From NCBI GenBank assembly GCA_029582155.1, contig CM055909.1, positions 46,750,412 to 46,814,411 of the forward strand: 64,000 bases of DNA. Direction: 5' to 3'. The notes beneath the pieces were generated by a model. It did no database searches and was not told where the DNA came from. It saw only the letters and a list, made by a program, of their open reading frames with translations. How positions within the stretch are numbered: position 1 is the stretch's first letter; each line of letters starts with the position of its first letter. The stretch is from Panopea generosa. Its lineage: Eukaryota > Mollusca > Bivalvia > Adapedonta > Hiatellidae. Positions 1-64,000 of this stretch are shown here, piece after piece. The position numbers and the translations under genes are program-made.

Positions 1-935
1 AAACATAATTTAGCTTTTTTAAAAGTATTATTGCATGTTTTGATTTTCGACAACCCTCAATTACAATGTCCTTCTCATGAAGTTGTAGTGTAGTCTAACA
101 AGAGACGTCGCTCGGCTTACTTATGATTAATGGCCTTTTGATATGCAGCTTGTCTTAGCACGAAGTGTGAACGCGACTTGTAAGCGCAAATTGTATTTTG
201 TCATTTTTTTCGTAAAAATTGATGAGAATAAGATGTTAAGATAGCTTTCCTGCAGACAACTTAAGGTTAGAGCGTGGTTTAATACGCTGCTATAAGAATT
301 ACGTCGCCTCTTTTATAGGAAATAACACTGACGTTGAATTAAAATCGGATATTAAACATAAGTAAAAGCGTGTATACTGTTTAGCTATTCTTCTCTACAA
401 CTTTCCTTTAGTCATTTTTGCATTTAGTTTATTCAATACATTTGAGGTCAATGTCAAACAGATATTTATAATACATAAACGTAATAATGAAACGTTTAAT
501 CGGAGATTGTCATATTCTGGAACAAAATTCGAATTAAAATTAAAAATATCGTTTTGTCAGTTGGGTACCCTTTATAAATAAAGAATTTACTGACTTACTT
601 GATTGCAAAGAAAAAAAGCTAAATGGTGAATGAATGAATGAATGAGTATATTGTAATATATATAGATGAGAACACAAAATTAGATAGCATATGGTATAAT
701 GAATTGAATAGTACTTTTACTATTCAGCCACTTGCAATATCTCAAACTAAGCGAACCTTTTATGACGTATTCTGTGGGCTATATTCACCGAGACTATTAC
801 CGTAATGGATTTATTATAGACGCTGAACGTCAATTTTGGAATGAATTATTTCACTTTAACTGTTGTCCTTATTACAAAATAACGATAATGCCTGTTAAAT
901 TCCGGGATTTGATATTCAATTGCCGTTCTGCGTCT
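1..935. other. A+T-rich non-coding DNA
   Basis: No gene, splice-bounded exon or clear repeat was recognised. A short run of TGAA/ATGA units sits near 630-650. The only longer open frame (732-941) is not protein-like and runs into the tandem array that follows. Confidence 0.5.
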
Positions 936-1995
936 AAATAAATGCGTTCAGTATTAGATACAATGTATTGCCGATTGCTCTTCGACATCGTTTAATTTGT
1001 GTTTTTCCTTGAGGCAAAAAAGAACTAAACTTAAACAAAAACCACATTTATTTTATTTTATTAGCATATGTTACTATTTTTTACTTTTACTTCTAAATAA
1101 ATGCGTTCAGTATAAGAAACATATGCTTCAAATATGTTTTTATAATGTATTGCCGATTGTATATCGATTTCGGTTTCTTTTTTACTTTCCTTGTGGCATA
1201 AAAACAAAAACATTCATTACCATGTTTTTACTTTTTTAGTCTTTTTTAATTTCCAAAAAAAGGCGTTCAATATTAGACACATCTGATTCAAATATGATTT
1301 TAATGTATTGGCGATTGCTTTTCGACATCATTTTATTTTTACTTTTCTTGAAGAAAAAAAAAAGAACAAAAACAAAAGAAAAAGTATATATATTTCTTAT
1401 TGTTTTTGACTAGTTTACTATGTTTTACTTGTAAATAAATGCGTTCAATATTAGACACAAGTGTCTCAAATATGATTTTAATGTAATGGCGATTACTCTT
1501 CAACATCGTTTTAGTTTTAGCTGTTTTTTTTCAGTTTTAAATGGGTGTAGATGCAGTAAATTTCATTATTTTCCTTGAAGCAAAAATGAACAACAACAAA
1601 AGAAGTAAAACATTTATGTTTCATTAACATTTTTCACTAATTCACTATTTTTACTTCTAAATAAATACGTTCTATATTAGATACATCTGCGTCAAATATG
1701 TTTTTCATGTATTGCCGATTGCTCTTCGACATCATTTTATTTTTATTTTCTTCGAGGCAAAAAAAAAAAGAAAGAAAAACACATATACTATTTTACCATT
1801 TCATCACTCGTTTACTATTTTACTTCTAAATAAATGTGTTCAATATCAAATTTATCTGCCTCATATATATTTTGATGTATTGCCCATTGCACATTGACAT
1901 CATTTTTTACTTTTCTTGAGGTAAAAGGAATAAAAACAAAGGGAAAAAAAACATTTAAATTTCATTAACATTTTACTTCTAAATAAATGCGTTCT
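936..1995. repeat. Diverged tandem array, unit about 160-225 bp, 7 copies
   Basis: The marker CTAAATAAATGCGTTC recurs near 936, 1095, 1258 (degenerate), 1433, 1658, 1826 and 1980. Between markers each unit carries a GTATTGCCGATTGCTCTTCG segment, a TTTTACTTTTCTTGAGG segment and an A-rich stretch. Open frames inside it on the + strand are by-products of the repeat, since unit lengths are not multiples of three. Confidence 0.8.
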
Positions 1996-4737
1996 TAGTC
2001 TATATAAAATAATAGCATAATAAATTAATAATTGTTCAATTCGTAATATACCATAACATATAACTTTTATAAGATGTGCATCGGAAATGTCTTAACACAA
2101 GACTATCATTGTCTAAAATAAGTGCAATATGAAAAAAAAACTAGTTAATGGATATGTGTTTATGGATTTCCTTACTTGCAAGATCAGCAGTTTCTAATAA
2201 TGAACTGTTAATGTAGTTTTAACCAGTGCAAACGACCGCTTAATGTTGGTACTTGTTTTTTAGATAATTTCTAGACATCTATAATTAACTATTATTCTGC
2301 AGAAACAAATTGAGTTCGGTTATGTTCAATGTTTAAAACTAGATAAATAATAAAATGTATGTAGATGTGTTCGTCGTTGTATAGAGATGAAAGTTAAAGC
2401 GTGCTATTAAATGTGTGAGATGAGGTTAATGCTGCGGCTTGTATAGGAGATATGGCTGTATTAAAGATGGTAAAACACAATCGGAAATTCATCTTTTTGT
2501 TTAGTGCTTGTGTTTATGAGTTAATTTCCGATCTCTTTTACTGTATTCATCTTGAAAACGTCATGCATTCGTCGGCAATCTAGAAATAAACGCAGCCTTA
2601 ATGCATTTCATTAAATATGAAATACTGTAAAATTCAATGAGTATAGTACAGATGGTGAAAGTATTGAGAATAAGTACTTATAACATATTATTATATATTT
2701 TTATATTCTATATTTACGGACTCGGTACAGTCTAGAAACAAACATTTATTAAAAAAAGGCCAAAGCATTCAACAAAATACTTATATTTGCAGAAAAATGA
2801 TATTTTTTCATATTCTGGCGGCAATTTCTTCCTTTATTTAGACTTATACATGAATCAACTATCAGTTTACTCGTTTTTACACTAAAACATGTCATACAAC
2901 TTACAACAACACAATAAATTTTAACATTTTGCAGTGTTTTCTATCAGATTATATATCATAATATGGATTTTAATATTTGGAGGTCATTTTGGCGGCCATC
3001 TTTGATTTGTGACTAAACGCCCCAGCAGCCATTAATAAGAAATAGATTTTTGGACTCAGCATAAATTTTACCTCTAGATAACATTTCTCAAACCTTTTGG
3101 ACATAAAAAGTAAATAATGCTCCCCTAGCTCTGCAACTATAGTGACTGCATGTTGAAAACGTTGTATGAAATCGTCAGCAACGTAGCTAAAATGTATTTC
3201 ATCATAATAAAAGACAAACTGCAAAAGTTAATTAGCACAGGACAGATAATAGAAGCATTGAATCATTATTATATATCAAGAATGAAATAAATTGTATCGC
3301 CATCGGCTTTTAAACGTCATTTAATTGTCAGCAATAAACAAAAAAAAACGTAATTAAATAAAAGTGTAATGAAAACCATTCCACATAGAATCCATACTGT
3401 TAATGTCAATTAGTGCAGCACAGAGTATTGAATCTTATTTCGTATCATTAATGAAATGGAAATATAGTATCATACAATGTAAATTGAATCAGTATAAATA
3501 TATGACACATCCAAATATTTATTTTTGAATGGTTTTGTTTCTCCGGAGAAATATAATATTGAAATAGGTTAACGGTTCTGTCGTTGTTCGTTTGTTTGGT
3601 ATTTACTCTTTCTGTCCTACTCAGTGTTCCAACACAGTTTTGACTCGAACATAATTTTCTTTACATAATTGTTCAAAGGCGTTGCATGTTTCATTGGCCT
3701 TATGGGAAGTCTCTGCTATAGTTTTCTTTTTGTCGCATTCTGATTTTTAAAAGTTATGCTTCAGTCAGTTGTTATTCTTATGAGTTCAGTTATACATCGA
3801 AGCACGTTCTAATACATATTTCAAATATTCATCCTCGAATATTTGAAACAATATTATTGTTTCACTTATAATTTTAAGGAATAAAAGCATTTTTATTCAG
3901 AAATCATAATTCATCTTTATAATTGTTCTTAAATACATTGTTTGTAGTATTGAACAACACTGTGTTAAGAATGCACTCACTATAACGTTATATTTTACTA
4001 TGTCTCTATTGTCCATATTGTCCACTCAATCAAACCATCCCAAATCACATTCTCCATTTTGACTTGGCACTGGTCCTTTATCTAATTACCTCATGAATGC
4101 AGATATTTTTCCGTAGCCTCCTATTTGATATTGTCTTGTTGTAGTATGTGTCATAAAAACGGATTCATTGTATGGCAAAAAATAAACAAAAGTAATAAGA
4201 GGTGCACAGCTCATCGACTATCAAACACCGTGCCCCAGACTATAACGTACATTTATCATGTTTAACTATAGGAGTTCAAGATGAGTTTCGTCAAATCTAT
4301 CACGCACGTTCTCGTCCATGCGTCCTTTCATTGTCTTTGCACGTTGCGTGTCGGTTGTTGTTTTTATGCATTAGAAAGCATGACGATGGCCTTTGTTCTG
4401 TAAGTAATTGGTATCTCCATAACGGCATTTGCTCTGATTGTTTTTAGAAAAATGAGTCGTATCTATTTGCAAATCTACTTAGTAGATGTTTTATGTGTCT
4501 AGGCCATATGCAGCTTGCCCATCATTGTAAGGGTCTGAATGTTGATGACTAAAGAACCCTTACTTTTACGGTAGTTTTAGTTCCAATATTTAATTAAACT
4601 GATATATCTTTTGGTAATCCCACGCGTAGCTATGTGTGGTTATTTTGATCGTCCGTCCGTCCGTAAACATTTTGTGTGCTCTCTAGCACTCCTATATTCA
4701 TAAGATCCTCACTACACTTACCTATAGTATCTCGGAC
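1996..4737. other. Unannotated A+T-rich DNA with weak internal similarity
   Basis: No exon or RNA gene was recognised. Segments near 2540-2680, 3150-3290 and 3300-3480 look like diverged relatives of one another, sharing ATTTCATTAA-type and AATGAAATAAAT-type strings, and may be old tandem copies. A GTCCGTCCGTCCGTAAAC string near 4650 resembles part of the dispersed repeat seen at 30725-31210. Confidence 0.4.
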
Positions 4738-4740
4738 AAG

Positions 4741-4767
4741 CCTAACCCTAACCCTAACCCTAACCCG
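4741..4767 (-). repeat. Interstitial telomeric-type repeat (CCCTAA)n
   Basis: About four consecutive CCTAAC units, i.e. TTAGGG on the minus strand, the metazoan telomere unit that molluscs use. The tract is short and embedded in ordinary A+T-rich DNA, so it is an interstitial patch and not a chromosome end. Confidence 0.8.
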
Positions 4768-5524
4768 TTCAAATCTAAAAATAAATTTCGGTTATAAAAG
4801 CATTCTTTGCATTTGACGTTGTGTACACTCTGTCACCTGAAATTTTATTTTATTCTCACAAGACTTACACAGTAGTATCAAGATTGTTTTAATTGACCTG
4901 ACCTAATCGGGTAATTATTTTCGGTGATATGACCCTTAAATCGAAAATAAAGTTGACTGTTTTGCTCTTTTACCTTGTGCACACTGTGACTCACAGTTCT
5001 CATTTGATTTTCACCAAACTTAGATCCTAGTTATACAGCTATAATATCTCGGATTATTAAACAGTTATTAAACAGGCTAAATTGCGTTAATATTGTGGCA
5101 CATGAATCATAAAATATTGCGTTTTTTATGCTGTGTGCATTTAGTGCTTGCCTTGAAAATATGGATCGCAACACAAAAATGAAAAAAAAAAAAAAAGAAC
5201 AGACGCGGTTTAAGAGCATATCTTTATTTTGGGAAAAGAAAAATCATTCCTCTGTGGTCGGCAGTATAAGTGCCAGCGTTCCATACCTGCAATATATTTT
5301 GTGATATTTGCAGACAGGCTATTGAAGTAATAGAAAAAAACAACGCATAAAATGTTATTCAATCAACCCGTCAAACAGCAATATTTCAACTGCGGTCTGA
5401 TAAGTCACCTCTTAAACCATATGGGTCATAAAAAATTGTATTTTTAAGTGCACGACTCACATCAGCATTTTGTAAAATACAGAATGGATGACAGTTCTAT
5501 GGAGAAATAGGCAAGTTATATATG

Positions 5525-5665
5525 CAGAACACCGTGTATGACGCCCCATACGCACGGTATATTTATATCCTCACCGTGCAAGACGCCCCATGTGCACTGT
5601 GGATTTATATCCTCCCCGTGTATGACGCCCCATGGTCACCGTAGATTTATATCCTCACGGTGAAC
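5525..5665. repeat. Short tandem repeat, unit about 57 bp, about 3 copies
   Basis: The string CACCGTGTATGACGCCCCAT and variants recur three times, each followed by ATTTATATCCTC. The repeat is more G+C-rich than its surroundings. No coding frame persists through it. Confidence 0.75.
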
Positions 5666-6265
5666 TACTTTGTCAGTTTCAGAAACCCCGGATTTTATCC
5701 CACACGGACTTAACCGGAATACTTGTAGTCCCAATGTCAATAAGCCTATGAAAAGACATCTTACGATTTATTTTCACACGTAACCAGTTTAATTACAAAG
5801 GGTACCAGTATTAAAATGATAGTATTTGTTCGATTGTTATTGCACTCAGTAAACCTTCAATGACTCGAATCAGGCGGGACTGGACAAAATAGTTTGAGGT
5901 GAGGATTGTTCGAGTCAAGTATTGTTTAACGTCATACCGTGCATGTACATGTATTTACATTGAAATATGAATTCGGCCGGTACCAGATATGTTGTTCGAG
6001 CTATAGGTAGTGTTCCAACCATCCGTGTTCGAGACAACGAAGTTTTACTGTATTTTACCATATTTTTTATTAAAAAAACATGATGTTTCTGACATGTTTG
6101 AACAGCTCTATTATATGGTATGAAAAGCAAAATATTCTGTAGACAAATGTGGTGTTTTTGTGTGTGATGTATTTTAATAGAAATAACCTACATGCTCTCT
6201 TCTCCGTCATGTGCTGTTATAGTTGGGATCTAGAAAAACTAAATACTGTGGAAATATTTAGATAT
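5666..6265. other. Unannotated spacer
   Basis: No exon, tRNA-like sequence or repeat boundary was recognised here. Confidence 0.35.
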
Positions 6266-6269
6266 TTTC

Positions 6270-6978
6270 AGGTGATATTTTACCAATATAAAGATCACCA
6301 GTATATCTAGATTAACTATTTAATGTGGACATATTCACACATAACCACGTGATATCATATCGATCTAACGATCGTAACTTATGGTAGTGAATAGCTGATA
6401 TGTAGATAAACTAATTAATGTGGATATATTCACACATAAACACGTGATATTCTGTCGATCTAACAATCGTCACTTATGGTAGAGAATAGATGATATCTAG
6501 ATAAACTAATTAACGTGGACATATTCACACATAACCACGTGATATTATATCGATCTAACAATCGTCAGTTATGGAAGTTTATAACTGATATCTAGATAAA
6601 CTGTTAATGTGGAAATATTCACACATAACCACGTAATATTCTATCGATCTAACAATCGTCACTTATGGTAGTGAATAGCTGATATCTAGATAAACTAATT
6701 AATGTGGACATATTCACACATAACCACGTGATATTATATCGATCTAACAATCGTCACTTATGGTAGAGAATAGCTGATATCTAGATAAACTAATTTATGT
6801 GGACATATTCACACATAACCACGTGATATTATATCAATCTAACAATCGTCACTTATGGTAGAGAATAGCTGATATCTAGATAACTAGTTAATGTGGACAT
6901 ATTCACACATAACCACGTTATATTCTATCGATCTAACACTCGTCAATTATAGTAGTGAATAACTGGCATCTAGATTTA

Positions 6979-6985
<7 letters not shown>
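6270..6985. repeat. 95-bp tandem array, about 7.5 copies
   Basis: GTGGACATATTCACACATAA recurs at about 6325, 6420, 6515, 6609, 6704, 6799 and 6893, a spacing of 94-95 bp. Each unit holds an ACCACGTGATAT block (a CACGTG palindrome in most copies), a TCGATCTAACAATCGTC block and GATATCTAGATAAACTA. The array ends directly in a TA/TG microsatellite. Confidence 0.9.

Positions 6986-7042
<57 letters not shown>
6983..7042. repeat. (TA)n-(TG)n microsatellite
   Basis: A run of TA dinucleotides passes into about 25 TG dinucleotides. Open frames on both strands here are low-complexity artefacts. Confidence 0.95.
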
Positions 7043-7045
<3 letters not shown>

Positions 7046-8890
7046 TGATATTCTACAGATCTAACAGTTGTTATGGCTGTGAAGTATATCACATATATAG
7101 CAAGTTTATCCCTCTTCCTATAATCACCATGCCTGAAAAATTCCTCCCTGTGTGAATGAGACAACTGTGGTTTATATTGAAAACGGTTAATTCGAAAGTA
7201 CGTTGCAACGAGTAGGACAACTATGGTAATCGATTATGATTGCTAAAATGTTGCAGTATAAAAAGGAATTGAGTACAGTTTTGATATTGACTTTAACTTT
7301 AAATAAAAGTAGTTATTTTTCATTAATTGTCATGCTGACGCTAGTTTGAACCATCGATTGAAATAATTGAGATGAACTGAACGACCATGTCTTCTTTTAA
7401 ATATTATATATATAAGTTAGGAAACGATCTAGATTTATTCTTGATTTGTGGATGAATGAAAAATTGATTAAATACATGACTCAATTTATTAATAAATGGG
7501 AAAGCAGTTATGCAGCAATATCGAAGCAGCAACTTTATAAAGAATATATTACCAAGCCGATGTGTTAAGATGTATACATGTTATATAAGTGTTACATTTA
7601 CTTCTCCGAGATAGTAAAGCTTCAATGACGAGTTCTGGTGATGTCAATAAAGCCTGCAACTACTTCTTATGTACAGTTTGGTGTTCAGTCATCTAATTTT
7701 AAACGTGAACCTCAATTTCAAAACAGTAATTCTCTATAATATGTACCTATTAAGAAGTAGAAAAATAAATAAAAATCGTATGTTTTTTGTTTGAATGCCA
7801 TTGATTGATTTTTTTGCAAAAAGTCACCTTTTGTTCGTTCAATTGTTTCTAATGAGGTTTAACAGAATTGCAATTTTGACATATCGAGTCAAAAGGCAGT
7901 TTGTCAGGACGAAACACTTTAGATATATACAAAAAAACTTCTGATGAGACCAGCTGTTCAGACAACGTGCCGGAACGGTATATGCTTGAAAACTGTTTCA
8001 CATCCAAATCTTCAAAACTAACTTATGCGCATGAAACATTACACAGTTCCAGCATAAAAGTTATACTTATGTGTTTGAGACCGGTTTCACACTAAACACT
8101 TCAAACCAAAACATAATGCGCATAAAACAATCAATACCCAGTTCCTGTACAGAAGTTATTCTTACAAATTTCAGACATACACCTAACCAAATCCTATAGC
8201 AAGAACGAATTGGTGTTGCAACGTACTCTCTCCGGAATGCTCCTCAGAGGTTTCAAGTACACGTTGACTCTAAAAATGTCAATCAGATTGTGTTTAAAAA
8301 AAATTATATTATATTTTATAGGGTTATCTATATGAATGTCATAAAAGACAAATATCATAAGCATGTTTCGCTATATGCTGAGATATCGGTAAGGATCAGC
8401 TTGAATGTTTTGTCTGAGCCGATATCTTAATATATATTATTTATTCAACGTTTTATAATCCCGTGTGTGAGGTATATTATTCTTAGTCTGAACAGGTGAA
8501 CATATCCATATATGTTATTTTATTAAATGACATATTAATATTCTATGATGATTGTGCTGTCAGATTAAGAAAATTGAATTGATTTAAACTGAGTATAGCG
8601 TAGTCATATTCATGTTCATATAATAATTGTGATTGTTCTTTAATATGTTTATGTAGTGTTCATTTTTGTAGATATGTTAACTTGTATTTGTTCATTTGTT
8701 TCATTTTATTATTTACATGCTCTCCTGAAAATTGGAGGAAATAAAACTATCAACGTATTGCTTATAAAGCCGTAAACCGTGATGATGAGGATAATTATAA
8801 TATTGTCGCCATCGGTTTCTCATGCGGGCGACGCATCCAGAAGAGTATTAGTAATCTTAGATTTTTAAAGGATAGTGCAGAGATACAGAA
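7043..8890. other. Unannotated A+T-rich DNA
   Basis: No supported gene. A 64-codon frame at 7901-8095 has unremarkable composition, no flanking splice signals I would trust, and no recognisable domain. Confidence 0.35.
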
Positions 8891-8894
8891 GACC

Positions 8895-9085
8895 CTTCTG
8901 TAGCGTCCATGGTTCTTTTACATGCCGGTGTTAAGTACTGATACATGGGACCTCGTTTTTTCTGTTAACTTCCAATCCGAAAGACTGAGAAGTATTTTTA
9001 GCTGGAGGAGCAGGGGATCGAGCCTTCGACCCTTGGATCCACAGTCGAAGGACTTAACCTCTGAACCACTAATCCATCCATAAAA
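8895..9085 (-). repeat. tRNA-derived SINE
   Basis: Read on the minus strand, the segment 9085 to about 8995 resembles a tRNA: an A-box-like TAGTGGTTCAGAGG, then GGTCGAAGGCTCGATCCCC as a B-box-like arm. The rest is a short non-tRNA body with an AAAAACGAGGTC motif. A functional tRNA is unlikely because arm pairing is imperfect and a SINE-type tail follows. Confidence 0.55.
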
Positions 9086-10035
9086 AGCATAGCAGTACAC
9101 CGTTCTGTCTGTACTAGAAACTGTACAGGTAGATATTTACTTTGAAATGGTGTATCATTTAACATTGCTCAAACTCTTTACAAACAATATCTTGACAAGT
9201 TTATCCACTTAATAGTATGTTAAATATTTATTATAATACTATCATTGACATTTTATGATGAATCATTTTTTAAATCCCATACGTGTTAAATTATTGAACT
9301 GCTCAATATAAAATAGAGTGTATAAACTCCCATTATATGACTGGAAAACACATTATTTTTACAATCATGACGTTGTACTAGGAAATTCCAATCCCATATA
9401 CCATTTGTCACGTTTAAAGAAATATGATTATGGCATAAAACTGTAATTATCAACTTCGTTGAGATCATTAATGTGAGATGTCTGCAGAATTCACAAGTGT
9501 ATTTTTTTTGAATATATAATGGTTTGTAATTATTCGGAAATGAAACTCCAGGGACATGTCTATGCAATATGAAGCTATATAAAAGTACATTTTATACGTT
9601 AGTGTTGATACATGACACCCGCGCAAGTAAATTCAGTAATCACATGTGTCTCAGCGATACGGCGTGTAGTTTCATTAATTATGTTTTCTTTCGATGGTTC
9701 AACTGATGTTAGTTAGTGATTTATCTTTTTATTTACTTAAAACCAAAGTTCTTTTTCAGTTGCATGGAGGTCGATAATTAAAAACTAGCATATTATTATC
9801 CATACATGATTTGTGTACATATAAAAGAGCAATTCACTGACAGCAAGTGCTTAAACTGCGCTGTAATATCACGCCGACAACATTTTTCACGTGCAAACAC
9901 GTGCGCAATATGATCTCGATGTTTACCAACAACGCGGTGGCTCATCAATTGAATGGTACACAAAAAATGTTGAACTCCTCACGTGTTTCGTCAATATTTA
10001 GCTTTCAAATGATCAACGTTTATGCGCAATCGGTT
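9086..10035. other. Unannotated spacer
   Basis: No exon recognised. The string ACATTGCTCAAACTCTTTACA near 9160 recurs near 14420, so part of this belongs to a dispersed or duplicated segment. An open frame begins at 9847 and may cover the start of the transposase fossil described next. Confidence 0.35.
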
Positions 10036-10039
10036 GTCA

Positions 10040-11075
10040 TGAAGCCTAACCATGTCCATCAGTTGTTGCGACCGCTTTTGTAGTTACTGAATTCAATATT
10101 AGGCCAAATGTTTGCCACTACCATTTGTATTGTTGACCTGCCGATGTATGGGCGTTAACCAGAAATGATGTAAGGCCAAGACAGACACATCGTTTACCAA
10201 ACAGATTAACTGTCCCATGTAACGTAATATCAACACAACTATGAGTAATAGACCACACATTGGTGCCACAATCTTAAGGCGACGGAACGCGTTATCGAAA
10301 TCCGTAGCATGGGTCACGTCTTACGAAAAACCACCGAAGTTTACGTTTGAATAGTACATTGCTACAACGCAGATGATTGCAACGCAGTAAAAATGCAGAT
10401 TGTTACAACGCAGATGGCTACAACGCAGATGGTTACAACGCTGATGGTTACAATGCAGATTGTTACAACGCAGATGGTTACAACGCAGATGGTTAAAACG
10501 CAGATGATTACAACGCAGATGGTTGCAACGCAGATGGTTACAACGCAGTAAAAATGCAGATAGTTGTAACACAGATGGTAACAACGCAGTTACAACGCAG
10601 ATGGTTAAATCGCAGATGGTTGTTAAATCAATGGATTTCAGTACTTTTTACAAATTAACAAACATTCCGCCAAGTAGATTCAAGTGATATAAGTAGCCAT
10701 GTCTACCGCCGCACTGATAAAGGTGAATGGGAAAGACCAATTTCGAAAAGGTGTGGGCTGGGTTTATAGGACGACACAAAACGAGGCTTATATTCCTTGA
10801 CCTTTTGGCTTGTGCGTAAAGTTACGTCAATCACGTACTGTAGCCAGTTGCCTTGTCTTTACTTCATAAACATCCATCCTGGAATCACTCTTCAACAAGA
10901 CAATGAGCGACCCCATTGTGCCGGATTAACACTGCTCTTTCTTGTAGCCAAAATCGTTAATGTGCTACCTTGATCAGTGCTATCTTCAGATATGAACTCA
11001 ATGGAACATGTGTTGGAAGATGTGAAGAGAGGAGCTCGTGCCAGAAATGTTCAGACAAATCCCTAATATTAGCCG
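10040..11075 (+). pseudogene. Degenerate Tc1/mariner-type transposase, interrupted by a minisatellite
   Basis: Several shifted + frames give the order of a Tc1-like DDE transposase. RQDRHIVYQTD near 10170 matches the segment after the helix-turn-helix. YRRTDKGEWERPIS near 10708 precedes VWAG near 10752. IFLDLLACA and later LHKHPSW near 10860 follow. Then come QQDNERPHCAGLTLLFL near 10895 (the DN of the second catalytic Asp region), VNVLP, and LSSDMNSMEHVLEDV near 10980 followed by RARNVQ, the usual NPIEH-W-RARN block. Stops and frameshifts make it inactive. A 15-bp minisatellite fills the stretch between the N-terminal and catalytic parts. TIRs were not located. Confidence 0.75.
10355..10625. 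repeat. 15-bp minisatellite inside the transposase fossil
   Basis: CAACGCAGATGGTTA and close variants are repeated about 17 times. In one minus-strand frame this reads as repeated CNHLR pentapeptides, which is an artefact of the 15-bp period. It sits where about 90 residues of transposase would be expected. Confidence 0.9.
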
Positions 11076-11869
11076 TAACAAAATCTCTGCTCATTTTTAC
11101 ATCATTTTTTATAACAACTAACCAATCAATTCCTTTAAAAACATCACACGTTTGTAGAATTTGAATTATTCTTTCCAACAATACCAAATTTATATATAAA
11201 TCCGTTTTCAATTAGTTTAGATTTTCATGTTCAAGTTCACAAGACTAGACTTTTTGGCGTTAAGTATATTTAATTAATCTATCTATTGTGTTTGTGGGAA
11301 TTAAAGGGTAGTTAAATTATGTTATCAGACCACAAATAATATCGTTTTAATTAGAAGAAACCAAGAACTGAACGAGACACCTAAACTCAATTATCTATAT
11401 AGACAAATCTACACTGTAAATGATGTACTTAAGAGAAATACATGGTATGTCTATCATTTTTACACAAGAAATCCGTTTCTTTAACTGAGTGTTTAATCTG
11501 TAAAACTTGTTACATGAAGTGTGAGTTTAATCAACACTTGTATGTCACTTATCAACACGGAGATGTGAGCACCGTCTGAGATTGTTAAACCAGGATTGTG
11601 TTCTTAAAATGTCAACCAAGCTATGAGCATTCCCGCGTGTACGGCTCTAAGTATTGTTATAGACGCTAGATGATTTCAATGTCTGCGCGATATGTTTTTG
11701 CATTAAATAGGATTACCAATATATACTTGTTTGAAAATCGAATCTGTATATTACAATATCTGACATGGTAATTCATTGGAAGTGCAGAAAGCAACCAGTA
11801 AAAGAAAACGATTGTTTCGGGGTTTGTTTTTTTAGGAAATGTATCACATGGAATATGCAATAGCCCTCT
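11076..11869. other. Unannotated spacer
   Basis: No supported gene. Short frames on both strands at 10957-11211 overlap the end of the transposase fossil and are its shadows. Confidence 0.35.
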
Positions 11870-12075
11870 CGTCCCCTGGCACTAGTGTAACAAATAGCGT
11901 ACACATGCTGAAGGGCGTGGTTTGATCCCATGCCGGGCCATGCCAAATACTAGAAAAATAATACTAAAAGCTTCCTCTATTGGGGCTCAGCATTTAGAGG
12001 ATAGTTCTAGGACTGGTCGGACCGGTGTCCGTATATTGTGACTGGGTGGGATGCAACGCTAGAAAACAGCAACAA
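11870..12075 (+). repeat. Probable SINE-like dispersed repeat
   Basis: The segment is more G+C-rich than its neighbours. It begins with a tRNA-like CTCGTCCCCTGGCACTAGTG and a GGCGTGGTTTGATCCCATGCC arm resembling a B box, followed by a short body ending AGAAAACAGCAACAAC. No second copy was found in the window, so the call rests on layout only. Confidence 0.35.
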
Positions 12076-13644
12076 CAGATAGAGTAGTTTGATTTATTTA
12101 TCGTTTATAATCAGTATGGAATATGTAATATCCGCCTCTCAAACTCCAATCCAGGGTTTATGATTTTGATAAAAATAGGTTATTTAAAAATCGGTTATAC
12201 GCAAAATCGATGTAAAACAATTATGTTGTAAAATGTTATTAAACGATTGTAAAGAATATACTTCTATACCACGTTTGAGAATGTGTATGCAGCCCAATAT
12301 GAAAAGATGTTTTGGCATGTTTTGATGACAGTAAAATTTATGGGTTAATGAGAGAGGCGACATTTAAAAATATTCTTAATAATTGAAAAAAATACTAGTT
12401 TATTTGTGATAAATGGATGGACCTTTTCCACGTTACTTCGAGGAACTATGCAACAATACATATTTTCATATTCATGAAAATATTTCATTGTTGGTACATT
12501 TTAATATAATTCTGTCAGCATATTTTTACTGTGTACCGACTACGGGAACCTTTGAATAGAAAGTTAAACGGTGCAACGGTTATATTTATATATATTAGCT
12601 CAATTGGAAAATAAGGAAAAGCAATAAAATACATTTTCCTATTTATTGGCGTTATCAAACGGTTGCCCAAAACATATGGATCACTATTTGCCTTCTTAAA
12701 TTCATTATTTGTTTTAGACGGATCGGGAAGGTCACCTTCAAGCAATAACTCCCAATCTACCGTACGAGTTGATACATTATCCAGACTTGTGTCTATTGTA
12801 TATCTTGTTTGGCTTTGCCAGTTAAATTAGTTATCTTTGGTTGATTTGCTTCAGAGCAAGTATTAATTGATTGTGGGAATTTATAAAAGTCAATAAAAGT
12901 GATAGGGAAATTCCTATATATATTTTTATTTTCTGCGTAAGACCAATCACCATGATGGTCATTGACATCCATCGCACAGCAGTAAACTCGGGAACATCTG
13001 TAGTACTTATATTTACTTGAGAAATCAAATAGTTTAGATCAGTTGTGACTAATCAGACAGGGAGATTTTTTTTCTTTCAATTCTAGACACTTCAAATAAA
13101 ACATGAAAACATGATTTTTGCAAGTTTGTGATGAAATTAGAGTTTTCCATACTTCTTTCTAACCGTTTTTTTAACATCTTTAAGGAAAACTACAGCGATG
13201 ATCTTGCGCTTGAGCGTCTGTTTCGTGCATTAGAGGTTTTGAGTTCGACCTTGATCGGGTAATTCAACTACTTTAACATGGTATTTTAAGTTTTCTTGAC
13301 TTGTCTTCAAAATTGTTTTGGTAAGTTTGGTGTCTGTTATGAGACTAGATGGGTTATCATACCACTGTTTCTACGGCATTTGGAAGCGTTTACAATAATC
13401 TCCAGCCAATGTCACTATGGCACATGACCGATTAATTGTTCAGTACATTTAAACACTATATTTATACACGTTATGTGTCACACAATGTATCATGTATGAG
13501 ACAAGTCTTAGAAAAACGTCCACTTTCATTAGTGGTAGAATGGGTTTTTTTTCATACAAAACAAAGTTGATAGAATAAATAACAACGGTGTGTATATCAT
13601 CGTAAACATAAACATGGCTTCTTGAAATACTCATATTTATAATA

Positions 13645-13800
13645 CAGTCAAACCTATCTTAAGCAGCCAGTCAAGGGAAGAAGCAAAATTGGTATTTTAA
13701 GGTAATTTACTCTAAAAGAATAGAAATGGAAAATAACAAATGTAGCTTTTTATGACAAATGTTTGCTTAATAGAGGTAATCACTTACACAGGTTTGACTG
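13645..13800 (+). mobile_element. MITE of the CAGTCAAACC family, copy 1
   Basis: The terminal inverted repeats are CAGTCAAACCT and AGGTTTGACTG's partner strand, flanked by TA on both sides (13643-13644 and 13801-13802). This fits a TA target-site duplication of Tc1/mariner type. The interior has no coding sequence. The right end is partly duplicated at 13803-13866. Three other copies lie at 35008, 49356 and 52111. Confidence 0.75.
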
Positions 13801-13922
13801 TATCTGATAGAACAAATGGCTACTTAATAGAGGTGGTCACTTACACATGCTTGACTGTATCTGATAGAAGGAGCATTGTAAGCGTAGAACGAAGAAGAAA
13901 TTAACATATTCGGTTTCATTGA

Positions 13923-14030
13923 TTGGCAACATCAGCCAAATCCTTAGCACCGTCCGATTCTCGGGCATCACTAGAAGAGAGGCATGATTCCAAGGAATCA
14001 GAAACAATAACAGTTGGCGGCATCTTCAGG
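13923..14030 (-). CDS. Candidate small coding exon, function unknown
   Basis: On the minus strand a frame starts at an ATG near 14030 in the context AAGATGC (A at -3) and reads MPPTVIVSDSLESC, then a Ser/Asp/Ala-rich acidic stretch, ending ...ADVANQ and a TGA near 13923. The frame stays open upstream of the ATG for about 25 codons. Composition is more protein-like than most frames here. No domain is recognisable, no convincing splice sites flank it and no partner exon was found. It could be a small acidic protein, a first exon or chance. Confidence 0.2.
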
Positions 14031-15408
14031 CCTCCACATAACGTGTTATATTGTAAAACACTAAAACAGAGTCTTACGTGTGGTATTTTCCTGGTTTATT
14101 TATGGGTTTTTTTCTAAAACCACATTTAGAGCGACACTTGCTAGTAAAACAAAATACGCATGTGTCTTAGTTCAATTCGTGAAGATATCCAGTGTTATTT
14201 CTCCAAGTTGTACAATCGAAATAAAATAAATAAGTAAAAACTAACAACAAAATTGACTAATACCGACTACGCTGGTAATGAACATTGGTGAAAAACGCAT
14301 TAACTACATAAAAACACATTTAAGTGTTTGTTAGGCAACATTGGAGTGTGTGTATATCAACCGCTTTTCCTGTGCCCAGTTTCACTAAACATCTCAAAGA
14401 TTTCAATTTCTCCCCAACATTGCTCAAACTCTTTACAATTTAAGTAAACACACAGATTTGAAGTTAGAACAAATGTTTATTCATTCGTAATGGTTGACAT
14501 GCAAACAGGTCATTCTGAAGACTTGTGCTGCATACAGTACATGAATGGTTTCGCATTTTGCAAAACTACTCTTATCATGAAGGAATTACAAACAACGTTA
14601 CGGCTATTCACTTGCACTGTAAACATAGATTGGTGATAAATTCTAATTGATTAAATGTTTATCCGGCCTAAACATTTGGAAGCCAGCACTATCGAGATAA
14701 AAAATGTAAGCATTCTGTTTCAAAATATTAGTATAAGAACGCGATATAAGGTAATTGTTTGTTTGAACTTGAAATTGTTTTGCTGCATAGTATAGAACTC
14801 TTTTTTTATCAGTTATAAGTAATGTGAACGGAAGCAGTCGTGTTTGTCGCCTTTTTACACAAAGGGTTATGCACGAAATGCACGCGATTTATCGTGTAGC
14901 TTTTGTTCAGGTGTTTAGTGATGATGTTATTGGTCATATAAAATACGGGGGAAATGTATAAAACACGGTCATATCAAGCACGTTATACTAGAATATAGAA
15001 GTGATAGACGCATGATCGATAAAGTATCAAGTAAGAAAATAGCAAAACCAATACATCTCATTATAGTAATTCTAAACTTTTTACACATTATTGTTAACAT
15101 TGTTAAGAAAACAAGTACTCTGCTAGATGACAAGTTTTGCAATTAAATTTTAATTCAAGTATTTTTTAGTGTTAGCATGTAACTGATTCTGTTGAAGGTC
15201 ATGTAGCATAACACGTGATACTTTCTTCTTACTTATATGCATATATTTGCCATTTTGCTGTAAGATATATGCTTAATGAACTTGGTCTATGCAAATTTTC
15301 CATCGCAACCGCACATAATCATCCTATTTAACGAAGTTCAGTAAGACAAGATAGACAGCCTCTGTGTTGTTAATGTCTGTTTTTCTGGAACTATAGAGCT
15401 TAATAAGT

Positions 15409-17369
15409 GTTGCCAATATACCGATGGCAAAGTAATGTTTTCTATAACTGTATTAAAGTCATTATTATTAGAACACAGTTGCACCGGTGCGATGGCAAAA
15501 TAATGTTTTCTATAACGGTATTAAAGTCATCAGCATTAGAACACAGTTGCACCGGTGCGATGGCAAAGTAATGTTTTGTATAACTGTATTAAAGTCATCA
15601 ATATTAGAACACATTGCACCGGTGCGATGGCACAGTAATGTTTTCTATAACTGTATTAAAGTCATCAACAATAGAACACAGTTGCACCGGTGCGATGGCA
15701 AAGTAATGTTTTCTATAACTGTATTAAAGTCATCAACATTAGAACACAGTTGCACCGGTGCGATGGCAAAGTAATTTTTTTCTATAACAGTATTAAAGTC
15801 ATCAACATTAGAACACAATTCACCGGTGCGATGGCAAAGTAATGTTTTCTATAACTGTATTTAAGTCATCAACATTAGAACACAGTTGCACCGGTGTGAT
15901 GGCAAAGTAATGTTTTCTATAACTGTATTAAAGTCATCAACATTAAAACACAGTTGTACCGGTGCGATGGCACAGTAATGTTTTCTATAACGGTATTAAA
16001 GTCATCAACATTAAAACACAGTTGCACCGGTGCGATGGCACAGTAATAATTTCTATAACTGTATTAAAGTCATCAATATTAAAACACAGTTGCACCGGTG
16101 CGATGGCAAAGTATTTTTTTTCTATAACTGTATAAAAGTCATCAACAATAGAACACAGTTGCACCGGTGCGATGGCAAAGTAATTTTTTTCTATAACTGT
16201 ATAAAAGTCATCAACAATAGAACACAGTTGCACCGGTGCGATGGCAAAGTAATGTTTTCTATAACTGTATAAAAGTCATCAACATTAGAACACAGTTGCA
16301 CCGGTGCGATGGCAAATTAATGTTTTCTATAACTGTATTAAAGTCATCAACAATAGAACACAGTTGCACCTGTGCGATGGCAAAGTCATGTTTTCTATAA
16401 CTGTATTAAAGTCATCAACATTAGAACACAATTGCATCGGTGCGATGGCAAAGTAATGTTTTCTATAACTGTATTAAAGTCATCAACATTAGAACACAGT
16501 TGCACCGGTGCGATGGCAAAGTAATGTTTTCTATAACTGTATTAAAGTCATCAACATTAGAACACAGTTGCACCGGTGCGATGGCAAAGTAATGTTTTCT
16601 ATAACAGTATTAAAGTCATCAACATTAGAACACAGTTGCACCGGTGCGATGGCAAAGTAATGTTTTCTATAACTGTATTAAAGTCATCAACAATAGAACA
16701 CAGTTGCACCGGTGCGATGGCAAAGTAATGTTTTCCATAACTGTATTAAAGTCATCAACAATAGAACACAGTTGCATCAGTGCGATGGCAAAATAATGTT
16801 TTCTATAACTGTATTAAAGTCATCAACAATAGAACACAGTTGCACCTGTGCGATGGGAAAGTCATGTTTTCTATAACTGTATTAAAGTCATCAACAATAG
16901 AACACAGTTGCATCGGTGCGATGGCAAAGTAATGTTTTCTATAACTGTATTAAAGTCATCAACAATAGAACACAGTTGCATCGGTGCGATGGCAAAGTAA
17001 TGTTTTCTATAACTGTATTAAAGTCATCAACAATAGAACACAGTTGCATCGGTGCGATCGCAAAGTAATGTTTTCTATAACTGTATTAAAGTCATCAACA
17101 TTAGAACACAGTTGCATCGGTGCGATGGCAAAGTAATGTTTTCTATAACTGTATTAAAGTCATCAACAATAGAACACAGTTGCACTGGTGCGATGGCAAA
17201 GTAATGTTTCCTATAACTGTATTAAAGTCATCAACATTAGAACACAGTTGCACCGGTGCGATGGCAAAGTAATGTTTTCTATAACTGTATTAAAGTCATC
17301 AACATTAGAACACAGTTGCACCGGTGCGATGGCAAAGTAATGTTTTCTATAACTGTATTAAAGTCATCA
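15409..17369. repeat. 68-bp satellite-like array, about 29 copies
   Basis: The unit runs GTTGCACCGGTGCGATGGCA, AAGTAATGTTTTCTATAACT, GTATTAAAGTCATCAACATT, AGAACACA. Copies are highly alike; recurrent variants are CAACATT/CAACAAT and CACCGG/CATCGG. Each unit carries the palindrome CACCGGTG. Open frames on both strands result from low internal stop density, and 68 is not a multiple of three, so no repeat protein is implied. Divergent half-units mark the 5' edge; the 3' edge is abrupt. Confidence 0.95.
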
Positions 17370-17759
17370 TAAAATGCAATGGCATTTAAACGAACATAAT
17401 AAAAGACATTTATTCACTATGCAAAACAAAGCATTACGATGGTCCTTTGGCCATCAAACACTTTTCTCCGTCGAACATCAATATCTTTATCACTTATATA
17501 TTCAATTTTGATTGGAAATGCCATCAGTTTAGACAGTTAAGCAGGAGACAAGAAAGCATTTGTTGTTCTCAATCTCGACATTTCAAATAAAACGTGGTTC
17601 TTGCGAGTTTGTAATGCAATTAGACATTTCGTTTAAGTTTTACTATTTATCTCTTCAATGCTTCTAAACATTTACCTGGAATTCTTGTGTTAGAGCTTTA
17701 ACCTTGTAATAAAGAGGATTTGAAACCGATCTCTGATCTTCTGACTAATCAGTCTGCTG

Positions 17760-18260
17760 TACCATGTTACGAGACAGATGGATTATTATACAGTATTGTC
17801 TACGGCGTTATATTTCAGTATTACTTTCTCGATCAAACATCCTTTTGACCAAAATAATATGTTGTGACAATGTTTTGAGTACCATTGTGTCTACGGCATG
17901 AAGTTTGAGTGTGGAAGCGCTTATATTACTGCCTTAATCAAACATCATCTTGACAAAATAAATTGATATTACAGTTTTTTTAGACACTTGGCGTGTTATT
18001 ATACTAGTGTTTCTGCGGTATGACATTTCAATATTGAAGGGCTTATTTGTATCTCAATCGAACATCATTTTGACTAAAATAAATTGTTGTGGCAAAGTTT
18101 TGAGACTTGGCGGATTATAATACCATTGTGTCAATAGCATGATACGTCAATATCGAAACGCTTACATCACTTTCTCAATCAAACATCATTTTGACTAAAA
18201 TAAATTGTTGTGATAGTGTTCGAGACTTGGCAGATAATCATGCGATTTTGTCTCAGATAT
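17760..18260. repeat. About 117-bp tandem repeat, about 4 copies
   Basis: Units share CAATCAAACATCATTTTGAC, AAAATAAATTGTTGTG, GAGACTTGGCGGATTAT and a GTGTCTACGGCATGA-type block. A related single block is present near 13330-13390 in duplication copy A, so the tandem growth seems to have followed the duplication. Confidence 0.75.
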
Positions 18261-18384
18261 GATGTTTAATTATGGCGGCGCTAGCATATAATATAATACT
18301 ATCTATAACTGACGGCGGTATGGTGTTGATTGTCGCCGTTTACAACACATTTATTTAGGCATATCACGCCAGCGTCTAATTGAG

Positions 18385-18505
18385 ACAGTATTCTAAACGC
18401 TGCCACGCTTTGAGTCGTCGGCATAACCCGGCTCGGAATAAAACCCACAGCCTTCTGCATGCGAGGCGGACGCTCTACAACTAGACCAAAGTTGCAGAGG
18501 TCTCA
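18385..18505 (-). repeat. tRNA-like SINE head
   Basis: On the minus strand TTGGTCTAGTTGTAGAGCG gives an A-box-like arm and CTGTGGGTTTTATTCCGAG a degenerate B-box arm. A stem-loop with CTCGCAT in the anticodon position lies between them. The B box departs from GGTTCGAATCC, so a working tRNA is unlikely. Confidence 0.4.
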
Positions 18506-20011
18506 TGATTTGCTTTTGCATTTTAAAAATTATATAATTGTTAAAAATACTACACAGACTAAATTACGAATATTCAGCTGCGCTGTAAACATACTAGTAG
18601 ATTGTTGTTAATTTCCAATCGGTTAACTTCTTATTTGACCTTGACAACAGAAAGCTATCAAGGCGTAATAGACATGACTTGATGATATATTATTTCAGAA
18701 CATTATTAGCATAAGTATAAATAATTGTTTGTTTGAACTAGAAATTGCTTTGCATCAAATTAGCGAACAGTTGTTATCAGATATCAACAGATTGAACGGA
18801 AAGGTGTTTGTTAAATCCTTTGCAAAACAACAAAGAATAAACACGTGTTCATTAATTGTACATATCTTGTCACAATCTTGTTCATTTCCAAAACAATGAT
18901 ATAAATAAGATTGTACTCTATTAATTGATTATGGATATGGAACATACTTTAACATTTTGTAAGCAGCTTAGCTGGACGGAATGAAGTGATAGACTCGAGA
19001 GACATAGGGATTCAAGTAAGAACAAATCAACAGCAACACAATGTTTTAAAATTGTATTACATATTTATTGACACATGGTGCACTTTTTCCTACGCTATTC
19101 GAATGAAAAGTTAAATTAGAAAATAAGCTTAATAATATAATATACCTGGATATATACGGTGGCAGTTGGGCATATTTCGACTTTTCGCCATCGTAGTTTC
19201 GTTGTTTCGAATTTTCTTTATTTAATAATATGCCTAGATTGTCCCAACGGGACAAAGTAGATAAATCAGAACCAGATGTGTTTCAAAATCGATGATTTGT
19301 TTGCAAATGACAGGAGAACCAAAGTAGTAAAATTAAACAAATATCTCATATAAGTTGTGACAACGGTAGTCCTAAGTTTAAGTAGAGAAGACTTAAAAAT
19401 TAAAAATGAGAATTAATTTTCAGGATGAAAGATACTTTGTGGTACGCTCTATGAATATATTAAAGCTATTAGCATGTATGTGATACTCGATGGACTCAAA
19501 CCTCCATTGATTCAATTTCAAGTTATCCCATATTCCAATCATCAAACAGCCATTTCTTCTACAAAACTTCTACGTTGCCAATGAATTATTTTCCTACACG
19601 AAGTCGCCCAACCAATTTGGAACAATATTTCGATTATTACGGTAACTGTAAACTTGAAAAAACATGCGGTAGACTAAAACTTGAATGCGTATTCGTAATG
19701 TTGGCAGCATTTGTCTATATTGTTTGGTTCGACGCAGTACTTGCATATATTTGACATTTTGCTCTTTATGAACTTGGATTGGATTGGATGAAGTGGATTT
19801 GGTCTATGGATATTTATAGGGCCGCCAACGCTCTTCATACTCATATTTGAACAAGCTCTGTTTAGTTTAGTTTAAATGGTTTAAACATATTTTATTTCAA
19901 ATATTTTGAAATGGGGTTGGGCCACAAGTTCTTCCAACTTAGATTCGGCTAGTAATAAGTTAACAGTGTAAATAACTTATTTATGTTTATGCAAACAATT
20001 ATAAGTATACC

Positions 20012-20013
<2 letters not shown>

Positions 20014-20065
<52 letters not shown>
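20014..20065. repeat. (GA)n microsatellite
   Basis: About 25 uninterrupted GA dinucleotides. The minus-strand poly-SL frame here is a low-complexity artefact. Confidence 0.95.
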
Positions 20066-20066
<1 letters not shown>

Positions 20067-20284
20067 TATTTAATAAGTAGAGAAAGAAGTATATGATTAA
20101 ATTTTTGTCTCTCCTTATGACAGGAATTTTTGTTCGGGAAGGAATAGTCTAGAAAGATAGGCATGTTTCATTTAACAAACTAATAATGGAATATGTTAAA
20201 CTCGCTAATGTCAACTATTTGATCTATAGTGTCTATATTTTTTTTCAGACGAAGACTCTTAAAAGGTCAATCATTTTATTTCTA

Positions 20285-20586
20285 GAGTTGTTTGTTGTGT
20301 GTATATATATATTTATATAAACATTTATTGTAAATTTAATGGTACACACGAACTATAGCTAGAGTCGTTCGTTGTGTGTATAGATATAAATATTTAGTTG
20401 TATATTTAATGGTACAAATGAACTATAGCTAGACTCGTTGGATGTGTGTATAGATATATATAAACATTAAGTTGTATATTTAATGGTACAAATGAACTAT
20501 AGCTAGACTCGTTGGATGTGTGTATAGAAATAAACATTTAGTTGTATATTTAATGGTACAAATGAACTATAACTGGAGTCGTTTGT

Positions 20587-20625
<39 letters not shown>

Positions 20626-21140
20626 ACTTAGTTGTATAATTAACGGTACAAACATTAAAGGGAGATAATTAAATTTATAACAACGGAATTAACGATTATT
20701 GGGAATCGTAAATTCCGTTGGTGTGAATTTCATTATCTCCCTTTATGAAATTAAATATATATGTATTCACTGTATCTATGTGATCCAACGGGTTTATAAA
20801 TCTGTCCTTTATATACCATGTGAGTAGTCATGAATCCTTAACTGGATTCTGCTCATATAAAACTATCAGTTCATGTATGTAAATTTGTCCACCCTGTCCA
20901 GATGTGTTGCATGTAATTCCATAGTATATAAGTCATGGTCAACACCAAATTTATTGGTTTGGCAGAGGCCTTGATATTGTATCTATGGTTTGCATTGTAG
21001 CAATGCGCACTCGCCGTAGTCTGGTATGTACATTTATGTGTTGGTTATTCATAAATAATCATCTCCATATATATATATATAATATATATATAAACATTCA
21101 GTTGTATATTTAATGGTACAAATGAACTATAGCTAGAGTC
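20285..21140. repeat. About 80-bp tandem array, split by a foldback element
   Basis: Five units at 20285-20655 share GTTGTATATTTAATGGTACA, AATGAACTATAGCTAGA and GTTGTGTGTATAGATATA. A detached half-unit with the same strings lies at 21085-21140. The roughly 430 bp between them begins with the foldback at 20655-20748, so the array appears to have been interrupted by insertion. Confidence 0.8.
20655..20748. mobile_element. Foldback/MITE hairpin
   Basis: A nearly complete inverted repeat: AAAGGGAGATAATTAAATTT ... AACGGAATTAACGATT on the left and AATCGTAAATTCCGTT ... ATTATCTCCCTTTAT on the right, with only a few bases between the arms. No coding content. This is the shape of a small TIR-only element or a strong stem-loop. 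Confidence 0.75.
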
Positions 21141-22040
21141 ATTATTTTCATGTGCCAGTTTGGTAACTGAAATCAGCTTGTACCATTTTGTTCGACACAC
21201 ACTTAGATTTAAACATTATATGTACTTATAAATGTGATCGACTGGATGTTATAATCATTCTTCTTTAATATATGCAGGCACGGTTCAAAACTTTGCAGCA
21301 TAAAAATTGAATGATAAGCTAAAGGGTCGGGTTAAACGTTTTTAACAACATTAGTTACAGCCCTTTCAAGTGCGTCAAAATGCGTGTACATATTAAGGAA
21401 ACGGCAGTTTCGCTATACAAACTAACACATACAATTATGTTTTCGAACAGGCATACCACACTCTTCCACGGGCATACAAAAGCACGCACGCACACACGCA
21501 AGCATTCACAAATACACATACATGTATGAAAGGAAATATGACTAAATTGGCAAGAATTAGAGTGAACATATTTATGGTTTAAAGAAAGTCACAGTAAACT
21601 CTAGGCAATAATAGTGAAAACAAAGATAATATAAAAAAGAAGAGTTATTATATTTTGCAAACACTACCTACAACACTATCATCATCATCTGAACCCTAGC
21701 CTCATATCAACATCAGTTCTAGCGTTATTGATTAGTTAAAACTCATTGTAAGTATTGAAAACACGTAAAAAGACCAGTTAGATGAGTATATTCTATAATG
21801 GTTTAAAAGTCACCAAAAAAAGAGGAAATATAAAATATAACTAAATATATATATAAACTATTTGGGATGACTATAAAAGCTGTAAAAATGTGTTTCTTTT
21901 AATTTGAATGTATTCATTACGGTTTGGTTTGCTATATTTCTACTGAAGATTGCTAAACATGATGTTAATTTATTGATTAAAAACATAATTTAGGTGACCG
22001 CAACGTTATTGCTTGATCCAATTAACTTGATTTTTACAGA
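21141..22040. other. Unannotated A+T-rich DNA
   Basis: No gene recognised. A short CACACGCA-type dinucleotide-rich patch lies near 21480-21520. Confidence 0.35.
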
Positions 22041-22044
22041 TCTA

Positions 22045-22622
22045 CGAGGGGTGTTGAATAAGTAACGTTATACGTCTCATAACTGATGAACCGTGAACAT
22101 GTAAATCGTAAATTTTCAAAGTCTTATATATTTATTTGTTGTGCATCCGATGATATCAACAAACACATCTGGTGAGTTCTAAAGACTGTTTACTGCAGTC
22201 TTAACCACATACAGTCATATACACTGTAGTCAAATACAGCTGGTAAAAGAACTGTTAAAAGAATGCGTTTTGCACAAGTTGAGTACCGGCATCGCAGATT
22301 TTTGTATGCGCGTATATGGTTATAGCAAGAAAATTTAACGTTATTTTACTATTTCGAGGCCCATAGAAAAAATGGCAGCAACATTTGACCACTAAAGGCC
22401 GACGAATGTCTTACATCGCCAATAGAAGAGTGGTACTTCTGTGTCTGATGTTTATACACAAAACAGACTATGAGGACATATCTCGGAAATTGTTTAAAAG
22501 ATTGAAAAAGTACATTTCTGTTAAAGAAGATTACTTTGAAGATATGAACCAAATATTACAAAGATATTATTTGTTGTTTTTATTTTCCTACCAATAAAAC
22601 AATACTTATTAAATGCCCCTCG
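22045..22622 (+). mobile_element. Internally deleted mariner-like element
   Basis: The left end CGAGGGGTGTTGAATAAGTA matches, inverted, the right end TACTTATTAAATGCCCCTCG, and TA flanks both sides (22043-22044, 22623-22624). Just inside the right end a frame reads LFKRLKKYISVKEDYFED, which resembles the last residues of mariner transposase (the WEKC-A-GDY-E region). The DDD catalytic core is missing, so at about 578 bp this is a non-autonomous deletion derivative. Confidence 0.75.
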
Positions 22623-22624
22623 TA

Positions 22625-23900
22625 TTTCTCCTCATCTCAAGTAAGCTGATTGCTTTTTTGAATTGCTCTTGAGTCCTTTTCGTAAGTAGAACCAGCACTG
22701 TGTGTTGTTTTATGAGATCCCATCAAATCGAGTACATGCTCTAACTTATAGGTTAAGTTGGCCTTGACGTGCTCGGTATCTCAGGTTTTATTGTGATTGT
22801 GTGGCATATATATACCATTAGTGCACCAAGTTTGACAATCAATTCCTTTAATGGAATGGTGAGACCATTCATTCAGATAGCACCTTCATTCGCTAAGGTT
22901 TTGTGTTTTAATACAATCTATAATGATGCAGACACTTGAAGAATAACAATAACTTTAGTGTTTAAGTTGTTTTTTTGTAATTACAATTAAAGTTGTCAAA
23001 TAACGTTAAAACTTAATATGTTCCAATGAAGCAACTATGTCGATGAACCTTTAATCATTCTATAATTGATTTTGTAAGAGTGAGCGGTATAGCAAAATTG
23101 GTTTGAAAAGGCAACATCGGCAAGAACTGTTTAGCAGTATTTAATGGAATGGAATTAAATATATGAACATATGTTGCATGGTTTACACCATTTACGAGAA
23201 TTTTGATGAACGTTATTTACTTAAATTATATATTTATGATTGTTTTCTATTATTTACTGCCAAATGGTATAATCTTGCACGTGTCTTGGTACGATATGGG
23301 TATAAACTATAGACGCACCTCTATCATATTATTTAAACATATATTAATCTCACTGTCAAAGTGATAAATATGAAGTTCTACAGTAACTGTTAAACAGTTC
23401 AGTTATGGTAAAACAAGTTCAATCATAAGAAATGAATTTTAAATACATACTTGTTAAAGGACTCGCCCAATCTAATGCAATGTCCAAGTGCATGTGTTTC
23501 TAGTACGTGTTACACTGACAGCGATATTTAACCTGTTAGCATGTTAGAAGTTTGCTTATCTTACTTCAAAACCCTGAACGAAGTCCTTTAAATCCCACTT
23601 TATTGACTAATGGGAAAACGCCAAACCATTGCTTGAATTTCAACTATGTTCTGAGCTCCCAGTGGTGTTGTTATTTCTGATGTTCTGGCATCGTGGTGCT
23701 CATCCAGTGTTGCTTGCAAATAAAACACCGGCGACATTTGTAATGGAAACATTGCGTTTCAAAATGATATTAAGAAAAATAATTATATTTCAATTCGCTG
23801 TGTTCGTTAAATGTAAATTGGCTATTAAGACAGGATCTAAACCTGTTGAAAATCTATGACATTGATGCGGATAAGTATGTTCAAAATGACTTAAGTTTTG
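22625..23900. other. Unannotated A+T-rich DNA
   Basis: No supported exon or repeat. The 76-codon frame at 23629-23859 shows no recognisable domain. Confidence 0.35.
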
Positions 23901-23902
23901 TC

Positions 23903-24168
23903 TGAATATTTGGCGTCATTTAATGCCATCTGTGGCAAGCCGACGATCAGCTAATCTAACCGTTATTTCCCGAAATACAGGAAGGTTAACAAGCACTCAC
24001 GCACACCCATTTCCGCAAGTAACTGCTGACTTTTTCACTTGAAGCAGCGGTGAGAGACGAATAACAAAGAAACGGATATCAGTCATCACTGAGATTTTGG
24101 CCGAGAGGGAATTCGAACTCACGACCCAGGATCGATAGTCAGACGCGCCGTCGGTAGAGCAAAATAAG
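23903..24168 (-). repeat. tRNA-derived SINE, family 1
   Basis: On the minus strand it starts with a tRNA-like head (GTCTGACTATCGATCC, then GTCGTGAGTTCGAATTCCC as the B box), followed by a body containing TCTCTCACCGCTG, ACTTGCGG, GTTAACCTTCC and a TTAAATGACGCC end. Shared blocks with 27766, 30075, 46444 and 51090 define the family. Confidence 0.75.
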
Positions 24169-24169
24169 G

Positions 24170-26930
24170 CCCTGCAATTGATCTAATCAAAACACTCCAT
24201 GATGACAGACACTGGTGTAATTTCTGTTGAATTTAGGTAAAATTCTGTGAAACGAATTGCATGTGTCCTTAAAAACATTTCTCATCGGTGGTTGGTGGCT
24301 TTAAACGACAATTCATTTAAGTGTTTGATGTCATATTGATGCTGGGGCTACCGATTCGCTGAATATGTGTTGTTTTTCTATATCAATAGTTAATGAAAAC
24401 TTATTCCCATTAAACGATTACACTACGCTATTGAATGTCTCACACAAGAATTAATTTTGCACTGTTCTACATATAGAGACAACCCTTAATTTGTGACAAT
24501 TCTTCCCATGTGTTGCAGTGTATTACTACGTATCTTAAAACTATTACAGCTTCATCAAACAGTACCCAATTTGTCATCCAAATAATGACCAACCGATTCA
24601 CACAGCTCTAATTTCTTGGTCGCAATAATCTTGCTATCGTCATGGAGAAATGTAATTATTAAGTGAGACCTATACATACCGTATAAGGTTTTACTGCACA
24701 TGCATTGCTATTAGATGCACATGTTTTACTAAAAAAAAAACTTTTTAATTATTTCCAAGGTGATAACTGTTTCGTGCGCATTTGAAAATATACCCAGTTA
24801 AACAAATTTTATATCAAAATATTTTGCAAAAACTTCTCATATGTGTGAACTACGGTTATCAAACGATTTAACTGTTCGTAATAAAGCTTTTTGACACATA
24901 TTAAATCATCAAACCTTTCAGGAAAACTCAAACATTTTCATCTATCAAAATAATTCATTTAAATTTGCCCATCAAATATGTGATATTTTAAAAAGTATCC
25001 CAAGTATGGTTTTATTTACCACTTACTAAGACTGACAAACTAATACACAAATCATGTTTATACTCTACAATTAAAATAACTATGGCCTAAGCAAACGCCT
25101 AAAGCAATGGGTTAACAGCAGAAAAATCAGCTTGTCGGCATTTGTTTGATTACATACCGATGATGTCATATTATGCCACCAACCAAACGCCTCCTCCATC
25201 CCAACGCACACCCCTATACACCATGTTGATTAGTAGTCTTTGTTTTTAACAGTTTGCTTATCTTGGTATGTGTATGTTTTCTCTTTATACTAAAACATTT
25301 GTCAGTTGATCAGTATCCAGGTACCATATGCAATATTTACTGCAAATTGTGGCCGAAAGCTACAGTAAAGATTGTATGTGACAAAGGAAGATGATAAAAA
25401 AAAACATCGTTATTTACCGACTATTAAAGTGGAATTGAATGTCGTATTTAACATTTATACAACAAATATATTATTATTCACTCTCAATCAATGGTAGAGA
25501 TGTCAAATTTAATTGTAGTCTTTGAACGAATTGCAACAGAAACGACACAGAACAAACACTTTTATTTGAATTGGTTGAATAATACACAAAGAAACCAAAG
25601 TGTAACACCGACGCGTTTATACTATTATAATAAACTAACTTTCCTTAACCCTTTACTTCATATAGACGCCTTTGGACACCTAATGTAGACGCCTTTGGAC
25701 ACCTCTAATATAGAACGCTTTTGAATTATTGAGTGTATTATGTTTATATTTACTGATAGAGTGGAAAACAGTGCAGGAAGAGTTCAGATTGCTCGTTATG
25801 AGCTCTTGTTTGAATCGGTATGTCCGTACATTACTTTATATTTCTTTATTTTCCTTATTTTCTGTCTAAATATGTGTGGTTTTATTTGTATACTTATCTC
25901 TCAAAAAAGACCTATACCAAAATAATGTAATTTGCTTAATAAAAAGGAGTTGTTAACCTTCCACAAATTGGAGTTTTTCTCCCGCTCTCAGACAACATAA
26001 AAATGTAAATTGTGTATAAAAGCATTTACATTATCCTAGTGCAGTGACGTTGTAAACAAATAGATTCGGTCTTAAATGTTTGAGAGCATTAAAAGCAGCA
26101 CCCATCCATTTATTAATTTGGTTTTCTATTACAAAATCCGCTGGTTCCAATTTATTTTGAAATTTGTTAATGACGTTTGTATAACAGTAATGAATCTGAT
26201 GACAGTCATTGCATGACAATTTATGTGAGGAACTGCATCAATCAGGCGTTAATAGACTTGCAAACACAGCTATTCAAATGTCATTCTAGATACAAACCGT
26301 ATGCGTGTTAAAGCATAGCTATAGGAAAACAAAAACAAAAAGAAAATATTGACACAAGCATCAATTAGATCAGACTATCTTGGACACTATTACATTGCTG
26401 ATTTTTTTATGCAGTCTTAATGTTAACTGGTTAGATTATGCTCTGCCTTGTAAAATCAACGTAGCAAAAGCAACAGTTTCGGCATAAATTATGCAAATTC
26501 CTTTTGCTCGAGTTCTCTACAAATATCAATGATTTCTTTTGTTACTCCAGTTATATTCGAGTAAATAATATTTCAATAGTCAGTAATCAACCCGCCCAGG
26601 ACTTGTTATAATTGTTTTCCAAGTTTAAAACAATGAACAAATTTATGGTAACAAACCATATGTTTTCGTTAACTTATTTATAATTATTGGCACCAATGCA
26701 TTGTCATAACCAGCATACAAAAACGTATGTAAATCATTTTAACAATATATCATTTACTCAATCAAATAAGTGCCGCCTGTACATACTCCTGACACCTCAG
26801 TGGAAAGACTGAATAGAGTCGACCGATCGCCCGCACGACAAATAAAAGTATATTTTAGATATCCAAATATGAAACCCATATGCGTGTTCATCCGAAATGT
26901 GTATTGCTTGTCATAGGTGCTAGGTGTCAG
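24170..26930. other. Unannotated A+T-rich DNA
   Basis: No exon of the downstream receptor gene was found here. TAGACGCCTTTGGACACCT is duplicated at 25660-25705. A minus-strand frame at 26031-26219 (containing INKWMGAAFNALKHLRP) was considered as a transposon fragment but matches nothing I recognise. Confidence 0.35.
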
Positions 26931-26934
26931 TGAA

Positions 26935-27000
26935 GCAGATAAAGTGGTAGCTGCCCATGCTACGGTGCGCGGGTTCGATTCACGGCTGGACAAGTCATTG
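26935..27000 (+). repeat. tRNA-like sequence, probable SINE head
   Basis: GATAAAGTGGTAGCTGCCCA supplies an A-box-like arm and GTGCGCGGGTTCGATTCACG a good B box. Spacing is roughly tRNA-like but the acceptor stem does not pair well. No recognised body follows. Confidence 0.45.
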
Positions 27001-27765
27001 AAGCACAAACATAAACATTATATTGCAAAATGCGGCTTCTTTAAAGTCTAATGGTATTTGTAGCTGCAGTGATCTGATATGGTCTTAAAAATCAAATCTT
27101 AACTGATTATTTTATCATGAAGAATTCATATTGTTTTATTTAAAATATCAAGTATTTTTTTCACTCTGCGTCATATTCGGCAGAATCAATATCACTTACA
27201 TAGATTCCTATAGCTGGATCTTTGAATTCAAAAGTACCATACACCTAGTATTTCTACCGGACTGCGCATGTTTCCATGAGTATCTATATGATTTCGTTTT
27301 CAAACCAATATTCATTACATATTTTAGTCTGTCTATAACAAGTCAATCATGCCAGTGAAAGTGAACGTTTATGTGTGACCTTATTTTCAACCTCCATTTT
27401 AAGGTATCCACAAAGAAAACTATGGCGTAGATTGCAATGGGTAAATACGCATGTACGCGTAGCTGGCGTGGAAAAAAATACATTAAAAAGAATCCACGAA
27501 TAGAAAGTAGGCCGCGCTAGTTACTTGTATAATTAAAAAATAATTTAAACGAAACATTAATAATAACTTTGCTAAAATGTTGGTTTCTTTCTAATTACAA
27601 AGAATTACAAACTAAATTGCGTTTGTGTAAGGTTTTACATGTTTAGAGGGCCTCTCCAATAATTGCAAGTACCTGGCGTTATAACCATACTGGTGAAGTA
27701 TCCAGATGGAATTGTAAAGAGCGGAAACTTTCCTTGGTGGATACGTTTTAACATAACAGTGCATC

Positions 27766-27990
27766 GCACAGTTAGTTCAGTCAGTAGCGCGTCTGATTAT
27801 CAATTTAGAGGTCGTGAGTTTGAATACCCGCCCGACCAAAGTCTCCGTGATGGTTGATAAACGGCATTGCTTCTCATTGTAATTCGTTGTTCACCGCTGA
27901 TTCAAGTAGGAATGTAATCAGTATTTGGGGATTGAGGTGGGGTATTGGTGCGCCCGAGTACTAGTTAACCATTAAGGATTCAATGAAGAG
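27766..27990 (+). repeat. tRNA-derived SINE, family 1
   Basis: The head reads TTAGTTCAGTCAGTAGCGCG, then GAGGTCGTGAGTTTGAATAC (B box with one change). The body CCGTGATGGTTGATA, GTTCACCGCTGATTCAAGTA and GAGTACTAGTTAACC matches, in the + sense, the minus-strand copies at 23903, 30075 and 46444. Confidence 0.75.
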
Positions 27991-28004
27991 TGGTCAGGTT
28001 AACA

Positions 28005-28705
28005 TATGTTTATAACAAACGAGCATCTAAGAACAGATGTCCCTTCAGCATCCGTTTTATAACAAACGTGCATCTAAGAACAGATGTCACTTAAGCATCT
28101 GTTTTTAACAAACGTACATCTAAGAATAGATGTCCCTTCAGCATCCGTTTTATTACAAACGTGCATCTAAGAACAGATGTCACTTAAGCATCCGTTTATA
28201 ACAAACGTGCATTTAAGAACAGATGTCCCTTCAGCATCCGTTTATAATTAACGTGCATCTAAAAATAGGTGTCCCTTCAGCATCTGTTTATAACAAACGT
28301 GCATCTAAGAACAGATGTCACTTAACATCCGTTTATAACAAACGTGCATTTAAGAATAGATGTCACTTCAGCATCCGTTTTATAACAAACGTGCATCTAA
28401 GAATAGATGTCACTTCAGCATCTGTTTATAACAAACGTGCGTCTAAGAACAGATGTCACTTCAGCGTCCGTTTATAACAAACGTGCATCTAAGAACAGAT
28501 GTCACTTCAGCGTCCGTTTTATAACAAACGTGCATCTAAGAATAGATGTCCCTTCAGCATATGTTCTATAACAAACGTGCATCTAAGAAAAGATGTCACT
28601 TCAGCATCCGTTTTATAACAAACGTGCATCTAAGAATAGATGTCCCTTCAGCATATGTTCTAAAACAAACGTGCATCTAAGAATAGATTTTTCTTTAGCA
28701 TCTAA
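28005..28705. repeat. 46-47-bp tandem array, about 15 copies
   Basis: The unit is GCATCCGTTTTATAACAAAC, GTGCATCTAAGAACAGATGT, CACTTCA. Each unit contains the short palindrome ACATCTGTTCTTAGATGC-like arm CATCTAAGAACAGATG. It ends 1.7 kb upstream of the first readable receptor exon. Open frames follow the unit and show no domain. Confidence 0.9.
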
Positions 28706-29250
28706 GAGACATACAAAACTAGAGATGAGTCAACGTTATTCCCGGCCCAATTGTATTTGCTTTTTATCTTCCAATTTCTGAACTAAATTGTCGATTGATA
28801 AGCGAGATGCACGACAAATATAAACGGAAGTATTTCGTCTGACTTAATGAATTGACACTGGCTCTTTATGTTTCCATTTCTTGCATGATCGCAGTGAGAA
28901 AGTGTCTACTTAAGTGTGTGGGCTTAACTCGATATTGGCATAGCGCACTTCGAGTGCAGACAATCAAGTATAAATTGCAAATAGAATAAACCAATGACTC
29001 AGTGTTGTCATTATTTCTGATTCCTTGGATCCGTTGAGCGCATTCAGTGTTGCACGATAGTATAAAACCCCTTAAGCTTGTGCTATAGAGCATGACGGAT
29101 ATTTCACAGTTCACTACCCCATTCAATAAAATAGTTTCCTTCTTTTGGAATCGTTTTGCGCTTTCAAAGGGATACTTTTTATTTCAAAGGGATACTTTTA
29201 TCAGTTGTTATTGAAGTATATGGAGTTATTCTGGAATGATACAGTAACTG
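28706..29250. other. Unannotated spacer
   Basis: No exon recognised. The minus-strand frame at 28866-29126 has no recognisable domain. Confidence 0.35.
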
Positions 29251-29251
29251 G

Positions 29252-29462
29252 TTGCAGAGCGCTCTATCTAGTGGTAGAGCATCGGATCCATGATTGAAGG
29301 GTCGCGGGTTCGTTCCTGCCCCAACGGCTATCTATATTGCCCTTGAGAAAGACACATTTTCCGCATATGCGTATATAGTATTGGTTCAACCCAGGAAGAC
29401 TTCGAGCTTGACTTGTCTAATTTGTAATCACTTGTTTCACAAACGAAATGAAAATAAATAGG
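29252..29462 (+). repeat. tRNA-derived SINE, family 2
   Basis: The head is GCGCTCTATCTAGTGGTAGA with a GGTCGCGGGTTCGTTCCTGC B-box arm. The body TTGAGAAAGACACATTTTCC, CATATGCG, CAACCCAGGAAGACTTCGAG and TTGTTTCACAAACGAAATGA ends in AAAATAAATA. The copy at 51842-52042 matches through head and body. Confidence 0.8.
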
Positions 29463-29814
29463 TTTAAACTAAAGGTTATGAAAACTTTTTCTCGATTTAA
29501 ATTGATAGAACACATTCTTTTTTCTTTTTTTTAAATCAACAACCCACTCTCTGAAATATGTAACTGTATTACTTCCAATGGCATGACAGGAGATTCATAT
29601 AAACTGCAGAACTAATATATCAAATGAACATTTTATTGTTTGCTTGTGCACTCTGCTTCAGATATGGAATATGATTCTATATGTACTATAGCAATAACTG
29701 TTGTATTTATTTTATAATTATGATTTAAAATTCAAGTAGAGTGCCAGACGGTATCGTTCCTAACGATCTGAATCAATCCTGGCTAATTTTTTCATCTATA
29801 TTCTGTCCATGTGC

Positions 29815-30420
29815 TGTACTTCAAATAGACAGAGTGTAAACAGTTGTCGTCCCTGGTGATGTATTCTGACATAACATTCCTAAGATCTAATCTACTACAT
29901 GTCTCATAAAACTATGAATTCAGTATTTATTGCTATTCTTGTGTTTACTTCAAACAGTGTAAATAATAATTATTTCAATTATATAAAACTCTGAACTCCG
30001 TATTTATTCCTAGTCTTGTGTTAAACGTCAAACAGTGTAGAAAGTTATCATTACTGTGAATTTCGTATTTGTTTTTGGATTGATTTATTGAATATTTGAC
30101 GTCGTTTTTATGCCATCGATGGCTAACAGACGACCAGTTAACCTAACCACCGTTTCCTGGGATCCTGAAAGGTTAACCAGTACTCGAGCACACCCCATCT
30201 CCACAAGTAACTGATAACTCTCCCACTTGAATCAGCGGTGAGAGACGATCGATAATGAGACACAGTTTCGTATATCAATCATCACGGAGACTGTTGCCGG
30301 CCGGGGATTCGAACTAACGACCCTGGATTGATAGTCAGACGCGTAACCGACTGAGCTAATCGGGCCCGTATTTGTTTCACATTTATCTTACCCTTTGTAA
30401 CTATCTACTTCAGCCACAGT
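29815..30420 (+). repeat. Degenerate tandem copies of the TM3-exon 3' splice junction
   Basis: CAGTGTAA-type cores preceded by TACTTCA or GTCAAA occur at 29833, 29956 and 30034 and again at the true junction (30418). Intron-side strings such as TTTATTGCTATTCTTGTGTT and CGTATTTATTCCTAGTCTTG recur with them. The SINE at 30075-30366 was inserted later, with the 11-bp target duplication CGTATTTGTTT. Subtracting its 303 bp leaves spacings of 123, 78 and 81 bp. The copies are worn, so confidence is moderate. Confidence 0.5.
30075..30366 (-). repeat. tRNA-derived SINE, family 1, with target-site duplication
   Basis: On the minus strand the head is GCCCGATTAGCTCAGTCGGT, then CGTTAGTTCGAATCCCCGGC. 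The body includes CACCGCTGATTCAAGTGGGA, CTCGAGTACTGGTTAACC and GATGGCATAAAAACGACG, ending in CAATAAATCAAT. The direct repeat CGTATTTGTTT at 30064-30074 and 30367-30377 marks the insertion. It lies about 40 bp upstream of the TM3 exon. Confidence 0.85.
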
Positions 30421-30564
30421 GTAAGCTGCTGTCTTTCTTGAAGATTTACTTCACCAGTACCAACTACGTTTGGATGTTTTGTGAAGGACTATACCTTTAC
30501 CGACTTATTGTCAACGCATTCTCACCACCAAAACGTTTACTCCTGTTTTACATACTCGGCTGGG
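30414..30564 (+). CDS. GPCR exon: TM3, ICL2 and start of TM4
   Basis: It encodes PQCKLLSFLKIYF, TSTNYVWMFCEGLYLY, RLIVNAFSPPKRLLLFY and ILGWG, ending in phase 1 at a perfect donor GTAAGT. The Cys at residue 3 is the TM3 cysteine that pairs with ECL2. The Glu of CEGLYL is the class B Glu of the ionic-lock motif. The start is ambiguous between CTTCAG|CCACAG (30414) and CCACAG|TGTAAG (30420); both keep the frame and differ by Pro-Gln. The preceding exon must end in phase 0. It follows degenerate junction copies and a SINE. Confidence 0.93.
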
Positions 30565-30654
30565 GTAAGTAACGTTACATGTCAACGACTGACCCCAACA
30601 TGATTCGTATCGTGCAAAGGACATAATCATCATAACAGCATAAAACAAAAATAA

Positions 30655-31210
30655 GTGAAGCGGTAGTGTGGATAGAGCCGCTCACGCTCCGTGTTGCGGG
30701 TTCGCCGGATCCCAAGCTCAAACCGATACTTTGTAGGTCACCTGAGACTTTGTCTCAAGGGACTTTTTGCGGTCGCCTTTTGTCCGTCGTGTTCCATACT
30801 GCATTGTCCGTCGTCCGTCGTGCGTCCGTAAACAATTGACATTTTCGACTTTTCTTAAAAACCGTATGCTCAATCGTAATGAAATGTTGTATGAAAGTAT
30901 GATACCTAAGGATTAATCAAAATTGTGAATTGCACTGTCCCCCTGTGGCGTTCGAGCGGGGCTAAAACAGTCAAATTCAAGGTAAATTTTGAAAATATTT
31001 TTCTCAATGGAAAAGATGGTGAGCATGATGATGAACGAATATGGGTCTTTTATAAAAATTGTGAATTGCATGCCCCTGGATCTCACGGTTTGGCCCTGGG
31101 GGTGGGGCCTACTTTACTAAAGCTGTATAAAAAGCGTTATTTCTTATATCTTATATATATATTATATATATATACAGATGGAGTCAATGTTTTGAAACTG
31201 TAAGTAGCAA
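30655..31210 (+). repeat. tRNA-like head and bivalve-type dispersed repeat
   Basis: A tRNA-like GTGGATAGAGCCGCTCACG and TTGCGGGTTCGCCGGATCC stretch (30657-30720) is followed by GGTCACCTGAGACTTTGTCT, GTCCGTCGTCCGTCG and GTGCGTCCGTAAACAATTGA, a dispersed repeat I recall from bivalve genomes. The end (31060-31145) matches 57600-57670 in inverted orientation through GTAGGCCCC-CCCCCAG-GCCAAA. The frame 30925-31203 is part of this repeat. Confidence 0.7.
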
Positions 31211-31284
31211 GTCCACCACTTGGTTACTTTAAACCAGGATTACAAGTATTTAAAAAAGTATCACTGTTCTCGCATCTGGCGTCA

Positions 31285-32877
31285 CATCATAAACCAACAC
31301 TGTGTAAATATATATAGACATGCAAGAACGTTCGACACGGTATAAATATATACAGCCACGTAGGAACGTCCTCTTACAAATGTGACAACGTACACATGTG
31401 TCTGAAATCAACACGGTGTAAATATATATAGCCACGTAGGAAAATTCTATTACAAGTGTGACAACGTACACATGTGTCTGAAATCGGAACGGTGTAAATA
31501 TATATAGCCACGTAGGAACGTTCTGTAACAAATGTGACAACGTACACATGTGTCTGAAATCAACACGGTGTACATATATATAGCCACGAAGGAACGTCCT
31601 CTTACAAATATGACAACGTACACATGTGTCTGAAATCAACACGGTGTAAATATATATAGCCACATAGGAACGTCCTCTTACAAATGTTACAGCGTACACA
31701 TGTGTATGAAACCAACACGGTGTAAATATATATAGCCACGTAGGAACGTTCTCTTACAAATGTGACTACGTACACATGTGGTAGAAATCAACACGGTGTA
31801 AATATATACAGCCACTAAATATATATAGCTTGGTAGGAACGTTCTCTTGCAAATGTGACAACGTATACATGTGTCTGAAACCAACACCGTGTAAATATAG
31901 ACAGCCACGTAGGAACGTTATCTTCCAAATATGACAACGTACACATGTGTAGGAAACCAACACGGTGTAAATACATACAGCCAAGTAGGAACGTTCTCTT
32001 ACAAATGTGGCAACGTACACATGTGTATGAAATTAACACGGTGTTAATATATACAGCCACCTAGGATCGTTCTCCTACAAATGTGACAACGTACACATGT
32101 GTATGAAACCAACACTGTATACTTATAAACTGCCACGTAGGAACGTTCTCTTGCAAATGTGATAACGTATACATGTGTATGAAACAAACACTTTATACAT
32201 ATATACAGCCACGTGGGAACGTTCTCTTGTAAATGTGACAACGTATACATGTGTATGAAAACAACATGGTGTAAATATATATAACCACGTAGGAACGTTC
32301 TCTTACAAATGTGACAATGAACACATGTGTATAAAACCAACACGGTGTAAATATATATAACAACGTAGGAACGCTCACTTACAAATGTGACAACGTACAC
32401 ATGTGTATAAAACAAACACGGTGTAAATATATATAGTCACGTAGGAACGTTCTCTTACAAATATGACAACGTATACATGTGTATAAAATCAACACGGTGT
32501 GAATATATACAGCCAGGTAGGAACGTTCTCTTACAAATGTGACAACGTATACATGTGTATAAAATCAACACGGTGTAAATACATACAGCCACGTAGGAAC
32601 GTTCTCTTACAAATGTGACAACGTACACTTGTGTCTGAAACCAACACCGTGTGAGTATATACAGCCACGTGGGAACGTTCTCTTACAAATGTGACAAAGT
32701 ACACATGTGTATGAAATCAACACGGTGTAAATATATATAGCCACGTAGGAACGTTCTGTTACAAATGTGATAACGTAAACATGTGTATGAATCCAACAAG
32801 GTGTAAATATATACATCCACGTAGGAACGATCTCTTACAAATGTGACAACGTACACATGTGTATGAAATTAACAGAA
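31285..32877. repeat. 76-bp tandem array, left part, about 21 copies
   Basis: The unit runs AACACGGTGTAAATATATAT, AGCCACGTAGGAACGTTCTC, TTACAAATGTGACAACGTAC, ACATGTGTATGAAATC. Multiple staggered minus-strand frames (31250-32816) with repeated VRCHICKRTF-type peptides are produced by the repeat. Frame shifts between units, since 76 is not a multiple of three, argue against a protein. Confidence 0.93.
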
Positions 32878-33503
32878 CAAAACAGATATTTTATTTTAGA
32901 CTTGTACATAAAAACATTGTCATAATAACATAGTTACAACACATAATATCACATAAAATATATTGTTAATTAATACATATTTTACCGCCATTTTCAATTA
33001 ACATTTTAAATTAATTCATTGTTGTTTTTTTATCAATCTTGAAATAATGCATGAAATACTTATAAGTCATAAATTCCTTAAAATAAGAGAATGAACAAAA
33101 TTAATATATCAAATATTTAAATGAGATTATTTTATTAATTCAGAGATTGTTTCCGAAAATAGATAAAAGACATTTAATATATTTACATTTCACATTAAAC
33201 ATTTAAAATGCTGTTTCTAATTTCAGAGATTGTTTAATGTACTGAGCAAACCTGATTAAAATACTTTTGTCATTTGTTTTAAGCAATTCTATAAGCTTGT
33301 ACATGGACGTTCTTTGAAACACATGTTTATTTATAAACGTCGTTCTAAAATCACTGTAGCAAGGATAAATGCAAACGAAATGGTATATATCTGCTACCTC
33401 AGTTGTGTTACAACAAAGACAATTCCTCTCATTTCTTGGAATGTGATTTCTTGCATAATTCTAAGAGTATGTGCCGATAATATAATTCTAGTAACAATCT
33501 TAA
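32878..33503 (-). mobile_element. 5'-truncated LINE 3' end, inserted in the 76-bp array
   Basis: On the minus strand a frame reads NYARNHIPRNERNCLCC, NTTEVADIYHFVCIYPCYSD and, further on, YKLIELLKTNDKSILIRFAQ before a stop near 33200. This is the zinc-knuckle-like C-terminus (NERxCxxC...E-YHF--CP-Y) of many non-LTR retrotransposon reverse transcriptases. The 3' end is A+T-rich and closes with AAATAAAATATCTG and TTTTGTTCTGTT at 32878. A stop lies just before NYARN. The 76-bp array continues on both sides, which marks the fragment as an insertion. Confidence 0.75.
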
Positions 33504-33930
33504 ATCAACACTGTACACATATATACAGCAACGCAAGACTGGTCTCTTATAAATGTGACAGCGTACACATGTGTATGAAATCAACACGGTGTAAATATAT
33601 ACACGGTCTCTTATAAATGTGACAGCGTACACATGTGTATGAAATCAACACAGTGTAAATATATACAGCCACGCAAGAATGGTCTCTTATAAATGTGACA
33701 GCGTACACATGTGTATGAAATCAACACTGTATACATCAATACAGCCACGCAACAATGGTCTCTTATAAATGTGACAGCGTACACATGTGTATAAAATCAA
33801 CACTGTATACATCAATACAGCTACGCAACAATGGTCTCTTATAAATGTGACAGCGTACACATGTGTATGAAATCAACACTGTATACATCAATACAGCCAC
33901 GCAAGAATGGTCTCTTATAAATGTGCATAG
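33504..33930. repeat. 76-bp tandem array, right part, about 6 copies
   Basis: The same unit as 31285-32877, with a right-hand subfamily: GACAGCGTACACATG, CACTGTATACATCAATACAG and CACGCAAGAATGGTCTCTTA replace the left-hand forms. One unit near 33600 is shortened. The array stops abruptly near 33930. Confidence 0.9.
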
Positions 33931-35007
33931 TGTGAACACACAAAAATGCTGTGATAAATATATACATTAAGACGAAAGAGAGATGTTTAACACAGATATG
34001 CACTCTATCATTCAAAATAATGCAGCAACTTGTACTGATATGACTCGATCATTTTAACTTCTTACCAAATGTTTAACCAATCCTATTTTATGAGTTGGAT
34101 GAGATTAGTCCATACGAAATATACTTAATGGGCGAATTTACCAAAACTGACATTAAATGATAACAAATGATTTGTTTTGAAAATTAAATATACTGGTTTA
34201 TCAGTCGGAATGCTTCTTTGAGTCATATTGGAATGTTGGAATGGGCAATAAAATTACAAAATGGTGAATATTTTGATAAAATTGCCATCATTCATGCAAG
34301 GGTGAGTGGAATTGAACAAAATGACTGAACAAAATAGATAAAATAATCGCGTCACATTGGCTAATCTGCGATAAGATATACTCCACAAAATAAGTTAAGG
34401 ATCATGTCATTTATTTCCCATAGGTGTTACATTAAAATCATATATGTATAGTTTTTAAAACAAGTTTGGAGCTGCTTTGATACTTTATGCCAAAGTAATA
34501 CTAAAACAATTTTAGGCAATATATTCAAAACCAATATTAACCCATCTAAATATTAAAACCCTCTAAATCCATCTAACATCAGATTTTTTCAAATATTGCA
34601 TATTAAATAAGCATTTAATCAATTTATTATTAAAATACAAAAAATCTATTTTGGGGTAAAAAATGCTTGTTTTAACAAATTTTAAAATTTATTTTTAATT
34701 TTGTTGATAAATTTGTTAAGCTTTCTCTAAAGTAAACAGAGCAAAATTCAGAAAACCGATTTTAGTTACCTTTTTTCTTGGTATGCCGCAAAACAGTTTG
34801 AATTTTAGTCCAGTAGAATTTTATAAAGGGCATGGTTGGTCCTTAATTTATTATTTAAGTATTTACTCAGTATGGTATCACAGAACGCTCTCGTACAACT
34901 CTGCTGAAACATGAGACCGCTAATTAAGACTGACAAGGTATGTCAGGAAAATAAATTGACAATGTAAGGATGGTAACTGATAACTATTGATTTAATCTAT
35001 TCAATTA

Positions 35008-35186
35008 CAGTCAAACCTGTGTAAGCGGTCACTTCTATTAAGCAACCACTTGTTTCAAACAGCCACATTTACTATTGCCCCATTTCTATGCGATCAGAGC
35101 AAATTAACCTGCATTAAGCAAGACTCTCTCTTAAAATGACACTTTTACTCCTTCCCTTGGCGGGCTGCTTAAGACAGGTTTGACTG
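35008..35186 (+). mobile_element. MITE of the CAGTCAAACC family, copy 2
   Basis: The ends are CAGTCAAACCTGTGTAAGCG and GCTTAAGACAGGTTTGACTG, inverted relative to one another, with TA on the left flank. About 179 bp, no coding content. Nearly the same interior as the copy at 52111. Confidence 0.8.
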
Positions 35187-35797
35187 CAGTTGCAATGTTT
35201 GTGATGACAGCATACGACATTTTCCTGTAGATGAGAACGCAGTCTTTATTCAGTACTTTATCCAGACAATATGCTAATTATCAAGATTATATTTATATAT
35301 TACCAATTAAATATTATAATTAGACTATAATTTATTCGTACATTATATACTATCAATTATGTGATTCTATCAATTATATATTATTATTAATATATTATCA
35401 TATATATATTATTAATTAGATTATATATGTATATCAAATATATTATAAGTACATTATATACTGTCAATTATGTATCATCACATGACGATAGTGTTTTCCT
35501 GAAAGGGTTATTACATTTAAATGTTAAGTTATGTCCCATTCCCTTTGATTATACTGATATCAGTATTAATTTTACTGTATTGGATACAACATTTAATATA
35601 TAAACTGTTGACCTAATTGAATTCAATTTAATTTAAACTTTTTATTTCCGTCTTTTGGAGATTAGTACATGCATTATGAATTACAATCAAAAATAATGTT
35701 TACAGCAATAATTTGGAATATATGCATATCATGACAATGGAGCAATCGGCTATAATAGGAACATAACGGTTCGTGTAAAGACAACCGCAAACGATAC

Positions 35798-36256
35798 CTA
35801 TAGTTGGTTGTCTTGGAAGAACCTCAATCCAAAGTTTCGCATCATATGGACAACATTGAACTCAGTCCGCGTGGATGATGTATTCCATATTATAGCTGCA
35901 TTGACAGTTCTATGGACTAGTTTAAATGAAGGAAATTCAGCCTCGTTCGCTGTTCTGTTGTACCAAAGATAATATCCATCGGATGATATAAGGTCAACAC
36001 ACACGTAGCCAGGGCCGAAGGTGACGCGTCACAGTCTGCCATTCGGAACATCTCGCTCAATTCTCCGAAACAAACTTGCTGCGGAAGCACAAAAAGTGCA
36101 AGCAATGTCCGAGGAGTTCCGAATGACAGTCTCCGTAATGAATGACCATGAACTTGGTTGTGCGGTCATGAGTCTCCATGAAACGATTATTAAATGCGCT
36201 GACAGCCGCTTGATAACTGGAATATTGTTGATAAGGTAAAAAAAAAAAAAGGTCAA
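35798..36256 (-). pseudogene. Coding-like island of unknown origin
   Basis: This is a G+C-richer patch in the first receptor intron. On the minus strand one frame stays open from 36256 to 35798 except for a single stop near 36029. It reads SAHLIIVSWRLMTAQPSSW, ITETVIRNSSDIACTFCAS, FRRIERDVPNGRL, stop, RVTFGPGYVCVDLISSDGYY and LWYNRTANEAEFPSFKLVH, ending near FGLRFFQDNQL. An overlapping + frame (36021-36239, containing NKLAAEAQKVQAMSEEFRM) is also open, so the true sense is uncertain. I do not recognise a family. A captured gene fragment, nested pseudogene or alternative exon are all possible. Confidence 0.35.
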
Positions 36257-36717
36257 TACTTACGTTAACACAAACTGACATACACATTCTTCACAGCGGT
36301 GCCATAAGTCTCTGTGAACAAATGGTACTCTTTTTTATAGACTGCAGACGAATTGGCTGAAATGGCCGTCATTGAAGCATTTGCATCATTTCTCTTAACT
36401 TGTTTATTATGACGATATGATATCGGTGCGAATGCAAGAGGTTATTTATTAGCTAACATTTGAATAATTTCTACAATGTGGATGTATTGATGCCAAGCAA
36501 ACGATTTATCGGTTCGGTGAAACAGCCGCGCTATTGCGCATTGTTATTACATCAAATATGTCACGAGTTTATTTCACATGAAATGTCTCAGAATATTTCA
36601 CATGTGGAAAACCTCAGAAATATACGACGGATAAACATGACATGGGTGCATTTCAATAAGATTCGTCTGCACCAGCAGCGGCAACTGTTGATATGAAATT
36701 TTCTTTATAAAGAAGTT

Positions 36718-37312
36718 AGATTCGTCATGCTTCATAATGACGTTTGATTCACCATGCTTCATAATGACGTTTGATTCGTCTTGCTTCATAAAGACGTTAG
36801 ATTCAACATGCGTCATAAAGACGTTTGATTTGTCATGCTTCATAAAGACGTTTGATTCGCTATGCTTCATAAAGACGTTTGATTCGTCATGCTACATAAA
36901 GACGTTTGATTTGTCATGCTTCATAAATACGTTAGATTCGTCATGCTTCATAAAATAGTTAGATTCGTCATGCTTCATAAAGACGTTAAGTTTGTCATGC
37001 TTCGTAAAGACGTTAGATTCGTCATGCTTCCTAAAGACGTTTGATTTGTTATGCTTCATAAAGACGTTAAGTTTGTCATGCTTCATAAACACGTTAGGTT
37101 CGTTATGCTTTATAATGACGTTTGATTCGCCATGCTTCATAAAGACGTTAAGTTTGTCATGCTTCATAAACACGTTAGGTTTGTCATGCTTTATAATGAC
37201 GTTTGATTCGTCATGCTTCATAAAGACGTTTGATTCGTCATGCTTCATAATGACGTTAGATTCGTCATGCTTCATAAAGACGTTAGATTCGTCATGCTTC
37301 ATAAACACGCAA
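36718..37312. repeat. 27-bp tandem array, about 22 copies
   Basis: Unit GATTCGTCATGCTTCATAAA plus GACGTTA, with variants TTTGAT/TTAGAT/TTAAGT and AAAGACG/AATGACG/AAACACG. Because 27 is a multiple of three, both strands stay open for over 100 codons (MKHDESNVF on the minus strand, SSCFIKTFD on the plus). No start context, splice site or domain supports translation. Confidence 0.93.
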
Positions 37313-37734
37313 CGCTAGTTTCATGCAAACACCGTTTTGATAAGACATTGTAAACGTTAGCTGTATTTTGTTCTGTTCTGTTCTGTTCAAATAAAACGAC
37401 GCAAAGCTAGCGTAATTTCCCACGGGTGATGAATGGAAAGTATCGGAATTGACACCCGTGTGTATCCGACGATGTCAATCTTTATACAACTCTATGTCAA
37501 CTCACCTTCTTACCTTCTGTTGACATCTTGAAACGTTAAAACCAGTACTGAATACCAGTATGTAATTGTGTATTACGTTTGAAATCCTTTCAAAATATTC
37601 GAAACATAACCATTCATCCTAACATGTGTCTTGAACTAGCATAAGGTAGTTTTAACTCATCGGTTTTACTTGGAGTATGAAACATGTCCTTACAACTTCA
37701 AAAAATCATGCTCGAAGTCTGTCTATAAACATAG

Positions 37735-38020
37735 TCTGTATAATGGACCCAGTTCTCCCGAATGGGTCCGTTAAAGCCATAGTTGGGAAAGCCACATTTG
37801 AGCACGTTGATTGGTCAGTTGCTTCAACTGAAAGTTTGAATGACGTCACAATTTAGTAAGCGTTTAATTGTAGTCTATCCAAGACCTTGATATATTCCGA
37901 ATCAGGTCTAGTATCAACCTTCAATGAAAAGCTGGAAATTCTATGCATGTCCCACAATTCAAAATGATTGGACGCTTGTTAAATTTCGACGTCATTCAAA
38001 CTAAGCAAAGCGTCTTGTTC
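37735..38020 (+). repeat. Foldback-type dispersed repeat, copy 1
   Basis: It begins with a small hairpin, GGACCCAGTTCTCCCGAATG then GGTCC. Later blocks TTCCGAATCAGGTCTAGT and TCTATGCATGTCCCACAATT reappear inverted at 40000-40080. It sits about 150 bp upstream of the TM4 exon. Confidence 0.55.
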
Positions 38021-38169
38021 AAGATTACCGCGTTATTTTCCGCTGATATGAAACTAAATAAAACTGAAAAATTCCAATAACCTATCAGTGATGAAAGTTA
38101 AAACTGGATTTGTGTATAATAATGACATGTTACCCAGGCACAATAATAATGTATTGTTAACTTTTTCAG

Positions 38170-38230
38170 GTATACCGTTGATTTACAGTTCTGCGTATGC
38201 CATTTTACGGGTAGCGCAAGCTGACGAAAG
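38170..38230 (+). CDS. GPCR exon: TM4
   Basis: 61 nt, phase 1 in and phase 2 out. With the preceding G it gives GIPLIYSSAYAILRVAQADE plus AG. Acceptor TTTTTCAG|GTATAC, donor AAAG|GTAAAT. The GWG|IP junction is at the usual class B TM4 intron position, and the ILR-AQADE end matches the V/I-R-...-D/E run before the ECL2 Cys-Trp. Confidence 0.93.
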
Positions 38231-39349
38231 GTAAATATCTTATGTTAAATCAGGGTCACCGTAGATTCTATTTATTGTTTAAATAATTTATAGATATATT
38301 GAGCAAAGAACATTATAGAAAACTTAAAATGTTACCAGAAAATAGTGCAATGTATGTTGTAGATTCTAAGAAAAATTACCTTCTCTATCATTAGCTGAAC
38401 TTTGACGATAAATGTAATACCTTCTGACTAAGGCAATGTGTACATACTATACTGAACCGAACAGCTAACCCGCCACTTTTGTATTTGATATAATTTTCGT
38501 CACAATATTGAGTAGCGTTATTAAAGTTGATATACGACATTTAACACACACTTATGTTTTGATTTTTTATGGGACGATTGTAATACTCTTTGTAATTACT
38601 TGTGCGCGCACTTCCATTTGGCACGAAATGCCTATTTTGCACGTGTAGTACGAAACTTGAGAGTGTTTTGATAAATACAAAGAAATATCAGATGGCAAGT
38701 TAACTGTTCCGTTCAGTATTAAAAATGAGTTAAATAGTAATTTTAAAATTAAGTTTAACTATGATATAAGGGTGGACGTTTTATTTGTTGTACGGTATTT
38801 GGTTGTATATTTTATTATTATTTCTCTGTATTTACTGTAAGTCACTAGTGTAGTCCATTGGCTCGCCCATTAATGTGTCATTTTTTTTACAAGTTTGTCG
38901 AAAAATGTTACCTAGCCATATCGCCGTATGCTTGCAATTCACGACCATGGTTTAATCATTATCGTGTCTAGACACTACCCTCAACAATTCCCTATGTCAT
39001 TAATCATTATTTGTACAAGCAGCTTCTTCCAAAATATTCCGTATTTCAATTAATTTTTAAGTGTGTTGAATCGAATTTTGCTTATGTTCTCGTATCTCGT
39101 CATTATTTACCCCTGCAAACACATCATAGTTAGAAGGTTGTACTTTTTGAAACATCATACCTAATAAAGTATTAGCTTTTTATTTAACAACTTGCGTCAT
39201 GCTAGTTTTAAAAAAAAATTAATAAAAATTCTTAAAAAAAAACAGATTTATTTTTTCTACTATAGCGATAAAAATCGAAGAAATCAAAATATTATTTTAT
39301 GCCGTTTGTGATATATATGCTGTGTTTGTAACGGTTTTAAATATTGTAT

Positions 39350-39490
39350 ACACTGGTTACAGCTAATTAAATATTCGGATTCATATATTACAGCTTATTA
39401 AATATTCTGATTCGTATATATTAGCAGCTAATTAAATATTCGTACATATTACAGCTAATTAAATATTTGTATTCGTATATATTACAGCTA
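39350..39490. repeat. Short A+T-rich tandem repeat, unit about 35 bp, 4 copies
   Basis: ACAGCTAATTAAATATTCG followed by GATTCATATATT is repeated with small changes. No coding potential. Confidence 0.75.
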
Positions 39491-39904
39491 ATTGAAAGTC
39501 GTCATCGTAACTGTAATGTTTATATTATACAATTTAATGTCCTTTTCTAAATAGAAAAAAATAATGGACTGTATATACACTGAGGTGGAATGTGAAATAC
39601 AAGTCATTCAGTAAAAGTTCATAATTAGTAATTCCCAAAGAACATTGCTACATGATCGGCATATAGAGTGAATCATGTTGGCAAGATTCAAGATTTACAT
39701 AATATCTAACAAATAAACAGATTGTACTTATTTTACAATTAAGAACTAATGAAAATCATTAATTTTAACATGCTTATACCAATGTGTTCAAGCCAGTACA
39801 TGCATGAATAAAACGAGTCAGTTGGCCCTGGACTAATCAACTTGGCCTCTGTCTGATATCCCCACCCAATTTATAAAACAATACATTGATAAATTAATGT
39901 TTAT

Positions 39905-40095
39905 ACCGTACTAGACTGTATAACGGACCCAGATATTCCGCTTGGTCCGTTACATAGCAATATCATTTTGATTGGTCAGAGTTTGGTGAGCGTTAAACAG
40001 CTATGAATTGTGGGACAGACATAGAATTCCCTGTTGTTGTTTTTTAATTGGAGTTGAACAGACCTGATCCGGGAGATATCAGAGAGAGGATAGAC
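39905..40095. repeat. Foldback-type dispersed repeat, copy 2
   Basis: GACTGTATAACGGACCCAG with a short hairpin matches 37735. GAATTGTGGGACAGACATAG and GAACAGACCTGATCCGGGAG then match internal blocks of copy 1 in inverted orientation, so the two copies differ by an internal inversion or are mosaic. Confidence 0.5.
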
Positions 40096-41232
40096 TGATA
40101 CCATACTTTCGAGCCACCAAACATGCCATGTCATGATTTGTCCGTATCACTTTGCCCTCCCAGTAGCTACTGATATCATTGGACAGGTGGGTTGTGTCTC
40201 TGATAAACAACTAGCAGAAATACATTTTTTTTCTACCGTAGTCTTTCCTGTGTTTTGTAAATGATTTATTACCAACTATTTAGCTTAATATAAGTCTTAT
40301 TATTTTAAGACTTAACAGCTGTTCTGTAAGTTATTTATAGCGACGATACTCAATATATTCTGAAGGGTATTTAGATATTTCCATCATTTTGGTCGTTAAG
40401 TCTGTTAGCACTTTATCAACGCAAGTCGTGTATTCTTTTTTTTGCTTCAATAAACAAAGTGTTTGATTAATCGATGGCAAATATCAAAATTATGAAATAA
40501 GCCAAACTGTCAGTCTGCACATTAGATACAAAGCTAATACATAAAATATCTGACTGGAAACCATTTCTTAAAAACACAAAAAAATCATATCAAACGCGGC
40601 TTTTATGACGGACAGATCTCTTGTCAGTCAAACTACCTTTGATTAATAAGCATGGCGCGTTGTTTTTTTTATAAAACAGAAACCAAGTTTGTTTTATGTA
40701 TTGAAGATGTCAGAGATACTACTGACTTTGAATAATTTCAAATTTTTCTAGAAATTTTATCAATTTGCTGTCGTTGTGGTGATGTTTTAACTCGCTCATT
40801 ATAAGTGTTAGTCGATAGATACGCACAATGTGCATTGATCTTAGTACTACTTGGAGAACGTCGCTTCCTGGTATTTGAACGTTACTTTGTGAAGATCGAT
40901 GGTTTGTTAAATTGTATAATGGTTTTTAATGCATTCAGTCATATTTTTTTGGGCTGATCACACATCTGTAACATTATATATAAAATGTAAAGTCAGTTGA
41001 ATTTGCCATTTAACAAATTGACCTTTTGGTTATTAATATTAAATTGAGTAGGATATTTATAATTCTGAGTTTTAGACTGAGTATTTCAAGTTCTTTGTAT
41101 TCAGAAATTACATTCCTTTTCTTTTTTAGACATTAAGCACCAACCAAGTGTTCCTTATATATCTATGCAATTTTAAGTCGACAAATAAAAAAAAAACTTA
41201 TTAATTTAACAGTTGTTTTTATTCTTCCATAA

Positions 41233-41433
41233 CTATTTCAGTTTGAACACCTCATGTTTCTTGTGATATTCACAATTATTTATTTTAGGATTGCTTATTG
41301 ACTTTGGTGACCAAATCATGCAACCAAACAATGATATTATATGTTGAATATAGCGATACACTGGATTTAACATAGCGGGCATAGAGTATTCGTAGCTACA
41401 ATTTGATAGTGAGAAAGCAAACAAATACCTCAA
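41233..41433 (-). mobile_element. Possible LINE reverse-transcriptase C-terminal fragment
   Basis: The minus frame contains LNPVYRYIQHIISLFGCMIW, followed by NPKINNCEYHKKHEVFKLK. The shape resembles the post-RT segment of LINEs (LFD-LV-PI-LYGCE-W, then a helix with H--F-K). It is short and no RT core is adjacent. Confidence 0.35.
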
Positions 41434-43214
41434 TGAAGTCCTTATACGTTAAGAAAGCAAATTGAACATTTTCAAATATTGCAATGTATTTCTAGACGAC
41501 AATCCTGCTAGGTGTGTAGTATATGATAAAAGAGAATATACTGTGAAATGTGATATGTTTAATACATAGGTGCATTTCTGTCGTGTGTTTTTTCTGTCGT
41601 TTTTTTTTGTTTGTTTTTTTTTCGTGTGTTTCTTTATTGATGATTGTGTACCTGTTTTTTTTTGTTTATTTAGTGCACCATGTGTCAGAGAGATTCCTTG
41701 TTTTGTTCATTATTTTACTTTTATAAATGTGCATTTGGACTAGGACTGAGATGACATAAAGTGCCAGTTGAGGTATTAAATTAGGAATATAACTCAAAAT
41801 AACTTCCTTTGTTTTTACTATTTATTTCACAATTTTACACAGAGAGAGAGAGATAATAACATTAAATGTTGTTCTGCCGAAATTGGTTTTCTAACTACCT
41901 TGCACTCAGATTCACCATCAACTTCCCAGCATATCATATATTAACAATAGCAACCCGTACCATATACTTACCGCACCTTCTCTCTCTGGACACTATCCAG
42001 ACCTAAACAACTGACACCTCATAACATATATCATACATGTGCAAAAGTGAAAAGGTAACATGTTTTATCAATCTACAACAGCTGAATTAATTAAATGCAC
42101 ATACGATACTTTGCTAAACACATAGTACTATATCTTTAATATTACAGTACTATATATTTAAAAAACAGTACTATATCTTTAATAAAACAGTTATTTATCA
42201 TTTAATTCAAACTTAGTTTGCATACATATGCAACATATTAATTGAAATCAATATCATTCCGTAAACCCTAGTTATTTCAGAGCCTGTTATAAAACAAATG
42301 ATTTGATTTTATGAAAATACTCAAAGAATTTTACGTCTTTTGCCAAATTATATCAAAATAGATCAGTTCCAACATTTTTAGAAAAAAAAACAACAAAAAA
42401 AATGGTACAAAACAAATAATGGCACTTTCAGGTACCTCATTCGTTATGCTCGTGCCTCCTGTTGTATAATTGCTAAGTTCAATGCATGAGCGGCACACAT
42501 CAAAGGATGCTCACAATGTACCAGATATCCCCTCTACAAGTATAAGCAGTCATTCGGAATCAGAACTTTAACTTTCGACTTTGATGATAAACACGATTAT
42601 ATCTGTTTTACTGCGAAACTGCTGGAATGTCACATAAATCACGTGCGCAAATGTTCATGCACTTTAGATATCTTAGAACTTATGAGCGGTGGCTATATAT
42701 AGTTGTTTTTTAGGTGAGTGTTATGTGCAGAAAAATATTTTTCATCCGGTATTTAATACGCAATATTATGTTAATTAAGTGCTCCTAAATTACAAACTAT
42801 GGAATTATGTGGAGTAGAATTCAAGTTTGAACCATTGGTAAATTGTTAATGGTAAAGGTAATAACTCTCTAGATATAGTGCACACATGCTGCATTTGTGG
42901 TCGTCGTAAATCATTGATACTTAACTATAAGAAACTACAGATGATAATTTGAAACAATGATTAAGATTAGTCCATAAATTATTTAATTCCAACTGATCAA
43001 GTTTCTGTTTAGTTTGATAAGCCTAGCTCTTATTATTATAATTACTTGTATAATTTAAGAATGGATATCATGATCAAGCAATGTGTAATTTGTTAGCGTG
43101 CCGTTATTCTTAGATATTTTAAAGACATATTTTAATGAACCTTCAAAGCCTGTAACTGATAACTGGCATTTACATAATTCACTGAGTACTGCGAAGTTCG
43201 TGGCCTAGGGACGA

Positions 43215-43900
43215 CGTACATCAAGTATTTTCTTTCACAAAAGTTGAAATGTAATTTATTTAACTTCTTATCATATATCCCCCAAGACTTCAGATCCGTA
43301 TACAATTATAGGTACAACCATAATACCAAATAGACATGATTTAGTATCCACTTCTTCGACTTTTCTAAATAAAGAGAGTAGATTGTACATTGCCCTTAAG
43401 GCTTATTCAGACAATACTTTAACAGCCGACATAGAATTACCAGTTGATGGAAATATAACCCCCAGATAACAGAAAGATTCAGCATCCTCAACATTTTCAC
43501 TATTTGTAAACTATTCATCATTATGACATTGTCTACGTTTCTCGAAAATACATATCTCAGTTTCTATGTAAACACCATTTTATGAATATAAATAGATTGT
43601 AAACAATGTGTGTTTGTCGCATTTCAACGATGTCATCAACAAACATCAATAAAGTATATACACAAGTATTCAAGATCGCTTATAAATTGTTGAAGTCTGT
43701 TTGATCGTTTATATCATTCACAAAATGTGCAAATTAAATTGACGAGAGTGGTTCCCCTTGTTTCGGTGTAGTCGAAACAATTCGATAATTTAGTACTACT
43801 GGATGTTCTGACACATGAGAAAAGATGTCTGTAAATGCTTAAATCATATCAAAACACTAACAACTTATACTTAACTGGGCAATGTTCACCCAAATCACAT
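43215..43900 (-). mobile_element. Degenerate LINE (non-LTR retrotransposon) reverse transcriptase
   Basis: Minus-strand frames give GEPLSSI then FAHFVNDINDQTDF (the QG-PLSP-LF---ND block), then LMFVDDIVEM (the F/Y-A-D-D catalytic motif, here FVDD), then VEDAESFCYLGVIF and VPIIVYGSEVLG, the post-RT YLG and YGSE-W motifs. Stops and frame changes occur between blocks, so it is inactive. It lies in the receptor intron opposite to the gene's direction. Confidence 0.8.
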
Positions 43901-44397
43901 CCCAAAATGCAGTACCAAAACATTTTACAACCTATGAAAGCACAGTACAGTGTCATATCCTGAGTAAGTATTTTATAAATTCATAAATTGAACATTCTAA
44001 TTTGAAACACGAGATATTTATTTCAACTTTATTGAACTCGGCAATAAACATAACAGTACAACCACAGTTGTATTTTTTCCTTTTCCAAAGTCTTCTAATA
44101 CAGTTAATATCAAAAGAAAACTATCTTACGTATGAATGCATTGTCTGAAGTTGGACACAATCTTGTTGCAATTCAAAGTGTGTTAAACTCATCAAAAATA
44201 CAATTAAAATACATTCCTGTTACAAGATAATGCATATTGGGGAAGAGGTGTAACACTTAAGAAAGGAGCAAAAAATGCAATTATCCTTTTTACCAATGAT
44301 TCATTATTCATTATTCCTGATGATTGCTAAGTTACCTATCTTGTTTTATCGAAGAATGTTTTTGGCAAACAGCTCGACATAAGATCAAAATATTACG

Positions 44398-44515
44398 TCC
44401 TTAAGCAAGAAATGTATTTGCGCATACTTGGTACTTGTTCTACTCAGCTACTCAGCAAGACTGAGAGAATGGCTTGCAAGAACGTTATTTCAAATCGATG
44501 TTAAAAAATAAGTTT
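44398..44515 (+). repeat. SINE family 2, 5'-truncated body
   Basis: TTGCGCATACTTGGTACTTG, TTGCAAGAACGTTATTTCAA and a terminal AAAAAATAAG follow the body of 51842-52042 (CATACGCTTAGTACTGG, TTGCAAGAACGTGTTTCAC). A tandem fragment with ATCGTCTGTTACGGCGGTG (44558, 44623) follows at once. Confidence 0.55.
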
Positions 44516-45257
44516 CAAATTAAACTTACACAGAGAACTACAACATAATAACAAACTATTTGATCGTCTGTTACGGCGGTGTGTAATGTCTTTAAGCAAG
44601 ACACTCTATCCGAACGTGCTTAGTACTGATCGTCTGTTACGGCGGTGTGTAATGGTATTGACATTCAAATAAATAATGATATTCATCACCAACACTAGTA
44701 TAACATAAATAGTACTCATATATAATCTTGATGAGTTTTTTTGGCATTCTTTGTTTGACTTTTAGCTAAAAGCACAGCACTGATAATGTCTTGTGGTCAA
44801 ACTTTGCAGTGTTGGTCACCGCCAAAATGAGCATACGCGACAGGGACTACTTTTTATACCTCGGATTTTATTTGTTTTATGTATTTAACATAAGCAAGCA
44901 GAATCAAATCAAACAATAAAGATTTATAACGGGCATTGTATTATGTCATTATTGTAAAAAAAAGTGTTGCATAAAATAAACGAAACGGTACAATAGCAAT
45001 CAAATTAAGGCGGCATATAGACATTTATTTAAGTTCAGATATCAGTACTTTGAAGTGCTTTGATTTTTTTGTATCTTTGTATCCAGTATGTGTTATATTA
45101 CTTTGCTTGTATTTGTATACTAAGTACTGTAGAAACGTTCAGTTGGGACATGAAGTTAAAGACAAATATTTTAACTGTGTTTTTATTTGTTCACGTCCTG
45201 GTCTTCACATTTATATATAAGGGAAAAAGGTAATTAGTGTTGGACGTTTAGTATATT

Positions 45258-45482
45258 AATGGGTTTTACCGCTGTTTTCAACCCACTTGACATATCCATA
45301 TTGGTATATCCAGTATTATTGGTGAAGGAAGACATCAGAATGAATCTGAGCAGAACCAATGTCCTTTCACAGGTAACTGGCAACCATTCTCACATAAAAT
45401 GTTTGGAGCGAGCTGGACTGGAGCCCACAACCTCAACGGTGAGAGATACGAGGTTAGCAGACGGCAATGCTTGAAACCACTA
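45258..45482 (-). repeat. SINE family 3 (tRNA-Leu-like)
   Basis: It matches the copy at 59585-59852 in the same orientation: GGTTTTACCGCTGTTTTCAA, GTATATCCAGTATTATTGGT, GGAAGACATCAGA, TTTGGAGCGAGCTGGACTGG. The tRNA part on the minus strand is more decayed here. Confidence 0.7.
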
Positions 45483-45977
45483 AGGGGAATCCTATTTTTA
45501 ATGTATACAATAACCTTTTTAACAATCTTAATTGTAAAATTTTGATGACGACATTTGAAGATGTAATACATAAAATGTCGGCTGAATATATATTTTTTAT
45601 TATTTCTAAATGGCTACAACTTCAATAATTTATAACGACTGTCCATGAACATTTTGAACAGCCAGCCGTCTTGCATTTGACTATATTTGAAAAAAAAAAT
45701 GAACATTGGTGTACCCCGTCCAATGTACCTGAACAACCGTCGTATTACATGTTAGTTGTATCAATGTCAAATACGTGATAAACAAACAGTCTAATTCCTA
45801 TGGTGGCACAGTTCTGCCAGCCTGATAGTCACACAATCACATCATTAATTATCTGTGATGTCGACATCAGTAACTAATAGTTGGTGGCAGAACCTAATAG
45901 TTGGTGGCAGAACGGTGTCGCCATAGATTTTCCACATTATTTGAAGTATACTTAATAATAATTGATTTATTTTACAG

Positions 45978-46044
45978 TTGTTGGTCTATAAGTTTTGGCG
46001 ATAAGGAATGGATCATATACACTCCTAACCTTACCTGTCTGGTG
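45978..46044 (+). CDS. GPCR exon: second extracellular loop
   Basis: 67 nt. AG from the previous exon plus T gives Ser, then CWSISFGDKEWIIYTPNLTC and LV, ending in phase 0 at GTG|GTAAGT. Acceptor TTATTTTACAG. The Cys-Trp pair is the ECL2 hallmark: the Cys is the partner of the TM3 cysteine. GDKEWII aligns naturally with the GNKKWII of PTH receptors. Confidence 0.93.
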
Positions 46045-46126
46045 GTAAGTAATATTCACTTGTATATAATGCACAAAGGTATACCATTCATGTATACATG
46101 TGTCCAAGTTCTACGATTTGTATAAA

Positions 46127-46167
46127 CAAAATACTCTATTTTGAAACTACGTCATTCTATTTTTAGA
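46127..46167 (+). mobile_element. Solo end of the TACGTCATTCTATTT MITE
   Basis: CTCTATTTTGAAACTACGTC followed by ATTCTATTTTTAGA matches the terminal inverted repeats of the complete element at 52344-52517. Only one end is present. Confidence 0.55.
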
Positions 46168-46443
46168 TTGAACTTTTTTAAATTTAGTTTTAAGTGTTGC
46201 ATTTGAAGAGCATCGATCGAACTATGGCAAGAAGCCAACACTCTATCCACTTCACCATCGCCCCGTTTCTGCAGTGGATACACTGTTAGCCACTCATGTC
46301 AGAGGTGACGGTTTCGACCACAATCTTGGTACAATTGCCTCTAGCAAACGTGCGACCAAGGAAATGGTCTCAAAATCGATTCAATAACTTGTAAGCTTTC
46401 TTCGTAATCGACTTTAAATAAAGTAGTGTGAATACAAACATGG

Positions 46444-46685
46444 TTACCGTCAATTGACTGATTGATTGATTGATTGATTGAATGAATAAATGTTAAGCGT
46501 CATTTTATGTCATCGAGGCCTAACAGACGACCAGTTAACCTTACCACTGTTTCCTTGGACCCTGCAAGGTTAACCATCACTCGAGCACACCCTATCTCCG
46601 CAAGTAACTGAAAACTTTCATACTTGGATTAGCTGTGAGAGACGAATGATGCCGTATATCAATCGTCACGGAGACTGACCAAGCG
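46444..46685 (-). repeat. SINE family 1, head missing
   Basis: On the minus strand the body ends ACTTGCGGAGATAGGGTGTG, GAGTGATGGTTAACCTTGC, GGTCGTCTGTTAGGCCTCG and TAAAATGACGCTTAAC, then an ATTCAATCAATCAATC tail. The tRNA-like head is lost beyond CTCCGTGACGATTG. Confidence 0.75.
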
Positions 46686-47067
46686 GGGTACCGTCAATTG
46701 AATAATAAGTTATATTTCAAATTTCACCATCATTCACCCTTAGATGATTTTGTTTTACATAAATATAAAAATAGTTGCTTCTGTTGCCAAAAAGGTTGAA
46801 AACGGTGTTGTATACTTTGAATGTTTGTAATCGGTTTAGAGTTAGACATTCGTTATCGATATTTCATAAAAGAAGTTACAAGAAGAGAACCTGATTTCTT
46901 TTCAAATAACATATGTGCAAAACCATTTTCTTTAATACAGCACCAGCCGTTCATTATTGACGTCACATAAGCCACGTGACCAGGATAGATATATCGTTAT
47001 ATCACGTTATGAACCATTGTATGGTACTCAGCTGATAAAGCTCATCGTATTTATGCTTAACCTGATC

Positions 47068-47629
47068 TATTCTATGCAAAATATATTACCTCTGTTCTAT
47101 TTCATGTAAACTACGTTATATCATCTGTTCTGGCAAACATGTATTCCGTCCTCTGTTCTATTCCAGAAAAAAAATACATATAATCTACGTTCTATTAAAG
47201 GCAAATATATTACCTCTGTTCTGTTTCATGCACACGTACATATATCATGCATTCTGTTTCAGGCAAACATAGATATATCATCCGTTTTATTCCAGGCAAA
47301 CGTACATATATCATCTGTTTTATCCTAGGCAAACATACATATATCACCTGTTCTATTCCAGGCAAACGTACATATATCACCTGTTTTATTCCAGGCAAAC
47401 GTACAGATATCACCTGTTTTATTCCAGGCATACGTATATATATATATCACCCGTTCTATCCCAGGCAAACATACATATATCATCTGTTCTATTTCAGGCA
47501 AACGTACATATATCACCTGTTCTATCTCAGGCAAACTTACATATATCATCTGTTCTATTCCAAGCAAACAAACATATATCATCTGTTCTATTCCAGGCAA
47601 ACATACATATATCATATGTTCTATTCCAG
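47068..47629 (+). repeat. 33-bp array of amplified TM5-exon 3' splice junctions
   Basis: Units begin (first G of GCAAAC) at 47230, 47263, 47296, 47329, 47362, 47395, 47428, 47465, 47498, 47531, 47564 and 47597. The true exon begins one period later at 47630. A typical unit is GCAAACATACATATATCATC plus TGTTCTATTCCAG: a polypyrimidine-AG acceptor followed by exon-like bases. Spacing is exactly 33 bp except one 37-bp unit at 47428. Older, more worn copies (GCAAAATATATTACCTCTG, GGCAAATATATTACCTCTG) extend back to about 47070 and resemble the exon start GCAAACATATATTTCCTCTG even more closely. Confidence 0.92.
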
Positions 47630-47712
47630 GCAAACATATATTTCCTCTGCAGTATACTCAGGATCCTACTTACACAACTACAAGTGCATCCGAATGAACC
47701 CAGTAACTTCCG
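47630..47712 (+). CDS. GPCR exon: TM5 and third intracellular loop
   Basis: 83 nt, phase 0 in and phase 2 out: ANIYFLCSILRILLTQL, QVHPNEPSNF, plus CG. The acceptor is TTCTATTCCAG|GCAAAC, the same sequence that is tandemly repeated upstream. The donor is CCG|GTTTGT, weaker than the gene's other donors. The pattern NIYFLCSILRILLTQL corresponds to N-xFLxNIxRxLxTKL of the family. The usual TM5 Asn before I-x-R is Ser here and the Lys of TKL is Gln. The reading frame joins the next exon as R-KALKAT, which settles both ends. Confidence 0.92.
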
Positions 47713-47914
47713 GTTTGTATATATTTATCCTACCTAATGCATTCTTGCTTTAACTACGCTTTTGTACATAGAAATTGAATTATATATACTATCCAATAGT
47801 CCAGCCTTCCCAGCCATTACAATTACAAATAGTATTATTTTCAAAATGGATAAAAAGCATCACATTATCATTCTTTCTAAATCTCTTTCTTACTGTATGA
47901 AACATTTTTACTAT

Positions 47915-48130
47915 ACGTGCATAACGGATCAAAATTGAAATCAAAATGAAATCATGCTAGTCATTTAATACGTCACAAAATATGTTGCAGTTTTAATCGG
48001 GAAATCTATTTTAGCCTAGGCGCGTAGCCCAAGTTAAGAAATCTATTTTAAATACATTTTCCATTTTTGTATAAGTGTCCGTTTGGCAAAACTGGATCAG
48101 TGAGTATATATTGGCATACTGAATTGGAAA
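47915..48130 (+). repeat. Dispersed repeat, partner of 55030-55300 (inverted)
   Basis: CATAACGGATCAAAATTGAA, TCATTTAATACGTCACAAAA, AATCTATTTTAG and ATCAGTGAGTATATATTGG occur here in + order. The reverse complement of 55030-55300 carries the same blocks in the same order. Confidence 0.7.
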
Positions 48131-48339
48131 AATATGTTTTAGCCCATTTTAAAATTTTGAAATGTTCAAATAAAAAAAATAAAATTGGAAGTAATCGATT
48201 ATTTGATGAAAGCAAAAATTAGGTAAACACAATGTTAACGTTAGTAAGCTGACGGAGATGGGTACGGAAGAGTCCAAAATAACACAAGTGTCAATAACTA
48301 TGTCAGGTAAACTACACATCAGTTATCAAATCGTTTGGT

Positions 48340-48650
48340 GTCCCTAATGAAATTCTAAACATGATTGAATAAAGTGGCTTAATCTTGTTCTGTAAGTGTA
48401 CCTAATATCAAATAAATCTGAATTGATACTTAGAGGACAGAATGGTCGTGAGGCACGAAAGAGAACAAAGCCGTTTCGATAACTGAGACAATGTTTAAAA
48501 TTATGTTCGGCATTTTCACTTTCGTACTCACACAATTCACACTAACGGTTTTATATGGTTTCATCTGTGTGTCTTTGGCGCATCTGACACCATTACCCAA
48601 TGATATTGTTCCACTTTAATAAGAGAGGGTAAATATTAACAAATTCAAAT
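48340..48650 (-). mobile_element. LINE C-terminal fragment
   Basis: The minus frame reads MCEYESENAEHNFKHCLSYR, then NGFVLFRASRPFCPLSINSD and LF. C-x-(Y)ESENAEH-x-x-x-HC-x-x-Y is the Cys/His C-terminal motif of many invertebrate LINE polyproteins. It is a different subfamily from the fragment at 32878. It ends about 50 bp before the junction array begins. Confidence 0.65.
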
Positions 48651-48689
48651 TAATTAGGTTTCTATACCGATTGGTTGCTTTTAATTTTA

Positions 48690-49320
48690 ATTTAATTTCA
48701 GAAGAGCATTTAATGCGACATTTTGTCTGTTCCGCCAGTTCGTTTGACACGTTCATTTATTTCTACTAAATTTTCTGTCTAGCAATGTTAATTCTAGAAA
48801 GTTTTTAGGACCCATGTTACGACTAGGTAGACACGTTTTATTAATTTCTACTGAAATCTCTGTCTATGTTTTAGAAAGTATTTTAAGCCTATGTTACAAA
48901 TGATTCTATTCTAATGTTAGATTAGCAATTTATTTGAAATGAAACCTGTATTAGTATGTGTGTGTTGTTTTTTTTTAATTCACAAAAGCGTTAAAGGCCA
49001 TGTTAGAATCAAGGTATCAGTTGGATGATTTGTTTATTTATTTGAACTGAATATTGCACTGCCACGTGCTTGTTTTGGCTTTTTCAGAAAAGCATTAAAG
49101 GACACGTTAGAATAGATTTATCAGTTGGATGATTTGCTTATTTATTTGAACTGAATATTGCATTGGTACTTGGTGGTTTTGGCTATTTCAGAAAAGCATA
49201 AAGGTCGAGTTAGAATGGATTTATCAGTTGGAAGTTTTGTTTATTTATTTACACTGAATATTGCATTGCTACTTGGTGGTTTTGGCTATTTCAGAAAAGC
49301 ATTAAAGGCCTGATCCACCA
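48690..49320 (+). repeat. About 103-bp array of amplified TM6-exon 3' splice junctions
   Basis: Junction-like positions (first exon-like base) are 48702, 48798, 48875, 48984, 49088, 49192 and 49295. The best are TTTTTCAG|AAAAGCATTAAAGGACACG (49088), CTATTTCAG|AAAAGCATAAAGG (49192) and CTATTTCAG|AAAAGCATTAAAGGCC (49295), against the true TTGCAG|GAAAGCATTAAAGGCCACC at 49586. The rest of the unit (TATCAGTTGGATGATTTG, TTTATTTGAACTGAATATTG, ACTTGGTGGTTTTGGC) also repeats. The last spacing is 291 bp, which falls to about 110 bp once the 179-bp MITE and its TA duplication are removed. Confidence 0.85.
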
Positions 49321-49355
49321 AGTCTATTATTTTTTTCTTTATTAATATTTGACTA

Positions 49356-49534
49356 CAGTCAGAACTGTCTTAAGCAGCCATTCAAAGGAAAGAGCAAAAC
49401 TGACCCTTAAGGCAGTTGGCTACTTACTAGAGGTTGATATTAACTAAAATTATAAAAGTGAAGAATAAAAAATGTGGCTGTTTAAGACAAATGTTTGCCT
49501 ATAATAGAGGTAACCACTAACACAGGTTTAATTG
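49356..49534 (+). mobile_element. MITE of the CAGTCAAACC family, copy 3
   Basis: Left end CAGTCAGAACTGTCTTAAGC, right end ACACAGGTTTAATTG, both with substitutions against the other copies. TA flanks the left side. Its 179-bp length equals copy 2. It lies between the last decoy junction and the real TM6 exon. Confidence 0.7.
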
Positions 49535-49585
49535 TGCATTTGGTGTTTTATGTTAACAAGTATTTAAATATTACTATAATTGCAG

Positions 49586-49721
49586 GAAAGCATTAAAGGC
49601 CACCTTTGTACTGATACCTCTGTTTGGGGTGCAGCTTGTAGTGACGATATACAGGCCTCATCCATACTCACCGAGTTCTCTATATTACGAACGATTTTCA
49701 GAAATGATTTCTAACTCACAG
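49586..49721 (+). CDS. GPCR exon: TM6 and third extracellular loop
   Basis: 136 nt, phase 2 in and phase 0 out: (R)KALKATFVLIPLFGVQLV, VTIYRPHPYSPSSLY, YERFSEMISNSQ. Acceptor ATAATTGCAG|GAAAGC, donor TCACAG|GTAATG. KALKATFVLIPLFG is the class B TM6 signature, including the P-x-x-G kink. The IYRP stretch resembles the WRP of calcitonin-type receptors. Confidence 0.94.
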
Positions 49722-49764
49722 GTAATGTAAAATGTATTTTTGTAAGATAATGGTGAGGCCTTCC

Positions 49765-50050
49765 CAGGGGTTTTGAGAGATCTGGAGAATATGGCCAGTT
49801 GTTTTTAGGGATCTGGGGAACATTGGCCATTACTTTTAGGGATCCAGAGATCAAAGTCCTTATTTTAGAAACCTGGGGAAAATATTTTTGGGGAACTATG
49901 GCAAATACTTTTTGGGATCTGGTGTGTTTGTGTGTGGGGGAGGGGGGGGGGGGGGCGGTATGGCCATTACTTTAAGAGATCCAGGGAATATAGACCCCCC
50001 TCCCTGGAAGGACCTCAACAGCCTGGGGGATACTTTAAAGAGGTCTCACC
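49765..50050. repeat. G-rich degenerate tandem repeat with poly-G tract
   Basis: Variants of TTAGGGATCTGGGGAACA and ATGGCCATTACTTT recur about six times, about 40 bp apart, with a run of 13 or more G at 49937-49955. The two short frames here encode poly-Gly from this tract and are not genes. Confidence 0.75.
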
Positions 50051-50284
50051 TTCATATTCGAAATTATTCGTAGCAGTTAAACTGCACATTATATCAAACA
50101 TATATCATAGATATTCTATTCAATAACTTATATTGAATTTTGTCTCTGTAGTGCAAAATTCTTGAATTTTGTTGACCAAATAATAAATTGCGTCCTGCGA
50201 TAAAGTCACACATTGGACAGTATCGGGTTACGCTTAAACATTGACAAATAAAACGACCTGTCGAAAATGAAACTTTCAATGAAT

Positions 50285-50730
50285 GTCAGCCCGTGTGGTT
50301 CCGGCTAAGAATAGAATCACTGCCGATCTCTGCAGAGGGGTAGGAATCCTCCGAATGGGTGTCATGTTCATTTTATCATTTTTTGTCATGTTCACTATTG
50401 TGGTTAAATTATCAACCTCTGTGTGGTTTCAGGAAGCCAAATGAGTTATAGCAAGAATAGAACCACTGTCGCTCATGCAAGTCGTAAGAAGCGACAATTT
50501 GAGTAATACGATAGAATTTGCTGAAACTCTGCAGTTCTGCAGGTATCAAGGTTCTAGGTTCATTTTGCATATTCATTTGTTGGTGTATTTTTGTTTAAAT
50601 CTGTATGTTAATTTGTTGTTTTTGTGCAAGTAGAGTGAACCTGGAATCTTCCTTCCTGTTGGCGTCGAAAAACCTATAATGTGTTGGTACGCCGTAAAAC
50701 CCTATTCATTCATTCGTTCATTCATTCAAT
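50285..50730 (+). repeat. Dispersed repeat, SINE-like, ending in ATTC units
   Basis: CCCGTGTGGTTCCGGCTAAG, AATAGAATCACTGCCGATC and, later, AGCAAGAATAGAACCACTGT and CATGCAAGTCGTAAGAAGCG give two diverged tandem halves. The 3' end is TTGGTACGCCGTAAAACCCT followed by ATTCATTCATTCGTTC. No second copy lies in the window. Confidence 0.5.
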
Positions 50731-51089
50731 GAATGTCGCATAAAAAAGAAAATCTACAAGCACAGAATCCATCATTATCTCCGAATGGGACCTTCTTCAT
50801 TGTGATTCAATACACATTCAATCAGTAACTGAACAAAACGTTATAGGTGATGCATCTTTTATCTACAACGTCTCGTCTTATCATCTGACCATTGGGAAAG
50901 AACGAGGTTGGGTGCACCCATTTACGAAAGTTAAGCTTCCCAGCGGTGTATTTTGTTAGTTGTCGTTTTAAGGCAGTGACCTCTAGTGTCACTTTTCTAT
51001 ATTTATGAATTGTATTTATCAAAAGTAGTCCAAATAGTTAGTATACCCGTGCTGTCCGAAGCTGTTTCAAGATGGAAAGCTATAAGTTA

Positions 51090-51250
51090 GTTGCTGCCTC
51101 GGATGGGGGTGTGCTTGAGTACTGGCTAACCTTTCAAGATCCCAGGAAACAGTGGTTAGTTTTACTGATCGTCTGTTAGCCCTCGGTGCCATAAAAATGA
51201 CGCTTAATATTCAATCAATCAATTCAATCTATTCAGTCAATTCAATCAAT
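51090..51250 (+). repeat. SINE family 1, 5'-truncated
   Basis: GGGTGTGCTTGAGTACTGGC, TAACCTTTCAAGATCCCAGG, AAACAGTGGTTAG and GCCATAAAAATGACGCTTAA match the + sense of the family 1 body. The tail is CAATCAATCAATTCAATC. Confidence 0.8.
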
Positions 51251-51482
51251 CATCGATGGATGTTACCTTTCAATGTTACGTCTACTGTTGTTAATATATA
51301 TTTCTATTCTGTATATACCCGTTGAAACTTAAAGATATGGTGATTTTTGTTTTGATTCGTAATTTTTCATTTTGCTATATTGAATGGCGTAATTTGACAT
51401 ATTTCCATAAAGCACTAGTTCAGTAAGATTATTTTACGATTATATGTATATTGTATCTCAATATCACTTACCTCTTATCGCT

Positions 51483-51640
51483 AGGGTCGAAGGTTAGAGT
51501 CCCACCCGGCCCAAAAATTTTATGTGAGAAAGTAAGCCAGCGGAAGGATGGTGTTACTACTCAGATTTATTCTGAGGTCTTCCTCCACCAATAAGATTTG
51601 ATTTGCTATATATAACCTGACATGTGTTACAAAAAATGTA
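51483..51640 (+). repeat. SINE family 3, + orientation
   Basis: AAGGTTAGAGTCCCACCCGG is the remnant of the tRNA B-box arm. The body then reads TTTTATGTGAGAAAGT, GCGGAAGGATGGTGTTACTA, GAGGTCTTCCTCCACCA and TATATAACCTGACATGTGTT, and ends ACAAAAAATG. Confidence 0.7.
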
Positions 51641-51756
51641 TGTTTGCTGTTCACCTACTACACATATATATCCACTGTTCACCTACTACACATATATATC
51701 CACATATATTGCAGTTATCCAATTTTTTAAAAGAAAATGTTGTTGTTGTTTTACAG

Positions 51757-51798
51757 GGATTCTTCGTTGCGCTCATTTTCTGCCTGTGTAACGGCGAG
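51757..51798 (+). CDS. GPCR exon: TM7
   Basis: Exactly 42 nt, phase 0 on both sides: GFFVALIFCLCNGE. Acceptor GTTGTTTTACAG, donor GAG|GTAAGT. This is the small, highly conserved TM7 exon of class B receptors (G-F-F-V-A-x-x-x-C-x-x-N-G-E) and the strongest single piece of evidence for the family. Confidence 0.96.
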
Positions 51799-51841
51799 GT
51801 AAGTTACTGTAAAAGAGATTAAAATGGTTGATTATAAACTG

Positions 51842-52042
51842 TGGAGCGCGTGGTCCAGTGGTAGAGCACCGAACCCATTATCGGAAAGTCGTGGGTTCGA
51901 TCCTCCGCCACGGCTGTGTGGTGTCTTTGAGCAAGATATTTTTCTGCATACGCTTAGTACTGGTTCTACACAGGAAGACTTCGAGAATGATTTGTCTAAG
52001 TTGCAAGAACGTGTTTCACAATCGAAGTAAAATAAAAAAAAT
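51842..52042 (+). repeat. tRNA-derived SINE, family 2, nearly complete
   Basis: The head is GGAGCGCGTGGTCCAGTGGT (A box) with AGTCGTGGGTTCGATCCTCC (B box). The body is GTGTCTTTGAGCAAGATATT, CATACGCTTAGTACTGGTTC, CACAGGAAGACTTCGAGAAT and TGCAAGAACGTGTTTCACAA, with an AAAATAAAAAAAAT tail. The short frames at 51824-52100 are readings of this SINE. Confidence 0.85.
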
Positions 52043-52110
52043 TGTAAACTTAACGACGTTATTAGAAACTGAAGACGATTGTATTTTGCTCAGTCAATGA
52101 AAGTCTATTG

Positions 52111-52288
52111 CAGTCAAACCTTCGTAAGCGGACATCCCTATTAAGCAGCCACCTGTCTTAAGCAGTCACATTTGCTATTTCCCAATGGTATGCTTTCAGA
52201 ATAAATTAACATGTATTAAGCAACAACCAGGCTTAAAATGTCACTTTTGCTCCATCCCTCGACTGGCTGCTTAAGATAGGTTTGACTG
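52111..52288 (+). mobile_element. MITE of the CAGTCAAACC family, copy 4
   Basis: Inverted ends CAGTCAAACCTTCGTAAGCG and GCTTAAGATAGGTTTGACTG. 178 bp, with an interior very similar to copy 2 (TTAAGCAGCCACCTGTC, ATTAAGCAACAACC). A TG rather than TA precedes the left end. Confidence 0.8.
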
Positions 52289-52343
52289 CAGTATGCTCTT
52301 CAAACAAAACATGTTCATCATTATACTGGTACTATAAACAGAA

Positions 52344-52517
52344 TACGCTATTGTGAAACGACGTCATTCTATTTATAATTAGACTCGTCCAATACAGGTT
52401 ACACATGAATATTGAACTATTGTATTGTATAATGTATGTAATAGATGAATGTGCTGTCATCCTTAATATGGTAAGTTATATCTAAAAATAGAATGACGTA
52501 GTTTAAAATAGCGGATA
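52344..52517. mobile_element. MITE with TACGTCATTCTATTT terminal inverted repeats
   Basis: TACGCTATTGTGAAACGACG then TCATTCTATTT at the left is the inverse of AAATAGAATGACGTAG then TTTAAAATAGCG at the right. About 174 bp, no coding content. A solo end is at 46127-46167. Confidence 0.75.
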
Positions 52518-52969
52518 TTATATAATTATGTTGCATTACGTATCAAATGTCTTTGTGAGAAGGACAGTCAGATGTTTAAATAATATCAGTGAAATGCATT
52601 TGTATAATGTACCCCGTGTAAAACATGGATATATAATAAAGAAACATTTTGTTGTTTTTTTCAATATAACACGTCAATCACGAGTGTTCAACTGTAGGCT
52701 ATAATGCGCACGAAAACAATTTTATATTTCTCTATATATGTATAACAAACATGGACGACAAGGAATCCTTTTGTTTTTCAATCGGACACATCAATCTCAT
52801 TGTCCAAACACAGACTTTTATATTTATTTCTCTGTATATTTAACTGGCATAAAAACTCCCACACAAGAACAACCTGAAAGAACGTTCATTTTTTTTGCCT
52901 TAATGTTTGAAATAGCAGCGGCATCTTCTAACTGGAGAGGATAACAGTTTTATGTGTAACACTTACTTA

Positions 52970-53431
52970 AAGAAATGATATATGTATTCTTTCGCCTTTC
53001 GTAATACGTTTCATTGACTCTCCCGCGCAAATCTCACTTTCTTACATGAAGAAGCGGGGGAGCATAGGTGGTGTTTAATTATTTTTGGTTTGCAATTTAG
53101 CTCGTGGGTACAGACATATTATCTACACAAACTCTTAAACAATTAACAGTATCGGTCAATCACACTACAGATCAGTGCACTATGTTGGAAGTAATAAATT
53201 TGCATTATTAACTAAGAAAAATTATATATGTATTATTTTGCCTTTCGTAATGTTTCATTGACTCTACCGCGCAAATGTACCTTTCTTACATGCAGAAGCG
53301 GGGGAACATACGTGGTGTTTAATTATGTTTGGTTTGCAATTGAGCTCTCGGTTACAGACATATTGTCTACAAAAACTCTTAAACACTTAAACAGCATCTG
53401 TCAATCACACTACAGATCAGTGCACTATGTC
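52970..53431. repeat. 245-bp tandem duplication
   Basis: The two units start with ATATATGTATT and TTTCGCCTTTCGTAA forms near 52977 and 53224. They share CATTGACTCT, GAAGCGGGGGA, TTTGGTTTGCAATT, ACAGACATATT and AATCACACTACAGATCAGTG. Substitutions are scattered, so the event is not very recent. Confidence 0.85.
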
Positions 53432-53436
53432 TGAGA

Positions 53437-53580
53437 CAGTATCCAGATACTTGCGGAAGGACGGTGGTTCTACTCGGTCCGACTCAGTTTGAGGTCTTCC
53501 TCCACCAGTAAAACTTGATATGCCATATACAACCTGAAATGTGTTGAAAATTGCGTTAAACCCCCATTTAAAAAAAAGTA
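53437..53580 (+). repeat. SINE family 3, 5'-truncated, + orientation
   Basis: TACTTGCGGAAGGACGGTGG, TTCTACTCGGTCCGACTCAG, GAGGTCTTCCTCCACCAGTA and ATACAACCTGAAATGTGTTG, ending in a GTTAAACCCCCATTT and A-rich tail. It matches 59585-59852 reversed. Confidence 0.8.
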
Positions 53581-54222
53581 AACCAGTAACTTAGGATTAT
53601 TAACAAATATTTGTCTACACATGATACAGATACTGAACATTCTTGATTCCCGGTTCACGACCCCCACTTGTTTTAAAACGTCAAAATTGATAATAAAAAG
53701 TATGTAACGTGGGGGAAAGGTAATTTTGTTAAGCAAAACCTTTTATTATTCAAATCCTGTACACAAACAACAAATTGTCCTAACAGTGCAAAAAAGAGAG
53801 CCAGTATAAATGGAATACGGTAAGTAGGCACTTGGTCTCTGTTTGCACTAATTGGGCGTTCCATGCGATTAACAGAAGAAAAAAGTCACATAACAATCAT
53901 GTGGTATTTAAAATACATAAAAGTGTAAAAAGTCTCTATCCAAGGCATATAAATGAATGCCACTCCTATAGTAATGTATTTTTTTATAATTCTAATATCA
54001 CTTCTATACATATATAAAAAGCATTTCCATAGGATAGAGCAAGTGTTTTATAGATCCTTGAGCCAGACTACTTCTTTACGTTTCTAGTTATGTATTTCTA
54101 CACCCTCATTAACGCAGTAAACAGTTAGTTTTACTTGAGGGGGCGTCTGAACAAATACAAAATATTGTTTTATCATCGTCAGGATTGAAATAATAAGGAT
54201 GTGTTTGTTTTTTCTTCTGTCT

Positions 54223-54320
54223 CATGCATGTGCAAAGAATGTCGAATCACGAACAAATATTTCATAGTCCTTCAAACGTTATTCAATTTGTGCGTAATTC
54301 GACATTCTTTACACATGCAT
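54223..54320. mobile_element. 98-bp inverted-repeat element
   Basis: CATGCATGTGCAAAGAATGT then CGAATCACG is mirrored by GCGTAATTCGACATTC then TTTACACATGCAT. The arms are about 28 bp with a 42-bp spacer. It is 85 bp upstream of the last exon's acceptor and could fold into a stable hairpin in the pre-mRNA. Confidence 0.75.
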
Positions 54321-54405
54321 AAAAACATGAAAAAATAAAATTTGATACTCTATCAAAGTTTACACTACCAGTAAAATCGTTTTCCTTTATTTCTGTCTGT
54401 TAAAG

Positions 54406-54597
54406 GTTATCTCTCTAATGAAGCATTCGTGGAAACGCCGACGTAACGAGCATGACGTCAGCACAAAAAGAGCAAATACAACAACAAGTTTGAACATGAC
54501 CAATACAGTCGTCACACGCTATAACTCCGAGAAATCTTCACCCAACAGAAGTCTAATTTCTTTTTTCAAGAAGTGCAATGAGCATACCGATCTGTGA
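54406..54597 (+). CDS. GPCR terminal exon: cytoplasmic tail and stop
   Basis: 192 nt, phase 0 in, 63 residues and TGA. It begins VISLMKHSWKRRRNEHD directly after NGE, giving NGEV and a basic helix-8 region, as in the family (NGEVQ, then a basic W-containing segment). The tail is Ser/Thr/Asn-rich (TTTSLNMTNTVVTRYNS, SSPNRSLISFF) with potential phosphorylation sites and ends CNEHTDL. Acceptor: a pyrimidine-rich TTTCCTTTATTTCTGTCTGT followed by TAAAG|GTT. Possible poly(A) signals are ATTAAA near 54871 and AATAAA near 55556; neither is proven. Confidence 0.88.
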   Translation, partial: VISLMKHSWKRRRNEHDVSTKRANTTTSLNMTNTVVTRYNSEKSSPNRSLISFFKKCNEHTDL

Positions 54598-55690
54598 TAA
54601 GAGATGGCAGATGATGCGGATGCAATTTCTCTAACTGTTTTTGATGCGAGAAAAAAAAACTCGTGCTTCAATCGGAGCTTGTGCACTTTTCGCTTCCAGT
54701 ATACAATTTTTTGCCTTTGTTTACCATGTGAATTACATAGATAGCGGATTATTTAGATGAAAAATGTCACAATTACGTGGTGCTTTATAATGCATGCAAA
54801 AGTGTGATTTGATTGTTAATTGTATCAAATTAGAAGTTTATTATATTAATAATCTTGTATGGAATACATATTAAAGTGTGCATAAATTGTTCAGTCCATA
54901 ATGACATCAAGTGATAGTAGTAGTCGGTTTAAATTATATCTAATCATACTGCAAAGATTTTTAAATTTTATATAAAATAATTGCTTCGTTAAAATACGAG
55001 TTATATCGACTATTTATTAAAGGGAATGTATCAGGACTTTTCAAAGTTTTAAAACTGGCTAAAAACATTTATTTACAATATACCATGACTATATATACTC
55101 ACTGACCCCGAATTGCCAAAATTACATCTTTTTTAACTTGCCAAAATAATAGATTGAAAGGACTTTCCTGACTTACCTAGAAGGTTTGACTAAAATAGAT
55201 TCATCGCTTAAAATGGCAACTTTTTTTGTGACGTATTAAATGAGTCGCGTGTTTTCATTTAGATTTCAGTTTGATCCGTTATACAAGTTATAAAAAATCT
55301 TAGAAACAATCAGAATGACGATTCGAAGGTCATCAAACAGTATCTAAGTGCTGTCTATTTTTAGAATGGGGATTTTGTTTCAAGTTTACCACTCCAATTT
55401 ACAAATTGATTTTGTCACATTTAGGTGAATTTGATATACTAAACTATTCGGTTTCGGTTTATATTTGTTAGTGTTAATAAGATGCATTTTATCCTTTGTG
55501 ATAATTATTTTATTTGTATGACGTTTATAGCGTTTTATCCTGATACACTGCCTCTAAATAAAGCTTTGTTTCTGTTTAGAGTTGTGAAAGACAAGTTATA
55601 CGTACAAATGACCACTGGACGGAAGAATATCAGTGCTCTGACATGCTTCGTTTGCATGCTTCTACTGGCAGTGCTTGGTTGAAAATTAAT
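54598..55690 (+). other. Presumed 3' UTR and downstream flank
   Basis: A+T-rich and non-coding. 55030-55300 carries the inverted partner of the dispersed repeat at 47915-48130. The 66-codon frame at 55482-55682 has no recognisable domain. The transcript end cannot be placed. Confidence 0.45.
55030..55300 (-). repeat. Dispersed repeat, inverted partner of 47915-48130
   Basis: On the minus strand CATTTAATACGTCACAAAAA, AATCTATTTTAGTCAAACC and GGTCAGTGAGTATATATAG follow the order of 47915-48130. Extra blocks (GACTTACCTAGAAGG region) show the two copies are not identical in length. Confidence 0.65.
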
Positions 55691-55693
55691 TTA

Positions 55694-55751
55694 GAGAGAG
55701 AAAGAAAGAGACAGAATGAGACAGAGTGAGAAAGAGAGAGAGAGAGAGAGG
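55694..55751. repeat. (GA)n-rich microsatellite
   Basis: Interrupted GAGA/GAAA units ending in eleven or so uninterrupted GA dinucleotides. Confidence 0.9.
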
Positions 55752-56291
55752 GGTGGTCAATACATGTAACAATATTTAAATTAGCATTTAATAGTTTTTG
55801 TATAAGTGGCACTCATCAAAATGTTTACATACAAAACCAAAAGCTTAACACGAAATGACATGTTCGGAAGCGAAAACATTGCTGTATACATATTATATAG
55901 CTGTTTAAATCAAAAGCCACAGTCATAGAAGAAGAATATATATTTCCCAAGCGAGCTGAAACTTGATTCAATATTGGTCACATTCAATGGATAAACATAA
56001 TATATATGGCACAGGTATTAGACTCAATCGGAACAAAAGTTATAAAAGAAGAAAATGTATGTATATATGGAATTGATGGGACGTAAATGTTCAATAAAAT
56101 AGTTTAATTATTATGATTTACTTTTTCTTTATCATCCAAAAAAGGGCAATTCATGTGCATTTTTCTGTTTTGAGCTCTTGCATAGTGGTACACCTGGCTC
56201 CAGTTCCTCCAACATTGTTAATTCTTTCTTTATTCTCTCTTTTTTTTTTTTGACCTTTCATTTCGAATTAATTATACAAATTCATGACAAT
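55752..56291. other. Unannotated A+T-rich DNA
   Basis: No gene or repeat recognised between the microsatellite and the left end of the large inverted-repeat element. Confidence 0.35.
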
Positions 56292-57479
56292 TACACAGGT
56301 ACAAATGCCACGCATGTTAAATATATGTTAACATACGTGCCAAAACATATGTTTACATATATATAGTACCGCACGTGTTTAACATACGTTTCTCGCCATA
56401 CGTTTAATGTATGTTAAACATACGGTCAGTTATTCATAGGAATAGTACCATGCATGTTAAACATATGTTTAACGTACGTTTAACATACATTACTATACGT
56501 ACTTTATTCATATAAAAAGTACCACGCATGTCAAACATATGTTTCACATGCGTTTAACATATGTTCCAATACGTACATTTTTCATGAAAATAGTACCACG
56601 CACGTTTAACATACGTTTGAGTACATATGTTTTTCTTGGAAACAGTACCATATATTTCAAAAATATTACAAATCTATACAATCTATTTGTACATCTAACT
56701 GATTTATTCATTTATTTTTTACTTCCCTCCATGAATCCTTTTAAAATTAGTTTAAAAGTTAAAAACTATCAAATAAGTCTATTTATCATTGTACTCAATG
56801 GAGCAGACATCATAATTCATTATTTTGTAAACACTGTGTCTTTCATTGCATGCTCCAGACAAAAACTACCATAGATAGCAAAGGTGAAAGATTGAAAGAC
56901 AAATAAAATAATATGACTGACACAAGCTGATCACATAATAACTCAAGAGCTTTTGGCTCATGACAGCAAATAATAATAAACAATGAAATAAATCTAAGCA
57001 CATTTATATCAATCATGATGAGAAAGTAGATTTCTTTCATTGATGGTTCACTTTTACATCCTAGATTCTTAAATCAGCCACAGTAATTGTTGTCTTCCAA
57101 CAGGAGCATCAAAACGTTGTTAGTCTGCATTTTCCTTTTTGTAAATATTTCCTTCTCATAACATATGTAGCAAATAATCTGTAAACTCCATTTAATTTCT
57201 CCATTATCATAACAATATCAGTCGGGACAACAGCACATTTTCCGAAAAAAAGTTCATGTGTATAACTGACATCTAATCAGCATGTAATTTTGAACTTCAG
57301 GTATGACTTTGCCACTTGTTGTTTTCAGGTTTAAGGGATACAACTGTACCATCTATTTCCAGGTTTACTTTTCTTCCAACTGAGCTATATTATTCCATGT
57401 CTCACTTCTCATTAATGTTCCATACCAGTTTGTCACTGGAAAATAAATAATTATGCATGTATACACATTACATATAATA

Positions 57480-58260
57480 TATACAAGAGGCCCATGGGCT
57501 TTAACGGTCACCTGATTATCCAAAAAGCATTTGCATAAGTGTATTCAGTTGTAAGAAATAATGTTTTTTGTCAATTTCTCATAAATATAGATTTAGTAAA
57601 GTAGGCCCCGCCCCCAGAGCCAAATCATGTGACCCAGGGGCATGAAATTCACAAATTTTATAAAGGACTTAAACTAAAATTATTATATGGAAATAAAATG
57701 TATCAATGAACAAGAGGTCCAAGAGGGCCTGAATAGCTCTACTGGCAACAAATGGACAGAAGTATATTTCAGACAAAATGATTTTTGTAAGTTTTGCTTC
57801 AACAAATCTTTTAGGAGACCACCATACAAAGCTACATGTAAAATATTTAAGCCTCAAGCTTTCAGAGAAAATGTATTTCAAAATTTTGCTTAAAATGTGC
57901 CTATATAAGCCTTGTTGTGGGGGCATTTGTGGTCGAATCATGACTTTGTCCAAGATCTTGTGGTTATATAACAGTTAAACTGCTGAGCAAGTTTTGTTAA
58001 GATTCAATGAAAAATGAAGGTGCTATCGTGTCTACAACATTTTCCTTATGAAAAACAGTGACCCCTGTGGCAGCCTCAAATTTGACTCTACCAGACTAAA
58101 CAAATCTTTTAGGGAACATCCATTCAATGCTACATGTAAAATATGTAAGGTCTAGGCCTTAATGAAGCTGCTATCATGTCTAAAAGAAAATGGTTAACAG
58201 ACGACATGAAATCAGGACATAAGCTCTGTTGGCCTTTGACCAGTAGAAACCAGGGTTGTC
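57480..58260. repeat. Bivalve-type dispersed repeats inside the large element
   Basis: CAAGAGGCCCATGGGCTTTA with ACGGTCACCTGAT, then GTAGGCCCCGCCCCCAGAGC and CAAGAGGTCCAAGAGGGCCT with GAATAGCTCTACTGGC. A second, diverged copy of ACAAATCTTTTAGG...CATGTAAAATAT follows at 58090-58150. Frames at 57669-57978 on both strands are readings of these repeats. Confidence 0.7.
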
Positions 58261-59579
58261 AAAAGGTTTCAAAGAATAAGTACTAAATTAAGAAGTAGCA
58301 GTATCCAACTTGTGTGTGCCACTGGCAAGAAACAAGCACCAATGGCGCAAGTGGGGGTAGAGTATGAGAGGGATGGTCCAGGGGGCCTCTGTCGTGGAAA
58401 ATTTTGAAATTTAGATTGCAGGAGATGGCTTTTCAGCCATTCTGAGCTATATTTCAATCTTAAATTATGAATGAGTTTTCACTGTTTTTTTTACCTGAAA
58501 ATGTCAGCAAGGTCTGAAATATAATTTCTGAAATAGGGTATACACAAAACAAGGCGTAATGGTGATTTGAAACATAAATGGGACATCATGTAGTAGATTG
58601 TAATCCCCCCCCCCCCCCCCCCACAATAAACCCCGAGAGCCCAATAAATGACCCTGACAACATGTGACAACAGACAAAGCGTTCCATTTTGAAGTGTCAA
58701 TCCAGCAAAAGGAACACATCTCAGACAATGATTATCTGATTTGACTAGTGAAAGATGTCAGTTTGATATATCACTTAGTTTACTTACAGTCCTAGCTTTG
58801 GTTAACACCATGCAAAAATATTGACTTCTACCAGTTTTTAAGTTGAAGAAATGATTAAAATAAATTAAATACCTAGATCTATAGATCCAGATGATATACC
58901 TCGATGTTTTGAATAAATGGAAATATTTAAATTGCAAATTTATTAATGAATTCAATACTGTATTACATTGATAAAACCAGGAATATTAATCAATACGGTA
59001 ATTTTCCCTACCTTTTTTCAAAGACATTGTCACTGGTGAGGCATACAAGATTTTGGACCATAACAGCTAGATTACCATGTCCATATAGAATTTGGGGGTC
59101 TTTTAAGATCTCTTCCTTTGTAAAACGCCTCCAATTCTAGTGTAAGCTGTTAAAGCTGAAACAACAGATAATTTGTATACTACATGTATTAGCAAATTGT
59201 TCACTTTATATGACTGTTTACAGTTGATGATAACTTATTAAGCATTCAATCTAGAGAATAGTTTATAAACTTTGATACAACATTTTAAGACAGTTTGTTA
59301 GAAAAAATCACTATATTATAAATTCCAAAAAAAAATTAAATAGAGGCTAAATGAATACAGTTAAGCAGTGTTTTATCCAGCTCCAATTTTTGGGGGTCAT
59401 TGATGACTGACTAAAAATCTGGGAGTCATTTTCAAAATCTGGGAGTCATCATTGACTAGTTTTAAACTTAATCAACTTGAATAAATAGAGGTGAAAATGA
59501 CATATTTTACTTCAACAGTTTTACTTCCTATTTCACACAAATTTTAAAATCAAAATTCCAACTGAAATTACCAACTTCA

Positions 59580-59584
<5 letters not shown>
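58261..59584. other. Interior of the large element, no gene
   Basis: A poly-C tract (58606-58622) accounts for the poly-Gly minus-strand frames. The strings GGGGGTCATTGATGACTGAC and CTGGGAGTCAT recur near 59385-59455. No exon recognised. Confidence 0.4.
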
Positions 59585-59610
<26 letters not shown>

Positions 59611-59852
59611 GAATGGGGTTTAACGCCATTTTCAACACATTTCAGGTTATATATGGCATATCCAGTTTTACTGGTGGAGGAAGACCTCAGACTGAGTCAG
59701 ACTGAGTAGAACCACCGTCCTTCCGCAAGTAACTGGAAACTTTCTCACATAAAGTTTTTGGAGCGAGCGGGACTCGAACCTACGACCATAGCGGTGAGAG
59801 GTAAATGATCTTGAGACGGCGCCTTAGACCACTCGGCCACATTAATTTCAAA
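59585..59852 (-). repeat. SINE family 3, complete, tRNA-Leu-like head and poly(A)
   Basis: On the minus strand it begins GTGGCCGAGTGGTCTAAGGC, then a variable-arm-like stretch and GGTCGTAGGTTCGAGTCCCG, the layout of a class II (Leu-type) tRNA. The body is TTTATGTGAGAAAGTTTCCA, CTTGCGGAAGGACGGTGGTT, GAGGTCTTCCTCCACCAG and TATATAACCTGAAATGTG. It ends in GTTAAACCCCATTC and about 28 A (poly-T at 59585-59612 on +). This is the reference copy for those at 45258, 51483 and 53437. Confidence 0.88.
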
Positions 59853-60399
59853 ACAAATGTTTCACTTCTGGCCCAACAAGTTACAACAACTTGAAACTAG
59901 TCTTTTCCTTCCCAACGACAGTTTTTATGATCATGGCCACCGAGTCATCAACTTTTCAAATGTCATGGCTCCAGCTCAGTCATCATTGCCCAAACCATTT
60001 TTGATGAAACACACTAAAATTATTAATTTCAATATTTTATATTTCAGCTGAGCTACATGTTTAGCGTTACTAAGCATTGTACTCCTCGGAAAACAAATCT
60101 TTCATACTCCCATATATATAAGCATTTCTCTTCTGGCTCATACCCATTTTAGAGTAATATTACCTTAAAAAAATATTAAAACATTTTCATAGTAACTTAA
60201 CAAAACTGGGAATACTGTCCTAAAACATGGCCTGGCCGATGTTTAAACTGGTATTTAAATGTTGCACATGGGCGTCTCGATACCTTAAAGAAAACAAAAT
60301 AAAAAGTTTTTCAGATAGAGTATCGTCCCTACAATTTAAACAACTTTTTTTTTTATAAGTTTCACGATCTCCACATTTCATCTTTATATACAAACAACC

Positions 60400-60970
60400 C
60401 AAAACTTGGTATATCCCTTAGTGTTTTATTTACCCCTGCGTCCTGCGTCCTATATGCACAAATCTTGCAGCAGACGCACAATTCTGAAATATGTGCATCT
60501 ACTAGTGCTAGTGCGCGCGCATCATCGGATGAATTTCAAGAGCATCGGGTTACTACTGGACCGCTTTCTAAACAATGATGCGCGCGCATGTAGCATAATC
60601 AATGTCATCAGACGGTCTCTGTTACCGTCGCGAGTTGTAAATATGCAAGCTTTTGCTGACCTTTAATACGTCTTGTGTTATAGTTTCACTGAATCGAAAC
60701 GGTGTTATAAATATGATAAACATTTCAATCAGCGGCGTAGATGCCTTTACGCAACAACGCCTGGGCTTGCATATTTTTTTGAGAATGCATCATATCTCCT
60801 GGAAATGTCATTTGAACACAGGAAATGCATCCTGAATTTTCTGATGGGGAGAGGGGCATGTCCCGCAGACACCTCCCCAACCCTTCTAAATCCCTATGGA
60901 CTTGCACATAATTTTAGGGTCAACTACGCCACTGTCAATAAAGGAGATAGTATTACAGTGTGTTGTGTTA
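60400..60970. other. G+C-richer interior patch of the large element
   Basis: It contains two inverted GATGCGCGCGCAT-type blocks (60511-60527 and 60577-60590) around a GAATTTCAAGAGCATCGGG spacer, forming a palindrome. Several short overlapping frames occur on both strands, none recognisable. It could be a promoter-like fragment. Confidence 0.3.
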
Positions 60971-61369
60971 TTTGAACCAAATCAACAAACACTGTCTGTT
61001 TTAATCACCAAACACTCTGGTTGTTGACAGACTTAGGTGGTTTTTTAAATGCTTTTAACTGTTCTAGTCCATGTTTACTGTTGTTTAATTATCATTTGTG
61101 GATGTTTAAATAGTGCAGAGCTAAAGGTTCACACAGTGCAGTGGTGAAGTATCTTCATTTTCACAATGTTGCATCATTTGAAATTATAATGATTTAGTTA
61201 AAATGTCTCGAAAAATTGGACTCACACTTTCATTTTTTGGACTTGCAGATTTGTAGTCCAGCGAGTCCTAGGACTCGTACATTGGAATTTGTAAATAAAT
61301 CACTGAACCAATTAGAGCATTTATGTAACTTAGTAGAACCATGTGACAGGGGTTTCCCTGAATCAGACC

Positions 61370-62150
61370 ACGTGATCTGCCAAAACAGCTAGCATTGTAA
61401 AACTAACTCTGAAACCAGCATGCGTAATTTGAATTTCTGTATTTTTAAGGTTGCGGCATAGTGGACTCACTGAACAAGTTTGATTGTGTCAAATGCGATT
61501 TAATTGCGGCAAAAACACAAGAAACATACTCTGAAGAAAACACTGCTAGTGGCAGTGTAAAAATAATAACTCTGAAACCCACTTGCCGAAACAAATATGA
61601 GTAGTTTGAATTTCTGTATTTTTAAGGTTGCTTCATAGTGGACACAATGAACAAACTTGATTGCGTCAAATGAGATTCAATTATTTCACAAACACATGAA
61701 ACGCACTCTGGAGAAAACACTGTATATTCTCTATATATATAATGACAATACACCATCTGTTATGGTTTAATATACTTGTTTTATTAAGAAATCATGTAAA
61801 ATTGTATGGAAATGACAATATTTTCAAATTTTATGCCGCAAAAAAAAATCTCCTTCATTTCCATCCAATCTCCCTCATTTTCAAAACCCAATCTACCTCA
61901 TTGCTTTCCAAAAAGGTCCACATATATGTATCAGGCTACCCTGAATCATTCCAACGTGATCCATCAACACTGCTAGCAGTGTAAAAATAAAAACTCTGAA
62001 ACCCACTTGACGAAACAAATCTGTGTAGTTTGTGAATTTCTGTATTTTCCAGGTTACTTCATAGTGGACACAATAAACAAACTTGATTGCATCAAATGAG
62101 ATTCAATTTGCGTCACAAACGCAAGAAATGCGCTCTGGAAAAAACGCTGA
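61370..62150 (+). repeat. Three dispersed/tandem copies of a roughly 180-bp direct repeat
   Basis: Units near 61375-61545, 61550-61725 and 61960-62145 share ACTCTGAAACCCACTTG, GAATTTCTGTATTTT, AGGTTGCTTCATAGTGGACA, AACAAACTTGATTGCGTCAA and GAAACGCACTCTGGA. About 230 bp of other sequence separates units 2 and 3. Confidence 0.8.
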
Positions 62151-63427
62151 TAAAGAATAACAACCTTGACATTGCCTTTAAGTCTAGTAATCGAGGTTAT
62201 AGGCATGACTGTGGTTTAATGAAGTTTCACAACAATCTGTTCAGTGGCTAACTATATTGCGGCTGTCTTAATTAACATTTATTTATTCAATGTTTTATAG
62301 ATATTGAGACAAAATTTAATCAGAAATCTTTTATTTACTTGCTAAATGTCCCATGGTTTCTCAATTCACACCAGATATGTCTTTAAGAAGTGTCCTACCT
62401 TTCCATTATTTACTATATACTTTATAGCTATCCAAACGCTATATCAAGATACGGCCTGTGCCACTGAATGGAAAATTGCCTACAATTGAACATACAAAGT
62501 AACAGTGGGTGGGGTAAGGTTTATGGTTTAAACTGAAAATATTTCCAGCTCCACAAATTACATAGCGTACTGATGAATATCTTTAACTACATTAATATAC
62601 ATTAACATAATACAAACGGCTAAATATCATTAAAAACGGCGAGTATTGTTAAATTTGTCAGATAATAAACTCTATTTATAAAATTTGTTCTCCGCGCGTT
62701 TACAACAAGGGAAGTAACTCTAGCACACAAATCAATTTTCGTCCTAAAGATGTTCACCCACTTTTTTTTAGAGAGAAAAAAATATTGTATTAAAAATATT
62801 GTTGTATTAAAAATAATAGAAAATATATATGAAAACTTTACACATGATTTACATTTAATTTTAAAAATACCTATACATTATTGTACTTACCTTTTTTTCT
62901 TTAAGGTGAGTGACTTCATCATAAAAAATCCCGCAAATGATCTTTGTTCAAATGTTCAGAATTTACAGTTTTACTAATTTTATGACAAACGTATGTTTCA
63001 CATGCGTTTAACATATGTTGATGTTAACGTATGTATTACATATGTTTTTGATTGTCGGACATGTATTTATGATTCTCGTACTTAAATTGGACCCTGCCTC
63101 TGGCTCTGATAGTGATATTTCCAAAAATAGTGAGTGCCATGTGCTGTGGAGCATTATAGCGCAATATTATATATTCATTTTAACGTATGTTAAACATATG
63201 AATTGAATCACGTATGACAAACGTACGTTTTATATGCGTTTAATACATGGATCTGTAAACGTATGTTTAACGTGCGTTTCTGGTTATCATATGTTTCTTT
63301 ACGTATGTTAAACGTATGTTTTGAAACGTATGTTAACCAAAACGCATGTAAAACATACGTTAAACATATGTTTAACATATGTTGGACCAAACATATGTTA
63401 AACATACGTGGCATTTTTACCTGTGTA

Positions 63428-64000
63428 GGTGAACAAGTATATGTCCAGTACCTTTAACAGTCAAAGTTTCATATCACGTACAATAGGTTATAAAAGTACA
63501 ATTGCATTTTGTTAGGATTGCCAGTAAAGTTTGATTTGAAACCTTTTTTTTTCGAAAAAAAAAGAGAGAGAAAATAGTTCCCGTTTTTTAACGGAAGTAT
63601 GTCCTGAATTTGGCGTACATTGTAATGTTTACATTTGATATGATCTAAAGATAGAACAGTGCACTTTTAAATCGCGCACTTTTCATACTGCAGAGTTTAC
63701 ATTCTAAAGGAAATGTTAATTAGATTGTCTCTTAATATAAAGTAAGCAATCAAACAAAACGAGGCGAATGTTGATATAAACTACCATGGCTCAGTTGTTC
63801 AAAGCTTGGTTACCTTAACCCTGGGTTGAGCGAAATTATCAGAATACGATATTTGGAGATTTATAACATTTTATATTATTGTTTTATTAATAATAATGAA
63901 AATATGGCATTTTGTTTCTAAAAAAATGCATTTAAATTGACATAAAATTATCAAATATAGAAAACATTGAAGTTGCAAAATTTCACTTATTAGATGGTTT
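63428..64000. other. Unannotated A+T-rich DNA
   Basis: No gene or repeat recognised after the right end of the large element. Confidence 0.35.

Follow-up and report, generated by a model that had tools for sequence, protein, structure and literature searches.

The receptor gene and its TM5 junction

The window, by which we mean the whole 64,000-nucleotide stretch analysed here, is part of a 1.47-Gb genome in 39 contigs and carries a gene for a class B (secretin-type) G-protein-coupled receptor (PF00002, 7tm_2). The TM3 exon scores 50.6 bits and the joined ECL2, TM5 and TM6 exons 47.1 bits against a curated profile cut-off of 20.6. The gene model is partial: the receptor's TM4 exon and the exons upstream of TM3 were looked for and not found. 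The TM5 exon is flanked by introns of about 1.6 and 1.9 kb, and a 33-bp tandem array occupies the end of the upstream one (Table 1). Arrays with a period of 10 or more make up 13.6% of the window, where the tRNA search program ARAGORN found no tRNA.

Table 1. Exons, arrays and a sequence motif of the receptor gene, in window coordinates
Feature	Position	Strand	Remarks
TM3 exon	30414..30564	+	PF00002 positions 75-126; edges without tandem copies within 1.5 kb
ECL2 and TM5-start exon (CWSISFGDKEWIIYTPNLTCLV)	45978..46044	+	Donor GTAAGT; precedes the 47630 exon
Branch-point-like CTTAAC	47056..47061	+	By eye; just 5′ of the first degenerate copy
Five degenerate 33-bp copies (47076, 47106, 47133, 47168, 47201)	47066..47229	+	Exact AG at 47201 only
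Twelve regular 33-bp junction copies (47230-47597)	47230..47629	+	Exact AG in 10/12
TM5 exon, 83 nt	47630..47712	+	Phase 0 in, phase 2 out; donor GTTTGT
Second array, 104 bp × 3.2	48979..49310	+	Units: TTTCAG and the TM6 exon start (AAAGCATTAAAGG and variants)
TM6 exon (KALKATFVLIPLFG...ISNSQ)	49586..49721	+	
TM7 exon (GFFVALIFCLCNGE)	51757..51798	+	By-eye assignment; edges without tandem copies within 1.5 kb

By sequence, PTH1R is the top solved relative of the receptor (PDB alignment). The residues ANIYFLCSILR of the 47630 exon align with the class B TM5 (LNFILFINIVR in PTH1R) and are also kept in the corresponding exon of a paralog. Because they match PTH1R and recur in the paralog, we take the start of the 47630 exon to be older than the array. 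At the junction itself, LV|AN aligns with IV|LN of PTH1R, which places the junction inside TM5, given the helix limits assumed here; an earlier, sequence-only reading had put it between ECL2 and TM5.

Anatomy of the 33-bp array

We delimited the repeat units by wrap-around, unit-by-unit alignment. The array (47066-47629; TRF reports 14.7 copies at 47152-47638) continues in register into the TM5 exon. There are 17 copies upstream, with junctions at 47076, 47106, 47133, 47168, 47201, 47230, 47263, 47296, 47329, 47362, 47395, 47428, 47465, 47498, 47531, 47564 and 47597; one exact 33-bp period after the last of these, the exon at 47630 continues the series. The sequence-only reading had counted twelve units and placed the exon one period after the last of them; its twelve are the regular copies of Table 1, and both its coordinates and the step from 47597 to 47630 are correct. 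Each unit joins ~11 nt of intron end to ~20 nt from the start of the TM5 exon. The exact junction AG is found in 11 of the 17 upstream copies, is shifted by 1 nt at 47168 and is missing at 47076, 47106, 47133, 47230 and 47564, the last of which had already been described as lacking it.

The copies diverge more toward the upstream end of the array. The motif CTTAAC just beyond that end, which looks branch-point-like by the consensus, is possibly the ancestral branch site that the array left behind. The exon's first 22 nt align to the array with a score of 28, which was reached by none of 5000 dinucleotide shuffles (best 27) and by one of 2095 control 22-mers taken after other AGs of the window. 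Together, the alignment to the class B TM5 and the paralog's exon support the earlier proposal that the amplified unit spans the intron-exon border and is in part exon-derived. The second array, at 104 bp per unit, ends 275 nt 5′ of the TM6 exon and is not contiguous with it; no sequence among 5000 shuffles or 2095 controls equalled the match of the TM6 exon start to this array.

Tandem arrays are prone to mis-assembly, and the 33-bp array could itself be such an artefact. We regard this as barely credible, as many substitutions distinguish the copies and arrays of differing periods are carried by several loci.

Predicted consequences of using the upstream acceptors

We spliced each array junction in silico to the neighbouring exons. 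Four upstream acceptors (47465, 47498, 47531 and 47597) stay in an open frame into TM6, while a stop is reached from 7 of the 11 AG-bearing upstream acceptors. The five units from 47465 to 47597 do lie in the receptor frame, as previously claimed; copies 47230 to 47428 are shifted out of it by an indel of +4 nt in unit 47428. That the in-frame units are open is correct and has little meaning, because the 33-bp unit contains no stop in any of its three frames and shuffling the unit leaves a given frame open in half of 20000 trials. An open frame thus does not show that an acceptor is used, and the same two observations rule out selection for one.

We scored acceptors with a model built from 58 predicted acceptors of the same genome (median 10.1, lower quartile 7.9). 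The acceptor at 47630 scores 9.7 and ranks fifth of 18 in its gene. Two of the in-frame upstream acceptors exceed the median (47498 at 10.8 and 47597 at 10.7), and the other two fall below the lower quartile (47531 at 7.8 and 47465 at 5.7).

The sequence-only reading had proposed that choice among these acceptors varies receptor length without a frameshift. Under a length-variable splice choice, receptors would be made with 33, 99, 132 or 165 extra nt in TM5, equivalent to 11, 33, 44 or 55 residues. The open frames into TM6, the above-median scores of two of the four acceptors and the overall upstream preference of human alternative 3′ sites (PMC9225289, in the part drawn upon) are all in keeping with this proposal, and an 11-residue insert amounts to roughly three helical turns, so that the helix face would be approximately kept. 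The inserts would sit inside TM5, however, and the alignment of LV|AN with IV|LN of PTH1R implies that 11 to 55 additional residues would enter the helix midway. The unit's composition leaves every frame open in any case, most upstream acceptors lead to stops and such arrays are not bound to the TM5 exon.

A paralog with a probably independent array at the same junction

The nearest paralog (L057, C16:42.31 Mb) is 77% identical over the TM6 exon and has an array at the same TM5 junction (C16:42315417-42317538), composed of 63-bp units with 33 upstream copies. Within each unit, intron sequence accounts for ~20 nt and exon sequence for ~43 nt. Because these breakpoints differ from those of the 33-bp unit with its ~20 nt of exon, we favour separate origins for the two arrays. 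Common ancestry, which would call for a much reworked common array, was considered and held unlikely, since the duplicated segments differ. The TM5 exons of three other loci (L041, L043 and L044) were checked for copies and none were seen. The 63-bp array also shows a higher-order period of 125 bp. Downstream of the TM5 exon of the paralog, at about C16:42317638-42317720, lies what by eye seems to be a single diverged repeat of that exon's 3′ half together with the adjacent beginning of the intron.

The AG is kept in 31 of the paralog's 33 upstream copies, and in all 31 of these a stop follows 6 to 34 codons past the junction. The paralog's real acceptor ranks only 23rd of 34 by score. The real site is not marked by local acceptor strength, in the receptor gene or in the paralog. 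The 31 stops make the proposed splice-length code less likely; considering them together with the 7 of 11 in the receptor gene and the mid-TM5 position of the inserts, we do not uphold a meaningful, frame-preserving choice of length and judge it improbable. What stands of the sequence-only reading as a whole is the structure and its border-spanning duplication.

The same stops suggest a different role, in which upstream acceptors would divert transcripts into unproductive mRNA and the copy number would set the receptor dose. Early stops from every AG-bearing copy of the paralog and from 7 of 11 in the receptor gene would fit such a poison-acceptor rheostat, as would the acceptor strength that many copies retain. 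Against it, an intron read as an exon is expected to hit stops anyway, and the donor and myosin arrays described below are similar with no logic in common. We consider such a rheostat very improbable.

In a related version, acceptors of variable copy number would compete with 47630 and yield mostly unproductive mRNA together with a few receptors in which TM5 is longer by whole 11-residue turns. We hold this to be highly unlikely; if it were true, an unstable minisatellite would tune receptor dose between individuals, and the paralog's array with its other breakpoints would be convergent. One feature of the paralog does count against a neutral reading: the ACAG|GCAAAT columns of its 63-bp array appear, by inspection, less variable than most, which could be a hint of retained acceptor function. 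Two donor arrays, set out likewise, had no low-variability pattern at GT.

Arrays at other exon edges of the genome

Both boundary types are affected by arrays elsewhere in the genome. Two class B paralogs carry donor-side arrays, of 46 bp in L048 and 40 bp in L050, and further class B edges are crossed at the acceptor of L128 and the donors of L133 and L137. In myosin genes, arrays lie at the acceptors of L069 and L075 and the donors of L062, L066 and L076. Including the acceptor of L037, the crossed edges number seven donors and four acceptors among these loci, and the presence of such arrays in myosin genes rules out a feature private to one gene or family. The 17-exon class B set, in which the acceptors of L034, L036 and L037 and the donors of L048 and L050 are crossed, was kept out of the rate calculation since it contains the finding itself. 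CAG|GTAA occurs in most of the 46-bp units of L048 (C16:12.59 Mb), so that a donor-like sequence directly follows an acceptor-like one, an arrangement resembling recursive splice sites.

We determined how often arrays cross exon edges in exons chosen blind to arrays. The samples comprised 20 of 81 myosin matches, hand-picked by score and spacing; 20 TM3 exons from 138 PF00002 matches, also hand-picked, with the receptor gene's own TM3 exon excluded (it has no copies); and 45 of 47 CCT matches (two long uninterrupted ones excluded), from which two L114 exons representing a whole-exon duplication were then dropped, leaving 43. Edges were predicted by a simple splice-site score and by frame. Some edges are doubtful, such as the donors of exons near CCT gene ends (L110 and the second of L091). 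The script-placed acceptors of L062 and L080 are off, the likely true ones being likewise uncrossed, and the L062 donor was called ~11 nt off, with a repeat copy covering both candidates.

Arrays crossed 5 of 40 edges of the myosin-head exons, 3 of 40 of the class B TM3 exons and 0 of 86 of the CCT exons, for a total of 8 of 166 edges in 83 exons. As a comparison, intronic points located 100-340 nt from the exon edges were covered by arrays in 70 of 520 cases for myosin, 42 of 280 for TM3 and 36 of 1093 for CCT (sums by hand from tables; low-complexity matches were dropped from the cover profile and kept in the crossing count). The intronic cover predicts ~14 crossed edges against the 8 observed, indicating that junctions are not favoured as array sites. 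An edge-independent check, which counts off-diagonal self matches overlapping the profile match, recovered the same loci (5/20 myosin, 0/43 CCT and 3/20 TM3 exons) and, in addition, the L114 pair.

The myosin and CCT edges differ significantly (5/40 versus 0/86; Fisher p = 0.0027), a difference that fits scarcer arrays in the CCT flanks. The absence of crossings among the 86 CCT edges also means that the phenomenon is not uniform, which counts against the mirage reading developed below.

These rates bear on whether minisatellites arise preferentially at splice junctions, with the junctions acting as mutational hot spots by way of, for example, R-loops or homeology of the intron end with exon positions +17 to +33. 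The exon stretch TCTGCAGTATACTCAGG does look similar to the intron end in the unit alignment, and the same junction carries arrays with different breakpoints in two paralogs, as a hot spot would predict. The crossing rates for myosin, CCT and TM3 edges, set against the intronic cover of each, speak against it, and we judge seeding at junctions to be distinctly improbable.

Comparison with mirages and related systems

In amphioxus, boundary-spanning tandem repeats have been named mirages (PMC3087553). According to the parts of that work drawn upon, the globin mirages affect both 5′ and 3′ boundaries and keep splice signals in many copies, not in all; their copy number varies between haplotypes, and RT-PCR suggested normal splicing. 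Further lancelet mirages occur in PGBD5, Adh and troponin C (PMC3902484, likewise in part). The TM5 array has a minisatellite unit length, exon sequence within its unit and partial AG retention. It thereby resembles the mirages of Adh3, BflGb6, BflGb9, troponin C and PGBD5, which are minisatellite-like copies of a boundary that keep AG or GT in many copies only and in which the authentic copy is the one joined to the full exon (PMC3087553, PMC3902484, as far as those portions go).

The differences concern host, copy number and kind of evidence. The host here is most likely a mollusc, to judge by myosin: six joined exons (314 aa) score 553.6-563 bits with eight distinct PDB sequences of scallop and squid myosins and 504.4 bits with the next best, a Myosin-7. 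We count 17 upstream copies of 33 bp and, in the paralog, 33 of 63 bp, whereas the BflGb6 mirage has 3-6 units, each of 150-160 bp; the units of the Adh3 mirage are 10-72 bp, again from the portions of the amphioxus work drawn upon. Splicing and length behaviour have been observed in amphioxus, whereas the array here is known from the genome sequence of one assembly. No earlier mollusc mirage was found in the open-licence literature. An abalone gene contains an intronic 27-bp minisatellite, with no splice junction mentioned in the part of the report consulted (PMC6905558), and intronic minisatellites are described in earthworm genes in the corresponding part of another (PMC12783039).

Human segmental duplications provide a second likeness, since internal tandem repeats at exon-intron boundaries there can supply new splice sites and introns, accounting for 27 intron modifications in the portion of the study used (PMC2812944). 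Those repeats are variable, occur in recent paralogs and altered introns in ways backed by transcripts, while the TM5 array is known from DNA alone. The TM5 array also shares with NAGNAG-type acceptors the presence of several in-frame AGs close to one exon. NAGNAG acceptors are tandem alternative sites at 3-nt spacing; the copies of the TM5 array are 33 nt apart and each carries its own pyrimidine tract.

A neutral mirage as the favoured explanation

Taken together, we consider it very likely that the TM5 array is a neutral mirage, a duplicated 3′ junction in a gene whose mRNA is normally spliced at 47630, rather than a system for varying TM5 length. The array would have arisen by duplication of ~11 nt of intron end and ~20 nt of exon start, followed by amplification 5′ of the TM5 exon. 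The copy joined to the whole exon would retain the coding role, and the far-upstream copies would have been free to decay, a decay that is visible in the alignment. The extra copies, being intronic, would be removed with the intron. More generally, minisatellites are dense in the introns, and boundary arrays may simply be those among them that chance to include an exon edge.

The acceptor in use is presumably 47630, selected as the one closest across the exon to the donor at 47712. In a human survey, splice sites nearest across the exon are favoured where introns are long, and alternative 3′ sites prefer upstream positions overall, a preference that exon definition lessens (PMC9225289, in part). 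If the mRNA normally uses 47630, the site nearest the donor, the decoys would be tolerated and the array would be neutral; its junction copies are probably harmless clutter passed over by the splicing machinery. Some leak to upstream acceptors is plausible, because human 3′ sites lean upstream overall (same part of PMC9225289); it might involve 47597 or 47465-47531 and give rare isoforms with an extended TM5.

In the literature covered, mirages are otherwise known from a few lancelet genes. The examples in class B receptor and myosin genes of a probable mollusc suggest that exon edges have no general protection against tandem duplication. These loci, where up to 34 near-identical acceptors compete and some decoys outscore the real one, are natural test objects for how splicing picks a site. 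Boundary arrays also supply starting material for new introns if these arise from mirages, as has been proposed.

Other repeats and gene copies

The window also contains a minisatellite of 68 bp × 28.6 copies with 94% matches at 15422-17369. A match on contig C7 (L003) was set aside, as by eye it looks like an unrelated array. At L114 (C5:34073738-34074942), two likely CCT last coding exons lie 367 bp apart with 76% identity and are possibly alternative terminal exons. On the same contig, at C5:32.07-32.72 Mb (L004 to L007), four uninterrupted class B receptor frames of 601-738 aa have near-equal scores and lie within 0.65 Mb, and they are probably recent gene copies.
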